Of a stretch of 64,000 bases of DNA, positions 1-64,000 are shown one piece after another (position 1 is the first letter of the stretch; every line of letters begins with the position of its first letter). Below the pieces are notes generated by a model. It made no database searches and was not told the DNA's origin. It saw only the letters and a program-made list of their open reading frames with translations. Location: contig DATENU010000002.1 in NCBI GenBank assembly GCA_035274845.1, forward strand, positions 1-64,000, given 5' to 3'. This DNA comes from Chthoniobacterales bacterium (GTDB lineage Bacteria; Verrucomicrobiota; Verrucomicrobiia; Chthoniobacterales; UBA10450). A program made the position numbers and the translations under genes.

Positions 1-1
1 C

Positions 2-301
2 GCCGCCCCCACCGCCACCCCGGCTTCGACGAGCGCATATTATCCGTATTACCCCTATTTTCGGAGCGGCTCGGGCCAGCCGGTCTCAAAACAAGCATTT
101 ATTTACCAGGACCCTGTTTCCGGAAAAGTCATCGTGACAGGGACCCTGGTGACGACTGTAGTCGATACCGGCTCGACGATGACATTCGTCGGCGCAAACA
201 ACAGCCTCAGCCTGCGCCGGGTCACGGCTACCGTGAGCTACAGTTTCCGCAATAAGGATTACGTCGTGGCGATGGACACATTAAGAACAGCCGACCAATG
301 A
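2..301 (+). CDS. pseudopilin-like protein, C-terminal fragment
   Basis: The reading frame is open from the window edge and ends at a TGA that overlaps the next ATG (ATGA), so it is the 3' end of a gene translationally coupled to the following pseudopilin. The visible 99 residues are rich in Tyr, Ser and Thr, followed by beta-strand-like alternation ending in MDTLRTADQ. Short extracellular beta domains of GspI/PilV-like minor pseudopilins end in this style. The N-terminal prepilin signal lies outside the window, so the family is inferred from position (first of a pseudopilin, pseudopilin, PilX-like order) rather than from a motif. Confidence 0.6.
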   Translation, partial: AAPTATPASTSAYYPYYPYFRSGSGQPVSKQAFIYQDPVSGKVIVTGTLVTTVVDTGSTMTFVGANNSLSLRRVTATVSYSFRNKDYVVAMDTLRTADQ

Positions 302-1326
302 AAATTCTCTCTCGTCAAAAATCATCGGAACGGGCGTTCACGTTCGCGGAAATGAGCGTTGCGGTGAGCGTTCTCATGCTTTTGGGCGTGACGTTTTTCC
401 AGGTCCTTAATTCGGGGCTCATTCTTTCGGCAAAAAATACCGCCGTCAACGTAGCTCATGAGGAAGCGCGGCTGGGCATGCTTCGACTAACTCGAGACAT
501 CCACGCCGCCATCTCCGTGCCGCAACTCCGTGACAACGGATTCAACGTCATAAGCGTCGATCCAGTAAGCGGCGTGCCGCCGACGGCCGCGGCCGTATCG
601 TTTCAAAACATTGCCTCGGGACCAAACTTCGTCTGGAAAGATCCAGGTGCGACAAACCTGATCATGATCAAGGACAACCCCAACAAGCCGGTCGAGGGAA
701 TGCGGCTGATCATCCCCTTTTTCGGACTCGAGGAAGATATCACGAAAGTCACCGCCTCTGGCTCCGCCAATCACAGCAATGTGTTTATTAAGGCGGACCA
801 ATCAACTCCTCCCATTACCGCTCCCGATTATGGCAGTCCTTACTGCATCACTTACTACACTGATCGGTCGATGTATGTGGTTCGAAAAGGCTCTTACATT
901 CCCGATTCCCAGGGTCCTTACACTATCACCACAGCCGCTTACACCAGCGGCTACCAGGACCGGTATGTCCTTAGCGGGACCATTTACAGACCTAGTACGA
1001 CGGGAACGTTGGTAGTGACCCCCACGCTCTACTCCAGTGGATCGGCCCAGCGGTACCGCTTCGAGGACGGTGAGCTGCATTTGTATAAACAGCGTTACAG
1101 CGGCTCCTCTGTTTATTGGCAGGACACTGCCACAGTTGCCAAATATATCAGCAGCCCGATACCGTTTTATATCCCGTTGAATAGCGCAGGCACGCCCAAC
1201 ACGAAATACGTAGGCGTGAAATTGACGGCCCGGGACCCGAAATCGAGTAACCGCGGTTATCTCGCCACCGCCTCTCTGCTGGATACGCAGATTGATTATC
1301 GCTCTCGCATTACCATTACCCAATAA
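298..1326 (+). CDS. prepilin-type N-terminal methylation protein (GspJ/PilW-like)
   Basis: This 342-residue protein carries a type III (prepilin) signal near residue 14: FTFAEM followed by a hydrophobic helix (about residues 19-40). Glu at +5 of the mature protein is the residue used in pilin assembly. The residue before the predicted cleavage site is Ala (RA/FTF), not the usual Gly. The rest is a long secreted beta-rich region without Cys pairs that I can recognise. Large minor pseudopilins such as GspJ/PilW, and the verrucomicrobial cassette proteins, have this layout. The start overlaps the stop of the preceding gene by ATGA, and the next gene begins 1 bp after the stop, indicating one operon. 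It probably assembles in the inner membrane as a minor pilin of a secretion or adhesion pseudopilus. Confidence 0.75.
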   Translation: MKILSRQKSSERAFTFAEMSVAVSVLMLLGVTFFQVLNSGLILSAKNTAVNVAHEEARLGMLRLTRDIHAAISVPQLRDNGFNVISVDPVSGVPPTAAAVSFQNIASGPNFVWKDPGATNLIMIKDNPNKPVEGMRLIIPFFGLEEDITKVTASGSANHSNVFIKADQSTPPITAPDYGSPYCITYYTDRSMYVVRKGSYIPDSQGPYTITTAAYTSGYQDRYVLSGTIYRPSTTGTLVVTPTLYSSGSAQRYRFEDGELHLYKQRYSGSSVYWQDTATVAKYISSPIPFYIPLNSAGTPNTKYVGVKLTARDPKSSNRGYLATASLLDTQIDYRSRITITQ

Positions 1327-1327
1327 A

Positions 1328-3328
1328 ATGAAAACCGGCCGAAACGTTTCCAATCAAGGCAGTACTCTCGTCGTTACCATCAGCGTCGTCGCCGGGCTTC
1401 TCGTTCTTTTGGGACTGGCGGTTCAGTTCACGCAGACCATTTCCCGCCAATCTCAGCGCAGCCGGAAAACGGCCCAGGCCATGGAAATTGCGGATGGCCA
1501 CCTCGAATTCCTCTTTACAAGCTGGCGAAATATCTACCGCAACACCTGGACGACGGTCTCCACCAACTCGGGCGGAACGGATTATTCCATCCTGGGAACG
1601 AATTTTTTCTTCACCGGCACATATAATCCCGGACCGGCGCCTAGCCCCGTTCCTTCTATGACGCCGGCTGCGACTCCGCCAGTCATCCCGACACCGGCGC
1701 CCGCGCTTTTTCCCACTGAAGGCAACTATCAGCTGACGCAATATCGCATCCAGGCCGTCGATCCGATGATTACGCTCGACGCGGATGGAAATGCTCTCAA
1801 GGAGACCAGTTTTGGCTCGTTAAGCTACGTAGCTCTCTCTCCGGCCGCTACCCCGCCCGCGGCCTATGGCAAGAACAAGTGGCAATACAGCTATTTCTAT
1901 CTCGCCGCCGTGGACGTCAGCGTTCCCACCACTACGGGAAGCGTCACGGCCAAGGTGCGCCGCATTTTCGAGAAGAAGTTCGATAACCCGTGGACCTATG
2001 CGATGTTCTTTGTCGACGACCTCGAGTTGCAGCCGACGACCAGCCTCGCCGTAAATGGACCGATCCACACGAATGGAAGTCTTTATATCGGCACGAGTAA
2101 TTTTACCACCACCAACTTAGTGGAGTATGCGGGGGAATACGTGAATGGTTACTCACCTCAGGACACCTATCACAACGCTGCGGTCACCAAACCGAATTTT
2201 GCCAAGAGCGACGCGTCATTGACCTACTCCGACATGCCGCCGGCCCAGGTTTCGCCCTATCTCCCGTTCGGCTGGAATCTCAAGCTGACAAACGCGGACG
2301 GGAGCGTCAATAACGACAGCTACCACGAATTGATCGAGCAAGCCACCGGCACGCCCGACCCCTTGTCGGAAGTTCGTTACTACAATCAGGCCGGTTACCG
2401 CGTCCTGATAGACTCAAGCAACAACATCACAGTCACGAAGAAAGACGGCACGAATCTGCCGACCAATACAGGCGAAGGCAAGATTTTTAAGGACGCCATC
2501 ACGATCAACCAGGCAATTCAGGATCAGCGGGAGAATACCTACGTCCGTCTCGCTACCCTCGACATCAGTCAGATCACGTCTGCCGCGGAGGCCGACAAAT
2601 TTTCAGTTTGGAATGGGGTCATTTACATCGCCGACACGAGCACCCACGGCAGTATTATCACCGCACCGCTCGGCGGGACGGGGGCAACGGTAAACACGAC
2701 CATCCGTGGGATTCGCCTCATCAATGGGTATAAACTCCCCAAGATCAACAGCGGCACGAACAACGTCGATGGAATGACGATCGTTTCTCTTAATCCGGTT
2801 TTTATCAAGGGTAACTATAACACTTCCACAAACGCCGGAGACACCATTCCCTCCAACAATGGTACCTACACCGACCCGGATGCAAGCGGTTACGCGCGCA
2901 AACTGGCCGCTGTCGTTGGCGATTCCATCAATGTTTTGTCAGGCGCGTGGAACGACCTCCAGTCTACCAATACGATTTCGAACCGCACGGCTACTAACAC
3001 CACCATTAACGCTGCCCTCGTCGGCGGGATCGTGCCAAGCGGTAGCGGTAGTTACAGCGGTGGCGGCGAGAACTTTGTCCGGCTGCTGGAGGACTGGAAG
3101 GCCAACACCCTCTGCATTTACGGTTCGATGGTCCAGCTTTACACGAGCAAGCAGGCTACCTCTGCCTGGACTGGCGCGGGGAACAACTACAAGGCGCCGC
3201 TGGTTTCAAAGTTTTATTGGGACCCGAACTTTAGCGACTACTCGCTCACCGCGTATCAATCCGGTCCGCCGGGAAATCTCCAGATTGCAGCTTATCTCCA
3301 GCAACAGCGCTGGTACCAGGTTTACTGA
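1328..3328 (+). CDS. PilX-like large pilus-assembly protein
   Basis: The ATG at 1328 follows the preceding TAA directly and gives 666 residues. The N-terminus has one hydrophobic helix (about residues 13-35) preceded by a short polar leader containing GSTLVV. The helix continues into an amphipathic stretch with AQAMEIADGHLEFL. This is the pattern of PilX/Verru_Chthon cassette proteins, which carry a membrane anchor, a Glu-containing helix and a very large exported domain. The exported part is rich in Asn, Thr, Gly and Tyr and has a Pro/Ala linker (about residues 100-130). No enzymatic motif is visible. Position after two pseudopilin-like genes suggests a tip or scaffold component. The exact family is inferred. 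Confidence 0.65.
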   Translation: MKTGRNVSNQGSTLVVTISVVAGLLVLLGLAVQFTQTISRQSQRSRKTAQAMEIADGHLEFLFTSWRNIYRNTWTTVSTNSGGTDYSILGTNFFFTGTYNPGPAPSPVPSMTPAATPPVIPTPAPALFPTEGNYQLTQYRIQAVDPMITLDADGNALKETSFGSLSYVALSPAATPPAAYGKNKWQYSYFYLAAVDVSVPTTTGSVTAKVRRIFEKKFDNPWTYAMFFVDDLELQPTTSLAVNGPIHTNGSLYIGTSNFTTTNLVEYAGEYVNGYSPQDTYHNAAVTKPNFAKSDASLTYSDMPPAQVSPYLPFGWNLKLTNADGSVNNDSYHELIEQATGTPDPLSEVRYYNQAGYRVLIDSSNNITVTKKDGTNLPTNTGEGKIFKDAITINQAIQDQRENTYVRLATLDISQITSAAEADKFSVWNGVIYIADTSTHGSIITAPLGGTGATVNTTIRGIRLINGYKLPKINSGTNNVDGMTIVSLNPVFIKGNYNTSTNAGDTIPSNNGTYTDPDASGYARKLAAVVGDSINVLSGAWNDLQSTNTISNRTATNTTINAALVGGIVPSGSGSYSGGGENFVRLLEDWKANTLCIYGSMVQLYTSKQATSAWTGAGNNYKAPLVSKFYWDPNFSDYSLTAYQSGPPGNLQIAAYLQQQRWYQVY

Positions 3329-3342
3329 CAGAATAAACGACC

Positions 3343-3966
3343 ATGCGAAGGCTTCTCCTTATTTGTTTAATCGCGCTAGCCGCACCGGCCCGGGGCGCCA
3401 TCGATTTCTCACCGACGGTGACCTCCTATTCTTCGGAAGGCGCCGAATACGCGAACGTTGCGTTCAAAGACGAACAGCGAACGGTGACGCTCACCCTGCC
3501 GAGACTCTGGAGCTGCCGGGGAGACGCTTCGCGGCTCCAATTCGCTCCGCCGAACCAAAACTTTGCGGAAGGCCTGGTTCAGGCCGCTTCGATGAAAGGA
3601 CTCCTTCGCTTCGACGAACCGACCGTAAAGTCCCTCGAGCAACAAGTTCTGTCGACGCTGCCCTCTGGCAGCCAGGGAGCGGCCTTGGTAAGCCAGCAGG
3701 AAAATCCCGTCATACTCAACGGAAATCTCAGTTACGAATTTATCGTCGCGTATCAGACCCTCGGACAGGCTTTTCTTCGCAGCGTCATCATTGTGGCATG
3801 CCCGGACCAGCAGCTTATCTTTAAATTCAGCGCCCCGAAATCGGTTTTCGACAATTTGAACAGGTCATTCCGCCAGAGCATCGTTTCGTGGAGATTGACT
3901 GAGCCGTCGAATCAATCCGTCCTGGCCGCCGTGACTACTCCGCAGGCTCCGACCAAGACAAACTGA
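3343..3966 (+). CDS. secreted protein of unknown function in the pseudopilin operon
   Basis: The gene encodes 207 residues beginning with a clear Sec signal peptide (MRRLLLICLIALAAPARG, cleavage near residue 18). The mature part is soluble and mixed alpha/beta, with no recognisable catalytic motif or transmembrane segment. It starts 14 bp after the PilX-like gene on the same strand, so it is probably the last gene of the pilus cassette. I do not recognise the family. A periplasmic accessory protein of the pilus is one possibility, based only on position. Confidence 0.6.
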   Translation: MRRLLLICLIALAAPARGAIDFSPTVTSYSSEGAEYANVAFKDEQRTVTLTLPRLWSCRGDASRLQFAPPNQNFAEGLVQAASMKGLLRFDEPTVKSLEQQVLSTLPSGSQGAALVSQQENPVILNGNLSYEFIVAYQTLGQAFLRSVIIVACPDQQLIFKFSAPKSVFDNLNRSFRQSIVSWRLTEPSNQSVLAAVTTPQAPTKTN

Positions 3967-4043
3967 GGTTTGCAGTGGGTCTTCAAGCGCTTCCTCTGAA
4001 GCGCCTGTCGCAGCGGCTCGACTGTTGCTAAGCTGCGGCAGAC

Positions 4044-5060
4044 ATGGCGCGCGTATTCCTAATTTCAGCGACCCCAGCGGACGATGAGAGCGGGTTCAAT
4101 TTCGCGCCACTTCGGGACCTGCGACAATGCGCGGAGCTCGATCGATTCAAGATTCATTCTGTTGCCTCCGATCCTGAAGCTGCGGATCTGATCATCTTTG
4201 CGGAATTCTATGGCGCTGGTTCGTACTTTGAGCGTCTCCGCCGGCATCCGCTCGTGAGGAAGTATCGCGACAAGACCTTTCTCTTCTGCGCCAACCCTTT
4301 CGTCATTCCGTTGTTGCCGGGGGTTTACGCGGGCGTGGAGAAACGATGGTCGTCCTCGCGAACCCGGCCCGGTTTCTACCTCGGGCGGACCAGGAACGAA
4401 TTCACTACGTTCAGCCCACCGACGGACGACTTGCCGTACCTTTTTAGTTTCATGGGTTCAATCCGAAACGCCCCGGTTCGGCGCAGGCTGGCGACGCTAT
4501 CCCATCCTCGCAGCTTTTTTCAGAATACGACGGAAGACTTCGACCGGGTTCTCTACGGGAAAATGGACAAGCGGGAAAGGCTGGATTACGACCGCCGTTA
4601 CGCCGAACTGACCAAGGCCAGCAAGTTTGTCCTCTCCCCCAGGGGGCTGAGCGCCGCCAGCATTCGGCTCTTCGAAACAATGCGCATTGGGCGGGTGCCA
4701 GTCATTCTGTCGGATGATTGGGTTCCGCCCGTCGGTCCGCTTTGGGAGAAATTTTCGATTCGGGTTGCCGAGCGGGAGTTTGCTCAAATTCCACACCTCC
4801 TCGAGCAGCAGGAATCACAGGCGGTGGCGATGGGAGAACTTGCCCGGAAAGCGTGGGAGGAATGGTTCAGCGACGAGGTCTTATTCCACCGGCTCGTCGA
4901 GTCTTGCCTGGACATTCAGCGCAGACGGCGAATCCCGGAAAGTCTGGCCCGATGGCCGGCTTATCTTCAATTTCTGCGCCCATTGCATCTCAGGCGACTC
5001 CTCGGCACCCAGTACCGCGCCCTCAAGAAGTCGATTGGGCTGCCTGCAGCCCGACCGTAG
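4044..5060 (+). CDS. exostosin-family (GT47-like) protein
   Basis: This 338-residue protein has the exostosin-like C-terminal pattern: FVLSPRGLSAASIRLFE around residue 195, then IGRVPVILSDDWVPP and a following WEKFSIRV block. In exostosin proteins this region binds the sugar nucleotide. The N-terminal half holds a Rossmann-like domain with FCANPFVIPLLPGVY and YLFSFMGSIRN. It lacks a signal peptide, so it is probably a cytoplasmic glycosyltransferase acting on a surface glycan, with unknown sugar specificity. It stands alone between the pilus cassette and a convergent response regulator 3 bp away. Confidence 0.75.
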   Translation: MARVFLISATPADDESGFNFAPLRDLRQCAELDRFKIHSVASDPEAADLIIFAEFYGAGSYFERLRRHPLVRKYRDKTFLFCANPFVIPLLPGVYAGVEKRWSSSRTRPGFYLGRTRNEFTTFSPPTDDLPYLFSFMGSIRNAPVRRRLATLSHPRSFFQNTTEDFDRVLYGKMDKRERLDYDRRYAELTKASKFVLSPRGLSAASIRLFETMRIGRVPVILSDDWVPPVGPLWEKFSIRVAEREFAQIPHLLEQQESQAVAMGELARKAWEEWFSDEVLFHRLVESCLDIQRRRRIPESLARWPAYLQFLRPLHLRRLLGTQYRALKKSIGLPAARP

Positions 5061-5063
5061 CCT

Positions 5064-5450
5064 TCACTCTTTCGGGCTGCGCCTCGCGAGTAATTCGGCG
5101 ATTGAGTCCTGGATGTCAGCAATGCAGACGGGCTTCTTGAGGTAGGCGTCCCCGCACACAGCCAGCGCACTTTGATGGTCGGCCTCATCTCCGTAAGCCG
5201 AATAATACAGAATTGGCTTATCGGGATGAAGCTCGCGCAGCTGCTGGCAAAGCTCGACTCCGGTTCCGTCAGGCAGTCGCACGTCCAGGATGTAAAGGTC
5301 GAAGTCGATTTCCTTGGCGAGATCCAACCCTTCGGCCACGCTGCCGGCCGTGAGGACGCCGTAGCCGCAATCCTGCAGCAAAGCGGCCATCATCAGCCGG
5401 GTGTCCTGATGATCGTCTACGTGAAGAATGCGGGCCTTAGTGCGTTCCAT
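5064..5450 (-). CDS. single-domain response regulator
   Basis: This is a receiver domain of about 128 residues with nothing attached. The acidic pair is in ILHVDDHQD (D12, D13), the phosphate acceptor is in LYILDVRLPDG (D56), the switch Ser/Thr is in YYSAYG, and the conserved Lys is in YLKKP. Starting at MERTKARIL (5450) places the acidic pocket at the usual distance from the N-terminus. An upstream start at 5522 would add 24 polar residues with no family match. CheY-like proteins of this kind act by protein-protein interaction or phosphorelay. No kinase gene is adjacent, so the partner is unknown. Confidence 0.85.
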   Translation of the reverse strand: MERTKARILHVDDHQDTRLMMAALLQDCGYGVLTAGSVAEGLDLAKEIDFDLYILDVRLPDGTGVELCQQLRELHPDKPILYYSAYGDEADHQSALAVCGDAYLKKPVCIADIQDSIAELLARRSPKE

Positions 5451-5662
5451 GCGGTCGTTAACCAACGTATCAGACAGAGACGCGGTTCGCGACAGTTCTC
5501 TGCAGCCCCTGTTTTTCCGCAACAGGCGTGATTCGAATTTCCATCATTAACACGGCTTTTTATATCGAAAGATCGGGAAAATTTTTATTGACAGCTTCCG
5601 GCGAAACCCGGCAAAACTGAACGCGACGGATTAATCGCATTTTTCAAGGGAGGAAAAACTAC

Positions 5663-6340
5663 ATGAGAACCCAGAACACCGGCCGCTTCATCAAACTTTT
5701 TTGCGCTGTCGCCAGCACCGTTTTCGCGGCGGCTTCGGCCTCGGGCGCGATTGTCTGGGATCTTAATCCCGGGAATCTGAACGCGCCGGTTGGCTCCAGT
5801 AGCCACACCTACACCGTCTCGGGATTTTCGATTACCGCCTACGGATTTGATAATCACGCCGGAATTGGCACTGCCCACGAATTATATTACAAGAGCGTTC
5901 CCGAGATCGGCGGCGCAGTGGAGCGAGGCCTGGGTTTGGTCGGGACGCCGAACAACGAGATCCAGGTGGGCCTTCATTTTATCCAGTTTGATTTCACGTC
6001 CATGCTGGCCGCGGGAATGATGAACGGCCAGATCAGCGTCGGCAGCGTCCAGCCGGGTGAGCAGTTTGCCATTTTTGGGTCGAACACTCTGGGGACTCTC
6101 GGGACGCAGGTCGGTGGGATTTATGGAAGCGCTTTTGACGATCAGTACGTCTCCATTCAGAACTTCGGCCAGTTTCATTATTACTCGGTGGTATCCATGG
6201 CGGATGACGTTCTGCCGGTCTCGATTCGGGCCGACCTTCCGCCAGTGCCCGAGATGAATGCGATCCTGCCGGTGGCCGCCCTGCTTTTGCTCGTCTTCTC
6301 CGTTGGGGCCTGGCGCAAGCATGCCGCCAAATCGGCATAA
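5663..6340 (+). CDS. secreted protein with VPExN C-terminal sorting tail
   Basis: The 225-residue protein has an N-terminal signal peptide (about residues 1-29, ending ASASGA) and a PEP-CTERM-like end. That end is VPEMNAILP, a hydrophobic helix (PVAALLLLVFSVGAW) and a basic tail RKHAAKSA. Such tails are recognised by exosortase/archaeosortase-type enzymes, but the motif here is VPExN rather than VPEP. The body is beta-rich and glycine-rich, with no catalytic motif. A strong ribosome-binding site (AAGGGAGGA, 5647-5655) precedes the ATG. The protein is probably exported to the cell surface or its polysaccharide matrix. A second protein with the same tail lies at 6947-7759. Confidence 0.75.
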   Translation: MRTQNTGRFIKLFCAVASTVFAAASASGAIVWDLNPGNLNAPVGSSSHTYTVSGFSITAYGFDNHAGIGTAHELYYKSVPEIGGAVERGLGLVGTPNNEIQVGLHFIQFDFTSMLAAGMMNGQISVGSVQPGEQFAIFGSNTLGTLGTQVGGIYGSAFDDQYVSIQNFGQFHYYSVVSMADDVLPVSIRADLPPVPEMNAILPVAALLLLVFSVGAWRKHAAKSA

Positions 6341-6421
6341 AACCTCTTCCGCTAATTCCGGCTCGTGTTGTCGGCGTCCGATTTGGTTTCTGACGGCGCA
6401 GCTTCGCGCGATGACCAGCCA

Positions 6422-6811
6422 ATGATCGAACCAGCGCGGCCGCTTCGCGTCCTCTGTGCGGACGACAACGTTCTCGTTCTCGACATGTTGTCGAAGACAT
6501 TGCAATCCGCCGGACACCATGTGGAGGTGGCCACGGACGGCCGCTCGGCGGTCTCTCGCGTGGAAGAAGATCCCGCCTACTTCCAACTCATCGTCACTGA
6601 CACGCGGATGCCGCGTCTGGATGGCTTTGGCGTGGTCCAGGAGGCGCGATCCGCCGGTTTCGAGGGAAAGATCATCGTCTTTGCCAATTCGCTGAGTCCC
6701 GAAGACCGGCAACGCTACGCCGAACTTCAGGTCGATCGGGTGATCGATAAACCCGGCAAAAGCGGGGAGCTGATCGGCGCCATCAGCGAGTTAGGGGCAT
6801 CGTTGCCCTAG
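6422..6811 (+). CDS. single-domain response regulator
   Basis: This is a second stand-alone receiver of about 129 residues. LCADDN supplies the acidic pair, IVTDTRMPRLDG the phospho-Asp, IIVFANS the switch residue, and VIDKP the conserved Lys. An in-frame ATG at 6365 would add 19 residues. I prefer 6422 because the receiver fold begins about eight residues later, as is usual. It lies between the two VPExN-tailed protein genes on the same strand, so a link to extracellular matrix or sorting control is possible but unproven. No output domain or kinase is present. Confidence 0.8.
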   Translation: MIEPARPLRVLCADDNVLVLDMLSKTLQSAGHHVEVATDGRSAVSRVEEDPAYFQLIVTDTRMPRLDGFGVVQEARSAGFEGKIIVFANSLSPEDRQRYAELQVDRVIDKPGKSGELIGAISELGASLP

Positions 6812-6878
6812 GGTGCGCTTCAAATCAGGAGTTTGAGGGGAGTCTAGGCTATTTTGTTTTTATTCTAAAAACATAAAC

Positions 6879-6904
6879 AACGCATATTCAACGGGATATG
6901 CGTT
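6879..6904 (+). promoter_or_regulatory. 9-bp perfect inverted repeat upstream of VPExN gene
   Basis: AACGCATAT (6879-6887) and ATATGCGTT (6896-6904) form a perfect 9-bp dyad with an 8-nt centre. It sits about 43 bp upstream of the ATG at 6947, inside an AT-rich patch (6850-6880) that contrasts with the GC-rich surroundings. It could be an operator or a 5'-leader hairpin. No T-run follows, so it is not a terminator for the gene upstream. Confidence 0.45.
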
Positions 6905-6946
6905 TAGATTCTCAAGGTGGCCCGAGAGTAGCTTTATGGGAATTAT

Positions 6947-7759
6947 ATGGGTGTTTCCCGCCATCGCGCCGTGGCCGTTTTCGGCCTTTCACTGGCTTTG
7001 CTGCTGGTGGCTTGGGTTGTACCGGCCAAGGCTCTCGTTCTCGATTGGGACGGCGTTACCTGGACACCCGGTTCCCTCTCGAATTCCTTTAACCTGAACG
7101 GCGATGCCTTCAATGACGTGACCGTCGCGGTCACGAGTCAAAACCCCGGTGTTTTCACGAATGATCCGACCACGGGGACCATGACTCCGGCCATCAATCA
7201 AACGATGACGGGCGGCCTGGTCCCGGCTCAGAACTCGCTGGTCATCGCGGCTAATCTACACACCAACAGCAACCTGACCGTTCATTTCAGCTTCACCGGC
7301 GGCACCGCGGGGAACCTGCCAGGCGCCAACAACGTTTCCTTCACCATTTTCGATATCGATGTGACGACGAACAGCGACATCATCAGCAACATTTACGGCG
7401 TCGCGCCGGATGGAACTCATGTCGCTGCGACGATCACCAATCTCGGTTCCGCGGTCACTCCGGGCGGTTCCGGGTTGACCCAGACCCTTACTGGCAATGC
7501 TGCTTCGGCGAATAATTCCTCGAACGGCAACGCAACCATTAGCTTCGGTTCCACGCTCATCACGGACCTGTACTTTACCTTCGGCAACACCGCTGGTGCG
7601 CCCCGCTACCAGGACATTGGTATTGGCGACCTTACCTTTACGCCGGTGCCGGAGATCAACCCCGCCATTTCGGCGTCGGTAAGTTCGTTTATCGCCGTCG
7701 GTCTTACCGTTTTGATGCAGCGTCGCGCTAAAAAGCGGCGGTCGCCGGTTAGGCAATAA
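6947..7759 (+). CDS. secreted protein with VPExN C-terminal sorting tail
   Basis: The 270-residue protein has a signal peptide (about residues 1-29, ending PAKA) and a beta-rich body full of Asn, Thr and Gly. It ends with VPEINPAIS, a hydrophobic helix and a basic tail QRRAKKRR. The tail matches the layout of PEP-CTERM surface proteins and repeats the VPExN variant of the gene at 5663. The body resembles generic exosortase-substrate domains with no enzyme motif. Its 3' end overlaps the convergent cysteine desulfurase by 11 bp. It probably becomes an extracellular or outer-surface protein. Confidence 0.75.
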   Translation: MGVSRHRAVAVFGLSLALLLVAWVVPAKALVLDWDGVTWTPGSLSNSFNLNGDAFNDVTVAVTSQNPGVFTNDPTTGTMTPAINQTMTGGLVPAQNSLVIAANLHTNSNLTVHFSFTGGTAGNLPGANNVSFTIFDIDVTTNSDIISNIYGVAPDGTHVAATITNLGSAVTPGGSGLTQTLTGNAASANNSSNGNATISFGSTLITDLYFTFGNTAGAPRYQDIGIGDLTFTPVPEINPAISASVSSFIAVGLTVLMQRRAKKRRSPVRQ

Positions 7760-8936
7760 CCTTTTCCCACGCGAGCGAGGCCGGCGATAGTTCGCGCAGC
7801 TGCGCGATCACCGCCGGAATGATCTCCAAGGCCCGATCTACTTCTGCTTCGGTGTTGAAGCGCCCAAAGGAAAAGCGCATGCTGCCTCGAGTCCGTTCCG
7901 GGCTCAGATTCATGGCACGCAGGACGTGCGACGCCTCCAAAGATCCGGTGCGGCAAGCCGAGCCGGCCGAGCAACAGAGATGATGTCGATCGAACAATAC
8001 CAGGGCCGCATCCGATTCTATTCCGGCGAACGAGAGATTCGAGGTGTTGGGAAGGCGCGCCACCGAATCCCCATTTACGAAAGTATCCGGCACCTTTTCC
8101 AGCAGACCCGCCTCGAAACGATCGCGCATCTCGCGGACGCGGGTGGCTTCTTCCTCCAGGGCCGCTGCGGCGCATTCAGCCGCTTTCCCTAAAGCCACAA
8201 TTGACGCCACGTTTTCTGTTCCGGCGCGCCGATTATTCTCCTGGCTCCCACCAATAAGAGTCGGCTTAAAGGCCGATCGTTTGTTCACGTAAAGGACACC
8301 GACCCCTTTCGGGCCATGCAGCTTGTGCGCGGAAAGGGAGAGCGAATTGATCGTCGAGCCGGCCAGCTGAATCGGAATTTTCCCCACGGTTTGGATGGCG
8401 TCGGTATGAAAAAGGACCCGTTTCCTGCGCGCGATCTCTGCTATTTCCTGGATGGGAAACAGGACGCCGGTCTCGTTGTTGGCCCACATGGCGGTGACAA
8501 TCGCGGTGCGAGGCGTGATCGCGTTTTCCAGCTCATCGAGATCCAGGTTTCCCTTGCCGTCTACCGGAAGGACCGTAGTTGAGACACCGCGTTTCGAAAG
8601 CGTCTCGCAATGCCGCCGGGTGGCACTATGCTCGACGGCGGTCGTCACCACGTGCTGGCGTGACGGATCGAGTTGGAGCGCTGAATTAACCGCCGCGTTA
8701 TTCGACTCCGTTCCGCAGCTCGTGAAAACGATCTCTCTGGGTTCGCATCCCAGGAGCGCGGCGACCCGTTCCCGCGCCAGGTCGATTGCCCGGCGGACCT
8801 GGGCCCCAAAAGTGTAGCCACTCGAGGGATTACCGAAGTAATCCGTCAGGTACGGCAGCATCTCCTCCACCACGGCGGGATCCAGTTGCGTGGTGGCGTT
8901 GTTATCAAGATAAATGATCTGCTCGCGAGAGATCAT
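7749..8936 (-). CDS. cysteine desulfurase (NifS/IscS family)
   Basis: This 395-residue class V aminotransferase removes sulfur from L-cysteine as an enzyme persulfide for Fe-S cluster or thio-cofactor assembly. YLDNNATTQ near the N-terminus, the PLP lysine in LSLSAHKLHGPKG (K205) and the persulfide cysteine in CSAGSACRTGS (C328) are all present. Length and motif spacing fit group I NifS/IscS/CsdB-like enzymes. No IscU/NifU scaffold gene is adjacent, so the sulfur acceptor cannot be named. An IscS-like role in general Fe-S supply is the simplest reading. Confidence 0.92.
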   Translation of the reverse strand: MISREQIIYLDNNATTQLDPAVVEEMLPYLTDYFGNPSSGYTFGAQVRRAIDLARERVAALLGCEPREIVFTSCGTESNNAAVNSALQLDPSRQHVVTTAVEHSATRRHCETLSKRGVSTTVLPVDGKGNLDLDELENAITPRTAIVTAMWANNETGVLFPIQEIAEIARRKRVLFHTDAIQTVGKIPIQLAGSTINSLSLSAHKLHGPKGVGVLYVNKRSAFKPTLIGGSQENNRRAGTENVASIVALGKAAECAAAALEEEATRVREMRDRFEAGLLEKVPDTFVNGDSVARLPNTSNLSFAGIESDAALVLFDRHHLCCSAGSACRTGSLEASHVLRAMNLSPERTRGSMRFSFGRFNTEAEVDRALEIIPAVIAQLRELSPASLAWEKVIA

Positions 8937-8990
8937 GGAAGCGTCATTTTATGATATTCGTGCCGTTGAGGTAAAGCGTGCTGTCGCCAT

Positions 8991-9332
8991 CTACTCTGGT
9001 GGGCGCGGCGCGTTTCCCGGGTGCTGGGGAGCCCGGTGCGTATAACGAAAGTAGAGGTTCCGCAGGTAAATCGGCAGCGGCATGGCCGTGCTCAGGACGC
9101 CCACGGAATCCCGCTGGTAGATCGCAAAATAACTCAGCATCAGCAGGCTGCCGAGCGCGCTGCACTCCCAAAAACCGAACGGGATCACGCTTTTACGGGC
9201 GCGTTCCGACGCGATCCATTGGATGAGAAAGCGCAGGCCGAAGACGAGGCTTCCGCTCAAGCCCACGATTTTCCACGGGTGAATCAAAATTCCGAACACG
9301 TGCGTCTCGGCGAGAAACTGAAGGCTGTTCAT
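8991..9332 (-). CDS. LAB_N (lipid A biosynthesis N-terminal) domain membrane protein
   Basis: This small membrane protein has the LAB_N pattern: WKIVGLSGSLVFGLRFLIQW, SERARKSVIPFGFWE and PLPIYLRNLYF. LAB_N proteins accompany lipid A and glycolipid modification enzymes and have three to four transmembrane helices. MNSLQFL at 9332 gives 113 residues. A GTG at 9389 would add 19. It follows 54 bp downstream of the cysteine desulfurase start and may be transcribed separately. It probably takes part in envelope lipid modification. The partner enzyme is not in the window. Confidence 0.8.
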   Translation of the reverse strand: MNSLQFLAETHVFGILIHPWKIVGLSGSLVFGLRFLIQWIASERARKSVIPFGFWECSALGSLLMLSYFAIYQRDSVGVLSTAMPLPIYLRNLYFRYTHRAPQHPGNAPRPPE

Positions 9333-9450
9333 AACGGCCCAAGGTTCGGGCAGATCGCGATGGCCGGAAAGCTTTTTTGTCAGGAGCACCTCTCGCGATT
9401 TTCGTTAAATCCTGCCCTTGATCTCGCGGTGCGACAGGCGAAGAAATCTC

Positions 9451-9900
9451 ATGCCGAAAATCAGGCCATCTCCCTGGAAGATTGCGCTGGCGAAAACGCC
9501 GGAGCAGATCGGCCGGTGCAGCGCGGTGATGCGAGAGTTGCGCCCGCACATCGAGGCAATTGATTTCGCCGCCCGCGTTCTTCAACAGCAGAAAGAGGGA
9601 TATCAGCTTGCCTATCTCGAACTCGACCGGGTCGTCCGATCCGTGGCCGGCTTTCGCATTTTCAACATGCTCTTCTCGGGCCGCACCCTTTATATCGACG
9701 ATCTGGTCACGCACGATTCCGATCGTTCCCGGGGATTTGGCGCCGCTCTCTTTGATTGGCTCGTCGAGCACGCCAGGGAGAACGATTGCGAGCACCTCAC
9801 GCTCGATTCGGGGGTCCAGCGATTCGCCGCCCACCGCTTTTATCTCAATCGCGGAATGGAAATCACTTCGCATCACTTTGATCTCAAGCTCAGCCGATAA
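9451..9900 (+). CDS. GNAT-family N-acetyltransferase
   Basis: The 149-residue protein has the acetyl-CoA-binding GNAT core: TLYIDDLVTHDSDRSRGFGA (motif A with R-x-x-G-x-G/A) followed by LFDWLVEHARENDC. The C-terminal ALDSG-like beta strand leads into FYLNRGMEITSHHF, the usual last motif. ATG at 9451 places the fold at a normal distance. An upstream in-frame start at 9418 adds 11 residues. The acceptor is unknown. It lies just upstream of hisC on the same strand but 66 bp away, so co-transcription is uncertain. Confidence 0.85.
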   Translation: MPKIRPSPWKIALAKTPEQIGRCSAVMRELRPHIEAIDFAARVLQQQKEGYQLAYLELDRVVRSVAGFRIFNMLFSGRTLYIDDLVTHDSDRSRGFGAALFDWLVEHARENDCEHLTLDSGVQRFAAHRFYLNRGMEITSHHFDLKLSR

Positions 9901-9966
9901 TCGCGCTCGGACTTCGCGCCATCGCGGTGCTGTTCATCTTTCAAATTCCACCTAAGATTCACCCGC

Positions 9967-11073
9967 ATGTCATCCATCTGGGATATCGCCAACCCGCAAT
10001 TGCGCGCGCTGTCCGTTTATGAGCCGGGCAAACCCATCGAGGAGACCGCGCGCGAGCTGGGGGCGGATGCGGACGAAATCATCAAACTCGCCTCCAATGA
10101 GAACCCCCTCGGGCCTTCACCCAAGGCCCTGATGGCGATGCGGGCCGCGCTCGACTCCTCGCACCTTTATCCGGACGGCGGGGGCTATTATCTGCGGGAG
10201 GCGCTCGCGGCAAAACTCGGTCTCAGCCGCGATCATCTCATTCTTGGCAGTGGATCGAACGAGATCATCGAGTTCCTTGGCCACGCTTTCCTGGATCGCG
10301 GTGATGACGTCATCACTTCGCAGCATGCGTTCATCGCCTACAAACTCGTCGCGGAGGTCCTGGGCGCCCGGACGATCGAAGTGCCGAGTCCCGATCTCTG
10401 CCACGATCTCGAGGGAATTCTGGCCGCCATCACGCCGAAAACGCGCCTCATTTTCATCGCGAATCCAAATAATCCGACCGGCACCCTCGTAGGACAGGAC
10501 GCCATCGACCGGTTCATGGAGCGCGTGCCGGAAAACATTGTCGTAGTTTTCGATGAGGCCTATTTCGAATACCTCGATGATCCGCCCGATACGTTGCGCT
10601 TCGTCCGCGCGGGCCGCAATGTGGCCGTCCTCCGCACTTTTTCGAAAATGCAGGGTCTCGCCAGTTTGCGCGTCGGGTATGCGATTGCCCGCCCAGAGCT
10701 GATTCAGGTCCTGCAAAAAACGCGACAGCCGTTCAACGTGAACGGCCTTGGCCAGATCGCAGCGCTCGCCAGTCTCGGCGATGAGGAACACCGCCGCGAG
10801 ACCAAACGGGTCACGGACGAAGGCCGCGAGTATCTGGAGAAAGAGCTGGGCGCGATGAACCTTCGCTTCGTGCCAAGCGTCGCGAATTTTATTCTCGTGA
10901 ACGTTGGCGATGGGGCAAAAGTCTTCCGGGAATTACTCGCCCGGCGGGTCATTGTGCGCGCTTTGAAAGGATATGATCTGCCCCAGTGGATTCGAATTTC
11001 CGTCGGCACCATGAAACAGAATCAACGCTGCATCGCGGCCTTGCGGGAAGCGTTGCGGAGTGGTTCGGCGTGA
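9967..11073 (+). CDS. hisC: histidinol-phosphate aminotransferase
   Basis: This 368-residue class I/II PLP aminotransferase converts histidinol phosphate and 2-oxoglutarate in histidine biosynthesis. HisC markers are KLASNENPLGPSP near the N-terminus, GSGSNEII, FIANPNNPTGT, VVFDEAYFEY, and RTFSKMQGLASLRVGYA with the PLP lysine at residue 227. Length agrees with the family. Related aromatic aminotransferases share this fold, so substrate range could be wider. Its stop codon overlaps the GTG start of mnmE (GTGA), showing translational coupling. Confidence 0.92.
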   Translation: MSSIWDIANPQLRALSVYEPGKPIEETARELGADADEIIKLASNENPLGPSPKALMAMRAALDSSHLYPDGGGYYLREALAAKLGLSRDHLILGSGSNEIIEFLGHAFLDRGDDVITSQHAFIAYKLVAEVLGARTIEVPSPDLCHDLEGILAAITPKTRLIFIANPNNPTGTLVGQDAIDRFMERVPENIVVVFDEAYFEYLDDPPDTLRFVRAGRNVAVLRTFSKMQGLASLRVGYAIARPELIQVLQKTRQPFNVNGLGQIAALASLGDEEHRRETKRVTDEGREYLEKELGAMNLRFVPSVANFILVNVGDGAKVFRELLARRVIVRALKGYDLPQWIRISVGTMKQNQRCIAALREALRSGSA

Positions 11074-12431
11074 CTGATTCTAGCGAGTCGGAGCTTCCGG
11101 GGGAGACGATTGCCGCTATTTCCACTCCCGCGGGAGAGGGCGCGGTTGCCCTGGTTCGCATCTCGGGCGAGGCCGCAATTGCCATCGCGAATCGCATTTA
11201 TCGCGGGCCGGAAAATCCCTCCGATTTCCCCACTCATACGCAACGGCTGGGTGAAATTATTGAAGGCGATCGCGTGATCGACCAGGTGATGCTCGCGGTC
11301 CACCGCGCGCCGGCGAGCTACACCGGTGAGGATGTGGTTGAGATCAGTTGTCATGGCGGCATCCTGGTCACCGCCCAGGTGCTGGAAACCTGTCTCCGGG
11401 CCGGAGCGCGCGGAGCGCGGCCGGGCGAATTTACAGAGCGCGCCTTTCTCAATGGCAAGATGGATCTTACTCAGGCGGAAGCCGTCATGGATTTGATCCG
11501 GGCCCGAAGCGATCTTGCGTTGCGGTCAGCACGGGAACAACTCGAAGGCGCGCTCGGAGAAAAAATTGCCGGCATTCGAAAGGCGCTGGTGGACCTCCTC
11601 GCGCACCTGGAAGCCGCCATCGATTTTCCGGAAGAAGGCATCGCGCCGGATAAAGGCGCGAAGTTGAGAGCACGGCTGGATGCGATTCGGGAACAAGTGC
11701 GCGCCCTGGTCGCCACCGCGGATCAAGGCCGGGTTTTGCGGGAGGGGCTTCGCGCGGTGATTTACGGCCCGACAAACGCCGGGAAATCGAGTCTGCTCAA
11801 TCGCCTGCTCGGCTACGAGCGCGCGATTGTCAGCGAACAGCCTGGCACGACGCGCGATACCATCGACGAAGTCATCAACCTCCACGGTATTCCGATTCGT
11901 TTGCTCGATACGGCCGGCCTGCGCGAATCGGACGACGAAATCGAGCGACAAGGAATGGCTCGCACGCGGCGCTCTCTCGCCGGCGCCGATCTTCTCCTTC
12001 AAGTGCTCGATCGCAGCGTGGCGAAGCCGGCGGACTTTAAGGCTAATTCCACGGAACAAATTCAGATCGTGCTCCTCAACAAAAGCGACCTTCCGGAGCA
12101 TCCCGACTGGGCTGGCGTCGATGCTCTGCGAATTTGCTGCCTTTCCGAGCGAGGGCTCGAAGGGTTGGAGGAAGCGATCCTCGCCAGAATTTCCGAAAAA
12201 CACCTCCGCCCGGAAAGCGCGGTGGCGATCAACACGCGGCACCGCGATTGCCTCCGCCGCGTGCTCAGCGCCTGCGATCTCGCGGCTGGCACCATGGAAT
12301 CCGCTTTTGCGCCGGAATATGTCGTCGTCGATTTGCGAGAGGCGGTGCGCGCTCTCGATGAAATTACCGGAGCGGCGACACCGGAAGAAGTCCGGGACGC
12401 GCTCTTCGCCCAGTTCTGCATCGGGAAATGA
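11070..12431 (+). CDS. mnmE: tRNA uridine-5-carboxymethylaminomethyl GTPase MnmE
   Basis: MnmE with MnmG modifies the wobble uridine of certain tRNAs. The N-terminal folate-binding domain begins with ETIAAISTPAGEGAVALVRISG. The central G domain shows GPTNAGKSSLLN (G1), PGTTRDT (G2), DTAGLRE (G3) and LNKSD (G4). The protein ends in FCIGK, whose Cys is required for modification. GTG at 11070 (VTDSSESELPGE) gives 453 residues, the normal size, and overlaps the hisC stop. The longer in-frame ATG at 10986 lies inside hisC and is unlikely. Confidence 0.95.
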   Translation: MTDSSESELPGETIAAISTPAGEGAVALVRISGEAAIAIANRIYRGPENPSDFPTHTQRLGEIIEGDRVIDQVMLAVHRAPASYTGEDVVEISCHGGILVTAQVLETCLRAGARGARPGEFTERAFLNGKMDLTQAEAVMDLIRARSDLALRSAREQLEGALGEKIAGIRKALVDLLAHLEAAIDFPEEGIAPDKGAKLRARLDAIREQVRALVATADQGRVLREGLRAVIYGPTNAGKSSLLNRLLGYERAIVSEQPGTTRDTIDEVINLHGIPIRLLDTAGLRESDDEIERQGMARTRRSLAGADLLLQVLDRSVAKPADFKANSTEQIQIVLLNKSDLPEHPDWAGVDALRICCLSERGLEGLEEAILARISEKHLRPESAVAINTRHRDCLRRVLSACDLAAGTMESAFAPEYVVVDLREAVRALDEITGAATPEEVRDALFAQFCIGK

Positions 12432-12468
12432 ACAACTCTCACGCCGCGCCTTTCGAGAGATTCCGAAG

Positions 12469-13485
12469 ATGATCGCCAGCGACATGTATAAATTCGTCGT
12501 TAGGCCGGCGCTCTTCACCCTGTCCGCCGAAGCCGCGCACAATCTTGCGATCCGCGCTCTTCGGGCCGCCTCCACCCGTCCCAGCATGCTGCGTCAACTC
12601 GAGCGGTTTGCGCCCGAGCCGAATCCGAAGAGGCTTTTCGGCCTTACTTTCCCCAATCCAATCGGTCTCGCCGCGGGCTTTGATAAGAATGGCGTCGCAA
12701 TTCCAGCCCTGGCCGCGCTGGGATTTGGCCTTGTCGAGATCGGCACAGTGACGGCGAAATCCCAGCCGGGCAATCCCAAGCCGCGCATCTTTCGCTATTC
12801 TGAACAGGAGGCGTTGATCAATCGGCTCGGCTTCAACAATGACGGGGCCGACGTAGTTGCGGCCCGGTTGCGAGAAGTGCGTGACAGTGGGCGCTGGCCG
12901 AAAATTCCGGTCGGAATCAATATCGGCAAATCGAAAATCACGCCGATCGAGGAGGCGACGGAGGATTATCTTTACTCTTTTCGCCTGCTCTCGGCGCAGG
13001 CCGATTACGTCGTGCTCAACGTCAGTTCGCCGAACACGCCCGGCCTTCGTTCGTTGCAGGGAAAGGATGCCCTGGAAGAATTATTGGGTTCCATTCGCTC
13101 GGAAAACCAGGCTAGCCGCAAGCCGGTTCTCCTGAAAATTGCCCCTGATCTTTCGCTTCCGGAGCTCGAGGAGGTCATCGGCATCTCAGAGCAGAACGAT
13201 ATCGCCGGGATTATCGCTACGAACACCACGCTGGATCACTCGGCTATCCCTCCATCCCATGATCAGCAAGGCGGTCTCAGCGGCCGACCGCTTCGGCAAA
13301 AATCCACCGAGATGGTGCGTGCCATTACGGCGCGCTCGCGACTTCCGGTTATCGCGTCCGGCGGAATTGTTGACGCGGAAAGCGCCCGGGAAAAATGGGA
13401 GGCCGGCGCGCAACTCCTCCAGGTCTATACCGGCTACGTCTATCGCGGCCCGGGTCTGTTGCGGGAGATTGCCGCTATCGGTTAA
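12469..13485 (+). CDS. pyrD: dihydroorotate dehydrogenase, class 2 (quinone)
   Basis: The 338-residue flavoprotein oxidises dihydroorotate to orotate in pyrimidine synthesis and passes electrons to membrane quinone. Class 2 features are an N-terminal amphipathic segment (LYKFVV to about residue 40), PNPIGLAAGFDKNG, NRLGFNNDG, NVSSPNTPGLR with the catalytic Ser, and SGGIVDAESAREK for FMN phosphate binding. It follows mnmE by 37 bp, so hisC-mnmE-pyrD probably form one operon. ATG 12469 is chosen, with ATG 12484 as an alternative. The 3' end overlaps the convergent gene at 13475. Confidence 0.95.
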   Translation: MIASDMYKFVVRPALFTLSAEAAHNLAIRALRAASTRPSMLRQLERFAPEPNPKRLFGLTFPNPIGLAAGFDKNGVAIPALAALGFGLVEIGTVTAKSQPGNPKPRIFRYSEQEALINRLGFNNDGADVVAARLREVRDSGRWPKIPVGINIGKSKITPIEEATEDYLYSFRLLSAQADYVVLNVSSPNTPGLRSLQGKDALEELLGSIRSENQASRKPVLLKIAPDLSLPELEEVIGISEQNDIAGIIATNTTLDHSAIPPSHDQQGGLSGRPLRQKSTEMVRAITARSRLPVIASGGIVDAESAREKWEAGAQLLQVYTGYVYRGPGLLREIAAIG

Positions 13486-14182
13486 CCCACTTGGCGTTTT
13501 GGCCGACGATGATGGGCAGCTCGTCCATCATGTACTGAGTCTTGCCAATCACGCCCCACATGGGAACGCCGGTCGCGGCCAGCCACTTCTTGGACATGCT
13601 TTCCCCGGTGTGGCAGCCCCAGCTTTTGGCAAAAGCGCCCCGGGCAAATACGCGACCGTTGATTTTCTTCAGCTCATCCTCGTGTAACCACGATTTGCAG
13701 GCGCTCTCGATGTTGCTGCTATAATCGAACATAAAGCAGGCGCGGTTCGAATGGCCGAAGTATTCGAAATCGGCTACCTTCAGCGTGTCCCGCGGCTGGC
13801 CATTGTTGAGGTAATTGATGACCTCGTCGCCCTTCGAGAAATAGATCAGCTTCAGGTTGAATTTGTCGCGGACGCTGCCGATGAGGGCGAACAAGTCCTG
13901 TTTCTCCTGCTGCATGCGATCCTTGTAGCCCTGGCCGTAAACAAGCCATGTAATCTTGGCATCAGGCCCGGCGGTCGCGCGAATCTGCTCGGTCCGAATC
14001 CGGGCGGCCCGGATGAAATTGGCCCACCAATGATCGTGCGGCTGCTGTTTGTATTTCTCCCATTGCATCAAGGAAGGACCGCCTACGAGCAAAACATATT
14101 CGCCCTGGACGGGGGCCGCGGCAGAGGCATTCCGGGCCAGGAACAGGGCGAAAAGAAGGAGAATGGGAAGCAGGCGTTTCAT
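13475..14182 (-). CDS. secreted protein with caspase-like His/Cys pattern
   Basis: MKRLLPILLLFALFLARNASA is a clear signal peptide, giving a secreted protein of 235 residues (about 214 mature). The body starts with a parallel-strand-like YVLLVGGPSL, continues to VADFEYFGHSNRACFMF, and later shows AFAKSWGCHTGESMSKKW and TGVPMWGVIG. The order strand, His after Gly, then Cys-x-x-Gly resembles clan CD peptidase-like folds (CHAT, DUF4347). The sequence is distant from any family I can name, so protease activity is only a hypothesis. It could also be a non-catalytic member. The gene is downstream of lysA on the same strand, separated by 145 bp containing a long hairpin. Confidence 0.6.
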   Translation of the reverse strand: MKRLLPILLLFALFLARNASAAAPVQGEYVLLVGGPSLMQWEKYKQQPHDHWWANFIRAARIRTEQIRATAGPDAKITWLVYGQGYKDRMQQEKQDLFALIGSVRDKFNLKLIYFSKGDEVINYLNNGQPRDTLKVADFEYFGHSNRACFMFDYSSNIESACKSWLHEDELKKINGRVFARGAFAKSWGCHTGESMSKKWLAATGVPMWGVIGKTQYMMDELPIIVGQNAKWVNR

Positions 14183-14256
14183 CGCAAGGTTGGGAGCAGT
14201 ATTTATGCTGGGATGGGGTCGCTTGCAACTGGCCGGCGGCCATTTCCCTTCGTAAT

Positions 14257-14317
14257 CGTGCTCCTGCTCGTGCTCGGGATCGAAGGCAAGGGAGCACCGA
14301 GCACGAGCACGAGCACG
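14257..14317 (-). repeat. long hairpin built of GAGCAC hexamers
   Basis: Two 21-nt arms (14257-14277 and 14297-14317) are inverted copies with one mismatch. Both arms consist of GTGCTC/GAGCAC hexamers, and a 19-nt loop separates them. It occupies the gap between lysA and the secreted protein gene and could attenuate or terminate read-through, although no T-run follows. Confidence 0.7.
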
Positions 14318-14327
14318 ATGAGGATGT

Positions 14328-15614
14328 TCAGCATTCTTCGCGAACGACGTCTTCCATCGTCTGGCGTCGCCGGATAAGCGAGCTTTGGTCGCCCGTGACC
14401 AGGACTTCGGCCGGCAAGGGCCGCGAATTGTAATTCGACGCCATGGTGAACCCATAGGCGCCGGCGCTCATGAGCGCGAGAAGGTCGCCTTCCTTCACCG
14501 GCGGCAGATCACGGTCCTGGGCAAAAAAATCGCCGCTCTCGCAAACCGGGCCCACAATATCGACAACTTCGCGCGCGTCATTCCCACTCTCCCGCACCGG
14601 GACGATCTCGTGATAGCTCTGATAAAGGGCGGGCCGAATCAGATCGTTCATACCCGCGTCGACGATCACAAATTTCTTATTTGCGGTTTGTTTCAAGTAG
14701 CGGACCCGGGTGAGCAGGATGCCGGCATTGCCCACGAGAAACCGGCCCGGCTCGAGCAGCACGCGCAAACCAAGTTCGCGGAGAGGTGGCACGATCGCCG
14801 CCGCGTAATCGGCCACGCTGAACGCGGAATCTTCGCCGCCATGGTCGTGCCACCATTTTCCCGAACCACTTTCCAGCGCGCGCCGATAAATGATGCCCAT
14901 CCCGCCGCCGACGCTGAAGAACTCGAGTTCGTGCCTTTGTTTCAGTTCGCGAACGAGGGGGCCGACTTTCGTAATCGCTTCCGCGAATGGTTTCGCGGCC
15001 GTGATCTGCGAACCAATGTGCATCTGGATTCCGCGAAGGCGGAGGTTCGGCAGGCGCGCGGCCTTTTCATAAATCGCCACGATGCGATCTAGCGCGATCC
15101 CAAATTTGTTTTCGCTTCGTCCGGTCGAGATGTAGCGATGCGTGCTGGCATCGACGTCCGGGTTTACTCGTAGCGCGATCGGCGCTCGAACGCCTTTAGC
15201 GCGCGCGACGCGATCGATCCATTCCAATTCCGCTTCGCTTTCGACATTGAAACAGAAAACGCCTTCATCGAGGGCGTATTCGATTTCCTCCTGCGATTTG
15301 CCGACGCCGGCGAAGGTGCACTTGTCGGCGGAGCCCCCAGCTCGGAGGACACGGAACAATTCGCCGCCCGAGACGATGTCGAACCCAGCTCCGGCCTCCG
15401 CCAGCAGACCCAGGATTGCGCCGTTCGAATTCGCTTTGACCGCGTAGCAAACCAGGTGATCGAGCTCCCCGAGCGCGGCGTCGAGCCGGCGATAGTGATC
15501 GAGAATTGTGCCGGAGCTATAAACATAGAGAGGCGTGCCGAACTCCTTCGCGGCGGCCGAGAGCGACACGTTTTCGCAGGATAGTTCGCCCTCGCGGTAA
15601 TGAAATGAATGCAT
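14328..15614 (-). CDS. lysA: diaminopimelate decarboxylase
   Basis: This 428-residue PLP enzyme converts meso-diaminopimelate to lysine. The alanine-racemase-like barrel carries the PLP lysine in CYAVKANSN (K60). HIGSQI and the glycine loop FFSVGGGMGI bind PLP phosphate, LEPGRFLVG lies in the C-terminal domain, and GPVCESGD supplies the active-site Cys across the dimer. MSAGAYGFTMASNYNSRP near the end is the family signature. Size is normal. No other lysine pathway gene is adjacent. The upstream gap holds a REP-like hairpin. Confidence 0.95.
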   Translation of the reverse strand: MHSFHYREGELSCENVSLSAAAKEFGTPLYVYSSGTILDHYRRLDAALGELDHLVCYAVKANSNGAILGLLAEAGAGFDIVSGGELFRVLRAGGSADKCTFAGVGKSQEEIEYALDEGVFCFNVESEAELEWIDRVARAKGVRAPIALRVNPDVDASTHRYISTGRSENKFGIALDRIVAIYEKAARLPNLRLRGIQMHIGSQITAAKPFAEAITKVGPLVRELKQRHELEFFSVGGGMGIIYRRALESGSGKWWHDHGGEDSAFSVADYAAAIVPPLRELGLRVLLEPGRFLVGNAGILLTRVRYLKQTANKKFVIVDAGMNDLIRPALYQSYHEIVPVRESGNDAREVVDIVGPVCESGDFFAQDRDLPPVKEGDLLALMSAGAYGFTMASNYNSRPLPAEVLVTGDQSSLIRRRQTMEDVVREEC

Positions 15615-15646
15615 GTCTGTGTCACTAAAGCGGCGCGGCGGGAAAG

Positions 15647-15676
15647 CTTCAAGGAGCGGCGGTTTGTAACCGCCGA
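15647..15676. repeat. REP-like palindrome, GCGGCGGTTT family
   Basis: A GGCGGTT-TGT-AACCGCC hairpin is preceded by GCTTCAAGGAG. The same 5' flank and stem occur at 21438-21504 in both orientations, so this is a dispersed intergenic repeat rather than a gene-specific terminator. Confidence 0.65.
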
Positions 15677-15702
15677 CTCAGGTGAGGAGGCGGCGTGGGA
15701 AA

Positions 15703-16527
15703 CTACGACGCCGAAGCTTTCCGTGGCCTCAACAAGGCGACCAGCGAGGCGAGCACAAGCAACGCGCCAAAAGTACAAACGATTGCCGCCCCCGAAGGGA
15801 AATCGCCCCAGTACGAGAAGAACAGGCCTGCAATCCCACCAACCAGCGAGATCCCCCAGCCGACGAGGAGCCGGGCCGGATTCGAGCGCACGACGGTGAC
15901 CGCGCAAACCGCGGGCACAATCAAATAGCTGAACACGAGCAAAACCCCGGCGACCCGGACGAAAATCGTCACCACGATGCCGAAGGTGGCGTAAAAGAAA
16001 AAATCCCACCAGCGCACCCGCCAGCCGCGCCGATAAGCTTCGTCTCGCTGAAAAGAAACCAGGAGGAAATTCTTCCGGAAGACAAAATGAACGGCACCTA
16101 CGGCGAGAAAGACAGCAAGGCATTTCCAGACTTCCGCCGCGCTTACCACGGTGATGTCGCCCACGAGCATGTTGCGGATTTCTTCGTTGCCATGGGCGGA
16201 CCGGCTGAGCAGGAGCACGGCGGCGGCCGCGGCCACGACGTAGGTGATGCCGATGATCGCTTCCTGGGAAACCTGGCTGGTCCGCTTTCCGGTGACGGCA
16301 AATAGGGCGGCGCCCAGGAGGGTCACGCAGACTCCGAGCGCGTAGGAGAGGATGCTTTCCGGCTCGTAACCGAGAAGGACGCCCACGCATATCCCGAGGG
16401 ACGCCATCTGGGCCATGGCGATGTCGATAAAAATGATGCCGCGCTGAACGACGTGGAGGCCAAGATAAACGAGCAGCCAGGGGAGGAGAATGCAGGCGGC
16501 GCTCGGCCAGAACATTATTTCCCACAT
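15703..16527 (-). CDS. metal ABC transporter permease (ZnuB/MntB family)
   Basis: The 274-residue integral membrane protein has about eight hydrophobic helices and the ABC-3 family signatures HVVQRGIIFIDIAMAQMASLG near residue 27 and LLVFSYLIVPAVCA near residue 197. These permeases move zinc, manganese or iron delivered by a cluster A-I binding protein. It lies 88 bp downstream of the ZnuA-like gene on the same strand. The ATPase that should drive it is not in this window, so it must come from elsewhere. Zinc is the most likely substrate, judged from the binding protein. Confidence 0.88.
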   Translation of the reverse strand: MWEIMFWPSAACILLPWLLVYLGLHVVQRGIIFIDIAMAQMASLGICVGVLLGYEPESILSYALGVCVTLLGAALFAVTGKRTSQVSQEAIIGITYVVAAAAAVLLLSRSAHGNEEIRNMLVGDITVVSAAEVWKCLAVFLAVGAVHFVFRKNFLLVSFQRDEAYRRGWRVRWWDFFFYATFGIVVTIFVRVAGVLLVFSYLIVPAVCAVTVVRSNPARLLVGWGISLVGGIAGLFFSYWGDFPSGAAIVCTFGALLVLASLVALLRPRKASAS

Positions 16528-16615
16528 GAGTTTTCTCCTGGATGTGAATGGTGATCGGTGACTGGTGAATGGTGCATGATGGCGGTGTTTCTATTCACGG
16601 ATCACTAGTCACCAT

Positions 16616-17515
16616 TCACTTGAGCGCTGCTGACAGGTTCGCGACCAACTTGTCGATGAGTTTCACGTATGAGTCTGTACCGGGCAGCCCGCCGGGATAC
16701 TGGGCGAAATCCACGACTTTGGCGCCGGTAGCGCTCGCGACTTTCTCGGCAATTTTCCGGTCGTGAAACGGCTCGACGATGATCGCTTTGATCTTCTGTG
16801 CCTTCATTTTCTCGATGACCTCCGCGAGATGCGATGGCGATGGCGGAATGCCCGGTTTCGGTTCGAGGAACGTGTCGATATTCACGCCGAACCGGTGAGC
16901 GAAGTAGGGCCAGGAATCGTGATACGCGACCACGTTTTGTCCCTTGAATGGCAGCATGGCCGCACCCCATTCCTGGAGTTTGGCATTGATGGTCGCTTCG
17001 AACTTTTTGAAGTTCGCGTCGTAAATGAGTGTGTTCTTTTCGTCCACCGCCGTGAACGCGCGCGCGATATGCGCCGCGACAGTTTTCGCTATGATCGGAT
17101 CCGACATGAAATGCGGATTACCGAGGGCGTGAACATCACCCGCGGCGCGCGTGATGTTCCCCGGCACGTTCATCAAACGGACGCCTTGTGAAGCCTGGAC
17201 GCGGCCGGGCTGGCCCACATCGATCTTCGAGTTGCGCGCGTTTTGGAGAAGCGGCGGCAGCCAGCCGATCTCCAATTCGGCGCCGCCGTCGATCAGGACA
17301 TCGGCATCGCGCAGTTGGACGACGAAGCTGGGGCGCGCGTCGACGAAGTGCGAGTCCTCGGTCGGTTTCGCCAGAACGCTCACCTCGACCTTATCGGCGC
17401 CAAGTTCACGAGCGAGCGAAGCCAAATCGGGCAGGGTGGCGACAACTTTCAGTTTGGCGTGAGCGGACAGCGCCGCGGTAACTAGCAAGCAAGCTGTGAC
17501 AAGAATTCGTTTCAT
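16616..17515 (-). CDS. metal ABC transporter substrate-binding protein (ZnuA-like)
   Basis: This periplasmic cluster A-I binding protein of about 299 residues starts with signal peptide MKRILVTACLLVTAALSAHA. Candidate metal ligands are His in DSHFVDARPS, His in GNPHFMSDP, His in VAYHDSWPYFAHRFG, and a final acidic/His site in IIVEPFHDRK. The long His-rich loop typical of many zinc-specific ZnuA proteins is absent, so manganese is also possible. It sits 18 bp downstream of a porin gene and upstream of the permease. An in-frame ATG at 17527 would add four residues. Confidence 0.88.
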   Translation of the reverse strand: MKRILVTACLLVTAALSAHAKLKVVATLPDLASLARELGADKVEVSVLAKPTEDSHFVDARPSFVVQLRDADVLIDGGAELEIGWLPPLLQNARNSKIDVGQPGRVQASQGVRLMNVPGNITRAAGDVHALGNPHFMSDPIIAKTVAAHIARAFTAVDEKNTLIYDANFKKFEATINAKLQEWGAAMLPFKGQNVVAYHDSWPYFAHRFGVNIDTFLEPKPGIPPSPSHLAEVIEKMKAQKIKAIIVEPFHDRKIAEKVASATGAKVVDFAQYPGGLPGTDSYVKLIDKLVANLSAALK

Positions 17516-17533
17516 ATGTTTTTGCATGAGTTT

Positions 17534-19123
17534 CTAAAATTTGTGGGCGCCGTGGGCGCCAAGGATGAACTCGAACTGGAGGAAGATTGAATCGGCCTCG
17601 CGGCTGGCGAGGAACGCGTTCTCATCCAGGAAATCGTGATTGTATTGGAGACGAATCTTCGAGAACTCAGTCGGATACCAGGTCAGGTCTGCGGAGATCC
17701 GGGAGCGCGATTGCCGCGTTTCGTCATCGGTGAAGGCCGATTCCTGCATGTGCAGATAGTCGCCGCGGACGCCGGCGACCCATCCTTTCTTGAATCCCCA
17801 AAGCACCTGCGAATAGAAACCCCAGTCACGGAACGTCTCTTCGACCGGGAAAGAATCGTCGAAACCGCGGCCCGCTTCGAAGCGGCGATAGAGCGCTTCG
17901 GTCTGCCATTTTACAAAGGGGAAACCGCCTTCCGCGTGGGAGCTTTTCCATTTGTAAAGAAGATCGGCGCCGTAAATCTGGGTATGATTATCGGAGCCAG
18001 TGTCGTTCATCCCGAACGCGCCGGACGCCCCGAGCAATACCGTCTGCGTGTCGCTCGGGTTAAACGAAGTCTCGAACCGCGGCACGTACAGCATGTCGTG
18101 AAGCGCGCTCGCGTCGCGGTCGATCGTCCAGCGGCTGAAGAACAATCCGTCCTCGCCGGGATTGCGGAACGAATAGGCCGTTCCGCCCCGCCCGTTCTGG
18201 ACGGCGAAGAGCAGTTGCGAATACCAGGGCGTGGGGAGGGTCCAGGAAACCTGCGCGCCCACCCCGCGCAAGCCGTCCGGTCCGAGCAAGCGCCCATTTA
18301 CCAGCGGCGAGTCGGCGAATTCCCAGGTATGAGGATGGGTGGCATTAATGCGTCCGAACGGATCGAAGAACTGTCCGGCTTTTATCTGCAAGCCGTAGGG
18401 CAGGCTCGACGTCTGGAGGAATGCTTCCTCGAGCTCGATCTCGGTTTCGTTATTGTCGTCCAGCTTCAGGACAATGTTCGCGAACCCCTGGAAGTACGGA
18501 TCGACCGCGCCATCGAGGGCGATCTCGGCGTTGCGGGCATTGAAGCCGCGCTGCTGCGGGTCGTGATCGCCCACTTCGATCCGATCCAGGTGCCGTTCAC
18601 TCGATGCCGCCAGGGCGAAGACGGAATCGAACGAGATGTTCATGTAGTTCTTGTTGTTGCCGCCGCCGAGAATGGAGATCGGCTGGGTAAGCGGCGACGT
18701 CGTGTCCGTGCTTGCGGTCGTTGTCGGCGCCGTCGTCACCGATTCGTCGCTGGTAGGAAAGGTCGTCGTGCCGTTGGCATTGACCGCCGGCGCTGAAGAA
18801 ACCACGGCGGAGTCGGTTGTCGGAAACAGCGGCGTGCTCGACGGTGAGGAGGGCGCGGGCAAACTGGAAGTTTCGGCAGTTTGTTTCTCTGGATTTTCCG
18901 GGAGGAGAGGCTGATCGGGATTGGACTTATCCGGCGCCGGCTGACTTTTCACCTGTTGTTGCAACGTCTGCACCAGCTCCTTGAGCGAACGCACTTCCTC
19001 GCGGAGCGCTTCGACTTCGGCGCTCGTCGCCGGCGAAGAGGAGACTGGCGAAGGTTCCGCCGTTTGGGCAGAGACCCGCGCGGCCACGCCGAGGGCGAGC
19101 GCCACATAGATGAGAATTTTCAT
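17534..19123 (-). CDS. outer-membrane porin of the metal-uptake operon
   Basis: MKILIYVALALGVAARVSAQ is a signal peptide. A coiled coil (EVEALREEVRSLKELVQTLQ, about residues 35-60) and a Ser/Thr/Pro-rich linker follow. From about residue 150 the sequence alternates as in a beta barrel, with GQFFDPFGRIN and an aromatic C-terminus HKF. The coiled coil plus barrel is typical of trimeric phosphate/zinc-type porins. ATG 19123 follows AGGA at a suitable distance. An in-frame extension to 19237 has no support. Immediate linkage to znuA suggests it admits metal ions to the periplasm. Confidence 0.8.
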   Translation of the reverse strand: MKILIYVALALGVAARVSAQTAEPSPVSSSPATSAEVEALREEVRSLKELVQTLQQQVKSQPAPDKSNPDQPLLPENPEKQTAETSSLPAPSSPSSTPLFPTTDSAVVSSAPAVNANGTTTFPTSDESVTTAPTTTASTDTTSPLTQPISILGGGNNKNYMNISFDSVFALAASSERHLDRIEVGDHDPQQRGFNARNAEIALDGAVDPYFQGFANIVLKLDDNNETEIELEEAFLQTSSLPYGLQIKAGQFFDPFGRINATHPHTWEFADSPLVNGRLLGPDGLRGVGAQVSWTLPTPWYSQLLFAVQNGRGGTAYSFRNPGEDGLFFSRWTIDRDASALHDMLYVPRFETSFNPSDTQTVLLGASGAFGMNDTGSDNHTQIYGADLLYKWKSSHAEGGFPFVKWQTEALYRRFEAGRGFDDSFPVEETFRDWGFYSQVLWGFKKGWVAGVRGDYLHMQESAFTDDETRQSRSRISADLTWYPTEFSKIRLQYNHDFLDENAFLASREADSIFLQFEFILGAHGAHKF

Positions 19124-19260
19124 TTGGTTTTCCTGACGGGATCGGACCATGGGCCCGACATTTCTGAACCGATCGCTTGCATTCGGCGCACATTGGTTCG
19201 GCAGCCCGCGGAACGCGCGACAAGGCTGGCGCCCCACCTAAGCGGGGAGGGACCAATGGG

Positions 19261-19584
19261 TCAGGAAATGGCCGGCGGCGCGTGTTCGAGCAGTGAAAAC
19301 TCGAGATGCGCCGTGACCAGACAAAAGCTGCGGGAAATGTAGGCGAGGGCCTGGGGCCGGGCCGGCGGAGCGAGCGAGATCGTCGCCACCGGGGTGTGCT
19401 GGAAGTTGCCGGAGGAGAGTAGCGTCACCGCGCATTCGTGATTCGGCGAGTTGGTCGTGGAATGGATCTGCTCGTGCAGTTGCGGAATCGCGGACAGAGC
19501 CACCGCGAAAAGGAATGCGCCCAGGCATCCGGCGGCGACGATCGCGCGCAGGGCTGCCCGGCAGTGATACAGGCGACGGCTCAT
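19261..19584 (-). CDS. small His-containing membrane protein
   Basis: The 107-residue protein begins MSRRLYHCRAALRAIV and has one hydrophobic helix (GCLGAFLFAVALSAIP), then HEQIHSTTNSPNHEC, a short His/Cys patch that could bind metal. A second hydrophobic stretch is near the C-terminus. Small proteins of this kind (DUF2946-like in style) often stand beside metal-handling genes. A GGTGA sequence precedes the ATG. It is 138 bp upstream of the porin on the same strand and may head the operon. Function is not recognised. Confidence 0.55.
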   Translation of the reverse strand: MSRRLYHCRAALRAIVAAGCLGAFLFAVALSAIPQLHEQIHSTTNSPNHECAVTLLSSGNFQHTPVATISLAPPARPQALAYISRSFCLVTAHLEFSLLEHAPPAIS

Positions 19585-19604
19585 TTCACCGGCGAGTGTG
19601 CGTT

Positions 19605-19637
19605 GGCCCAAAGCACGACGCAAGTGCGATTTGGGCC
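19605..19637. promoter_or_regulatory. dyad symmetry between divergent genes
   Basis: GGCCCAAA (19605-19612) and TTTGGGCC (19630-19637) are perfect inverted copies, with an inner GCAC/GTGC pair. The dyad lies 20 bp upstream of the metal-operon start at 19584 and on the divergent side of the gene at 19714. It could be an operator. It does not match a Zur or Fur consensus that I know. Confidence 0.4.
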
Positions 19638-19713
19638 TGTGGTGGCCGCTCTCAGGAAGAACTCGGCTCCGCAACTGGACACCACGGCGGGATTGGCTTA
19701 CCGATGCGGCACC

Positions 19714-20034
19714 ATGATTGGACCGGCAAAAATCTATTTCATCATCTTCGGGCTCCTCACGATCGTGGGTGGCGTGATCGGTTATGTCAAAGCGGGCAGC
19801 ACCGCCTCGATCATCGCGGGCGGGATCTCCGGCGCCGCCCTCCTGGCGGCCGCGTTTTTGCTTTTAGGAAACGTCGTCCTTGGATTGATCGTCGCCGGCG
19901 TGGTTTCCCTTCTCCTCGCGGGCAGGTTCATCCCGAATTTCATGCAAACCGGCAAAATCATGCCGGCTGGATTGATGGCCATCCTGAGCGCGATCGGTGT
20001 CATCGTGGTGATCGTCGCCTGGATAAAAAAGTAA
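19714..20034 (+). CDS. TMEM14-like small membrane protein
   Basis: The 106-residue protein consists almost wholly of four hydrophobic helices with small residues: FIIFGLLTIVGGVIGY, SIIAGGISGAALL, VVLGLIVAGVVSLLLAGRF and GLMAILSAIGVIVV. The repeated GGxxGY and AGRF motifs are those of the TMEM14/UPF0136 family, found in bacteria, chloroplasts and mitochondria (fatty-acid or haem transport has been suggested). ATG 19714 gives the family's standard start. A GTG gene follows after 10 bp, so the two are probably co-transcribed. Confidence 0.8.
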   Translation: MIGPAKIYFIIFGLLTIVGGVIGYVKAGSTASIIAGGISGAALLAAAFLLLGNVVLGLIVAGVVSLLLAGRFIPNFMQTGKIMPAGLMAILSAIGVIVVIVAWIKK

Positions 20035-20044
20035 CCGACTCGGC

Positions 20045-21427
20045 GTGCGAAAAATTCGTCTCAGGACCCTGCGTTTTTTCGCGTCGGTTCTGCTCGCGGC
20101 AGTCCTGAGCGCGATCGTCCTGCGCTGGATCTCGCTCGAGCAATGGCATCGCAAGCAGGTTTCGCCCGAGACGCCGGTCGAGATCGAGATCCCGGAGAAA
20201 TCGCCGACCCCGGCACCGTCGCCGAAGATTCCGGTCATCACCGGAAAGCTGGATACCGCCAAATTATTTAGCGGCATCACCGTTCACGCTTCCGTCGAGC
20301 CGACGCCGGGCGGCGCGGCTTCGGACGAGCGGGCCGATCCCCAGAGCTACGTCCTGGAATTGAAGCTGCATACCCGCGTGCCGGCGCCGAATGCCACCGT
20401 TGAGGATCTGGCCAAGGTCAATCCCGAGCTGCCGCGCCTTCTTCCCGGTCTCGCGGCCATGATCACGCCGGAATCCGTCTCGCCTTTTTTCAAGGAGCTC
20501 TACGATACGAAGCTGCGGAACCTGAAAGAGAACCTGGTCCGGCTCGAGCAGCTTTTGTCGCGGCACAACTTTTACGATTGCCAGACCGTGCTGCAGTTGC
20601 GCCATCCGGAAACGAAGCGCCGGGTCGTCCTGTTGCAGGCCGACATGGACGTCGACGCCGATGGCTCCGATTCCGATCGCCTCCCAGCCGGCTCGGGGTT
20701 GTCGACGAACTTCAAGCCGGTCACGAGTTATCGTTGGCCAAAAAAGAGCCAGATTCCCAATCCGTATATCGGCCCGGCGGAAGAAAGATTGAAACGTTAC
20801 GAAAATGAGCTGGCGGTGAAAACGACCGCGCCGGAACGGAAAAAGGAGCTCAAAGCCGGGATAGCCGCTGTCCGCGACGAGATTGAGACGTTGAAGAAGT
20901 ATAGCTTTCTGATCGGGGCCACCGATCCCTACATCGTGTTGCCGTCGGGCCTGGGGAAAGCGGATGGGGGGAAGGTCGGCGATTACGCGCTCGTGATTTT
21001 CGGCGACCGGATTTTCCCGGCGATCGTGGGCGACATCGGACCGTCGGACAAAGCGGGAGAGGCTTCGCTGCGAATTGCCAAGGAACTGAACTCGGCCGCG
21101 ACCGCTTACAACCGGCCGGTGAGCGATCTCAAGGTGACCTACTTGGTTTTTCCGGGCACAGCTGAGACGCCGTTCGGCCCGCCTGACCTGGAAAAGCTTT
21201 TGGCGCGCAGCGATGCGCTCGTCAAAGAAATCGGCGGGGCGAGCGTGCCCTTACATCACTGGGAAAACATCATTCCGCCGCTGCCGACTCCGACACCAAC
21301 GCCGAGTCCTACGCCCTCGGCCACGCCCGCCCCATCAGGCAGTCCGGTTGCACCCGGGCCGTCGCCGAGTTCCACGTTCGCGTTCCCAATCGCATCGCCG
21401 AGTCCGTCGTCGTCGCCCAAGCGATGA
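20045..21427 (+). CDS. GH75 chitosanase-like protein with Pro/Ser-rich tail
   Basis: The 460-residue protein has an N-terminal membrane anchor (about residues 8-28) and a periplasmic body. LLQADMDVDADGSDSDR, DPYIVLPSGLG, GDYALVIFGDRIFP, IVGDIGPSDKAGEASLRIA and VTYLVFPG follow the order of GH75 chitosanase motifs, including the Asp- and Glu-containing GDxGP...GEAS segment. The insert about residues 225-285 is charged and helical. The C-terminal 50 residues are a Pro/Thr/Ser-rich tail. GTG is used as start, 10 bp after the TMEM14-like gene. Chitosan cleavage is inferred. The protein could act on another amino-sugar polymer. Confidence 0.6.
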   Translation: MRKIRLRTLRFFASVLLAAVLSAIVLRWISLEQWHRKQVSPETPVEIEIPEKSPTPAPSPKIPVITGKLDTAKLFSGITVHASVEPTPGGAASDERADPQSYVLELKLHTRVPAPNATVEDLAKVNPELPRLLPGLAAMITPESVSPFFKELYDTKLRNLKENLVRLEQLLSRHNFYDCQTVLQLRHPETKRRVVLLQADMDVDADGSDSDRLPAGSGLSTNFKPVTSYRWPKKSQIPNPYIGPAEERLKRYENELAVKTTAPERKKELKAGIAAVRDEIETLKKYSFLIGATDPYIVLPSGLGKADGGKVGDYALVIFGDRIFPAIVGDIGPSDKAGEASLRIAKELNSAATAYNRPVSDLKVTYLVFPGTAETPFGPPDLEKLLARSDALVKEIGGASVPLHHWENIIPPLPTPTPTPSPTPSATPAPSGSPVAPGPSPSSTFAFPIASPSPSSSPKR

Positions 21428-21437
21428 TTCTCAGGAA

Positions 21438-21504
21438 CAAGGAGCGGCGATTTGAAATCGCCGTCTGTCTTTATCGGCGGTTTCAAACCGCCGCTTCTTG
21501 AAGC
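21438..21504. repeat. pair of REP-like palindromes, GCGGCGGTTT family
   Basis: Two hairpins stand side by side: GGCGATTTGAAATCGCC (about 21443-21461) and CGGCGGTTTCAAACCGCCG (21474-21492). The second, read on the minus strand with its flank, repeats the sequence at 15647-15676. An in-frame extension of the following gene would translate through it, which argues for the GTG start at 21512. Confidence 0.65.
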
Positions 21505-21511
21505 TTTCACG

Positions 21512-22024
21512 GTGAGCAAAGCGTTTACGCGGGACGAGAACGAAGGGCCGGACATCCCCGATGTTCCGCTGACAACGTCACCCCTATCGCCGGGAGCCAA
21601 GAATTACATTACGCCGGCAGGCGCCCAACGATTGCGTGATGAACTCCAGCGGCTCGTTGAAGTGACCCGGCCGCAATTGATCGACGCCCGCGACGATCCG
21701 GATGCAAAACGACAGCTCGCGCGGCTGGATCAACGCGTCAGGCAGCTCGAGGAAAGTTTGCAATCAGCCGAGATCGTTGGGCCTCCGGGCGGTTCGGAGG
21801 ACGTGGTTCGCTTTGGAGCAAGGGTGACGGTTCGCGAGTCGAATGGCGAGGAGACGACCTACCGCATCGTGGGCGTGGACGAGACGGATGTGGAGAACAA
21901 TTGGGTCAGCTGGATGTCGCCCATAGCGAAGGCGGTTTTGAATCGGAAACGGGGCGAGCTGATTCGCTTCAAATTTCCTTCGGGCCAGGAGACGCTTGAG
22001 ATAAAAGAGATCAGCTATGAATAA
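21512..22024 (+). CDS. GreA/GreB-family transcript cleavage factor
   Basis: Gre factors enter the RNA polymerase secondary channel and stimulate cleavage of backtracked RNA. The GTG at 21512 gives VSKAFTRDENEG, matching the MSKAFTRE start of GreB-like proteins. An upstream in-frame ATG at 21452 lies in a palindromic repeat. GAQRLRDELQRL begins the N-terminal coiled-coil domain. The C-terminal FKBP-like domain has VRFGARVTVRESNGEE and SWMSPIAKAVLNRKRGEL, close to the family's SPLARALLGK region. Length is 170 residues, near GreA/GreB. The start of the next gene overlaps its end by 8 bp. Confidence 0.85.
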   Translation: MSKAFTRDENEGPDIPDVPLTTSPLSPGAKNYITPAGAQRLRDELQRLVEVTRPQLIDARDDPDAKRQLARLDQRVRQLEESLQSAEIVGPPGGSEDVVRFGARVTVRESNGEETTYRIVGVDETDVENNWVSWMSPIAKAVLNRKRGELIRFKFPSGQETLEIKEISYE

Positions 22025-23747
22025 GATTTTTCTTCAGGTCGCCCTGATTTCCCTCGCGCTCACTTCCATCAGTCGCGGAGTCGAACCATCCCAGACGCCG
22101 GCCGTCGAGAAGTTCGATGTCGTCATAAAAGGCGGGACGGTCTACGACGGCACGGGCGAAAAGCCGAGGGTGATCGATGTGGCGATCCGGCGGGACCGCA
22201 TTGTCGGCCTCGGAAATTTTCCACCGGAATCGGCGAATTCCATGATCGACGCGAAAGGGCTGGCCGTCGCCCCGGGCTTCATAAACATGCTTTCCTGGTC
22301 GACGGAGTCGTTGATCGAGGATGGTCGCTCCCAAAGCGAAATCCGAGAAGGCGTGACGACGGAGATCATGGGCGAAGGCACTTCCATGGGCCCCCTCAAC
22401 GACCGAATGAAGGAGCGGATGCTTCACGACCAGGGTGATATCAAGTACGAGATCAAGTGGAGCACGCTTTCGGAATACCTATCCTACCTCGAGCAGCGCG
22501 GCGTCTCCTGCAATGTCGCGTCGTTTGTGGGCGCGACGACGATCCGCGACTTCGTTATCGGGCTCGAAGACAAACAGCCGAGTCCCGAGCAACTGGAGCA
22601 AATGCGTCAGCTTGTCCGGCAGGAGATGGAAGCGGGCGCGCTCGGGATTGGTTCGTCACTGATCTATCCGCCGGCCTTTTACGCGAAGACGGAGGAGTTG
22701 ATCGAGCTCTGCAAAGTCGCCGCGAAATACAAAGGGAAATACATCTCGCACATGCGAAGCGAAGGAAACCGGTTGCTGGAAGCGATCGACGAACTGCTGC
22801 GGATCAGCAAGGAAGCGAACATTCCGGCGGAGATTTATCACATCAAGGCGGCCGGCCAGCCGAACTGGAACAAGGCGGACGCGATGCTGGCCAAGATCGA
22901 GCAGGCGCGCAAAACCGGGTTAAAAATCACCGCCGACATGTACACCTATACCGCGGCCGGCACCGGACTCGACGCCTGTTTGCCGCCCTGGACGGAGGAC
23001 GGCGGTTATCCGGCTTTGTTCAAACGGCTGCGCGATCCGGAGACCCGTGCAAAAATCAAAACCGAAGTCCAAACGCCAAGCGACAAATGGGAAAACCTCT
23101 ATCTTGCCGCGGGTTCGCCGGAGAAAATTCTCCTCTCCGGGTTCCACTCGGAAAAGCTAAAGCCGCTCACCGGCAAATCGCTCGCCGAGGTCGCGAAGAT
23201 GCGCGGAAAAGATCCAATCGACACCGCGATGGATTTGATTGCGGAAGACGAGTCGCGGATCGATTCGATCTACTTTCTCATGACGGAAGAAAACGTGAAG
23301 AAGGAGATCGTGAAACCGTGGGTTTCGTTCGGATCGGACGAAGCCTCCCAGGCGCCGGAAGGGAACTTCCTGAAATCGAATTGTCATCCCCGCGCTTACG
23401 GCAATTTCGCGCGCGTCCTGGGAAAGTATGTGCGTGAAGACAAGGCGCTCACCCTCGAAGACGCGATCCGGAAATTGAGCGGATTACCCGCGACGAACCT
23501 CGGCCTCGATCATCGTGGCCTCTTGAAAGAGGGGATGTTTGCCGATGTGGTGATGTTCGATCCGGCCACGGTGGGAGATCGGGCGACCTTCGAGAAGCCG
23601 CACCAGTATGCGGTCGGGATGAAGCACGTTTTGGTGAACGGCGTGCAGGTCCTGAAAGATGGTGAGCATACGGGCGCGAAGCCGGGCCGCGCGCTGTGGG
23701 GGCCGGGGAAACTGTACCGATTATCTCGCTTTCCCGTCCACGCGTGA
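22017..23747 (+). CDS. D-aminoacylase-like amidohydrolase, exported
   Basis: The 576-residue protein has a signal peptide (about residues 1-20) and the amidohydrolase core of N-acyl-D-amino-acid deacylases: VVIKGGTVYDGTGEKP, VAPGFINML, EGVTTEIMGE, ISHMRSEG, EIYHIKAAG, and a late SDEASQAPEGN. The first metal-binding HxH of the usual PGFIDxHxH motif is replaced by NMLSW, so metal coordination differs from classical members. Many secreted members of this subfamily share this change. Substrate may be an N-acylated D-amino acid or a peptidoglycan-derived compound. It overlaps the Gre gene. Confidence 0.8.
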   Translation: MNKIFLQVALISLALTSISRGVEPSQTPAVEKFDVVIKGGTVYDGTGEKPRVIDVAIRRDRIVGLGNFPPESANSMIDAKGLAVAPGFINMLSWSTESLIEDGRSQSEIREGVTTEIMGEGTSMGPLNDRMKERMLHDQGDIKYEIKWSTLSEYLSYLEQRGVSCNVASFVGATTIRDFVIGLEDKQPSPEQLEQMRQLVRQEMEAGALGIGSSLIYPPAFYAKTEELIELCKVAAKYKGKYISHMRSEGNRLLEAIDELLRISKEANIPAEIYHIKAAGQPNWNKADAMLAKIEQARKTGLKITADMYTYTAAGTGLDACLPPWTEDGGYPALFKRLRDPETRAKIKTEVQTPSDKWENLYLAAGSPEKILLSGFHSEKLKPLTGKSLAEVAKMRGKDPIDTAMDLIAEDESRIDSIYFLMTEENVKKEIVKPWVSFGSDEASQAPEGNFLKSNCHPRAYGNFARVLGKYVREDKALTLEDAIRKLSGLPATNLGLDHRGLLKEGMFADVVMFDPATVGDRATFEKPHQYAVGMKHVLVNGVQVLKDGEHTGAKPGRALWGPGKLYRLSRFPVHA

Positions 23748-24419
23748 CTCGATCTGGTCGAGGCTCGGATCGTTTTGGCGGATCCATTGCTGGATGGCGC
23801 CGACTTCCGACGGGTCGACGGTCGTGGTCCGCGGTTCGCGGTTCAGGAGATCGGGCGTTGAATCGGGCAACACCGGCTTCGCCTTCTTGACGGAGAACTT
23901 CCAGTGCCGGCCAAACCGGAGCAGCGAGTAATACATCGTTTTGGCTTCGACGGCGCTGACGCCGCTGCAGCGCATCGCGTTGTAAAACATCCGGTCTACC
24001 ACGGCCGGAGGTTTGTTCTTTTGGTCGTAGGCGACGTCGTGGAGGACGGACGCGTTTCGGTATTTGCCCTCGAACGGCCCGCCCATGAACGACCAGAGGG
24101 CGCGCGGAATCGACGCGCCATCGATCACCGACCCAGCTGGTGCAATCCAGACCACGCCATTCGGATCGGTGTAACGCAGCTCGTTGAGGAGCGTCATGTT
24201 TCGGCCATCCTGGTCCCAACGCGTGTCGATCGTGCCGCTGTAATAGCCCCACGGTCCGGCCGGATTGGTGTTGTCGTGGGCGGTTTTATGTTTTCCAAAA
24301 ACACAGCCGGACAACGACAGAAGAATCACAAGCGCTGGAGCCGCGGCGCTCAGTCGCCGCGCGTTCTGCCAGCGCGCCGACAGAGCGGCGCGTCTACTGC
24401 AAAGGATACGGATCGTCAT
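23721..24419 (-). CDS. DUF1353-family lipoprotein
   Basis: The 232-residue protein starts with MTIRIL, its ATG overlapping the ResB stop codon (ATGA). A lipobox (LLSLSGC, Cys near residue 39) predicts a lipoprotein. The DUF1353 motifs are VIDGASIPRALWSFMGGP, YRNASVLHDVAYDQ, and VVDRMFYNAMRCSGVSA. Homologues occur in phage and bacterial genomes with no assigned activity. The N-terminal 37 residues are encoded by a double REP-like palindrome, so the leader could be a repeat insertion. The 3' end overlaps the convergent amidohydrolase. Confidence 0.75.
   Translation of the reverse strand: MTIRILCSRRAALSARWQNARRLSAAAPALVILLSLSGCVFGKHKTAHDNTNPAGPWGYYSGTIDTRWDQDGRNMTLLNELRYTDPNGVVWIAPAGSVIDGASIPRALWSFMGGPFEGKYRNASVLHDVAYDQKNKPPAVVDRMFYNAMRCSGVSAVEAKTMYYSLLRFGRHWKFSVKKAKPVLPDSTPDLLNREPRTTTVDPSEVGAIQQWIRQNDPSLDQIESRVDGKAR
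24343..24392. repeat. double REP-like palindrome inside a leader sequence
   Basis: GCGGCG-CTCAGT-CGCCGC (24343-24360) is followed by CGCGCCG-ACAGAG-CGGCGCG (24373-24392). Both hairpins have six-base loops and resemble the paired arms of REP elements. The region is translated as the signal peptide side of the DUF1353 lipoprotein. Confidence 0.6.
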
Positions 24420-26377
24420 CAGGTAATCGCCGAAGCCAGTTCTTTCTCGCGCTCCACCGCGGGACGCAACGTGGGTGGGGGAACCACGTTTCTCGATGGC
24501 CGCCGGAATTTTTTCACATAAAAGAGCATGAAAATCCCGGAAACGATCAGGAGCGAGCCGATCCATTTCAGGAGCCAGCCGGGATCGCGCAGAATTTGAA
24601 TGGTGCTTTGGCCGAGGTTTTCCGGGTTCCAGGAGGCCTGCGACATTTTGTAGGTGAGGCCGGTCCAGGTCCGCCACCATTGCCCGGGATAACTGAAGGG
24701 ATTGTTCATCCAGCATTGGCCTTCGGCGGTCGCCCCTTCCAGGGTCGTTACACGCACCGTGCTTTTGAACCCGGCGGGACTGTCGCTCCCTTCGTTGCGC
24801 TGCACTTCGAAGTCGAGCAATTCCAGCGCGATCGGCAACTCAATTTGCTTCCAACCGTAGGCCACCTGGATGTCTCCCGGCGAAGCCGGCATGCTAACCT
24901 GCCACCCGGCGGGAACCCATTGTTCGGAAACTTGCCCGCCCTGCTCAACGCGGACCCGCACGCCATCGGGCAAATCCGGACCGGTGGACGCGGCCGTCGT
25001 CGGGACAAAATCCATCCATTCCTCCGCATGCGGCAGGGTCCGATCAACGGTCAATTGCCAGTCGGCCCAACCTGTCGGGAGCGGCGTATTCACCTCCAGT
25101 TTGCCGGTGGAAGGCCCGGCTTTTCGGGAGGCGAGATCATAACTAATGCTGCCGTCATCGGCGATGAACAGGGTAAGATGATTCAGCGCCGCTTCTCCCG
25201 GGCCCGGCATGTTTGGCGCGGCCCCTGGGGCGTCGGCCCCATGAGGGTTGGGCGCGGAAGAAACTGGCGCGCCCTTTCCGCGCAGGGTGATCACCACGGC
25301 GGGATTGTTCGGCTGTTCGCTCACGGACGTCGGTTTCCCGTTTTCGAGTCGAAAGTCAGCCCAGTAGTTCTCGATTCGCAGAGTGAACCCCGTTCCATCC
25401 ATGGCCGAGTCTTTGCCGAGGTTTTGCGCGACGTCGAAGGTCCACGTTTTTCCGTTCAACTTAACAACCACGCTGCCTTTGTTTCCGTTTTCCGGATGAT
25501 TCAACTGAACTTTGGCGCCGGTGCTTCCTCCTTTGATCACCTTGGCGATTTGTTCCTCCGGTGCTTTTGCAAAAGCGAAGATCGTTTCCTGGATATCCAC
25601 TACGCCAGCGGCCGGCGCAGCGGAATTCGGTGAATCGCCTTTGGCATTTTTTTCCGGGGCGTGGCCGCGTTTCAACTCGATGGTCGCCAGGCCCATGTTG
25701 AATGAGCTGTGCTGTTGATCGTCCGCCAGGAGCCAGCTTTCCAGGTGCTGGCCCATCATCGCGGTGGCGATCGAAAAATGGAGCGCGGGCGCGCCGCCTT
25801 CCTTGAGCGGCTTCGGATTCAGCTTGCCTTCAATGGCCGGCGCGTAATCGACAATCTTGAGGCGCGCCCCGCCGGCAAGCGGGCCAAGGTCCCAGGGCTT
25901 TGAGGGGGTGGGCGGGCGATGAATGAATTCGGCTGGATAACCTTTAACCAGGCCGTCGGTATCCCGAACGCGAAGCTGATGTTGATCGACCAGCAACCGA
26001 TTCGTGGGCGGTTCGCCTTTGAAGATCGTGATCGTTCCTTCGATTCCCCAGGTGCGTCCGATGAGCGAGCCAATCAGGAGCGTGATGATCCCGAGATGCG
26101 TGACCAGGAAGGCAACGTGATGCTTTTTCCACGGCCACCGAGAGAGCGCCGAAACGGCTAGGTTCGCCGCGAGAAAAAGCAGCCAGATGTTGAACCAGGG
26201 CGCGCCGTAAACGTAGGCGCGCGCCACTTTCGCATCGAAGCTCGACTCATAGAGCGTGCCTGCGATCGCTCCGACGATCAGGACCGCGAGCAACACAACG
26301 GCCAGCTTGAGCGAGGCGAAGAACCGGAAGACCGGATTTCGTTGCCAGCTCGGGCGAGGGACAGAAGAGGCGGCCAT
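24419..26377 (-). CDS. ResB-like cytochrome c biogenesis protein
   Basis: The 652-residue protein has ResB features: an N-terminal FFASLKLAVVLLAVLIVG helix, a second and third helix around FNIWLLFLAANLAVSALSRWPWKKHH, then HVAFLVTHLGIITLLIGSLIG, a long periplasmic domain, and a last helix near residue 600 (WIGSLLIVSGIFMLFYVKKF). ResB works with ResC/CcsA to deliver haem to apocytochromes c. No CcsA gene is adjacent. Immediately upstream lies a multihaem cytochrome on the same strand, a plausible client. The protein is longer than typical because of a periplasmic region rich in Pro, Ala and Gly. Confidence 0.85.
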   Translation of the reverse strand: MAASSVPRPSWQRNPVFRFFASLKLAVVLLAVLIVGAIAGTLYESSFDAKVARAYVYGAPWFNIWLLFLAANLAVSALSRWPWKKHHVAFLVTHLGIITLLIGSLIGRTWGIEGTITIFKGEPPTNRLLVDQHQLRVRDTDGLVKGYPAEFIHRPPTPSKPWDLGPLAGGARLKIVDYAPAIEGKLNPKPLKEGGAPALHFSIATAMMGQHLESWLLADDQQHSSFNMGLATIELKRGHAPEKNAKGDSPNSAAPAAGVVDIQETIFAFAKAPEEQIAKVIKGGSTGAKVQLNHPENGNKGSVVVKLNGKTWTFDVAQNLGKDSAMDGTGFTLRIENYWADFRLENGKPTSVSEQPNNPAVVITLRGKGAPVSSAPNPHGADAPGAAPNMPGPGEAALNHLTLFIADDGSISYDLASRKAGPSTGKLEVNTPLPTGWADWQLTVDRTLPHAEEWMDFVPTTAASTGPDLPDGVRVRVEQGGQVSEQWVPAGWQVSMPASPGDIQVAYGWKQIELPIALELLDFEVQRNEGSDSPAGFKSTVRVTTLEGATAEGQCWMNNPFSYPGQWWRTWTGLTYKMSQASWNPENLGQSTIQILRDPGWLLKWIGSLLIVSGIFMLFYVKKFRRPSRNVVPPPTLRPAVEREKELASAIT

Positions 26378-26458
26378 GATGGTGGGCGGGTATTTTCCGC
26401 GAGAAGTGCGGGGCGTTCAACGGCAGACTTGCCAGGCGGGGGGCCCGGCAAAGGACAA

Positions 26459-27607
26459 TTACCCGCTCTTCTCCAGCGCCGCACGGAAGGCTTGCAGGTG
26501 GGTGACGAAGCTTCCCGCCTCAAAGGCATCGAGTGATTTTACATCCTGGAAAAGCTGGTTCAGCTCGGACTCGATTTTCGGATGGAAGCCGGCGTTTTTG
26601 TTGAGCGCATAGGTCAATCGATCCAAAGCAAGGACCAGGCGTTTCGCTCGCTGGCCGAGAACCTGGTTCGCCACTCCCTTGGCGGTGAACTCCGCGTCCA
26701 GGGAAGCCAACGCGAACAGCAGGGAACGGGCGGAACTGTCGCTCCAGTTGGAAACCGAAGCGCGGCGGGCGAGGGCATCCGCCTCTGATTGCATCCGGCC
26801 GAAATCCGAGCCGGACGGACCGCCTGAAGGCTGGCTGATTGGAGAGGAAAGGCTGGCGGCGGAGGTCGTGGTCGCGCAAAGCCAGGCCAGGCCATTCCAG
26901 CGGGCGGTTGACGCTTCGTCCGGGGGGTCGCTCGCCAACGCCCAGCTCATTTCTCGCAAGGCGACTGCCTGGCCGGTGAGCCATTCGCGTAAACCACTCC
27001 ACGGTTCTTCGTCTTTCCAATGTTTCGGTTCGGCGATGGACTGGCTGTCGAGCTCGAAAAACAGATCCGGATGCCCGGCTTTCAAGAGATCCGGGGCGAG
27101 ATTCTGGTGGCAGGCGGCGCAGGCCGTAGCACGGACGTAGAGATTGCGTAAGTCGCGCATCCCGGCGCCGACGCGCGTATTGTAGGTCCAATCGAGGCGG
27201 GTGTGCCCGCGCAACCAACCTCCCGCGGCCCCGTGGCAACTCTCACAGGAAACGCCCTCGTCAGGGGGACTGGAGGCGAGCCGGCTCGGCGCGACCGCCT
27301 GGAAAGGTGAATGGCAGACGGTGCAACGCGCGCTCGTTTGTGCCGAGGGAAGGCCGAGCCCTTCGGCAATCCGTTCGGAGCGGGAATTGAGCAACACCAC
27401 ATATGCCTTGGTGTGATAGTCCTTCTGGCTCCAGGTAAAGTACTGGCTTCGCTTCGGTCCCGCGCCGCCATGGCAACTCGAGGATTTACAGCCGACCGAG
27501 CCGACAAACGTATCCCGGGTCTCGCGGACCTGGCGGGGTTCTTTCGCGGAGCCACGGACGGCAATCCCGAGGAGGAGAAGACAAATCGAGGCGGCTCTCA
27601 GCGACAC
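26459..27607 (-). CDS. multihaem cytochrome c (c554-like)
   Basis: GTG at 27607 gives VSLRAASICLLLLGIAVRGSAKEP, a signal peptide. An earlier GTG at 27661 lies in a repeat. The N-terminal half has four haem-binding sites: an unusual CKSSSCH (four residues between cysteines), then CTVCH, CESCH and CAACH. Further His residues (KDYHTKA, GHTRLD, GHPDLF) could be distal ligands. The C-terminal half is helical without haem sites. The layout recalls cytochrome c554-like proteins that shuttle electrons in the periplasm. It lies 81 bp upstream of ResB, which would help mature it. Confidence 0.82.
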   Translation of the reverse strand: MSLRAASICLLLLGIAVRGSAKEPRQVRETRDTFVGSVGCKSSSCHGGAGPKRSQYFTWSQKDYHTKAYVVLLNSRSERIAEGLGLPSAQTSARCTVCHSPFQAVAPSRLASSPPDEGVSCESCHGAAGGWLRGHTRLDWTYNTRVGAGMRDLRNLYVRATACAACHQNLAPDLLKAGHPDLFFELDSQSIAEPKHWKDEEPWSGLREWLTGQAVALREMSWALASDPPDEASTARWNGLAWLCATTTSAASLSSPISQPSGGPSGSDFGRMQSEADALARRASVSNWSDSSARSLLFALASLDAEFTAKGVANQVLGQRAKRLVLALDRLTYALNKNAGFHPKIESELNQLFQDVKSLDAFEAGSFVTHLQAFRAALEKSG

Positions 27608-27646
27608 GCCGGGAAGATTAGCACCGGCGTTTCCAGAAATGCAAAG

Positions 27647-27716
27647 CAATGGAGACGGCACGCCCTCGTGCCGTACCGGCTACAATGGAGACGGCATGCC
27701 CACGTGCCGTATGGGT
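27647..27716. repeat. tandem pair of GGAGACGGC palindromes
   Basis: Two near-identical units begin CAATGGAGACGGCA at about 27647 and 27683. Each holds a GGCA/TGCC-type stem whose inner bases differ. A third unit of the same family lies in reverse orientation inside hrpB (29671-29700). Confidence 0.6.
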
Positions 27717-27787
27717 GTCCAGAGTGGCGAGGTATCCGCTCCTCGGCCTGAGGGCAAGCCGGCTCCAAGGTAAATCCGGGTCGAACT

Positions 27788-28285
27788 TCAGTTCGCCCAG
27801 GCTTTCCACTTCTTGCGAAGCGGTTTGACGTAGCGATCGACGTCCACCTTTTTCAGCCGATCCACGCCATCTTTCACGGCATCGGCCGAGTCTTCATACT
27901 TCCGGCGCATCGTTTTGAAAAATGGCCAGAGAAACGGCAACGAAAGGATGCTCAGGTCGACATTAGCCAGGGGCGACTTTGCTTCGACCTCCTTTTCCGC
28001 CGAGCTGGAGGAATAGCGAATCGCCAGGCCAATCGCGACCCCTACCGCCAGGGCGCCGAGGATGGTCGGAACCGGATTTTCCCGGAGGAAAAACTCGGTG
28101 CGCTCCCGAGCGGTGCTGGCCCGCTCCTTGGTTTGTTCCCAGGCGTCGCCCGCCACGGTCGAAACCCTGCTCGCCGCCTGCCGAAACCGGCTTGGGCTTT
28201 CCCCGGAAATTGGCTCGTCACTCGACCGCATCGACGCAGCCAGCGGATCGTCCTCCATAAATTCGTCGCCGTTTGGATTGATCAT
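27788..28285 (-). CDS. DUF883/ElaB-YqjD-like membrane-anchored protein
   Basis: The 165-residue protein has an acidic N-terminus, an amphipathic helical stretch (SRFRQAASRVSTVAGDAWEQ, then RERTEFFLRENPVP), a membrane helix (TILGALAVGVAIGLAIRY) and a basic helical tail. ElaB/YqjD-type proteins have the same order of amphipathic helix then ENPVPTILGAL-like membrane segment, and may bind ribosomes or membranes under stress. The tail after the helix is longer than usual. A Shine-Dalgarno AGGAG is far from the ATG at 28285, so the internal ATG at 28258 is possible. Confidence 0.7.
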   Translation of the reverse strand: MINPNGDEFMEDDPLAASMRSSDEPISGESPSRFRQAASRVSTVAGDAWEQTKERASTARERTEFFLRENPVPTILGALAVGVAIGLAIRYSSSSAEKEVEAKSPLANVDLSILSLPFLWPFFKTMRRKYEDSADAVKDGVDRLKKVDVDRYVKPLRKKWKAWAN

Positions 28286-28354
28286 ATAAATAAATCGTAA
28301 TTGATAAGACTCCTGCGCCTCTGAATTCGTTCGTTCTTTTTGGCTGCAATAATA

Positions 28355-30910
28355 TTACCGCCATTCGTGCTTCGGATATTTTCGTTGGAGCTCTTTTTTG
28401 ATCTTCGGATAGCCTTCCCGCCAAAACGTCTCCAGATCGTCGGTGATTTGAATCGGCCGATGATTTGGCGCCAGAACTTGGATCTTCAGGCTGGTGCGAC
28501 CCCGTCCAACGGCGAGACCTCGCGGAGTGTCGAACAAATCCTGGATGCGGGCCGCAATAGTCGGAACGCCATCGCCATAGGTGATTTTCGCGGCCCGCCC
28601 TTTGGCTAGCTTGATTCGCTCCGGCGCCAGCTCGTCGAGCGTTTGCTGTTGCGAAGCGCTCAACCACGACTTCACCACCGGCCAAACCGGACGCTCCTTG
28701 ATTTCCTTGTAGCTCAGAGCGCCCTGGCAGATTTGTTCCACGAGAAGGCGCTTTCCGGCTTCGTCGACCTGGGGAAAACCGAGTTCGGGAAACTCTCGGG
28801 CGACAAAGTTCACCCGCTCAATCCATTGCTCGACGGCGTTATCCCACTGTTTGAGGGGACACGTTCCCGCCAAAACTTCCCGGGCAAGAATTTGAGCTGT
28901 TTCCGGATGGTCTTTCGGGGAAAATTCTTCGCTCCGCAAAACCAAATCGTGAAAAAGCGTCGCCCGTCGACCGGCCACCCGGCGAAGGGCAGGATCGAAC
29001 TCAACGCGGACCTCTTCGCGAAACGATTCCGGAAACAGATCCCGGAGCCATGGTTCCTCGATGCGTGTGGCCAGGGTGAGAAGGACCTGGCGCTCCTTCT
29101 CGCTGCTCTCGATCTCGCGAACTTCGGAGGCCACCAGTAACCGGGCGGCGTGCACCGCGCTTTCGCGGGCCAGGACACCGTGGCGGCCGTGCACGAGCGC
29201 GCAACGAAGCGTGCCCGCATCCAGCCGGACCGCGACCTGGTCGGGAAATCCCGCGAGGACGCAACGTTCGATCGATCCCGGCTTGGATTCGCCGGTTTGG
29301 GTATTAAGGCCTTCATCCCGCGCGATGGCCAGGAATTGCTCGGTCAACTGCGCGGCCTCCCGGGCTGCGCCGGTATTTATTCCGAGACGCGAGCAACGCT
29401 GTGGATCGAACCGGCTGTTTTCGGCGTAGCGAAAAGCGCGCATCAGGAGGAAAAGGTCCGACTGCGCGTCGGCTCCGAGCACATCTTCGCGGTCTTCTCG
29501 CGCCTGTTTGCCATCGAGACGGCGGAGAAGAGCCCGCCCCTGGGTGAGGGCCGCGATTAAGGCGACTGCCGGGACGCAGCCGTGATCCTGCGCGGCCAGA
29601 AGCATTCGCGCATAGCGGGGATGGAGGGGGAAGGCGAGCATCCGGCGTCCTAGAGGCGTAACGGTTGACGAGGAACGGCCTGCGGGCAGGCCGTCTCCAA
29701 GGGCGCCGAGATCGACGAGTAATTGTTCGGCACGAGCGAGCGCGCGCGGATCGGGCGGCTCCAGCCAACGGAAATCACCGATTTCCTCAACGCCGCTGGC
29801 TTTCAACGTGAGGACGACTTCCGCGAGATCGAGCCGCTTCACTTCCGATAATTCCTGGGTGGCTCGGTCGAGATGTTCGCGCTCCGTCCACAGCCGGAGG
29901 CAATGTCCGGGCGCGGTTCGCCCCGCGCGGCCGGCCCGTTGGTCGGCGGAAGCGCGGCTGATTTTCTCGACGAGCAAAGTGTTGATGCCGCGGCGAGCGT
30001 CGAACCGGGCGATCCGGGCGAGGCCGCTATCGATCACGACCTGGATTCCGTCGATCGTGAGCGACGTTTCCGCCACGTTGGTCGAGACGATAGCCCGCCG
30101 TTTTTGATAATGGGCGAGGGCGGCGTCCTGCTCTGCCGGCGGCAGTTCCCCGTGAAGCGGCAGCGCGACGAACCGATCGCTCACCCGGGAAGCCCGGATA
30201 GCGGAGATGGTCCGGCCAATCTCATATTTTCCGGGCATGAAAACAAGAACATCGCCCGCGGTGTTAGGGGCGAGGCGCTCGAGTTCATCCGCGGCCAGGT
30301 CCCAGATCGGATAGCCGTCGCCGTCCACCGGCTTTGGCAGGTATTCGATCTCGACCGGAAAGGCGCGACCGCTCGAACGCAAGACCCGGCACGGCTCCAA
30401 ATATTTTTCGAGAAGGCCGGCGTCCAGGGTCGCGGACATGACCGCGAGTTTCAGGTCGGGGCGCGAAGTCGCCTGGAGATGCAGGGCGCGAGCGAGGGTG
30501 ATGTCGCCGTAGAGATGGCGCTCGTGAAATTCGTCGAACAAAATCGCCGAAACGCCGCGGAGCTGCGGATCTTGAATCAGTTGCCGCAGCAGGATTCCCT
30601 CCGTGACGAAACGAATCCTCGTGCGGTCGGAAGTAACGTTCTCGAAGCGGATCTGGTAGCCCACCTCGTCTCCGAGGCGGACGTTTCGTTCAGAAGCGAC
30701 CCGCGCGGCGAGAAGGCGAGTCGCGAGACGGCGCGGCTGGAGAATGACGACCTGACCGGCGCCCAGTAATCCGTGATCGAGGAGAATCTGCGGGACCTGA
30801 GTGGATTTGCCCGAGCCGGTCGGGGCCTGGATGATCAGGCGGGAATCGGAGCGGAGAGATTCTACGATCCGTTGCTCTAGCTCAAAAATCGGCAGGTCCT
30901 CGCGACGCAT
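28355..30910 (-). CDS. hrpB: ATP-dependent helicase HrpB
   Basis: This is a DEAH-box helicase. APTGSGKSTQVP (Walker A), DEFHERH (motif II), VMSATLD (motif III) and DQRAGRAGRTAPGHC (motif VI) are clear. The C-terminal half carries the HrpB domain and ends in RKYPKHEWR, close to the usual PKHxWP end. ATG 30910 (MRREDLPIFE) gives 851 residues. A TTG at 30937 would extend it nine residues. A palindromic repeat of the GGAGACGGC family is translated in frame near residue 410. The cellular role of HrpB is not settled, with RNA metabolism the usual suggestion. Confidence 0.92.
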   Translation of the reverse strand: MRREDLPIFELEQRIVESLRSDSRLIIQAPTGSGKSTQVPQILLDHGLLGAGQVVILQPRRLATRLLAARVASERNVRLGDEVGYQIRFENVTSDRTRIRFVTEGILLRQLIQDPQLRGVSAILFDEFHERHLYGDITLARALHLQATSRPDLKLAVMSATLDAGLLEKYLEPCRVLRSSGRAFPVEIEYLPKPVDGDGYPIWDLAADELERLAPNTAGDVLVFMPGKYEIGRTISAIRASRVSDRFVALPLHGELPPAEQDAALAHYQKRRAIVSTNVAETSLTIDGIQVVIDSGLARIARFDARRGINTLLVEKISRASADQRAGRAGRTAPGHCLRLWTEREHLDRATQELSEVKRLDLAEVVLTLKASGVEEIGDFRWLEPPDPRALARAEQLLVDLGALGDGLPAGRSSSTVTPLGRRMLAFPLHPRYARMLLAAQDHGCVPAVALIAALTQGRALLRRLDGKQAREDREDVLGADAQSDLFLLMRAFRYAENSRFDPQRCSRLGINTGAAREAAQLTEQFLAIARDEGLNTQTGESKPGSIERCVLAGFPDQVAVRLDAGTLRCALVHGRHGVLARESAVHAARLLVASEVREIESSEKERQVLLTLATRIEEPWLRDLFPESFREEVRVEFDPALRRVAGRRATLFHDLVLRSEEFSPKDHPETAQILAREVLAGTCPLKQWDNAVEQWIERVNFVAREFPELGFPQVDEAGKRLLVEQICQGALSYKEIKERPVWPVVKSWLSASQQQTLDELAPERIKLAKGRAAKITYGDGVPTIAARIQDLFDTPRGLAVGRGRTSLKIQVLAPNHRPIQITDDLETFWREGYPKIKKELQRKYPKHEWR
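29671..29700 (-). repeat. GGAGACGGC palindrome inside hrpB
   Basis: The perfect stem CGGCCTGC-GG-GCAGGCCG lies in the hrpB coding region and, on the minus strand, continues the TGGAGACGGC family seen at 27647-27716. It is translated as part of GDGLPAGRSSS without breaking the frame. Confidence 0.55.
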
Positions 30911-30921
30911 GGAAGGGGGAA

Positions 30922-30956
30922 AACGTCGAACGCCCAACGTCCAACGTCCAATGGCG
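30922..30956. repeat. five 7-bp tandem units between hrpB and the macrodomain gene
   Basis: AACGTCG, AACGCCC, AACGTCC, AACGTCC and AATGGCG follow each other directly. This fills most of the gap between the macrodomain gene stop (30959) and the hrpB start, so it sits in the promoter or leader of hrpB. Confidence 0.75.
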
Positions 30957-30958
30957 AA

Positions 30959-31471
30959 CTAGGAGGCGAGAAGCGGCTCGTACGTGCGTTCTATTTCGTA
31001 GTTGGAAACGACGAAGGTCACTTCGACGATCGAGGTGTCGATTTGAAGAAAAGTGCGGGTGGTTGCGACGGCGATCATGGCGGCTTCGAGGATCGGGAAT
31101 CCGTAGACGCCGCAACTGATAGCGGGGAAGGCGATCGTGCGAATGCCGTTGTCGACGGCAACCCGGAGAGAGTTACGGTAACAATTGGCCAGCGTCTCAG
31201 GCTCGCCGCGATTTCCGCCAGACCAGACGGGGCCGACGGTGTGAATGACGTGGCGCGCCGGCAGTTTGTAGCCGCGCGTGATCTTCGCTTCGCCCGGCCG
31301 GCAGCCGCCGAGAGTTTTGCATTCGGCAAGCAACTCGGGGCCGGCGGCGCGATGAATGGCGCCATCGACTCCGCCGCCGCCCAGGAGGCTCGTGTTCGCC
31401 GCGTTCACGATCGCATCTACCGCGAGCGTGGTGATGTCGCCGCGGACGACGGTTATTCGCGGTTCAGCCAT
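30959..31471 (-). CDS. macrodomain protein (ADP-ribose-binding, MacroD-like)
   Basis: The 170-residue protein is one macrodomain: VRGDITTLAVDAIVNAANTS, LLGGGGVDGAIHRAAG, AKITRGYKLPARHVIHTVGP, and AFPAISCGVYGFP. This set is diagnostic for the MacroD/YmdB group, which removes ADP-ribose or O-acetyl groups from ADP-ribosylated substrates. Substrate and partner are unknown. The gene precedes hrpB on the same strand, with the 7-bp repeat between them, so they may be co-transcribed. Confidence 0.92.
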   Translation of the reverse strand: MAEPRITVVRGDITTLAVDAIVNAANTSLLGGGGVDGAIHRAAGPELLAECKTLGGCRPGEAKITRGYKLPARHVIHTVGPVWSGGNRGEPETLANCYRNSLRVAVDNGIRTIAFPAISCGVYGFPILEAAMIAVATTRTFLQIDTSIVEVTFVVSNYEIERTYEPLLAS

Positions 31472-31501
31472 CTGGACGTGAGTGGACCAGCGCCATGAAA
31501 C

Positions 31502-32296
31502 CTAGAACGGCTTGTGGATGAGCCCGGCGCCACAGGCATCCTTGTAGAACGGACGCGGCAAATCCATCGTGCGCGACCCGCCATTCAGGCAGAGCGTTTC
31601 CACCTCCGGATGTGCTTTTCTCCATTCGGTGAAGGCGCGCAGGACGCCGCCCGCTTTCGTTACGTCGAAGTCCACTGCGAACTGGCTCACATCGTGGAGA
31701 ACAAGAAGGCCGCCCGGCTCCAGGACCGGATACCAAAGATTGAGTTCATCCAGGGTCGCCTGATATTCGTGAGAGCTGTCGAGGAGGATTAACTCGGGGT
31801 GGCCTCCCAGGAATTCCCGGGCGGCGACCGGAGATTGAGGATCAAGCGAATTCCGCTCGACGATCTCAACGAACTCCTCCAGGCCGGCGCGTTTGATCCA
31901 GCCGCGCGCCGTTTCGCACATGGCCGGATCGAGATCGAGACTGTAAAGACCGCGCCGTGCGTTCATCCGGCGGAGCATCCAACCAAGCAGAAGAGTGGAA
32001 TAGCCGGCGTGCGTGCCGAGCTGAACGATGCGGCTGGCCCGGTTTCCCATTACGAACCCTTGGAGCAACGCAATCAGCGGCACCACGCATTCGCCGATCT
32101 GGCCCGTTCTATCGGTTTCATCGTACCACGCCTGCAGCACCTCCCATTCGGCCTCGCTCAAGTCCGAATAGACCGGCGGGACGAAATCCATGCCGGGCAG
32201 CCGGTGCCACCAATAACGCGGATGTGGATTGTCCTTCCAAGCGCGCGAGCGAAAGGAATTATCGGGAGTCACGGCGCGAGGCGGTCGATTTGCCAT
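31502..32296 (-). CDS. class I SAM-dependent methyltransferase
   Basis: ATG 32296 (MANRPPRAV) gives 264 residues and overlaps the end of pdxH by 28 bp. IVQLGTHAGYSTLLLG is the SAM-binding loop (motif I), LYSLDLDP the acidic strand end, and LILLDSSHEYQATLDEL with LVLHDVS complete a fold like O-methyltransferases and cephalosporin hydroxylase-type proteins. The HEYQ motif is typical of that second group. The substrate is unknown. An in-frame extension to 32626 runs through pdxH and is rejected. Confidence 0.8.
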   Translation of the reverse strand: MANRPPRAVTPDNSFRSRAWKDNPHPRYWWHRLPGMDFVPPVYSDLSEAEWEVLQAWYDETDRTGQIGECVVPLIALLQGFVMGNRASRIVQLGTHAGYSTLLLGWMLRRMNARRGLYSLDLDPAMCETARGWIKRAGLEEFVEIVERNSLDPQSPVAAREFLGGHPELILLDSSHEYQATLDELNLWYPVLEPGGLLVLHDVSQFAVDFDVTKAGGVLRAFTEWRKAHPEVETLCLNGGSRTMDLPRPFYKDACGAGLIHKPF

Positions 32297-32925
32297 GTGC
32301 CGTCGGCCCGAAGCGAGTAGCGGAACCGGTCGTGGAGACGATTGGGCCGGCCTTGCCAGAATTCGATCTGCTCCGGCTTTACGCGGTATCCGCCCCAGTG
32401 CGGCGGCAGCGAGATTTCGCCGTCCTCGAAACGTTCCTTCATTTCCTCGAGGCGAGCGTCGAGAATTTTCCGCGAGTCGATGATTTCGCTTTGCTTTGAG
32501 ACCCAGGCGCCGAGCCGGCTGCCGGCAGGCCGGGAATGGAAATAAGCGGCCGAATCTTCGCGCGATGTTCGTTCGACTGGCCCGCTGATCCGGATTTGGC
32601 GCTCGAGTTTCACCCAATAAAAGCACAAGGCCGCATACGGGTTCGCCGTCAGGTCGCGGCCTTTTTCGCTGTCGTAATTGGTGAAGAAACTGAAGCCGCG
32701 CTCATCGACCCCCTTGAGCAAAACGATTCGGACGGAAGGCTTGCCCTCCGGCGTCGCGGTGGCGAGGCTCATGGCGTTCACGTCGCGAATGTCCGCGGCG
32801 ATGGCAGCCGCGAACCAGGCCCGGAATTGTTCGAGCGGGTCGGAATGCAGATCGGCCCGCCGCAATCCATGGGCGTCATATTCGTGGCGCAACCCGGAAA
32901 GCTGCGATAACGGCGTCTCGTCCAT
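32269..32925 (-). CDS. pdxH: pyridoxamine 5'-phosphate oxidase
   Basis: The 218-residue FMN enzyme makes pyridoxal phosphate from pyridoxine or pyridoxamine phosphate. SLATATPEGKPSVRIVLLKGVDERGFSF (split here by an Ile/Val run), TNYDSEKGRDL, FYWVKLERQIRISGPVE, and a late WGGYRVKPEQIEFWQGRPNRLHDR are the PdxH signature. Size is exact for the family. It ends inside the methyltransferase start, so both are one transcription unit. Confidence 0.95.
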   Translation of the reverse strand: MDETPLSQLSGLRHEYDAHGLRRADLHSDPLEQFRAWFAAAIAADIRDVNAMSLATATPEGKPSVRIVLLKGVDERGFSFFTNYDSEKGRDLTANPYAALCFYWVKLERQIRISGPVERTSREDSAAYFHSRPAGSRLGAWVSKQSEIIDSRKILDARLEEMKERFEDGEISLPPHWGGYRVKPEQIEFWQGRPNRLHDRFRYSLRADGTWQIDRLAP

Positions 32926-33006
32926 AATCGGAAACGCCCCAAATTATTGGAGACCGGCAAAAATGTCGAAGAGTGATTGAGAAATCAGGGAACGGTGAAC
33001 CGCGCC

Positions 33007-34461
33007 CTAGTTAATCGTCACCAAAGTGCCGACCGGAATCTCGGCGAAGAGCTTTTTCGCGGCATCGCCCGGAAGCCGAATGCACCCATGGGAAGCCGGA
33101 TATGGTTGGACGACTCCCTCGTGCATGCCGAAATCGCGGCAGCTCAACCGCATGAAATAAGGCATCGGGCACTTGTAAATCGTGGAGCGATGGTCGCGAT
33201 CCTTGTCGGTGATGACATAGGAGCCGGGCTTGGTGGTAAAGCCATTCCGTCCCGTGGAGACTTTCGTTTCGAAAACCGTCGCGCCGTCCTTGATCACGAC
33301 CATGTGCTGTTTCGCCAGGGATACTTCAACCCGGAGCTGTTCCGGCTGAGGCCCGCCGCCCAGCAACATCTGGACGCACTGCCAGTTCTCGGTCCAGGCG
33401 GCGAAATAAAGTGGCAGCATTTTCTCGCGAGTCGTGTGTTGGTTGCGGTTCGCCCCGGCATCAAGCAGGGCGCGGACGTAGTCGGCTTTGCCGAGCCCGG
33501 CGGCGAGCATGAGGATGTTCACACCCCCGTCGGCCTGGATGTAGAGCCGGAGATACTTCGATTTGAGCAAATCCGTAAATTCTTTCTCCGCCGTCTTTGG
33601 AATCTCGGTATTAGGATCCGCTCCCCCGGCGAGCAGCATTTGGAACAACGGCACGTCATCCGCGGCGATCGCGTAGGCGATCAATGGCACTACCCCGTCA
33701 GCCCGGGTGGGCGGCGCGGGATGCTTGCTCAGGAGGAGGCGCACCTGGTCCTTCAACCCGGCTTTCACGGCATTTTCGAGGGCACGGCGGGTGTCCGCGG
33801 TCCAGGCCAGGGTGGGCGGAAACCGCCCGAGGATGGTCTGGAAAATCTTCATGTCGCCGCTGGCAAGGGCGGCGGCCAGGAGCTTGTGCGCCCCTGCGGA
33901 AGAGGGATCGAAGTTTTTGGTCAAAGAGAAAAGGATTTCAACAGCCTCCCGTTCCCCCGCGCCCAAGGCGTGGTCGACGGCCGTGCGGCCCTCGAAGTCC
34001 ATGAAATCAATCCGTGCCTGGCGATCGATAAGGGCCCGGAGCATCTCGAGGTTGCCCTGCTTCGCTGCGATCATCAGGGCGGTAATTCCGGTTTGATCGG
34101 TCGACTCCACCGGCGCGCCCGCGTCGATGAGTTTGCGAACGGTTTCCCAGTCCCGTTTCAGGGCCGCCGCGATGACGGCGTTCTCTTTCCAGATAACGGG
34201 CGCGGCGAAGGCTGGCTCCGTCGTGAAGCACTGGTCAATGTAGTGGGTCCGCTTTACCGGCTGCACGGGCATGACGAAGTCGGGAGCGATCGGCCGGGCT
34301 ACGACGAGCGTCGGTTGCGGGGTCGAGGGCGCGGGTTTCTGCGCAACCGCTGGGTGGGTTGTCCCCGGAGCCTTGGTGGCATCCGGGAGCCGCATCGTGT
34401 AGACGATCAGCGCTGCCAGGGCGGCGATTACGAGAAAGGTTCGAACGATAGACCAGCGCAT
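33007..34461 (-). CDS. ankyrin-repeat / L,D-transpeptidase fusion
   Basis: The 484-residue protein starts with one membrane helix (about residues 6-22) and a Pro-rich linker. From about residue 95 it has ankyrin repeats: VRKLIDAGAPVESTDQTGITALMIAAKQGNLEM, then repeats ending VRALLDAGANRNQ and VQMLLGGGPQP. The last ~120 residues form a YkuD domain, with HEGVVQPYPASHGCIRLP carrying the catalytic His, Ser, Cys and Arg. It should form 3-3 peptidoglycan cross-links or anchor proteins in the periplasm, with the ankyrin part binding a partner. The combination is unusual. Confidence 0.85.
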   Translation of the reverse strand: MRWSIVRTFLVIAALAALIVYTMRLPDATKAPGTTHPAVAQKPAPSTPQPTLVVARPIAPDFVMPVQPVKRTHYIDQCFTTEPAFAAPVIWKENAVIAAALKRDWETVRKLIDAGAPVESTDQTGITALMIAAKQGNLEMLRALIDRQARIDFMDFEGRTAVDHALGAGEREAVEILFSLTKNFDPSSAGAHKLLAAALASGDMKIFQTILGRFPPTLAWTADTRRALENAVKAGLKDQVRLLLSKHPAPPTRADGVVPLIAYAIAADDVPLFQMLLAGGADPNTEIPKTAEKEFTDLLKSKYLRLYIQADGGVNILMLAAGLGKADYVRALLDAGANRNQHTTREKMLPLYFAAWTENWQCVQMLLGGGPQPEQLRVEVSLAKQHMVVIKDGATVFETKVSTGRNGFTTKPGSYVITDKDRDHRSTIYKCPMPYFMRLSCRDFGMHEGVVQPYPASHGCIRLPGDAAKKLFAEIPVGTLVTIN

Positions 34462-34673
34462 CTTATAAATTTCGAGGATAATGCTACACCCCTCGTCAAG
34501 TAGGTAGGAGCACGATCAAAGCCAGAGGGTTTGCGACCAAAATCGCGGCCCGACAAGGGCGGCCGGCGCCAAATGGGCCTTGACGGGGCTTTGCGGAGCC
34601 AAATAGGGTGCGTCCTTCCCAGCGGGGCCGTCTTGGGCTCTCGCTCAACCAACCAGATTAGGGGACCAAACAG

Positions 34674-35333
34674 ATGAAACTGACCATTTTCACTCTTGCC
34701 GCGGTTGTTCTTGCCAGCGCTCAGCTTGCCCTGGCCCAGGAAGAATCGAGCCCCGCTCCGGACGCCTCTCCGGAAGCGTCGGTTTCTCGGAAGTCCGAGA
34801 CCACGGACCCGAGCGTGTCCGTTACCACCGAAAAGAAATCGACGCCCGCGCCGAAGCCTTCCAGCTCCCCGGCCGCGACCAAGTCTTCCTCGCCCGAACC
34901 GAAGAGCAGCCCGACCAAAAGTGCTTCGCCTTCAGCGGCAATGCCGGTCAAAAAATCTACGCCTGAAGCCACCATCCGGGAGATCGAAGACAAATGGGAG
35001 GGGTCCGTCATGAAGCACGATCTTTCGATTGCCCAGGCCTACGTGGCTGACGATTTCCGCGGCATCAGCTCGAAAGGGAAGGTCATGAACAAGTCCGATT
35101 TGCTGGCCGAGCTGAAGAAGGACACCGATACCTACACCTCGACGAAGAACGGCAAGATCGACGTGCGTGTTTTCGGCGGACAATTTGCGGTCGCCACCGG
35201 CGTTTCGACCGAGGAGGGCAAGGCGAAAGACGGCACAGCCTTTAAGCGAAGCTTTCGTTGGACCGATGCCTGGGTAGAGCGAAACGGGAAATGGCAATGC
35301 GTCGCCTCGCAGGCCATGCTCGTTCCCAAGTAA
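34674..35333 (+). CDS. SnoaL/DUF4440-like secreted protein
   Basis: The 219-residue protein begins with a signal peptide ending LALAQE. A ~75-residue Ser/Pro/Lys-rich linker follows. The C-terminal domain (from about residue 99) reads IREIEDKWEGSVMKHD, YVADDFRGISSKGKVMNKSDLL, and WTDAWVERNGKWQCVASQA. This is the NTF2-like DUF4440 fold, common as a small binding or stress protein. RBS AGGGGA stands about 9 bp before the ATG. The 212-bp gap upstream holds two copies of a short CCAAAT motif but no gene. Confidence 0.75.
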   Translation: MKLTIFTLAAVVLASAQLALAQEESSPAPDASPEASVSRKSETTDPSVSVTTEKKSTPAPKPSSSPAATKSSSPEPKSSPTKSASPSAAMPVKKSTPEATIREIEDKWEGSVMKHDLSIAQAYVADDFRGISSKGKVMNKSDLLAELKKDTDTYTSTKNGKIDVRVFGGQFAVATGVSTEEGKAKDGTAFKRSFRWTDAWVERNGKWQCVASQAMLVPK

Positions 35334-35355
35334 GCAGGCTCACCCTTGATTCGAA

Positions 35356-35375
35356 TCGCGACAGTTGTGTCGCGA
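35356..35375 (+). other. perfect stem-loop after the DUF4440-like gene
   Basis: TCGCGACA-GTTG-TGTCGCGA is an 8-bp stem with a 4-nt loop, 22 bp after the stop codon. An A-rich tract (not T-rich) follows, so it may be a weak terminator or an RNA-stabilising hairpin. Confidence 0.45.
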
Positions 35376-35454
35376 AAATAAACGGCGAGTCGACGCTTGG
35401 CGCCGATTTTTCCCCGCAAAATGAAGAGGCACGCCCGTTGCTAAAGGAATTGGT

Positions 35455-35547
35455 ATGCTCACACTTTCTGCCTTCTTCCTTGCTCTCGCCTCGGTCCTGA
35501 CGAGCGTCGCGTGGGCTTGCAAGGACGACAACGTTAATCGCATCTAG
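35455..35547 (+). CDS. 30-residue secreted peptide, tentative
   Basis: ATG 35455 follows AAAGGA at a suitable distance and encodes 30 residues: a hydrophobic leader (MLTLSAFFLALASVLTSVAWA) then CKDDNVNRI. A Cys directly after the leader resembles a tiny lipoprotein such as entericidin. It stands alone in a 305-bp gap before mrp that otherwise holds only the stem-loop at 35356. Support is the RBS and the leader shape only. Confidence 0.4.
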   Translation: MLTLSAFFLALASVLTSVAWACKDDNVNRI

Positions 35548-35638
35548 GCCTCTTTCCCGCGGGCTTCGCGCGTGTGTTTGGAAAGATTCCAGGTGACGCC
35601 TGTTTACTCGTACCCCTAGACCGGTAACTTACCCGCCC

Positions 35639-36679
35639 ATGGCGGTCTCTGAGGAACAGGTGAAGGAAGCGCTGAAGGGGGTAAAATATCCCGGCTTCAG
35701 CCGCGATATCGTTTCGTTCGGCCTGGTGAAGGGCATTCGGATCGACGGCGCCGCGGTCGTTGTGCAGATGGCTTTGGCGACGAACGAGCCGGCAATTCCT
35801 CAGGCCATCAAGACGGAATCGGAAGCGATTCTGCGAGAGCTGCCGGGAGTCGAAAGCGCCAGGGTCTTGATCGATATCCACGCGCCGCCCGCTGGAGCCG
35901 GAGCGGCCGGCGTGGGAGCAACCCGCATTGAAGGAATCAAACACGTCATTGCCATCGCCAGCGGAAAAGGGGGTGTCGGGAAATCCACCGTCGCCGCAAA
36001 CCTTGCCGTCGCCTTGGAAAAGACGGGCGCCCGGGTTGGGCTCTGCGATTGCGACATTTACGGCCCGAGCATCTCCCTGATGTTCGGCACCCGCGATCGG
36101 CCGATGGCGACGGAAGAAAACCGGATTGTGCCGATCGAACAATATAACCTGAAGCTGATGTCGATGGGGTTTCTGCTCGACGACGGTTCCCCGGCGATCT
36201 TGCGCGGCCCGATGGTAACGCGCTATACCCAGCAATTCCTCCGGCAGGTGGAATGGGGCGACCTTGATTACCTGATCCTCGACCTGCCGCCGGGGACGGG
36301 TGATATTCAGCTCACCATCGTGCAAACGGTAGCCCTCGCCGGCGCCATCATCGTCACCACGCCCCAGGAGGTGGCTCTAATCGATGCCCGGAAAGCCGCG
36401 ACCATGTTCGAAAAGGTCAACGTCCCGGTCCTCGGCCTCATCGAAAACATGAGCTATTTCGCCTGCCCGGGCGATGGGAAACGTTACGAGATCTTTGGGT
36501 CCGGTGGTGGCGCGCGCGAGGCGAAACGCCTGCGGGTTTCGTTGCTTGGCCAGATTCCAATTGATATCGCCACGCGCGAATCAGGCGATCGCGGTTTTCC
36601 GATCACGGCCGAATCGGACGATTCGCCCGTGGCGCTCGAGTTCATGAAAATCGCGCGCCAGTTGCGCGAAACGCTGTAG
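35639..36679 (+). CDS. Mrp/ApbC-type P-loop ATPase (Fe-S carrier)
   Basis: The 346-residue protein has an N-terminal MIP18-like domain (about 1-85) and a P-loop ATPase: IASGKGGVGKSTVAAN (Walker A with deviant lysine), DCDIYGPS, DLPPGTGD and LIENMSYF. These proteins carry Fe-S clusters between scaffolds and targets. The usual CxxC after ENMSYF is here CPGDG, with only one Cys, so cluster binding differs from standard ApbC. It lies convergent to the CHAD protein, with 14 bp between. Confidence 0.88.
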   Translation: MAVSEEQVKEALKGVKYPGFSRDIVSFGLVKGIRIDGAAVVVQMALATNEPAIPQAIKTESEAILRELPGVESARVLIDIHAPPAGAGAAGVGATRIEGIKHVIAIASGKGGVGKSTVAANLAVALEKTGARVGLCDCDIYGPSISLMFGTRDRPMATEENRIVPIEQYNLKLMSMGFLLDDGSPAILRGPMVTRYTQQFLRQVEWGDLDYLILDLPPGTGDIQLTIVQTVALAGAIIVTTPQEVALIDARKAATMFEKVNVPVLGLIENMSYFACPGDGKRYEIFGSGGGAREAKRLRVSLLGQIPIDIATRESGDRGFPITAESDDSPVALEFMKIARQLRETL

Positions 36680-36693
36680 CCGCGCTGCTCAGT

Positions 36694-37620
36694 TCAAACG
36701 CGCGCCGGTGCGGCGGCCGCCGGGGAACAGCGGACTTTCGTCGTCTCCCATTTCGAAAAATATTTGGCCAGCCGGCGCGCGAATCGTTTCGGGCGCTCGG
36801 CGTAGAATCGTTCCCCGAGCGCGACGGCGGTCTGCTCGAGTTCCGCGGCCCTGGCCTCGATCAGGACCTTGAGGATGCGCTCGCCTTGCTTTCGGGCGGG
36901 GCCGATTGAAGCCAGGCGCGCCGCGACAAAAGCCAGGTCGTGGATCTGGCCAAGATATTGGCCGATCGATTTCAGCTCATCGTTCATTTCCTTGAATACC
37001 GCCGGCGCCAGCGGCCGCAGGAGGCGCAACTGATACCAAAGTTCCTTGGCCCGCTTCCGAAATGTGTGCAGTCGTTTCGTGCTTGTTTTCTCGATCGCCT
37101 TCCGCAGGGATTTGCGGCCACGCTGGTAGGTTTTCTGCACATTTTTCCGCAGTCGCTTGCAACCCAGATCATCCAACGGCCATTCTCCGATTCGCTCGAG
37201 AGTCTGGCTCAACTGTTCTCCCGCTTCCTGTGGCCATTCCGAAAATGCCGCCAGAAAACTATCCAGCTCGAAGGCGAGAAGTTCTTCCGTCTCCTGAAAG
37301 CTGCGTTTCTTCCCTCGCGCGAAATCGCGCAATTCCCGCACGGTTTCCAAGCGCACCTCGGCGTCCCGAACCTCGGAAATCAGATCGCCGACTTTTTCCA
37401 GGCAGCGATCGGCACGTTTCCAAACGTCGCGGTCGATCTCGCCGGAGACGAGACGCAGGGCGGCCCGTGCCTTTTTGAGATGTTTGCGGGTTTCATGAAC
37501 CGGGGAGCCTTTGCCATTCTGTTCCGCTTTGCTCGCCTTGATCGCGCTTTCGATTTGGTGAGACACAATCCGGCGAATTCCATCGCCCAGGATCTCGTCC
37601 TGTCGCAATTCGTAGCTCAT
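36694..37620 (-). CDS. CHAD-domain protein
   Basis: The 308-residue protein is all helical and rich in Arg and Lys. PVHETRKHLKKARAALRLV near the N-terminus and LHTFRKRAKELWYQLRLLRP in the middle are the two conserved CHAD motifs, which bind polyphosphate or other anionic polymers. CHAD is often fused to or next to CYTH. Here the CYTH protein is the neighbouring upstream gene, 15 bp away, so they act as a pair on separate chains. Polyphosphate granule association is the likely role. Confidence 0.9.
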   Translation of the reverse strand: MSYELRQDEILGDGIRRIVSHQIESAIKASKAEQNGKGSPVHETRKHLKKARAALRLVSGEIDRDVWKRADRCLEKVGDLISEVRDAEVRLETVRELRDFARGKKRSFQETEELLAFELDSFLAAFSEWPQEAGEQLSQTLERIGEWPLDDLGCKRLRKNVQKTYQRGRKSLRKAIEKTSTKRLHTFRKRAKELWYQLRLLRPLAPAVFKEMNDELKSIGQYLGQIHDLAFVAARLASIGPARKQGERILKVLIEARAAELEQTAVALGERFYAERPKRFARRLAKYFSKWETTKVRCSPAAAAPARV

Positions 37621-37635
37621 GCGCTCGGGGTCATC

Positions 37636-38112
37636 TCAATCATGTGCCAGCAGCACGTTACTATACTTCGGTTTCCCGGTGACATCGCGCCCGATCCAGT
37701 CCGGCGGTTCGAAGGCCGCGCAGCTCCGCTGGTCCCCGAACTCTACTTCGGCGACCACCAGGCCGTCATGCCGGCCGCGATAAACATCGATTTCGACGGT
37801 GTGCTTCTTCCAGGGAACGTCATACCGGATCTTGGTTAATCTGCGGCCGGCCGTCGCGGGCCAGAGCGTGTTAAATTGTTCCAGGCTCAGCCGAATCTCG
37901 CGTTCCTCACGCTCGCCCCGCGTCCCTTCCTTGTAGGTCAGCGAGAGAACGGAACCTTTTTTCCGCAAACGAACCTGAAGCCCGCCGCGTCCGACCGCGA
38001 GATAGCCCTGTTCGATCTTTTCGTGCGGATATTTTTTCAGGCCAGGCGGAAAACGTTTGAGGACGAACTTGCGTTCAATTTCCCGGTGCGACGGCTTGTT
38101 CGACGCCCTCAT
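37636..38112 (-). CDS. CYTH-domain protein
   Basis: ATG 38112 (MRASNKPSHREIERKFVLK) gives 158 residues. EIERKF and the alternating basic/acidic strands (LQVRLRKKG, SLTYKEG, REEREIRL, KIRYDVPW, EIDVYRG, VVAEVEF) build the triphosphate tunnel of CYTH proteins. It should bind or hydrolyse a triphosphate or polyphosphate. The CHAD gene follows after 15 bp. Upstream lies a Pho-box-like site shared with the divergent PstS-like gene. An in-frame ATG at 38148 is possible. Confidence 0.88.
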   Translation of the reverse strand: MRASNKPSHREIERKFVLKRFPPGLKKYPHEKIEQGYLAVGRGGLQVRLRKKGSVLSLTYKEGTRGEREEREIRLSLEQFNTLWPATAGRRLTKIRYDVPWKKHTVEIDVYRGRHDGLVVAEVEFGDQRSCAAFEPPDWIGRDVTGKPKYSNVLLAHD

Positions 38113-38247
38113 GTTCGCCGGCTTGATTTTCGTGAACGGAAAAAACATTGCGGGACTTCATTCGTTTCGGACCGCGATTGCAGCCCGTCAAAGTTTTTCG
38201 TGTGACAATCAGGTGGCAGGTGGAGCGCGCCCGTCACTCGAACAAAA

Positions 38248-38265
38248 GTGTCACGCAATTGTAAC
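38248..38265 (+). promoter_or_regulatory. Pho-box-like direct repeat
   Basis: GTGTCAC (38248-38254), GCAA, then TTGTAAC (38259-38265) form two seven-base repeats with a four-base spacer, the geometry of PhoB/PhoP boxes (CTGTCAT consensus). It is between the divergent CYTH and PstS-like genes, 58 bp upstream of the latter. Confidence 0.5.
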
Positions 38266-38323
38266 TTGGGCATCGTGCTTCCGTGATGGATGAGATCGAG
38301 AGAAAGCCTATCGAATTCAACTC

Positions 38324-39139
38324 ATGAAAACGACAATTGTCACGCTGCTCGCCACGGTCGGCCTCATCTTCGCTTCCGCGACGCACGCGGAACGGCTCGT
38401 TATCAAAGGATCGGACACCCTCGGCGCGAAACTGGTCCCGCAGTTGGCCGAGCAATTCAAAACCCAGAATCCCGGCGCCACTTTCGATATCGCTGCGGAA
38501 GGTTCGACCACCGGCTTCGCCGCGTTGATCGACGGCACCGCTCAGATCGGAATGTCGAGCAGGCCTGCCAAGACCGAGGAGATCGCGGCGGCGAAAGCCA
38601 AGGGCGTCACTTTGAAAGAGACGATCGTCGCTTATGACGGCGTGGCCGTGATCGTCAATGCCGCCAACCCGATCAAGGGCCTGACGAAACGGCAGGTCGA
38701 ACAAATCTTCACGGGTGAAGTGTCCGATTGGAGTGCGGTGGGTGGTTCCGGCGGGGCGATCTCGATTTACACGCGCAACACTTCTTCCGGCACCTATTCC
38801 GAGTTCAAGGAGCTCGCGATGAAGAAGCGCGACTACGCAGCCTCCGCTCAGAAGATGGCCGGGAACGAGCAGATCGCCGCTGAAGTGGGAAAGAACCCGA
38901 ACGGCGTCGGGTACGTGGGGCTTGCCTACGCCGAAGCGCAGGGGATCAAGGTGGTCTCGATCGATGGCGCCATGCCGTCCGTCGAGAGCGTGCAGAAGAA
39001 GAGCTATCCCTACGCGAGGCCGACCTTCTTTTATACCAACGGGGAACCGGCCGGGATGGTGAAACAATTCGTCGATTTCACACTTGGCCCGGATGGGCAG
39101 AAGATTGTGGGCGACGCGGGATTCGTTCCGATCCGCTGA
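38324..39139 (+). CDS. PstS-like phosphate-binding protein
   Basis: The 271-residue periplasmic protein has a signal peptide (MKTTIVTLLATVGLIFASATHA) and the PBP-like phosphate-binding fold: LVIKGSDTLGAKL, IAAEGSTTGFAALIDGTAQIGMSSRP, RNTSSGTYSEFKELA and FFYTNGEPAGMVKQFVDFTLGPDGQKIV. GSDT and SSGT loops contact phosphate. No pstCAB genes follow, so it may scavenge phosphate or act as a sensor. A broken relative lies at 63058-63330. The upstream Pho-box-like site fits phosphate control. Confidence 0.88.
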   Translation: MKTTIVTLLATVGLIFASATHAERLVIKGSDTLGAKLVPQLAEQFKTQNPGATFDIAAEGSTTGFAALIDGTAQIGMSSRPAKTEEIAAAKAKGVTLKETIVAYDGVAVIVNAANPIKGLTKRQVEQIFTGEVSDWSAVGGSGGAISIYTRNTSSGTYSEFKELAMKKRDYAASAQKMAGNEQIAAEVGKNPNGVGYVGLAYAEAQGIKVVSIDGAMPSVESVQKKSYPYARPTFFYTNGEPAGMVKQFVDFTLGPDGQKIVGDAGFVPIR

Positions 39140-39214
39140 GCGGATTCTTGGTGACCTTCGTGTGAGGAATCTGTCTTGCCGGCCCCACAGGGTCGCCAGG
39201 GCCGAACTTCGAAG

Positions 39215-39562
39215 TCATCTCTGAAGCTTGTTCGGAACGAGCAACTGCAGGTCCTCGATTAGCGAATCGATCTTGCGCAGGTCCTTCCGGCGTCCCTTCT
39301 CCGGCTTCAGCTTGCGCTTGCGGACATGGATCATCAGGTCCCTCACCTGGTTCAGACGCTCGCGCGACAATTCTTCGGCGGGCTTGAAGGAGCTGAGCGC
39401 GGCGCGGCTCTCAGCGAGATTGATCTCCAGCCGCGCGGCATAAGCGCGGACCGTAGCCCGGAGGTCGGAGCGAAGTTTCTCCAGTTCCGATTCCAACACC
39501 TTCACCGGTGAGGTGTGGACAGACTTGGCGCGGGCGCTTTTTTTGGTTTTGAGAGAGGTCAT
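39215..39562 (-). CDS. small basic coiled-coil protein
   Basis: The 115-residue protein is rich in Lys, Arg, Leu and Glu. A basic leader (MTSLKTKKSARAKSV) precedes a long helix (VLESELEKLRSDLRATVRAYAARLEINLAESR), a second helix (LSRERLNQVRDLMIHV) and KIDSLIEDLQLLV. No family is recognised. The ATGA overlap with the stop of the upstream metallophosphoesterase shows they are co-translated, so it may belong to the same phosphate-response operon. Confidence 0.6.
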   Translation of the reverse strand: MTSLKTKKSARAKSVHTSPVKVLESELEKLRSDLRATVRAYAARLEINLAESRAALSSFKPAEELSRERLNQVRDLMIHVRKRKLKPEKGRRKDLRKIDSLIEDLQLLVPNKLQR

Positions 39563-40404
39563 AATAAGGCTCCTGCGAGGTCGGGCTTTCTGGCGGACTC
39601 GAGCGGCGGCTCGAGGAATGGGCTAAAATTCAGCAGCTCCATCTCGCCATCGAAATTTTCGACGAGCGCCGAGCAGGTCTCGACCCAGTCCCCGCAATTG
39701 TAATAGGTGACGTTTCCGATTTGCCGGATCCCGGCGCTGTGGATGTGGCCGCACAGCACTGCATCCACGCCGTGGCGTTCGGCATAGCGCACGATCGCCG
39801 CTTCGAATTCCCCGATAAAATTCACCGCGTCCTTGACCCGTTTCTTGGCGTAAGCGCTCAGGGACCAATAACCGAGACCGAACCGCCGCCGGACGAAGTT
39901 GATGACGGGATTGAGCCCAAGCAGGAACTGGTAGCCGAGGTCGCCCGCGAAGGCGAGCCAGCGCGCGTTTTGCACGACTGTATCCAGCTCGTGGCCATGA
40001 ATAACGAGGATGCGCCGGCCATCGGCGGTCAGGTGGATCGCCTGTTTCTCAATCGCAATATGGCCGTAGTAACCGCAGAAGCTCCCGATCAGTTCGTCAT
40101 GGTTGCCCGGGATGTAGATGATGCGGGTGCCTTTGCGCGCTTTCCGCAATAGTTTCTGAATCACGTCATTGTGCGCCTGCGGCCAGAAAATGCCTCGGCG
40201 CATCTGCCAGGTATCGATGAGGTCGCCGACGATGTAGAGCGTTTCCAATTCGTAGTCGCGGAGAAAATCCAGCAGGGCGGCTGCCTTGCTGTTCCGCGTT
40301 CCGAGATGGACATCGGAGATCCATGCCGTGCGGAGCCGGCGCGGCGCGGGTGCGGTCACGACGCGAAGGTTTCGAAACCGCGGGAGGGGCTCGATTCTCT
40401 CCAT
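39559..40404 (-). CDS. PlcP-like metallophosphoesterase
   Basis: The 281-residue protein has calcineurin-like motifs: WISDVHLGTRN, VGDLIDTWQMRRG, YIPGNHDELIG, VIHGHELD and CGHIHSAGI. It resembles LpxH, but WPQAHNDVIQKLLRKARKGT, VQNARWLAFAGD and YWSLSAYAKKRVKDAVNFIG match from memory the PlcP phospholipase C of rhizobia, which removes phospholipid head groups under phosphate starvation. A Pho-box-like element lies 46 bp upstream. PlcP makes diacylglycerol for phosphate-free lipids. No glycosyltransferase partner is adjacent. An LpxH-type role is the alternative. Confidence 0.8.
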   Translation of the reverse strand: MERIEPLPRFRNLRVVTAPAPRRLRTAWISDVHLGTRNSKAAALLDFLRDYELETLYIVGDLIDTWQMRRGIFWPQAHNDVIQKLLRKARKGTRIIYIPGNHDELIGSFCGYYGHIAIEKQAIHLTADGRRILVIHGHELDTVVQNARWLAFAGDLGYQFLLGLNPVINFVRRRFGLGYWSLSAYAKKRVKDAVNFIGEFEAAIVRYAERHGVDAVLCGHIHSAGIRQIGNVTYYNCGDWVETCSALVENFDGEMELLNFSPFLEPPLESARKPDLAGALL

Positions 40405-40450
40405 GTGCCCTAAAAATAGCAGGGGCGGCGGCCGGCCGACAAAGCCAGTT

Positions 40451-40468
40451 TTGTTACGTTTCTGTGAC
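40451..40468 (+). promoter_or_regulatory. Pho-box-like direct repeat
   Basis: TTGTTAC (40451-40457), GTTT, CTGTGAC (40462-40468) keep the 7-4-7 geometry of a Pho box and lie between the divergent PlcP-like gene and a TPR gene. TGAAAT (40479-40484) is a plausible -10 for the TPR gene, 10 bp downstream. Confidence 0.5.
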
Positions 40469-40518
40469 GGTTCGTCGGTGAAATGAAGTTCGCTTCGCCC
40501 GACCGCGTTTTCCGGCGC

Positions 40519-41436
40519 ATGGTTGTGAAAACCGTAGCAATGAACGCCCTGTTTTTCCTTCGTCTGGCTGCCGTCGCTACCGTTTTCGCGTTCCTCATTC
40601 GGGTCACCGCCGCGGAGGATCTATCCGTGCTTTACAACCAGGCCCAGGAACTCGTTCGCCGGCAGCGATACGCGGCCGCCATTCCGCTGCTCGAAAAATG
40701 TGTGGCCGCCCAGCCCGCCAACTCAAAATTCCACCAGTGGCTCGGCCGCGCTCTCGCGCTTCAGGGCGTGCAGAATGGCATTACCAGCAGCGTGCTGAGC
40801 ATTGGGAAGGTGAAAACGGAGCTGGAGAAAGCGATCTCTCTCGATCCAAATAATCTTCAGGCGCGAAATGATCTGGCGATTTTCTACCGGGCCCTGCCGG
40901 GGATTTTCGGCGGAAGCAACGCCAAGGCGGCCGAGCAGGTGGCGATCATCCGGCGGAGCGATCCCGCCCTGGCCGCGCAAATCGACGGCGATTTTCTGGC
41001 GGGCGACAACAAGTACGATGCCGCTCTCGCCAGCTACAACGAGTCGGCGCGACTGAATCCTTCGAATCCGGTGATCCACGCCCGGATTTCGCTCATCCAC
41101 CAGCAAAAGAAAGATTGGGACAAAGCTTTCGCCGCCCTGGATCGCGGCCTCGGGATCGACCCGAACCATCCCTTCCTTCTTTATCAACTGGGCCGGACCG
41201 CTGCAGTGAGCGGACAGCAACTGGAGCGGGGAGAAAAATGTCTTCGTACCTATCTGGCAATGCCCGTGCGGGAAGAGTTGGAGAACCCGTCCTTCTCCGC
41301 CGCGCATTACCGCCTGGGGTGTATTTTGGAAAAGAAAGGCAACCTGGCTGCCGCCCGAGCCGAATACGAAACAGCGCTCAGCCTCGACGCAAAAATGAAA
41401 CCTGCGCGCGAAGCCCTGACGAAACTGAAGCGCTAA
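40519..41436 (+). CDS. exported TPR protein
   Basis: Starts at 40483, 40519 and 40540 share a frame. I use 40519 because transcription controlled by the Pho-box-like site would begin after 40483. MNALFFLRLAAVATVFAFLIRVTA is a signal peptide. About six TPR-like helical pairs follow, for example LVRRQRYAAAIPLLEKCVAAQP, KYDAALASYNESARLNPSNP and WDKAFAALDRGLGIDPNHP, ending in LAAARAEYETALSLDAKMKP. The protein probably binds a partner in the periplasm. No enzyme motif is present. Confidence 0.8.
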   Translation: MVVKTVAMNALFFLRLAAVATVFAFLIRVTAAEDLSVLYNQAQELVRRQRYAAAIPLLEKCVAAQPANSKFHQWLGRALALQGVQNGITSSVLSIGKVKTELEKAISLDPNNLQARNDLAIFYRALPGIFGGSNAKAAEQVAIIRRSDPALAAQIDGDFLAGDNKYDAALASYNESARLNPSNPVIHARISLIHQQKKDWDKAFAALDRGLGIDPNHPFLLYQLGRTAAVSGQQLERGEKCLRTYLAMPVREELENPSFSAAHYRLGCILEKKGNLAAARAEYETALSLDAKMKPAREALTKLKR

Positions 41437-41510
41437 AATCTCTTCGGTGGCCGGTTTAAAGAGGGGGCCCGCTTGAACGGCGTGCGAGTTAACCCCAGTT
41501 TGCCGCGCCC

Positions 41511-43943
41511 ATGACTCCCCGAGCGAGATTTTACATCGTCGCCGCAATTGGCCTTCTGTTTATCGGAACGGCTGCGACGGCGCTTTATTGCCTGATTAGC
41601 TACGTCCAAGGAAGAGATTTGAACGCGCGGGGTTACCGGGAACAAATCTCGGGGAATTTCGATTCAGCCATCGCGTTCTACGATCGGGCCTCGCACAAAA
41701 TTCTCGATTCGCCGACGCGTGCGCTTGTCTATGGAAACCGGGGCTGGTGTTACACCAGGAAGGAGAACGACGACCAGGCGATCCGGGACTTCACGGAATC
41801 GATCCGGCTCGATCCGCAGCCGCTTTTCAGCGTCTTCAATCGTGGGCTGGCGTACGTTCGGAAAGGCGACTTCGAAAAGGCTCGCACTGATTTCACGACC
41901 ACGCTCGAAAAGGATCCGAACCAGGCGGAAGCATACTATAACCGAGGGTCTATCTTCATGCTCAGAGGTGACTGGGACCTGGCAATTGCCGACTTCAACG
42001 AGGCGATCCGCTGCGTTCCGTTTCAGTCCCAATATTTTGTCGATCGCGGAATAGCGTGCGCGGCAAGCGATCGGGTGGACGCGGCGATCGCGGATTTCGA
42101 TTCGGCCCTTCGGCTGTTTCCGGGGCACGCTGGCGCTTACGTTCACCGGGCAGCGGCTTATGCTCGCAAAGGGAACCTTGCCAAGGGCCTGGCCGACATC
42201 GATGAGGCCATCGCGGCGATGCCCGCGGCGCCCCAACTCCACTTCGCACGCGGTTACATTTACCTCGATCGCGGGATGGTTGATAAGGCGATCGAGAATT
42301 TCAACGAAGCGATCCGGCTGCGGCCGGATTACGTTTATGCCTATCTCCAACTCGCCCGCGCGGCGATGCAAAAAGGCGATTGGCGGGAAGTGGTGGCCTA
42401 TGTCGAGAAAACGCTGGAGCTAAATCCGAAGATTGCCGGGGCTTACTTTTTCCGGGGCAGGGCCCTGATGGTTCAAGGCAAGTTCGATGAAGCGATCGCC
42501 GCTTTTGATCAAACGCTGCGAATGGATCCGACTCTTCTTTGGGCAATTTATTTTCGCGCCCAGACCTACGCTTATCGCCAGGAGTATTCCCGCGCCCTGG
42601 GCGAACTCCGCCGGATGGTCGAGCAATTCCCCGGGGCGGAGGTCGCTCATTCCGCCTTGGGCTGGTTTCTCGCGACTTGTCCGCACGATGCTTATCGCAA
42701 CGGAAGCGAAGCAATCGAGGAAGCGACGAAAGGGTGCGAGATTTCACATTGGCAAAATTGGTACGCGCTCGATGCGCTGGGCGCCGCCTACGCGGAACAG
42801 GGGGATTTCGAACAGGCCGAGAAACTGGCGACGACCGTTCTCACCATGCCCGGCATTGCCCCGAAAGATCGTGTCCGAATGGAGCAACGCCTCTCCCGAT
42901 ACCGCGTCGGCCTTGCCATTCGTGATCTGGGTGGTGCCGAAATGGCGCCCACTTTGTTCGAGGAAGCCGTAAGCGCTTATGCGCACCAGGAGTTCGATCG
43001 CGTGATCCGCTGCCTGGACCTTGTCCTGCCACCGAACCCAGGGGATTCCGTATCGGCTGCCCTATTTCATTTTTTCGACGGTACTCACGATCGCAAATAT
43101 CGTCCTCCCTGGGCCTCGAGCGAAACCGTGGAGACGACAAATGGTTTCTATTACCGCGGTCTGGCCTATGAGAAACGCCGGGAATGGGCCAGGGCCGTCG
43201 CCGATTTTTCCACTGCGATCTGGAGAGAGCCCAACTCCCGCCTGGTCCTGGCGGAGCGCAGCGTTTGTTACCAGCGGCAGAACAAGTCCGAGCTCGCATT
43301 TCGTGATCTCGACGAAATGCTTCGGCGCGACCCGGACGACGCTCTCGCCTATGCGGTGCGCGCGGATATTTTGGAAATGAATAAACAAACGGCCGCAGCC
43401 GCAGAAGCCGCGACCAGGGCGATCCAACTCGATCCAAAGCTTGCGTTGCCCCACGAAGTCCGCGGTCGAATTTACCTCGCCGAAAACCAATTGGAGAAAG
43501 CGGACCGGGAGTTCGGCGAAGCAGAACGACTCGATCCCGATCGGATGGATGACATCTTGGGACCGACGGAGATCTTCGAGCACGATCGAGATTTCAAACG
43601 CGCGGAGGTCGAATTGCGTGAAGCGGCAGGGCGCTTTCCGCGGTCGGCCCGTGCTCAAAATGCGTTAGGCTGGTTTCTAGCGACGTGCCCGGATCGAGCT
43701 TGCCGCAACGGAACAGACGCCATCTCCCATGCCACGCAGGCCTGCGAGTTGAGCCAATGGAAAAATCAAGATTATGTCGACACGCTGGCGGCTGCTTACG
43801 CCGAAGCCGGCGACTTCAAGCAGGCGGAGAAGTATTTGGCCGATGCCATTTCAAAGTTGGCGCCCGACTCTGAAGATCGCGGGGAATTCGAAAGGCATCT
43901 GGCATCATTCAGGCGCCGGGAGGCGTGGCGCGCGACTCCATAA
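41511..43943 (+). CDS. long TPR protein with internal duplication
   Basis: The 810-residue protein has an N-terminal membrane anchor (FYIVAAIGLLFIGTAATALYC) and at least twelve TPR units, recognised by repeats such as AIADFNEAIRC, AIENFNEAIRLRPDY, AIAAFDQTLRMDPTL and AVADFSTAIWREPNS. A distinct module occurs twice: ALGWFLATCPHDAYRNGSEA (about residue 383) and ALGWFLATCPDRACRNGTDA (about residue 720), each followed by CE(I/L)S and AAYAE. The protein therefore looks like two fused copies of one unit. It starts 74 bp after the preceding TPR gene, likely the same operon. Function unknown. Confidence 0.85.
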   Translation: MTPRARFYIVAAIGLLFIGTAATALYCLISYVQGRDLNARGYREQISGNFDSAIAFYDRASHKILDSPTRALVYGNRGWCYTRKENDDQAIRDFTESIRLDPQPLFSVFNRGLAYVRKGDFEKARTDFTTTLEKDPNQAEAYYNRGSIFMLRGDWDLAIADFNEAIRCVPFQSQYFVDRGIACAASDRVDAAIADFDSALRLFPGHAGAYVHRAAAYARKGNLAKGLADIDEAIAAMPAAPQLHFARGYIYLDRGMVDKAIENFNEAIRLRPDYVYAYLQLARAAMQKGDWREVVAYVEKTLELNPKIAGAYFFRGRALMVQGKFDEAIAAFDQTLRMDPTLLWAIYFRAQTYAYRQEYSRALGELRRMVEQFPGAEVAHSALGWFLATCPHDAYRNGSEAIEEATKGCEISHWQNWYALDALGAAYAEQGDFEQAEKLATTVLTMPGIAPKDRVRMEQRLSRYRVGLAIRDLGGAEMAPTLFEEAVSAYAHQEFDRVIRCLDLVLPPNPGDSVSAALFHFFDGTHDRKYRPPWASSETVETTNGFYYRGLAYEKRREWARAVADFSTAIWREPNSRLVLAERSVCYQRQNKSELAFRDLDEMLRRDPDDALAYAVRADILEMNKQTAAAAEAATRAIQLDPKLALPHEVRGRIYLAENQLEKADREFGEAERLDPDRMDDILGPTEIFEHDRDFKRAEVELREAAGRFPRSARAQNALGWFLATCPDRACRNGTDAISHATQACELSQWKNQDYVDTLAAAYAEAGDFKQAEKYLADAISKLAPDSEDRGEFERHLASFRRREAWRATP

Positions 43944-43951
43944 GAACGAAA

Positions 43952-43977
43952 CCCCCGCCGGATTTCTCCGACGGGGG
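43952..43977. terminator. strong hairpin between convergent genes
   Basis: CCCCCG-C-CGGA-TTTC-TCCG-A-CGGGGG folds into a stable stem with one mismatch. It lies 8 bp after the TPR gene stop and 22 bp before the stop of the convergent small ORF at 44000. A T-run follows on the minus strand. Confidence 0.75.
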
Positions 43978-43999
43978 CTCGCTTATCTGTCAGCCGTGC

Positions 44000-44128
44000 T
44001 TACTCGTCGCAGCAGGGCATTTTGAACGGGCAGCAACCACCACCGCCGCAGCAATCAGCCGAACGCGAAATCGCGTTCGCTGTGCCGACCAGCGCCAGGG
44101 CCGCCACGATCATCATCAGGTATTTCAT
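44000..44128 (-). CDS. 42-residue secreted cysteine-rich peptide
   Basis: ATG 44128 is preceded by a near-perfect Shine-Dalgarno (CAGGAGGATTCC). The product has a leader (MKYLMMIVAALALVGTANA) and a mature tail with three Cys pairs: ADCCGGGGCC, PFK, MPCCDE. Six cysteines in about 23 residues suggest metal binding or disulfide bonding. It lies 60 bp downstream of another cysteine-rich gene and ends next to a terminator, so it closes that operon. No family is recognised. Confidence 0.7.
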   Translation of the reverse strand: MKYLMMIVAALALVGTANAISRSADCCGGGGCCPFKMPCCDE

Positions 44129-44188
44129 GGAATCCTCCTGTTGAATTTCGTTTCCTCTTCTCCCGCGGAGCGGAAGGAGCCAACGCCG

Positions 44189-44533
44189 TTAAGCGACTGG
44201 GAGGCGCGGCGGCGGGACCTGGGGACGATGCGGTCGGACCAGCTCACGGGCCGCGAATGCGGCAAAAGATTCTTCGCCGGTCGGCGGATAAACGAACGGC
44301 GTGGCTGGGGCCGAAAGGATGGCGAGGCAAAAGACGCAGCCGCCGCAACATTGCTTCTCCTGGTCGGATTTCGGCTCATGCCGGGGACAACCGTCCGTCA
44401 CCCTCTCGGTTTTCACCTTGGCGCAACAGCCGGTCTTCTCTGTTTGGGGCAGGGGTGACTGCGCGGGTGTGACTGCAAAAGCGATCGAACAGGAGGTCAA
44501 CGCGTAAACCAGAAATCGAAGGGCCGTTCGCAT
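44189..44533 (-). CDS. cysteine-rich secreted protein
   Basis: ATG 44533 (MRTALRFLVYALTSCSIAFA) gives 114 residues with a signal peptide. The mature part carries TGCCAKVKTERVTDGC and EKQCCGGCVFCLAIL, eight cysteines mostly in pairs, then a Pro/Arg-rich tail. Vicinal cysteines and an adjacent small cysteine-rich peptide suggest soft-metal binding. It lies 144 bp downstream of the RND pump gene on the same strand. An in-frame extension to 44650 has no support. Confidence 0.6.
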   Translation of the reverse strand: MRTALRFLVYALTSCSIAFAVTPAQSPLPQTEKTGCCAKVKTERVTDGCPRHEPKSDQEKQCCGGCVFCLAILSAPATPFVYPPTGEESFAAFAARELVRPHRPQVPPPRLPVA

Positions 44534-44677
44534 TCGCGATCCGACATTACAGCTTTGCAGGCTCCGATTCAACATCGCCGCGATGGGTCGCTCGGCCGCC
44601 TGACGTTGCGATCGAAGAGTCAGCCCGGCTAGCCTGGAGTTGAAACCCATTTAGCCGGTCGGCGTAAGCAGACGTTG

Positions 44678-47600
44678 TTAATGCGATACGGCGGGCTCGA
44701 TAGCAATATCCTGCGCGTTGATCGTCGGCGCCGCCTGCCGTCGTTCTTTGAACCACATGATCACCACGTAGAACACCGGCGTGAGGAGCAGGCCGAAGAA
44801 CGTCACGCCCAGCATGCCGAAGAAGACGGCGGTGCCGAGGGCCTGGCGCATTTCCGCGCCTGCTCCGGTGCCGATGACGAGGGGAAACACCCCGAGGATG
44901 AAGGCAAAGCTGGTCATCAAGATCGGCCGGAGACGGAGGCGGCACGCTTCGACGGCGGCCGTGAAGCGATCTTTGTGGTCCCGATCCTGGATCTGCTTCG
45001 CGAATTCGACAATCAGGATGGCATTCTTGCAGGCGAGGCCGACCAGCACGACGAAGCCGATCTGAGTAAAGACGTTGTTGTCCATCGAGCGCAGCCAGAC
45101 GCCGCCGATCGCGCTGAAGATACACATTGGCACGATCAGGATGATTGCGAGCGGCAACGACCAGCTTTCATATTGCGCGGCGAGCAGGAGAAAGACGAAC
45201 AGGACGCAGAGCGGGAAAACGTAGATGGCGCTATTGCCGGCGACTTTCGCCTGGTAGGCGATCTCAGTCCATTCGGTCGTGAAACTCGTCGGTAGAATTT
45301 CCTTGGCCAGGCGCTCGATGGAGTTAATCGCGTCGCCTGTGCTCGTCCCGGGGGCGGGCTGGCCACTCAGATCGGCCGCGGGAAACATGTTGTAGTGGGT
45401 GACCTTGTCCGCACCGTTTACTTCCTGCACGGTCGCGACCGCGCCGAGTGGAACGACCCCGCCGTTGCTGTTGCGCGTCTTGAGCAGACGGATGTCTTCC
45501 GGCTTGAGCCGGAATTGTGAGTCGGCCTGGGCCGTGACGCGGTAGGTGCGCCCAAACAAGGTAAGATCATTTACGTAGGAAGAGCCGAGATAGGTTTGCA
45601 ACGTTCCGAAGATATTGCTTAAGGGCACGTTCATGCTCTTCGCTTTGACGCGATCCACCTCGAGCCAAAGCTGGGGCACATTGGCCCGAAATGTCGTGAT
45701 GTTATTCGTCAGGCCCGGCGTTTGGTTCGCTTTCCCAACCATCGCGAACGCCTGGGCCTGGAGCTCTTCGATGCCGGCGTTGCCTCGATCCTGGATGAAA
45801 ACCTTGTAACCACCCGCGTTGCCGATGCCGGCGACCGGTGGCGGTGGGAATACCGCGACGAGCGCCTCAGGTATCTCCGCGCGCACGCGTGCATTCATCT
45901 TCGCGAGAATCGCCGGGAGCTTTTCCTCAGGCTTGGTCCGCTCAGAGAATTCCTTGAACGGCAGGAAGACCGCGGCGGTGTTTGTCTGATTGCCGCCGAA
46001 AAGATTGAACCCGGCGAATTCAACGGTGTTGAGAATGCCGGGAGTCTCGTGGGCGATCTTGGCAATCTTGTCGACGACCGCCTGGGTGCGATCGAGCGAC
46101 GCGGCATCGGGCAATTGCGCATACACGACGGCGTAGCCGCGATCTTGCGTCGGGAGAAATCCGCCCGGGACGACTTTGAATCCGAGCACGGTGAGGCCAA
46201 GCAAACCCGCGTAAATGAACAGCACAATAACGGCGAGCTTGGTGAGCCGGGAGACAGTATGGCCGTAGGCATTTCCCGCCCACGCAAACACTTTGTTGAA
46301 GCCGCGGAAGAACCAGCCGAGGAGCGCGTCGAGAATGCGCTGAAACCGATCCTTCTCTGCGCCGCGCGGGCGGAGAAGCAGCTTTGCGAGCGCGGGGGAC
46401 AATGTGAGGGAGTTGAACGCCGAGATCGCAGTCGAGACCGCGATCGTGAGCGCGAACTGCCGGAAGAATTGTCCGGTGATTCCGCTCAGGAACGCCGTGG
46501 GAATAAAGACGGCGCAGAGCACGACCGCGATGGCGACGAGCGCGCCTCCGACTTCGCTCATCGCTTCACGGGCGGCGTCGCGCGGGCTGCGGCCTTCTTC
46601 GATTTTGTGCTCGATCGCCTCGACCACCACAATCGCATCGTCGACCACGATTCCGATCGCGAGCACCAGGCCAAAGAGCGAAATGTTGTTGATGGAAAAG
46701 CCAAAAGCCGTCATCGCCGCAAAAGTTCCGATCAATGAAACCGGAATGGCGATGAGCGGGATGATCGCCGCGCGCCAGGTCTGGAGAAACACGAGGACGA
46801 CGAGCACCACCAGCGCGATCGCTTCGAAGAGCGTCTTCTGCACTTCGTGGATCGACTCGCGCACGGAGACAGTCGGGTCATACACGATCGTATAGTCCAG
46901 CCCGGCCGGGAAACGGTGCTTCAGCTCCTCCATCTTTTTGCGCACCGCCGCGGAGGTCTGAAGCGCATTCGAACCGGGCCGCTGGAAAATGCCCATCGCA
47001 GTCGCCGGTTTTCCGCCGAGCTGGCTGTTGACCGTGTAATCGCGCGCCGCCAGCTCGACCCGCGCGACATCACGAATGCGCGTGACCTGCCCGCCGGTTC
47101 CGGTCTTGACCACGATTTCGCCAAACTCGTCCTCATTCGCAAGCCGGCCCTGGGTACTGACGGTGTATTGAAAGGCGGTGGACTCCTTCGGCACCGGCGG
47201 CGCGCCGATGATCCCGGCCGCGACCTGCACGTTCTGCTCCTGGATTGCGCTGACGACGTCCTGCGCGGTCAGCCCTCGCGCGGAAAGCTTGTCCGGATCA
47301 AGCCAGATGCGCATCGAGTATTCGCGCGCCCCGAAGACCGTGATGTCGCCGACGCCATCGAGCCGCGCGAGCTCATCGCGGAGCTGAAGGAGCGCGTAGT
47401 TGCTCGTGAAAAGCGAATCGAGCGAACCATCCGGCGAGACGAGGTGCACGACCATCGTCAGATCGGGTGATTGCTTTCGCGTGGTGACGCCGATGCGCTG
47501 CACATCCTGCGGCAAAGTCGGCACCGCAATCGCGACGCGATTCTGCACCAGCACCTGCGCGTCATCGAGATTGGTCCCGAGCTTGAAGGTGACGGTGAGC

Positions 47601-47872
47601 GCCATGTTGCCATCGCTCGTGCTCTGCGAAGTCATGTAGAGCATGTTCTCCACGCCATTGACCTGCTGCTCGATCGGCGTGGCCACCGTCTCCGCGACCA
47701 CCTTGGCATTCGCGCCCGGATAATTGGCGGTGACCTGAATGGTTGGCGGCGCAATCTCCGGATACTGCGCGATCGGCAAGGTGAAGAGCGCGATGGCGCC
47801 GATCAGCGTGATGAGGATGCTAATGACTCCGGCGAAGATGGGCCGGTCGATGAAAAAGTGAGAGAAGTTCAT
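44678..47872 (-). CDS. RND efflux pump permease (HAE1/AcrB-like)
   Basis: The 1064-residue protein exports hydrophobic compounds with proton antiport. The N-terminus NFSHFFIDRPIFAGVISI and the proton-relay GIVVDDAIVVVEAIEH (Asp pair in TM4) define the HAE1 group. Two six-helix halves and large periplasmic loops are visible, with FLPTQDRGYAVVYAQLPDAASLDR at the second loop. The membrane fusion gene overlaps upstream by 4 bp (ATGA). No outer-membrane channel gene is present, so a TolC-like partner must be elsewhere. Confidence 0.95.
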   Translation of the reverse strand: MNFSHFFIDRPIFAGVISILITLIGAIALFTLPIAQYPEIAPPTIQVTANYPGANAKVVAETVATPIEQQVNGVENMLYMTSQSTSDGNMALTVTFKLGTNLDDAQVLVQNRVAIAVPTLPQDVQRIGVTTRKQSPDLTMVVHLVSPDGSLDSLFTSNYALLQLRDELARLDGVGDITVFGAREYSMRIWLDPDKLSARGLTAQDVVSAIQEQNVQVAAGIIGAPPVPKESTAFQYTVSTQGRLANEDEFGEIVVKTGTGGQVTRIRDVARVELAARDYTVNSQLGGKPATAMGIFQRPGSNALQTSAAVRKKMEELKHRFPAGLDYTIVYDPTVSVRESIHEVQKTLFEAIALVVLVVLVFLQTWRAAIIPLIAIPVSLIGTFAAMTAFGFSINNISLFGLVLAIGIVVDDAIVVVEAIEHKIEEGRSPRDAAREAMSEVGGALVAIAVVLCAVFIPTAFLSGITGQFFRQFALTIAVSTAISAFNSLTLSPALAKLLLRPRGAEKDRFQRILDALLGWFFRGFNKVFAWAGNAYGHTVSRLTKLAVIVLFIYAGLLGLTVLGFKVVPGGFLPTQDRGYAVVYAQLPDAASLDRTQAVVDKIAKIAHETPGILNTVEFAGFNLFGGNQTNTAAVFLPFKEFSERTKPEEKLPAILAKMNARVRAEIPEALVAVFPPPPVAGIGNAGGYKVFIQDRGNAGIEELQAQAFAMVGKANQTPGLTNNITTFRANVPQLWLEVDRVKAKSMNVPLSNIFGTLQTYLGSSYVNDLTLFGRTYRVTAQADSQFRLKPEDIRLLKTRNSNGGVVPLGAVATVQEVNGADKVTHYNMFPAADLSGQPAPGTSTGDAINSIERLAKEILPTSFTTEWTEIAYQAKVAGNSAIYVFPLCVLFVFLLLAAQYESWSLPLAIILIVPMCIFSAIGGVWLRSMDNNVFTQIGFVVLVGLACKNAILIVEFAKQIQDRDHKDRFTAAVEACRLRLRPILMTSFAFILGVFPLVIGTGAGAEMRQALGTAVFFGMLGVTFFGLLLTPVFYVVIMWFKERRQAAPTINAQDIAIEPAVSH

Positions 47873-49218
47873 TGCGCGGATTTGCTTTCTATTGAGGGAG
47901 GCTGCTCAGAAATTGGCGTCACCGGCATTCCCGGCTGGAGGAGCTGCAAACGCGTGGAGACGACCTTCTCGCCGTCCTTCAGACCTTTTTTAACGATCCG
48001 TTTGCCCTCAAAGATTGGGCCTGTTTCGAGATTGCGACGCTCGAGGGTGTTGTCCGGTTTGACGACATAGGCGTACTTCAGTCCCTGCTGGGAACTGATG
48101 ACCTTGTCGGCCACCAAGGCGGCGCGGTATGGGGTCGCGCCGGCCACGCGAATGCGGGCGAAGAAGCCCGGCACGACGAGCGTGCTCCAGTTGCGAAGCA
48201 CCACGCGCGCGCGCACCGTCCCGGTTCCCGGATCGAGGCGGTTATCGACGAAGTCGACTACCCCTTCGTGCGGAAAGTCAGTCTCATTGCCGAGTTGGAC
48301 CCAGGCAGGGATCTGTCCATTGCGAGCGCTCTTCCGCTTACCTTCTTCGTCCAGCTTCACGTACTTCAAAAGGCTGTTTTCGTCCGCGTCGATCCGGACG
48401 TAGATCGGATCGACGGAAACGACCGTGGTAAGAACGCTTTCGGGTCCCGCTCCTGGCTGCACCAGGTTGCCGAGCGTGATGCGAGCATCACTGACCCGTC
48501 CGGCAATCGGCGACTTCACCTGCGTGAACTCGAGATTCAAGGCCGCCGCATTCTTCGCGGCCTCCGCGGAACGCGCCCCGGCGGATGCCTGCTGATAGGT
48601 CGCCGCCTTCTGATCGAACTCGCTCGCGGAAATGGTGTTCTTGCTCCGCAGGTCCTTCGCGCGATCCAATTCGATCTGCGCGAGTTTCTGGTTCGCCTGG
48701 GTGCGCTCGAATTCGGCCGCCGCGCGATCGAAGTCGGCCTGATACGGGCGCGGATCGATGACGTAAAGCAGATCGCCGGCCTTGACCATGGCCCCGGCCT
48801 CGAACTTCACCTCTGTAATGTAACCGGAAACGCGGGGCCGCACTTCCACCGACTCCACAGCATCAAGGCGCCCCGTGTATTCGTCCCACTCGTTCACATC
48901 CTTCTCGACGACCGTGACAACATTCACGGGCAGCGCTGGCTGCGATTGAGGCGCGCTTGGTTTGCAGGCGGCCAACGCGAGCGCCGCCAGCGCGACAACC
49001 CCAAAGCGCACGGATTGTCCGATGGACCCTGTCCGGCTGCGTCCTGCGCTTCTGCGTTCGTTGATCTTCTTCGGATGCGCGTTCGCTTCGTCTGGGAGGT
49101 CTGCGAATCTCAGACGAATCTTCTGTTGCCGATGACCGAAATCGGTCACCAAGCCCTCCTGCCACTCCAGGACGAGCCCGGGCGCGGTGAGCGAAACTGG
49201 TGGACTTATTAGGTTCAT
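47869..49218 (-). CDS. RND periplasmic adaptor (AcrA/MexA-like)
   Basis: The adaptor joins the RND pump to an outer-membrane channel. A lipobox (ALALAAC, Cys near residue 85) follows a ~70-residue polar N-terminus that is unusual for the family. The HlyD-type barrel-sandwich and coiled-coil hairpin are clear: VEVRPRVSGYITEVKFEAGA, FERTQANQKLAQIELDRAKDL, ALNLEFTQVKSPIAGRVSDA. AAAGGAAG stands 7 bp before ATG 49218, supporting that start, although a GTG at 49008 would give a standard-length lipoprotein. The upstream region carries the 47-bp element. Confidence 0.9.
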   Translation of the reverse strand: MNLISPPVSLTAPGLVLEWQEGLVTDFGHRQQKIRLRFADLPDEANAHPKKINERRSAGRSRTGSIGQSVRFGVVALAALALAACKPSAPQSQPALPVNVVTVVEKDVNEWDEYTGRLDAVESVEVRPRVSGYITEVKFEAGAMVKAGDLLYVIDPRPYQADFDRAAAEFERTQANQKLAQIELDRAKDLRSKNTISASEFDQKAATYQQASAGARSAEAAKNAAALNLEFTQVKSPIAGRVSDARITLGNLVQPGAGPESVLTTVVSVDPIYVRIDADENSLLKYVKLDEEGKRKSARNGQIPAWVQLGNETDFPHEGVVDFVDNRLDPGTGTVRARVVLRNWSTLVVPGFFARIRVAGATPYRAALVADKVISSQQGLKYAYVVKPDNTLERRNLETGPIFEGKRIVKKGLKDGEKVVSTRLQLLQPGMPVTPISEQPPSIESKSAQ

Positions 49219-49262
49219 ATGATTCTTCCTTTGTTGAGGAAAGGATGGGGCATGGCGGGTCC

Positions 49263-49309
49263 GGTGAGAAAGACTATGTTTCTTGCCTCACCATGCCTGG
49301 TGGGCATAC
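49263..49309 (-). promoter_or_regulatory. 47-bp conserved element, copy 1
   Basis: Read on the plus strand it contains AGAAAGACTATGTTTCTTG and CTCACCATG, then GGGCATAC. It shares most positions with 52033-52079 and 54103-54149. The core has the dyad AAGA-N7-TCTT on the minus strand. It lies between the divergent RND adaptor (44 bp to its ATG) and lysR (11 bp before its GTG), where a LysR regulator would bind. Confidence 0.7.
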
Positions 49310-49320
49310 CCTAATGGGCC

Positions 49321-50223
49321 GTGGAACTGCGGCATTTACGTTACTTCGTCGCGGTGGCCGAGATGGAAAACGTCTCGCGGGCCGCGATGCAGCGGTTGCA
49401 CGTTTCGCAGCCGTCGCTCAGCCGCCAGATTCGCGATCTCGAAGATGAAATGGGCGTGCAGTTGCTCGAACGCACAGCGAAGTCGGTTCGCCTGACCGAC
49501 GCAGGTCGCGCGTTTCTCGATGAGGCGCGCGCGATTCTAAAACAGACCAGCGACGCCGTGGGGAAAGTGCGCGCCATCGCTGGCAAGGGTGACACCGAGC
49601 TGCACATTGGCGATTGGCCGCTCGCCACCGGCCGGATCCTGCCCGGGCTTCTTCGCGCGTATCAAAAAGCGATGCCTAAGGTGAAAGTGAAGGTGCATGA
49701 TTGGGCGGTGGAGAAGAACATCTCGGGAGTGCGCGATGGTCGCCTGCAGCTCGCGATCATTCTTCCACCGCTCAAAGGAAATGCGCTGGAGGAGCTGCGG
49801 TTCGAACCATTGTTCACTGGGCGCGTTTGCCTCGCCGTTTCATGCGATCATCCATTCGCCTCGCGCCGATCCGTTCCGTTAGCCGACGCCGCGCGCGAAC
49901 CGTTCGTCGGGCTGACGCGCGAGGACTATCCGCGTTACCTGGAATATTTGAGTGCGATCTTTGCGCCTGTGAACGAGAAGCCGCGCCTCGTGGAGGAGCA
50001 GGATGGTTGGTCTGGTGTTTTTTCCGCTGTCAGCGCCGGCGCGGGAATTGCACTCACATCGGACGCGTTCAATTATGCGTTCAACGACCGGATCAAATGC
50101 GTGCGCCTCACGCCTGAACCGAAACGCGTCGTCGTCGGGATGATTACGCGAAAAGGAAAACTCACCCCGGCCACGGAGATGTTCTGCCAGTGTGCGAAGG
50201 ACGCCTTTGCTTCTATGCGTTAG
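49321..50223 (+). CDS. LysR-family transcriptional regulator
   Basis: The 300-residue protein has an N-terminal winged helix: ELRHLRYFVAVAEMENVSRA, LHVSQPSLSRQIRDLEDEMG, LLERTAKSVRLTDAG. The C-terminal effector-binding domain has LAVSCDHPFASRR. GTG 49321 is the start. The gene is divergent from the RND pump operon, a usual arrangement for a local regulator. Copy 1 of the 47-bp element lies in the 102-bp gap, so this protein is the first candidate to bind all three copies. The effector is unknown. Confidence 0.93.
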   Translation: MELRHLRYFVAVAEMENVSRAAMQRLHVSQPSLSRQIRDLEDEMGVQLLERTAKSVRLTDAGRAFLDEARAILKQTSDAVGKVRAIAGKGDTELHIGDWPLATGRILPGLLRAYQKAMPKVKVKVHDWAVEKNISGVRDGRLQLAIILPPLKGNALEELRFEPLFTGRVCLAVSCDHPFASRRSVPLADAAREPFVGLTREDYPRYLEYLSAIFAPVNEKPRLVEEQDGWSGVFSAVSAGAGIALTSDAFNYAFNDRIKCVRLTPEPKRVVVGMITRKGKLTPATEMFCQCAKDAFASMR

Positions 50224-50235
50224 GCCGCGCCGGTC

Positions 50236-50682
50236 CTAGACGTGGGCGTGGAGTGACATTAGTTCGCGCCGGCAGGCTTCGCTAAAGGCCTTGAGCGGAT
50301 CAATTCCTCCATTATGAACACGTTCGTGAAATTCTTCGACCGACACATTCGGCTCGAAATATTGTTCCATGATGAATTTCACCAGCTCTACCGCGTCGGC
50401 GAGGACAGCCTCCGAGGCGCACAGCCGAATACGGTTCAGCAACGCATAGATCGACAACAGGGTCTCCGGCCTGTCGAGGTTTCGCTCGAGTGAGTCCATC
50501 ACCCGTTTCGAGCATTCGTTGATGAATTCGCCGTAAAGCGTTTCGCGCCTGTTTAGTTCGGCGCGCAGCGCGGCGCGCCGATTGCGAGCCTTTTGCGCGA
50601 CCCACGCCGTCGCCACGCTCGCCGAGCCGCCGGTCAGCGATCCGAAAATACCCGCCAGCGCGGTAACGATTGTAGTGTCCAT
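50236..50682 (-). CDS. hypothetical membrane-anchored protein
   Basis: ATG 50682 gives 148 residues. An N-terminal hydrophobic helix (TTIVTALAGIFGSLTGGSASVATAW) is followed by a basic helical region (QKARNRRAALRAELNRRETL) and a soluble helical part with ECSKRVMDSLERN and VKFIMEQYFEP. No family is recognised. It begins 2 bp after the stop of the NDH-2-like gene, so it is the second gene of that transcript. Confidence 0.6.
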   Translation of the reverse strand: MDTTIVTALAGIFGSLTGGSASVATAWVAQKARNRRAALRAELNRRETLYGEFINECSKRVMDSLERNLDRPETLLSIYALLNRIRLCASEAVLADAVELVKFIMEQYFEPNVSVEEFHERVHNGGIDPLKAFSEACRRELMSLHAHV

Positions 50683-50684
50683 GA

Positions 50685-52004
50685 CTAGGCTGCGCGTCGT
50701 CCGCGGAGCCGTGTCCACCGCTCACTAAGCTCCTCAACATCGCGCAGCGTGATCATCTGTTCGATTTCGCGTCCGAAAACAAGATCGAGTGTCCACGCCG
50801 TCATCACCCGCAGTTTCTTCACCAACCGCGGAAGCTTCGCCAGATAAACCGAGCGCCACATCCACCAGGCAATGAACCCGGAGAACTTGAATCCGAAGAA
50901 ACTCGCTACCCCGGTATGATGGCCGATGCTCGCGAGCATTCCCATCGTCCGGTAACGGAACGGCTTTAGTTCTTGATCGAGAATCGTGCGCTCGATGTTC
51001 TTCGCCGCCGTCAGTGCCTCGCGCATTCCGTGCTGCGCAGTGGGCGGGAACCACCTTCCAGTTTCGTAACCATCGGGAACCGCCGCGCAATCGCCCGCTG
51101 TCCAAAGTCCGGGGAATCCGGGAACCTGAAGATATTGATCTGCAATAATCCGTCCTCTCTCTTTCGGACACGCCAAAGCGGCGACCACCGGACTGGGTTT
51201 TACCCCCGCCGTCCAAACAAGGGTCGCGGCGGGAATCGACATGCCGTTGTTCAGGGTAACGTCCCAACCATCGTAGCTGGCCACGCGCGCGCCTTTGATC
51301 ACGTCCACGTTGCGCTCGCGCAGTTTGTGTTCGGCATATCGGCCGAGCTCTTCGCCCAGCTCCGGGAGCAAATAATCACCGGGATGAATCACCACCACGC
51401 GAATTTCCTCTTCGCCCACTTGCGGGTAAAACTTCGCCGCCTGGCGAACGAAATCGTTGACCGCGCCCGCTGTTTCCGCGCCGGCAAATCCGCCGCCGGC
51501 GATGACAAAGGTGAGCCATTGGCGGCGCGCGGCCGTATCCTTCTCCAGGCTTCCTTCCTCCAAAAACGCCACCATTCGGTTTCTCAGCAGGGCCGCATCG
51601 CTGAGGCTCTTCATCGTCACCGACCAATCCCGGATGCCGGCGTTTTCGAAAAAATTTGTCTCGGAGCCGAGAGCGAGAAGCAAATGATCGAAGTCGAACT
51701 CGAGCTCGCGCTGATCCAAGCCGTGGACGCAACGAACTTTGCGCGCGCCAGGATCGATATCTGAGACATCAGCTCCGATCACATTAACGTGGCGCAGAAT
51801 TCGCCGCAGTGGATTGACGATGTCCCCGGGCGCCAGGTCGCCAGCCGCCACCTCATGCAACATCGGCGTGAAGAGAATATAATTCTCCCGCGCGATCAGC
51901 GTCACTTCCACGTCCGCCCGGCGCGCCAGATGTCTGTCCAAATATTTTGCGGCGTAGAGCCCGGCAAACCCGCCACCCGCGATCACGATCCGTGTTTTCT
52001 TCAT
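50685..52004 (-). CDS. NDH-2-like NAD(P)H dehydrogenase
   Basis: The 439-residue flavoprotein begins MKKTRIVIAGGGFAGLYAAK, the FAD-binding Rossmann loop. A second FVIAGGGFAGAETAG binds NAD(P)H, and IWTAGVKPS-type and FPGLWTAGDCAAVPDG motifs follow. The C-terminal membrane-binding helix FSGFIAWWMWRSVYLAKLPR is typical of type II NADH:quinone oxidoreductases. An in-frame ATG at 52064 would add 20 residues and run into the element at 52033-52079. ATG 52004 is therefore preferred. It probably oxidises NADH at the membrane during redox stress. Confidence 0.9.
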   Translation of the reverse strand: MKKTRIVIAGGGFAGLYAAKYLDRHLARRADVEVTLIARENYILFTPMLHEVAAGDLAPGDIVNPLRRILRHVNVIGADVSDIDPGARKVRCVHGLDQRELEFDFDHLLLALGSETNFFENAGIRDWSVTMKSLSDAALLRNRMVAFLEEGSLEKDTAARRQWLTFVIAGGGFAGAETAGAVNDFVRQAAKFYPQVGEEEIRVVVIHPGDYLLPELGEELGRYAEHKLRERNVDVIKGARVASYDGWDVTLNNGMSIPAATLVWTAGVKPSPVVAALACPKERGRIIADQYLQVPGFPGLWTAGDCAAVPDGYETGRWFPPTAQHGMREALTAAKNIERTILDQELKPFRYRTMGMLASIGHHTGVASFFGFKFSGFIAWWMWRSVYLAKLPRLVKKLRVMTAWTLDLVFGREIEQMITLRDVEELSERWTRLRGRRAA

Positions 52005-52032
52005 GTTAAAAGCATTCGCGTGGCGCGTGCTG

Positions 52033-52079
52033 GTTGGGAAAGACCATGTTTCTTTACTCAGCATAGTCAGCGAGCATGG
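52033..52079 (-). promoter_or_regulatory. 47-bp conserved element, copy 2
   Basis: Plus-strand core GGGAAAGACCATGTTTCTT then CTCAGCATA and GAGCATGG. It lies 28 bp upstream of the NDH-2-like ATG and overlaps the last 26 bp of the upstream hydrolase pseudogene. Dyad and spacing are the same as in the other copies. Confidence 0.7.
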
Positions 52080-53601
52080 TTGAATTGCGCGGTTTGCGGG
52101 CAGGGCCTCGCCCCAATTCCTCGCGAAGAATCCGGATCACTTCCCTCTGCGCCTCGGGATTGTTAAAAGCGTTGTGTCCGCTTCGGACGATCAGCTCTGA
52201 CGATGCGCCGCCGAGATGCGCGCTCGAGTAGGCAACGACGCCGTCACTTGCCCCGCCGTCGTGCTTTTGCCCGATGATGTTGTGAAATGGCACCGCGATC
52301 GGCAAACGCGCGGCCGCGAGCAACGTTGGATTGCGGGGCGAAAGGGTGTGCACTGAGGTGAAGTTCAGTTGTTTGAAAAAGGCGGCTCCTTCCGTCGTTG
52401 TGACCCCCGTGTTCGCCTGGTCAACCTCCGCGAACCCATTTTGCAATTCGTTGGGCAATCGAATGAGCGACTGCGCGAAGCCCCCGATCCAGGAGTCGGC
52501 CATCGAGCTGCCCCGATGCGGAGTGGATATGAAGATCGCGCGAACCACGCGGGGATTACGCTGGAAGAACAAGCCGCGCCGCAACAGCTGGATCGTCTCG
52601 GGATTGCCGCGCAATTATTCTGGCGGAACGACGAAGAGACTCGTCCAGAGCCGATCGCCGCTCGAACTGACGAGCGTATGCGTGAGCAACCCGCCCATGC
52701 TGTGGCCAACCACGACAATGCGGTGCGTCGCAAAATCGTCGTCGTTGGGATCGACCAGGCGGACCGTCCGCTCGAGTTGCTGGCGGAGCCTGAGGGCGTT
52801 CAGCAGAACCGGCGTGCCGGTACTATAATAAAAGTGCCAGAATTGAAAACGCCGGGCGATTTCTGGGTCGCTTTCGAGGGCCGTCACGAGTTTCAAGAAG
52901 GTGACAGGCGTCGACTGCAATCCGTGCACCAGCAAAATGGGGATCTTGTCCGGATCGTAGGGCTGGGTCAGAACAATCTCCGCTTTCGCGCGAACGTCCG
53001 GATGGAGCAGGTTCGTCAGTCCGCTTTGCGCGACGGTCCGGGCGCGACGGACGAGCATTGAAGTTGCGGCGGCTTTGTCGGTGGCAAGCGGATAGATCGA
53101 TCGACCCAGCGCGATTTCGTTCGCGGCTGGAAGGAAGGATAGATGCGCTCGGTTGTGCACTCGCCGGTAGACTGCTGTCGCGGGGAGAAACATCCCAGCG
53201 CGCGGATAAATCGGGGCGCGACCGGTGTCGTATTCGAGGACGACCGGCGCGCCAAGCGCCGAAAGCTCGTTTCGCGGCGGCGTTGTCGGAACAGCGTGAT
53301 AGCGAACCAGCGGCAGTTTCATGGCCGGCTCGTCGATCGTTATTCCAGTGTCGCGCAGCTCGCTGTGTAATTCTGCCGGAGTGGCAAGATTGAGATCTCG
53401 CGCGATAGAACCGAGCGTCGCGTTGTATGCCCGGGTGTGATCTGGCGCCAACTGCCGATAAGAGGATTCGGCCGCCGCGATATCGTGGCGAAGATGGTCC
53501 GGTGAAGCAACCCGCGTCGAAGCGCAACCGGCAAACACCAGAAACGCTGCGGCAATCGCGAGCCTGCCAGCTCTTTCGGTCTTCATTCGGTTAATGCGCA
53601 T
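52054..53601 (-). pseudogene. alpha/beta hydrolase interrupted by an in-frame stop
   Basis: One continuous frame runs from ATG 53601 (or 53586) to 52054 but has TAA at 52615-52617 after FVVPPE. The first part has a lipobox (LVFAGC), LLVHGLQSTP and VVGHSMGGLLTH (nucleophile Ser). After the stop come IFISTPHRGSSMADSW, KHDGGASDGVVAYSS and SGHNAFNNPEAQREV (acid and His). Homologues, as I recall them, read VPPEKL where this has VPPE-stop-L, so one AAA or AAG to TAA change would explain it. The short product would lack its catalytic His. A TTG directly after the stop could restart translation. It is coupled to the small ORF at 53591. Confidence 0.8.
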
Positions 53602-53794
53602 GGCCTTGTTCGAACGCCAGGGAAAAACCAAGCAATTGGGCGAGACGCGATTCGTAGGAGTCACAGGTTGGACAATCGCCATTTGCTTCAATCCATTCCG
53701 GGTGCTGCGTGCGGAGCGCATCGTGCATCTCACGCTGAAGCCCGACATAGGTCGCGCCTTGAGTGGCCGAATTCGTCGATCCGGTCGTATTCAT
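53591..53794 (-). CDS. 67-residue small protein of the coupled operon
   Basis: MNTTGSTNSATQGATYVGLQ, then helical REMHDALRTQHPEWIEANGDCPTCDSYESRLAQLLGF. A CPTC motif lies in the middle and could bind metal or form a disulfide. Its ATG overlaps the upstream TGA (ATGA) and its end overlaps the hydrolase start. No family is recognised. Confidence 0.6.
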   Translation of the reverse strand: MNTTGSTNSATQGATYVGLQREMHDALRTQHPEWIEANGDCPTCDSYESRLAQLLGFSLAFEQGHAH

Positions 53795-53964
53795 CGGTAA
53801 CCCCACACGTTCTCGCGCTGCGGAATCGGACTGAAGATGCGGTCCCAACTGCTGCCCGAATTAAAGAGCGCCATGCTCAACACCAGCATCGGGTCGTGTC
53901 GCCGGCACCCGTAAAGCCATCGTAACCTTGGTGATTTCCTTTGATTCTTTTTGGTGGTGTTCAT
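53791..53964 (-). CDS. 57-residue small protein of the coupled operon
   Basis: MNTTKKNQRKSPRLRWLYGC, then RRHDPMLVLSMALFNSGSSW and a polar tail RIFSPIPQRENVWGYR. The N-terminus is basic and the middle weakly hydrophobic. It starts at TAATG with the upstream ORF and ends at ATGA with the next, so translation is coupled at both ends. No family is recognised. Confidence 0.55.
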   Translation of the reverse strand: MNTTKKNQRKSPRLRWLYGCRRHDPMLVLSMALFNSGSSWDRIFSPIPQRENVWGYR

Positions 53965-54074
53965 TAGCGACCTCCGACAAGTTTGCGGCTCTGATCGCCA
54001 CGGCCATTCGCGTTTTCGCCAGTAATCGTGAACAGCGCGAGAACCAGGGCCCACAGGATTGATATCGTGCTCAT
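53964..54074 (-). CDS. 36-residue leader-like peptide of the coupled operon
   Basis: MSTISILWALVLALFTITGE is a hydrophobic N-terminus like a signal anchor, followed by NANGRGDQSRKLVGGR. It is the first ORF after the 47-bp element at 54103 (28 bp away) and its TAA overlaps the next ATG (TAATG). Short length makes the call depend on coupling and position. Confidence 0.5.
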   Translation of the reverse strand: MSTISILWALVLALFTITGENANGRGDQSRKLVGGR

Positions 54075-54102
54075 GGCCCGACAATGCGGCCACGACGTGG
54101 GT

Positions 54103-54149
54103 CTTGGGAAAGACTACGTTTCTTGTCTCAGCATAACCAACAGGCATGC
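54103..54149 (-). promoter_or_regulatory. 47-bp conserved element, copy 3
   Basis: Plus-strand core GGGAAAGACTACGTTTCTT, then CTCAGCATA and AGGCATGC. It lies 28 bp upstream of the 36-residue ORF, the same spacing as copy 2 to its gene, and separates this operon from the end of the MFS gene. Confidence 0.7.
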
Positions 54150-54194
54150 TGCGCGGCCGGTTACTTGTTTCGTGACGCGAGGGAGTCGCAGCTT

Positions 54195-55805
54195 CTAATC
54201 CTCGCGATTCTCCTGAACTCGCGGAGCAATCATGAACAAGGCGGTGATCGCGCTCGCCAGCGCCAAGCCCGCGCCCATGACGGCAATTACGCGGAAGCCG
54301 GCGACGAATGATTGGTCGATCGCGGCGCGGAGTTGATCGCGCGTTTCAGCAATGAGATCGGAGGGAATTTCGGCGCCGGCAAGCTTTGCTTGTTGATCCT
54401 CGATCGCCTGCCCGGCGGTTGGCGGCAGATGAAGAGAGGCCACTCGCGGGGCGAGATGCTGTTGAAAGGTATGGAGCATGACGGCACCGAAGATCGCGAT
54501 CGCAAGCAGACCGGCGGCCCGCGCGACGGCATTGTTGATCCCCGATGCAACTCCCGCGCGATCCTGCGGGACTGCGTTCATCACAGTGGTCGTAAGTGGC
54601 GCCACGCTGATGGCCATTCCAATCCCGAGCACTGCCACCGCGGGAAAGAACGCCGACCAGTAGCTGCCGCCGATTGATGGTCGCGCAAAGAGAGCAAAAC
54701 CCGCTGCGGCGATCAAAGGCCCGATGACGAGGGGCAATCTCGGACCAAACCGCGCCACCAGTCCACCGGCCCAGCGCGAAAGCAACGATATGATAAGGAT
54801 AAGCGGAAGCAGGGCCGCGCCGGCGGCGGTCGGCGTGTAATGTTGGACCTGGATGAGATTGAGCGGGAGAAAGAAAAAGGTCGCGCCCAGCGCTCCGTAC
54901 AGGAAGAGCGTTACCAGATTCGCCCCGGTGAAAGCAGGCGAGCGGAAAAGTTCCAGCGGCACCATCGGCGCCTGGTTGCGCGCTTCCCAGACGACAAAAG
55001 CTGTCAGCAACAGCGCCGCGAGAACGAGAGCGATCATCGCCGTTGATTGGGCGACACCCGGCCGGGCCGATTCGATCAGTCCATAAACCAGCGCGCCCAA
55101 ACCAGCTGCGACCAGGACCGCGCCTAACAAGTCCAGCGGCGTTTTCGCCGGGTTGGATGTCTCCGGAACATGACGCAGAGAAATCGCGATGACCACGAGC
55201 GCGAGCGGCACGTTGATGAAAAAGACAGCGCGCCAGGAAAGATGCTCAATGATCCAACCGCCCAGGGCCGGTCCAATCGCCGCCGTAATCGCGCTAAAGC
55301 CCGACCATGTGCCGATGGCGCGTCCGCGATCCTGTTCCCGAAACGAGCTGGAGATAATCGCCAGACTCCCAGGGACGAGTAACGCAGCGCCCAAACCTTG
55401 GAGTGCGCGAGCCGCAATCAGCTGCCAGATACCGAGGGCGAGCCCGCACCAGGCGGAGGCGAGTGCGAAAATGGCGATACCGATCAGGAAAATGCGCCGG
55501 CGCCCGTAATGATCACCTAACGCACCGCCAATGAGGAGCAGCGCCGAGAGCAGGAGCAGGTACGCCTCGACAACCCATTGCACATCGGCGACCCCGACGT
55601 GCAACTCGTTCTGGAGCGCAGGCAAAGCGACGTTTACGACGGTGCCGTCGATGAACGCCATGCTCGACCCGAGGATGGTCGCGGCCAGGACCCAGCGCTC
55701 GGCTTTTTTTCCGCAGGGCGAAATCGTCGGGCCCGTGCTTATCGTTGCTTCAGGGCAAGGCTGGAGCACAGGGAGAGCATGGAACTTGCAGTCCATGCCG
55801 TCCAC
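54195..55805 (-). CDS. DHA2-family MFS multidrug exporter (EmrB/QacA-like)
   Basis: The protein has up to 536 residues and about 14 helices. DHA2 motifs are SSMAFIDGTVVNVALP, GDHYGRRRIFLIG (motif A), LVPGSLAIISSSF, and GPALGGWIIEHLSWR (motif C). The first ~32 residues are Cys- and Pro-rich and unlike the family. A later start cannot be chosen from the sequence. The antiporter would export hydrophobic or cationic compounds. It is the last gene of the seven-gene minus-strand operon starting at 61200. Confidence 0.9.
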   Translation of the reverse strand: MDGMDCKFHALPVLQPCPEATISTGPTISPCGKKAERWVLAATILGSSMAFIDGTVVNVALPALQNELHVGVADVQWVVEAYLLLLSALLLIGGALGDHYGRRRIFLIGIAIFALASAWCGLALGIWQLIAARALQGLGAALLVPGSLAIISSSFREQDRGRAIGTWSGFSAITAAIGPALGGWIIEHLSWRAVFFINVPLALVVIAISLRHVPETSNPAKTPLDLLGAVLVAAGLGALVYGLIESARPGVAQSTAMIALVLAALLLTAFVVWEARNQAPMVPLELFRSPAFTGANLVTLFLYGALGATFFFLPLNLIQVQHYTPTAAGAALLPLILIISLLSRWAGGLVARFGPRLPLVIGPLIAAAGFALFARPSIGGSYWSAFFPAVAVLGIGMAISVAPLTTTVMNAVPQDRAGVASGINNAVARAAGLLAIAIFGAVMLHTFQQHLAPRVASLHLPPTAGQAIEDQQAKLAGAEIPSDLIAETRDQLRAAIDQSFVAGFRVIAVMGAGLALASAITALFMIAPRVQENRED

Positions 55806-55876
55806 CGCAATTGGGGATCGCGCTTCTCTTCTTCGCTGCGCTCGCGCGAGGGTACGCCGTTGCGGCAGCTCGCGGC

Positions 55877-56887
55877 TCAGCTCGTCAGTTCGCGTGGCGT
55901 GACGATCAGGAAGAACTTCTCTTTGCCACGAATGACCATCATCGGTGAGGTGATGCCGATTTCAGACGCAACGAGCTGTTTGTGCAGATCGTCGATAGTC
56001 GCAATGGCCTGACCTTTGAAACCGACGACGATGTCGCCCTCGCGGAGCCCGGCGACGGCGGCCGGACTATTGCGATTGATCTCGGTGACCTGCACGCCCG
56101 TCTTCACCGGCAAATTGTGGAATCGCACCAAGCGGGGATGCAGCGGCACATTCTGTCCGGCGAAACCAATCGAGCTTCGCCGGATACGCCCATCACGGAT
56201 CAACCACCCGGCGACAAAATGAGCGGTGTTGCTCGCGATCGCGAAACAAATTCCCTGCGCCGGAAGAATCACCGCGGTATTGACTCCGATGACTTCGCCC
56301 GCGCTGTTCAATAACGGACCGCCGGAGTTTCCGGGATTGAGCGCCGCATCGGTTTGGATGATGTCGTCCATCAACCGCCCGGACTCCGAGCGCATCGACC
56401 GCCCGAGCGCGCTCACGATTCCCGCGGTGACCGTTTGATGAAAGCCGTAGGGCGAGCCAACTGCCACCGCGATTTGGCCGATGCGAATGGCGGCCGAGTT
56501 CGCAAACCGTGCGTGTTGCAGCTCCGGCGCGTCGATCCGGATGACAGCAAGATCGGTTTCCGGATCTCGCCCGATCAATTCCGCTCCATAACGTCGGCCG
56601 TCTCGCAGCGTGACTTCCAACTCAGTTGCGTTTTCGACGACGTGATTGTTGGTCAGGATGAATCCATCCCGCGCGATGACAAAGCCCGAACCGCCGCCGC
56701 CGTGGCCTTTTCCTGTCGTAATCCGAATGTTGACAACGCTTGGCGCGACGCGGTTTACGACCGCACTGATGGTTCTTGAATACGAATCGAGCAGTTCTTC
56801 ATCGCGTAGCAGCTCCGAAGTGTTGTCGATCGGAGATGGATCGAGGTCGTGCTGGGGACAATTGTTCGAAAGCAATAATGGGTTCAT
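55877..56887 (-). CDS. HtrA/DegP-like serine protease without signal peptide
   Basis: The 336-residue protein has the trypsin-fold triad: ILTNNHVV (His), DPETDLAVIRI (Asp) and NPGNSGGPLL (Ser). A single C-terminal PDZ domain (GVQVTEINRNSPAAVAGLREGDIV) follows. The N-terminus is polar (MNPLLLSNNCPQHD) without a signal peptide or membrane helix, so the protein should be cytoplasmic, unlike DegP or DegS. It probably degrades or guards against damaged proteins. It lies 33 bp downstream of the alcohol dehydrogenase in a detoxification operon. Confidence 0.88.
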   Translation of the reverse strand: MNPLLLSNNCPQHDLDPSPIDNTSELLRDEELLDSYSRTISAVVNRVAPSVVNIRITTGKGHGGGGSGFVIARDGFILTNNHVVENATELEVTLRDGRRYGAELIGRDPETDLAVIRIDAPELQHARFANSAAIRIGQIAVAVGSPYGFHQTVTAGIVSALGRSMRSESGRLMDDIIQTDAALNPGNSGGPLLNSAGEVIGVNTAVILPAQGICFAIASNTAHFVAGWLIRDGRIRRSSIGFAGQNVPLHPRLVRFHNLPVKTGVQVTEINRNSPAAVAGLREGDIVVGFKGQAIATIDDLHKQLVASEIGITSPMMVIRGKEKFFLIVTPRELTS

Positions 56888-56920
56888 GAATTCCAGCGGC
56901 AGGTAAACCTAGCACCGGCG

Positions 56921-57997
56921 TCAAGCGACGGGCCCAGGGCGGACCTGCGCGGACCGTTTAAGAGATCGCGCGGCCTGGCTTTCCATCGTCAGGACGACGC
57001 GGAACCGAACTTTGCCGCTGTGCATCTGCTCGTAAGCATCCGCGACGCGGCTGAGCGGATACTTCTCGATCATGGGATGAACGCCGGTCAGCGCGCTGAA
57101 TTCCAAGGTGTCCTGTGAATCTCGCGCTGTGCCAGAATAGGAGCCATCGATGGATCGTCGTCCGGCGATCATCGAGAACATGCCTACCGTTAACGGATCC
57201 GGTGGCGCGGCGGGAACGACCAGTTTGCCGCTGGGCGCGAGTCCGTCCACCAGCGCGGAAATCGCTTTCCCGCTCGGCGCCGTCCCGAGGATCACTCGCG
57301 CGCCGCCGAGCTTTTGGAGCTGGGCTGCGCCATCGCCAGCATCGGTATCGATGTAATGATGCGCGCCCAGTTTTTTTGCTAACTCTTCCTTATCTTTCCC
57401 GCGACCGATCGCGACCGTCCTGAATCCCATCTGCCGCGCATATTGGACGCCGAGATGCCCGAGTCCGCCGATGCCGTGCACCGCGACAAGGTCTCCTCCA
57501 CGCGCGCCCGAATTCCGGAGCGCGTTGTAAACCGTAACTCCCGCGCACATAAACGGACCAACTTCTTCCGCGGGCAGATCGTCTGGCACGGCCGCGATCG
57601 CTTCGGCGCCGACGATCATGTATTCCGCGTATCCGCCGTCGAAATCGATCCCGGTAACCTTGCGTTTGACGCACATCGCGAAATCGCCGCGCCGGCATTG
57701 GTCGCAAATGAAACAATGTCCGCCGTGCCAGCCAACTCCGACTCGCTGACCCTTGCTCCATTGCGTGACGCTACCGCCGACCTCGTCGATGCGCCCCGCG
57801 ACTTCGTGACCCGGCACGCGCGGATATTTAATCCCGGGCCAGAGACCTTCCTTGACCAGGGCATCGCTGTGGCAAATTCCACACGCGTCGATTTTCACCC
57901 GGACCTGTGACGGCCCAGGCTCCGGAATGTCGCGCTCGACCAACTCAAAATTGCCGCCCGCTTTACTGATCTGGGCCACTTTCATTTTCGTGCTCAT
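56921..57997 (-). CDS. zinc-dependent alcohol dehydrogenase
   Basis: The 358-residue enzyme has the medium-chain ADH pattern. ACGICHSD and VPGHEVAG hold the catalytic zinc, and HCFICDQCRRGDFAMC (four Cys) the structural zinc. IGGLGHLGVQYAR is the NAD(P) loop. It resembles AdhA/CAD-type aldehyde reductases. Substrate could be a range of alcohols or aldehydes. It lies 7 bp downstream of the NmrA-like gene, so they are one transcript. Confidence 0.92.
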   Translation of the reverse strand: MSTKMKVAQISKAGGNFELVERDIPEPGPSQVRVKIDACGICHSDALVKEGLWPGIKYPRVPGHEVAGRIDEVGGSVTQWSKGQRVGVGWHGGHCFICDQCRRGDFAMCVKRKVTGIDFDGGYAEYMIVGAEAIAAVPDDLPAEEVGPFMCAGVTVYNALRNSGARGGDLVAVHGIGGLGHLGVQYARQMGFRTVAIGRGKDKEELAKKLGAHHYIDTDAGDGAAQLQKLGGARVILGTAPSGKAISALVDGLAPSGKLVVPAAPPDPLTVGMFSMIAGRRSIDGSYSGTARDSQDTLEFSALTGVHPMIEKYPLSRVADAYEQMHSGKVRFRVVLTMESQAARSLKRSAQVRPGPVA

Positions 57998-58004
57998 GTT
58001 ACTC

Positions 58005-58769
58005 TTATGCGGAGCGGGTTAACCAATCTTTGAAATGCATCTTGCCGAGGCGAGGGTTGGCGCCGGGGACGAGGCTTTGATCGTTCACTTCTATCCCGAA
58101 ATAGAGCGGTTTGTCGTCGGTGACTACCTTCCGCGGGTCGCCCGTCGCACTGAGATATTGCCTGACAAGTTCGTCTTGCCGGATCTGATGAGGCCCGGCC
58201 ACTTCGATCAGGCCATTTGCCGGCTGTCCGAGAGCTACCTCCGCTACCGCGCCAGCGACATCATCCGCAGCCATCGGCTGCATTAGGACAGAGGATAACC
58301 GAATGGTTGAACCGTCCGTTCCCGACTGGGCAATGCCTTTCACGAACTCGAAGAACTGGGTGGCGTGGACGATCGTAAACGGAATCCCGGACGCCTTGAT
58401 CAGATTTTCCTGCGCCTGTTTCGCGCGGAAATAACCACTCAAGGAACCGGCGCCGCTTCCAGTCAGGCGATCGGTGCCGACTACCGACAATGCCAGGTGA
58501 TGCTTCACGCCGGCAGTTTTTTCCGCGGCGAGAAGATTGCGACCCGACGTGTCGAAAAATTCCATGGCAGGTTTGTCTTCGAACGAAGGTGAGTTTGCCA
58601 CATCGACGACGACTTGAGCGCCTGCCAGCGCTGCCGCCAGTCCTTCACCAGTCAGTGCGTTCACACCCGTGGAAGGCGACGCCGCCACGACTTCGTGGCC
58701 GCGTTGGCGAAGAATGTTTACCGCCTTTGCTCCAATGAGTCCGCTGCCTCCGATGACTACGATTTTCAT
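58005..58769 (-). CDS. NmrA-like NAD(P)-binding protein
   Basis: The 254-residue protein begins VVIGGSGLIGAKAVNILRQRGH, the glycine-rich NAD(P) loop of atypical SDRs. The catalytic YxxxK is absent, as in NmrA/NAD(P)H-binding sensor proteins. LAALAGAQVVVDVANS and FRAKQAQENLIKASGIPFTIVHATQFFEF match the group. AAGGAA stands before ATG 58769. It may sense cofactor ratio or reduce a quinone. Position in the operon suggests redox control. Confidence 0.85.
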   Translation of the reverse strand: MKIVVIGGSGLIGAKAVNILRQRGHEVVAASPSTGVNALTGEGLAAALAGAQVVVDVANSPSFEDKPAMEFFDTSGRNLLAAEKTAGVKHHLALSVVGTDRLTGSGAGSLSGYFRAKQAQENLIKASGIPFTIVHATQFFEFVKGIAQSGTDGSTIRLSSVLMQPMAADDVAGAVAEVALGQPANGLIEVAGPHQIRQDELVRQYLSATGDPRKVVTDDKPLYFGIEVNDQSLVPGANPRLGKMHFKDWLTRSA

Positions 58770-58831
58770 TTTGTTGTTCCTTTCGGTTAGTTAGGCCAAT
58801 CACCTTTCGGTTTAGTTTCATGACAACCCCC

Positions 58832-59719
58832 TCAGAGAAAGTTGATCAGCGCGTCCATCGTTTCTTTCGGCCGTTCCTCGAGAATCCAATGCCCGGTGTT
58901 CGGCAGGACGACGACCGTGACATTGTCAGCAACCAGTTTCATTTGCGCGGCGAGCTCGTTACCTAATGACTTTTCTCCTCCGATCGATAGCACCGGCATC
59001 GTCAGTCTGGTTTGCGATAGCTGAGCAAAATTTTTCGCGAGCTGGGGCCACGACGCGAAATAGGCCCACGCCGCCCGCATTCGACCCGGCTTCGAATACG
59101 CTTCGGTGTAAACCTCTCGCTCCGCTTCCGGGATCGACCGCGCCTTGTCGGTCGCGAGAACGTTCCAGAAATATTCGAAGTAAATTCGCTCCCGTCCCTG
59201 CACTAACTTCTCGGGATACTCGCCATTGAATCGAAAATGCCAGATGTTCGGCGCGTTGTAGATCGGCTCCCAACCAGGCACTCCCGGCAGAAACGCGTCC
59301 ATTACTGCGAGCTTCTCGGTTTCGGTCGGGAACTGCGCCGCGTAGGCATACGCGACCATCAATCCAATGTCATGACCGACGACGCGCGCCTTCTCGATCT
59401 TCAGCGAGCGGACCAGCGCATGAATCTTTTTCGCCGCATCGACCATATCGCTCTTGTCCGGAATCGATGAGTCGCCGATTCCCGGCAGATCCGGGGCGAT
59501 TACGGTGAACTTCTCCGCCAGCAACGGAATGAGAGGCCGCCACATTCGTGAAGTCTCCGCGAACCCGTGCAACAAGATTATCGTCTCAGGCGCTTTGCCC
59601 GCGGTCAGATAATGCAAGCGCACGTTATCGATTGTCGCGTCGCGGGCAGTGATGGGCTCCGCCGCTTGAATTGCGCCGAGTGAAACGGCAGCGGCTATGC
59701 AAAAAACAAATGAACGCAT
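58832..59719 (-). CDS. exported alpha/beta hydrolase (epoxide-hydrolase-like)
   Basis: ATG 59719 (MRSFVFCIAAAVSLGAIQA) gives a signal peptide and 295 residues, with AAGGAAGAA as RBS. An upstream ATG at 59752 adds 11 residues. ILLHGFAETSRMW is the oxyanion loop and RVVGHDIGLMVAYAYA the nucleophile elbow with Asp, as in epoxide hydrolases and haloalkane dehalogenases. LPNTGHWILEERP supplies His. The exported location is unusual for the group. It may open epoxides or cleave halogenated compounds in the periplasm. Confidence 0.85.
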   Translation of the reverse strand: MRSFVFCIAAAVSLGAIQAAEPITARDATIDNVRLHYLTAGKAPETIILLHGFAETSRMWRPLIPLLAEKFTVIAPDLPGIGDSSIPDKSDMVDAAKKIHALVRSLKIEKARVVGHDIGLMVAYAYAAQFPTETEKLAVMDAFLPGVPGWEPIYNAPNIWHFRFNGEYPEKLVQGRERIYFEYFWNVLATDKARSIPEAEREVYTEAYSKPGRMRAAWAYFASWPQLAKNFAQLSQTRLTMPVLSIGGEKSLGNELAAQMKLVADNVTVVVLPNTGHWILEERPKETMDALINFL

Positions 59720-59757
59720 GTGATGGATTCTTCCTTTCGTTATCTGCTGCAATCTAT

Positions 59758-60552
59758 TCAGACCGTAGGAATGTTTCCGCCGTCGATAACGTACTCGCTT
59801 CCAGTAATCGACGAGGCACGATCCGACGAAAGGAACGCAATCAGTTCGGCGACTTCGTCAGGACGATTCGGCCGACCGAGCGGAATGCCTCCCAGCGAAT
59901 TTATTAGATTCTGTCTGGCAGCGGCCGCATCCGTGCCGGCTTGCGTAGCGAGTCGCTCGATCAGTTTCGTCGCCGCCTCAGTTTCCGTGAATCCAGGAGC
60001 AACGCTGTTCACACGGATGCCGCGGGGACTCACTTCCTTTGAGAGTCCTTTGCTGTAATTCGTGAGAGCGGCTTTGGCTGCCGCGTATGCCAGGGTCGCT
60101 TCAGGCAGCGGCAGCGTCCGCTGAATGGATGACACGTGGACGATGACGCCGAAACCTTGCTTCAACATCGCGGGAAGAAAACCGCGATCCAGGCGCACCG
60201 CTGAAAACAAATTCAACTCGAATTCCCGCTGCCAGATTTCATCGGTCAAGGCGAGGGCGCCGCCACCGGGCGCGGAAGAACCACCTACGCTGTTGATGAG
60301 AATGTCGATTCCGCCGAGCCGCTCGAGCGCGATCTTGATAACGTGATCCGCCCCCTCGCGCGTGGCAACATCGGCTTGGATGAACTGTTCTGGATTGCCG
60401 CCGACCGGGACGGTTCTGGCTGTGGCAAGGACTTTCGCTCCGCCCTGGCGCAGGCGATTCACAACCGCCTCGCCGATCCCTTTCGTGCCGCCGGTAACGA
60501 GAATTCGTTTTCCGGTGAACTCGGCGGCGTCGATCGAAGGGTTGCCTTGCAT
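59758..60552 (-). CDS. short-chain dehydrogenase/reductase
   Basis: The 264-residue classical SDR has [17 protein letters not shown] (TGxxxGxG cofactor loop), [31 protein letters not shown] (catalytic Ser, Tyr and Lys) and [12 protein letters not shown]. It resembles FabG-like oxidoreductases. Substrate unknown. It starts 12 bp after the VOC gene and is 38 bp from the hydrolase, so all are one transcript. Confidence 0.92.
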
Positions 60553-60564
60553 GCTCGAACGGAG

Positions 60565-61200
60565 TTACGCGCTTTCCTTCATGTATCGCTCGGCAACGAC
60601 GACTGCCTCTTCCGGACTGCTTCCGTTCTGGCGCGCGTTGAGATAGGGCGCGTACCAATCCCACCAATTATGTTTGCCGTGCGTCTTCTCGTATTGGCCG
60701 TGGTGTTGCTCCGTTTCGTGGAGAAGCGTGGCAAGGGCAGCCACATCCTCCGCTTCTCCCTTGGCCGGCTTCCATTCCCGACCGGGCAGCCGCGCCGTTA
60801 TCTCTTGCAGCAGCCAACTGTTGCCGTCCGGGTCCTTAAACGACGCGAACGAGGCGTAGGTCCCACGGTTCGGATCCGGGCCGGCGAGCTGCGGGCCGAG
60901 CAGGCCGTCAAAATGAAATACCTCCGAAACCTCCGCGCCACGGCTGACTAACTCTGCGCGCGCCTTTTCAATGTCGGACACGATCAGATAGATATTCGGA
61001 AGCGAACCCGGCGCCGCCGTCGTGAGTCCGTTGCCAATGTGTATCGATGCTTCGGAGCCGGGAGGCGTGAACTGCACCGCCCGGTGGTCTTTGTCACGGA
61101 CGTAATCAATATCCAACCGCCAACCGAGTTTTTCGTAAAACGCTTTGGCGCGATCGACATCGGACACGGGGATGACAACGGCTTCGAGCTTCATGTTCAT
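60565..61200 (-). CDS. VOC-family protein with extra C-terminal domain
   Basis: The 211-residue protein has an N-terminal vicinal oxygen chelate fold: AVVIPVSDVDRAKAFYEKLGW, then IYLIVSDIEKARAELVSRGAEV and FKDPDGNSWLLQE. VOC proteins bind metal and detoxify or bind electrophiles. The C-terminal ~65 residues (ETEQHHGQYEKTHGKHNWWD, WYAPYLNARQNG) form a separate His- and Trp-rich domain that I know only from relatives of this type. GGAGG stands 7 bp before ATG 61200. It is the first gene of the seven-gene operon. Confidence 0.82.
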   Translation of the reverse strand: MNMKLEAVVIPVSDVDRAKAFYEKLGWRLDIDYVRDKDHRAVQFTPPGSEASIHIGNGLTTAAPGSLPNIYLIVSDIEKARAELVSRGAEVSEVFHFDGLLGPQLAGPDPNRGTYASFASFKDPDGNSWLLQEITARLPGREWKPAKGEAEDVAALATLLHETEQHHGQYEKTHGKHNWWDWYAPYLNARQNGSSPEEAVVVAERYMKESA

Positions 61201-61510
61201 GACTGGACCTCCATTTGTTTCGTGGTTCCTGACTTCACGCTACAGCGAGTAAAGACGAAATTCCGATCCTCGGTCGGCATACCTAACGCGCTTGGCGCGT
61301 GAGCATTCTGAGCCAGAGCCCAGCCGTCTATCAAGTCACAAATACGTGACGCACTCGGACTGGACGTGAGCCGAGGCTTGGATCAACGAGCCAGGAAAAA
61401 TCTCACCGCTCGTCACGCCGTCGCCGCCAGCTCGTCCTCTTCGGCAGGACTACGCAGAGAGTGATGAATAGCAGTTTTTTCATAGGGTCAGATGTGGTTA
61501 TGAGCATGAA
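61201..61510. other. 310-bp intergenic region with weak copy of the 47-bp element
   Basis: A degenerate relative of the element lies at about 61246-61285: AAAGAC is kept, then CCTCGGTCGGCATACC, sharing GGCATACC with copy 1. It is about 46 bp from the VOC ATG. On the minus strand a 26-codon frame (61403-61483) starts MKKLLFITLCVVLP, like a cut-off signal peptide. A different frame there ends in LRSPAEEDELAATA, so this may be the remnant of a deleted gene. Nothing else is recognised. Confidence 0.35.
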
Positions 61511-61795
61511 TTACTTCGTCCGCTGAATTTTCGCCATGGTGTATCCGGAATAGGTCACGACTTCCTTGATCTTCGCGTCGCTGAGGGTCTGGCCGGGCTT
61601 CGTGGTAATCACGACCTGTTTCTTCGGCAGGTCGACTTTCACGGTGGCTACCTCCGGCTGTTTTCGAAACGTCTTTTCGATGCCGGTGGCGCAGAACGCG
61701 CACACCATTCCATTGACGTGCGTCGTAATCGTCTCGGCCCACGCCGAAACACTCAGCGTTATCAGGGCAGTGAAAGCTAATGTTGTTTTTCGCAT
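61511..61795 (-). CDS. exported HMA-domain metal-binding protein
   Basis: ATG 61795 (MRKTTLAFTALITLSVSAWA) follows AAGGAGGAAAAC, a strong RBS. The 94-residue product has a signal peptide and a heavy-metal-associated domain with GMVCAFCATGIEK (CxxC). Such periplasmic MerP/CopZ-like proteins bind copper, mercury or zinc. It lies 14 bp after the beta-barrel-like gene's stop on the same strand, so the two are co-transcribed. Confidence 0.88.
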   Translation of the reverse strand: MRKTTLAFTALITLSVSAWAETITTHVNGMVCAFCATGIEKTFRKQPEVATVKVDLPKKQVVITTKPGQTLSDAKIKEVVTYSGYTMAKIQRTK

Positions 61796-61809
61796 AATGT
61801 TTTCCTCCT

Positions 61810-62442
61810 TCAAAATTGCATGGTCCAGTTGACCATGACGTGGTTGTTGCTGCTGTATCCGGCTTCAAGCCAGATGGTCTTGTAAAAAAAGCGAATGACC
61901 GGTGTGACGACAAAGTGGTCGTGCTTGGCCGGATGATGATCGACGCGGAGGAGCAGCCAGGTGTTGAGCTGCTCGTAATCGGCAAGGTAGGGTGCAAACC
62001 CGGCGTAGGCCCGTTGCCAAACGGATTTCTCGATGCCCCGGGCGTAGACGAAGCGCGACTCATAGGAAAAAAATGCCCGTCGCGTTTCGTAATCCCCGAG
62101 AAATGTCAGCCACGCAGCCGGCTCATCTCTATTTCCCTGGCGGGCTTCGCCGCCGCCTGTCATCAAAAAGAGGTTTCCCTGTCCGTCTGGCAGGTTCCAG
62201 CGCTTCAGCAGCGTGTTGAGCTGCGGCCCAACCATCCAGAATTCGTCCTGATTGATTTCGTCTTTGGAGTAAAGCCCCAGTGCGAAATGAGGATCGAACG
62301 TGTAGTCGACCGATAATGTATGCCCGGTCTCATCGTTCTCCTGCATCGCCATCGTGCCGCCGACGTAGGAGAGCGGTTTCGCCTCAGCGCCGCGCGAAAT
62401 AAAAGTGGTAAGTAATATTGTTAGTAAAGTGACTGTTTTCAT
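61810..62442 (-). CDS. small outer-membrane barrel-like protein
   Basis: The 210-residue protein has a signal peptide (MKTVTLLTILLTTFISRGAEA) and alternating strands such as LSVDYTFDPHFALGLY, RAFFSYESRFVYA and VVTPVIRFFYKTIWLEAGY, ending in an aromatic residue (WTMQF). This is typical of a small beta barrel. It precedes the HMA gene in the same operon, which may tie it to metal passage or sensing. Family not recognised. Confidence 0.6.
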   Translation of the reverse strand: MKTVTLLTILLTTFISRGAEAKPLSYVGGTMAMQENDETGHTLSVDYTFDPHFALGLYSKDEINQDEFWMVGPQLNTLLKRWNLPDGQGNLFLMTGGGEARQGNRDEPAAWLTFLGDYETRRAFFSYESRFVYARGIEKSVWQRAYAGFAPYLADYEQLNTWLLLRVDHHPAKHDHFVVTPVIRFFYKTIWLEAGYSSNNHVMVNWTMQF

Positions 62443-62531
62443 TGATCCAAAAGTTGGGTTGAAGAAACAGGCATGCCCGGGCCAGTCCGGCCTCGGACGA
62501 TGGGCACACCTCCGGCATCAGCGCCGTTGGA

Positions 62532-62876
62532 TCAGATGAGAAACGTGCAGAGAAGCGCTGGACGCGGTATCGAAACGGCAGGGCTGACTCGCATGATGCG
62601 CCAGACGGCAGGCTCCGCGACAGGCGGTGCCAGAAAAGAACACCCGCTGGTTGCGGCAATGCTGGTCAGCTCTTGATTGTGATCAGTCTGTTTCGCAACC
62701 GGCGGCGTTTGCTGGCTCGCTACCGAGTGCGCACAGCAACACTTGCTCGCGCAACAGCCCATCTGGCAAGCTTCGCCAATCGGCGCGCTTGAAATTGGAC
62801 AAACCGACGCGGGCAACCGAATTGCGGCCATGAAAATCGCCCCGAGCAGGCAAACCGTCAGCGCAATCCGCTTCAC
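62532..62876 (-). CDS. cysteine-rich membrane/secreted protein
   Basis: GTG 62876 (VKRIALTVCLLGAIFMAAIR) gives about 114 residues with a membrane or signal helix. The next part carries CPISSAPIGEACQMGCCASKCCCAHS, nine cysteines in 25 residues. A Ser/Pro tail follows. It resembles the cysteine-rich protein at 44189 in layout. A GTG at 62951 would add 25 residues. It is 89 bp upstream of the barrel-like gene on the same strand, probably one operon. Confidence 0.55.
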   Translation of the reverse strand: MKRIALTVCLLGAIFMAAIRLPASVCPISSAPIGEACQMGCCASKCCCAHSVASQQTPPVAKQTDHNQELTSIAATSGCSFLAPPVAEPAVWRIMRVSPAVSIPRPALLCTFLI

Positions 62877-62987
62877 GGCCCAACCGTAGCACCGGATTAC
62901 TCGCAATCCCAAGCCGAAAATCGCGAGCGCAACCCAAAAGGCTGTGTCCACACATCATCAATTGACGCGACTTGATTGCGCAAACAG

Positions 62988-63018
62988 AAAGCCTGCCGGG
63001 GAGAAGCCGGCAGGCTTT
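62988..63018. terminator. terminator hairpin for the minus-strand remnant
   Basis: AAAGCCTGCCGG-GGAGAAG-CCGGCAGGCTTT is a perfect 12-bp stem, 39 bp past the stop of the PstS-like remnant. T-richness on the minus side supports termination in that direction. Confidence 0.8.
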
Positions 63019-63057
63019 CGCCGCTGTTCTTCTTGTTAACCTAACCGCGTTGCCGTT

Positions 63058-63330
63058 CTACGGAATGGGAACGAAGCCGACCTGGGCCACAATCTTTTGG
63101 CCGGCGCCGCTAATGGTGAAATCGACGAACTGTTTGGCCAGCCCGCTCGGTTCGCCGTTCGTGTAATAGAAGGTCGGGCGCGCGTCCTCGCTTTCACGAA
63201 GGCGGCGGCATCAAGGTCGTCTCGATTGACGGGCATGCTGTCCTCCGTCCAAACCGTGCACGCCAAGACCTATCCCTACAGTTGCTCGTTATCGGCCATC
63301 TTGTGCGAGCCATCCGCGTAATCCGCCGTT
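63058..63330 (-). pseudogene. PstS-like gene broken by in-place inversion
   Basis: Three blocks match the intact gene at 38324. Minus strand 63282-63330 encodes STADYADGSHKMADNEQ. Plus strand 63181-63281, inverted, encodes LAFTKAAxIKVVSIDG and later SSVQTVHAKTYPYS, with frame slips. Minus strand 63058-63180 encodes RPTFYYTNGEPSGLAKQF to GFVPIP. In an intact PstS the order would be these same blocks in one orientation, so the middle ~100 bp have been flipped and the IAAEVGKN-type segment lost. No 5' half is recognisable upstream. The gene is dead. Confidence 0.75.
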
Positions 63331-63441
63331 GAGAATCGCTTTTTTGAGCGTGCAAGCGACGGATTGATTCCGGTAGAATGGGTCTTTAGAAGAACCCCAG
63401 CTCCAAAAAGCGCCCCTATGCGCCATGGAAAGGACTGAGTT

Positions 63442-64000
63442 ATGCCTGCCGTAGCATTTTCCAATAACGACATTGCGGTTGTAGCTTGGACATTCGATCG
63501 CCATCTTGACGGCTGTCTTGGCTTTGCCCTCCATCAGATCGACGGGGACAAGGATACGGTCCTACCCGCACTGGCGCGCTTCGCGAATCAGGACAAAAAC
63601 CTCAAGCTCACTACCGAAGAGGCCCCGATACAAAAATTCTGGTGGAAAGATCTCTTCGCGCGCCGCGGCGCAACCTATCGGTACCGCATCGTTCCCATGG
63701 GCGGCACACCGGGCGGCAAGCTTACGCCGTTGGCCGGTATCGAGCCGCTGGTCAGCAACAATGTAACACTCACAGAGAAACGACCGCCGTTCAGCGTATA
63801 TTTCAATCGCGGCATTGTGGCCACGCAGGCGCTGAGCCACGCCCTGAACGACAAGCCCAGTATTCAGGCGTTGACCCCGCACATTCTGGACCCGGCCGAT
63901 TCCATCCGCATCAGACTGATGGGACAGCTTTTTGAAGGGGTCACCTCGCTGCTCGATCGAGCCGATAAAGATGGTGGCACCATCCATGGCGCACTCTACG
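63442..64000 (+). CDS. PLD-like protein, N-terminal part
   Basis: ATG 63442 follows AAAGGA. The frame is open to the window edge (186 residues). VAWTFDRHLDGCLGFALHQIDG, WWKDLFARRGATYRYRIVPM and FNRGIVATQALSHAL match the N-terminal domain that precedes the HKD catalytic repeats in a group of phospholipase D-like proteins. The catalytic motifs would lie beyond the window, so the activity cannot be checked here. The 111 bp upstream hold no gene. Confidence 0.65.
   Translation, partial: MPAVAFSNNDIAVVAWTFDRHLDGCLGFALHQIDGDKDTVLPALARFANQDKNLKLTTEEAPIQKFWWKDLFARRGATYRYRIVPMGGTPGGKLTPLAGIEPLVSNNVTLTEKRPPFSVYFNRGIVATQALSHALNDKPSIQALTPHILDPADSIRIRLMGQLFEGVTSLLDRADKDGGTIHGALY

Follow-up and report, generated by a model that had tools for sequence, protein, structure and literature searches.

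Genes and candidate elements at the locus

The window, a stretch of 64,000 nucleotides from a Chthoniobacterales genome (4.54 Mb, 24 contigs), contained a chain of three short open reading frames (ORFs) leading into an alpha/beta-hydrolase gene, close to genes for a LysR-type regulator, an RND pump and an NDH-2-like oxidoreductase. Homologue searches covered 83 genomes of the same bacterial family. The features considered were the following:

44678..47872, minus strand: RND permease, MexF/OqxB-like
47869..49218, minus strand: RND periplasmic adaptor
49268..49311, minus strand: candidate operator E1, between the LysR gene (plus strand) and the MexE-like adaptor gene (minus strand)
49321..50223, plus strand: LysR-type regulator, the proposed reader of E1–E3
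50236..50682, minus strand: 148-aa protein, hydrophobic at its N-terminus; encoded downstream of the NDH-2-like gene
50685..52004, minus strand: NDH-2-like FAD/NAD oxidoreductase
52038..52081, minus strand: candidate operator E2, preceding the NDH-2-like gene; includes the hydrolase stop codon
52054..52614, minus strand: hydrolase, 3' part, in the same frame past an in-frame stop
52615..53601, minus strand: alpha/beta-hydrolase lipoprotein, 5' part
53591..53794, minus strand: o67, 67 aa
53791..53964, minus strand: o57, basic peptide of 57 aa
53964..54074, minus strand: o36, hydrophobic peptide of 36 aa (MSTISILWALVLALF...), with homologues at the same place in G037 and G020
54108..54151, minus strand: candidate operator E3, preceding o36; dyad CAGCATGCCTGTTGGTTATGCTG (T-N11-A) plus TGAGACAAGAAACGTAGTCTTTC

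The LysR protein matched PF00126 with 80.9 bits (cut-off 26.6) and PF03466 with 103.5 bits (cut-off 28) and had 1ixc and BenM as its PDB relatives, but reached no equivalog cut-off in NCBIfam. The permease exceeded the cut-off of NF000282 (1409 versus 1250 bits) and matched PF00873. The best NCBIfam match of the adaptor was MexE, with 365 bits versus a cut-off of 714, and the general family TIGR01730 was above its cut-off. The oxidoreductase matched PF07992 and PF22366 (NDH2_C) above cut-off. The 148-aa protein had no match in Pfam and was conserved in G020, G037, G056 and G074.

Coupling and conservation of the small ORFs

On the minus strand, o36 and o57 were joined by TAATG and o57 and o67 by ATGA, and the ATG of the lipoprotein-hydrolase at 53601 overlapped o67 by 11 bp. 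An earlier note on this DNA had described these ORF lengths and junctions, and the hydrophobic, basic and CPTC-containing products, all correctly on re-reading of the sequence. Its argument that a four-gene coupling is hard to get by chance did not hold. In 60 third-order (two-base context) Markov resamples of the 64-kb window, chains of three ORFs of 25–100 aa joined by TAATG or ATGA occurred 4.5 times per 64 kb on average (maximum 11), compared with one such chain in the real window; the null was defined for the three-ORF chain, and the fourth overlap, with the hydrolase, lay outside it. Since coupling by itself is no evidence, the case for the three ORFs rests on their conservation in relatives.

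The earlier note had suggested looking for the same tiny ORFs before homologous hydrolases in relatives. All three were found there in G037, a member of another genus, and o36 and o67 in G020, where an ATGA junction lay between them and o57 was absent from the operon. The homologues of o36 at the corresponding position were VITMSILCTLVLALF (G037) and MIAMSIFWALVLALF (G020). An o36-like match in G079 (L127), at a distance from the operator, was left out; this short ORF was known from three loci only. The frames were kept, and instead of the equal synonymous and nonsynonymous change that the note had set against its own proposal, dN/dS values of about 0.17–0.41 were obtained versus operon-type relatives, the ratios being approximate because dS was near saturation. 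Where dS was defined, the ratio for o67 was 0.17 versus G037 and 0.20 versus G004 (0.17–0.35 over the operon-type relatives), and for o57 it was 0.30 versus G037 and 0.41 versus G004, and higher for more distant o57 copies; for o36 it was 0.27, on 29 codons. The o57 and o67 families thus appear to be mostly under purifying selection.

Could the coupling be a product of chance, and the ORFs non-coding? The frequency of such chains in resampled sequence would suit this explanation, which we consider very improbable: frames, motifs and order were conserved in other genera, which contradicts it for o57 and o67, if not fully for o36. Judged by their sequences, o36, o57 and o67 look like genuine conserved small protein genes.

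Distribution of o57 and o67

Matches to o67 were present in 50 of the 83 family genomes, with up to eight copies per genome, and matches to o57 in 44. Named records among the o67 homologues came from soil Verrucomicrobia, Spartobacteria, Chthoniobacterales and Candidatus Udaeobacter. Across a sample of the phylum, o67 was essentially restricted to its own family; weak candidates occurred elsewhere in the class, and two of these, although distant, retained the HPxW and CxxC motifs. A RENVW-subfamily o57 was located 2–3 bp before o67 in G004 and in G079, where this hydrolase was absent.

Copies of both families lay close to Dps genes. An o67 copy was found within 5 kb of 12 of the family's 37 Dps genes versus 0.19 expected, and an o57 copy within that distance of five of the 37 versus 0.10 expected, both figures being uncorrected for shared ancestry. 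The window genome carried a second o67 directly before Dps, and G014 an o57 in that position. Copies of o67 and o57 were seen immediately upstream of Dps genes at L033 (4879-5073) and L110 (1411-1617). Further neighbours of o57 and o67 included SDR, two-component and thioredoxin-like genes. By this distribution, each of o57 and o67 is a multi-copy family of its own and is not bound to this hydrolase, a point that the earlier note had missed.

The short ORFs might instead be upstream ORFs with a regulatory role: as leader peptides, they would set the level of hydrolase expression through the act of being translated, and their products would be inert. Tight coupling into the hydrolase would be expected of such ORFs, and o36, besides being short, lies near the promoter and occurs in this operon only, with a start codon and spacing that vary among relatives; its start codon sits at the site of a short leader ATG in other loci. 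We regard this explanation as unlikely for the chain as a whole, because o57 and o67 occurred in dozens of genomes without this hydrolase, also as separate genes, because their protein sequence was conserved, and because neither a terminator nor an Rfam element was found in the leader region. For o36 alone it may still hold. A simple scan found no sigma-70 promoter.

Features of the peptides

None of the three peptides scored above a curated cut-off in Pfam, NCBIfam or PADLOC, in line with the earlier impression that no known family was visible. The o57 family shared the motif RRHDPMLVLNMSxFNFTDGWxRxFS, with L27, F34, N35 and W40 invariant in the alignment, and the window copy belonged to the subfamily ending in RENVW. 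Its AF2 model was a single helix, weakly supported (pLDDT 61). The o67 family shared the motif LQxQIHDALRxQHPEWVExNGDCPTCDSYESRLAELL, with L19, H24, L27, H31, P32, W34, G39, P42 and Y47 invariant. C44 was nearly invariant (lost in one copy) and C41 was replaced by Ser in several copies, so a four-ligand metal site in o67 would not be strict. The AF2 model of o67 was a low-confidence helical hairpin of residues 7–30 and 44–65 (pLDDT 65), and the best match of the o67 profile in the PDB had an E-value of only about 0.44.

A tentative reading, possible rather than probable, makes o57 and o67 the two components, a basic peptide and a His/Cys helical hairpin, of a new small-protein stress module in this verrucomicrobial family. 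Many copies of it would lie next to stress genes of various kinds, and at this locus it would have come under a LysR efflux regulon along with a membrane peptide.

An in-frame stop in the hydrolase gene

In this assembly, the hydrolase gene is split by an in-frame stop, a feature missed by the earlier note. The 5' part contains the GHSMGG nucleophile motif and ends at TAA (52617-52615), codon 329 of 516, after which the frame is open to 52054. The frame was uninterrupted in G020 and G037, both of which have Arg at the stop position. The TAA falls 3' of GHSMGG and 5' of the conserved SDG and SGH motifs, which, in the standard alpha/beta-hydrolase layout, presumably carry the Asp and His. Truncation has probably left the product inactive. 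Close full-length orthologues of the hydrolase were found in only three of the 83 genomes (its own, G020 and G037), and the gene has probably been lost or is being lost in the window genome.

Decay could extend to the whole operon, leaving the small ORFs as remnants beside a broken hydrolase. The TAA ahead of the predicted catalytic His region would agree with this, as would the separate GGAGG start region of G037 and G020, which seems to have been lost at o36 in the window. We nevertheless give decay of the operon little credence. In the window, none of the three small frames was interrupted and their coupling was preserved. Beyond the TAA, the hydrolase frame stayed open with a low dN/dS (about 0.20–0.34), which leaves a recent stop, an assembly error or readthrough as explanations and makes any loss recent.

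A three-copy candidate LysR operator

A 47-bp element occurred in exactly three copies in the whole 4.54 Mb genome, all on the minus strand and within 5 kb (E1–E3); a control pattern gave no copies, and none was expected in shuffled sequence. With three sites only, a genome-wide global operator was rejected. E1 faced the RND pump, E2 the NDH-2-like gene and E3 o36. The MFS gene at 55805-54195 was rejected as a further member of the regulon because E3 lies after it.

Each of E1, E2 and E3 had the T-N11-A spacing that is the consensus of LysR-type operators (PMC6018408). The dyad was a perfect palindrome over 23 bp in G072 only and partial in the window. E1 was located about 25 bp from the LysR start codon, and the geometry was comparable next to the same LysR in nine genomes; the regulators adjoining the operator in G020 and G037 were 84–86% identical to that of the window. 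The element was present in nine of the ten genomes with this LysR versus three of the 73 without it (Fisher p 6e-9). Two matches with three mismatches, in G021 and G045, look unrelated and share no LysR; with these omitted, the Fisher p was 3e-10. In relatives, the operator targets included NDH-2 and RND genes and, in G014, G018, G074 and G079, a quinone oxidoreductase after the operator. From its spacing and its co-occurrence with the regulator, we identify the 47-bp element as a predicted three-copy LysR-type operator, an assignment that the earlier note had missed.

Proposed regulon and comparison with known systems

The reading we favour, and consider rather likely, is that the small genes are the co-transcribed and translationally coupled head of the hydrolase operon within a LysR efflux and redox-stress regulon, the LysR protein reading the three operators. 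The small genes would then probably be switched on by the neighbouring LysR within a stress or drug-efflux response. The LysR protein (49321-50223) would bind E1–E3 through the dyad with T-N11-A spacing plus the fixed right-hand part. Three units would stand under the operator: LysR itself with the MexE/F-like RND pump; the NDH-2-like oxidoreductase with the 148-aa protein; and o36, o57 and o67 with the hydrolase. A toxic or redox-active small molecule would lead LysR to activate all three, upon which the compound would be exported and redox balance restored. In such a response, o67 may be a helical hairpin that is soluble and carries a metal or redox site made of His and Cys (H24, H31, C41, C44), o57 a basic accessory peptide acting with it, and o36 a membrane peptide. 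We infer LysR binding, induction, the inducer and the functions of the three peptides from sequence, the peptide roles from motifs and neighbours only. The stress part of the "membrane or stress module" suggested earlier gained support from the LysR, RND efflux and NDH-2-like genes and from the o57 and o67 relatives near Dps, whereas the sole basis for its membrane part is the hydrophobic o36 and the efflux pump.

The activator of mexEF-oprN in Pseudomonas aeruginosa is MexT, and the proposed role of mexS is to detoxify the molecules that activate MexT (PMC10848761). The window resembles this system in that its LysR gene (49321, plus strand) is linked to an RND adaptor (49218, minus strand) and permease (47872, minus strand), and in that oxidoreductases would stand under the common operator, an NDH-2-like one in the window and the quinone oxidoreductase in the four relatives named above. 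It differs in having an NDH-2-like gene in place of MexS and an adaptor that falls below the MexE cut-off (365 versus 714 bits), and no OprN-type outer-membrane factor was seen in the pump operon: the window's ORF list shows no third gene on the minus strand beyond 44678. By analogy, the best-supported reading is that the window regulon works like MexT-MexEF-MexS; we do not claim membership of the MexT regulon, given the adaptor's sub-threshold MexE score and the failure to find an outer-membrane factor. The o36/o57/o67 genes with the hydrolase have no counterpart in the MexT system as described (PMC10848761).

With CbnR, BenM and OxyR, LysR regulators of aromatic or oxidative stress genes, the window LysR shares both Pfam domains and the T-N11-A operator, and its nearest structures are 1ixc and BenM; unlike them, it would control small-protein genes. 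Like small unannotated stress-adjacent genes generally, o57 and o67 are short, conserved and often located by Dps, two-component or SDR genes, but they stay below the cut-off of every Pfam and NCBIfam family. They are conserved multi-copy small proteins without an annotated family in a family of abundant soil Verrucomicrobia, the relatives of which include Candidatus Udaeobacter, for which multidrug resistance and a benefit from antibiotics in soil have been reported (PMC7343977). The candidate LysR operator offers a concrete handle, predicting co-responding genes and giving a route to the inducer.

Further observations near the operator in relatives

A conserved GCCGATCGT box was located about 20 nt downstream of the operator at L116, L117, L120, L127 and L132. 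The peptide start MSRTIEAIxxHM recurred, opening small ORFs after the operator (L116, L127, L128, L132), and quinone oxidoreductase and aldo/keto reductase proteins elsewhere start much like it. At L140 (G014:C45), the LysR and RND permease homologues by the operator were recovered in several tblastn pieces, suggesting frameshifts. At L138 (G079:C49), the operator also preceded a gene of DUF3300-type appearance, about 0.6 kb after an o57-o67 pair.
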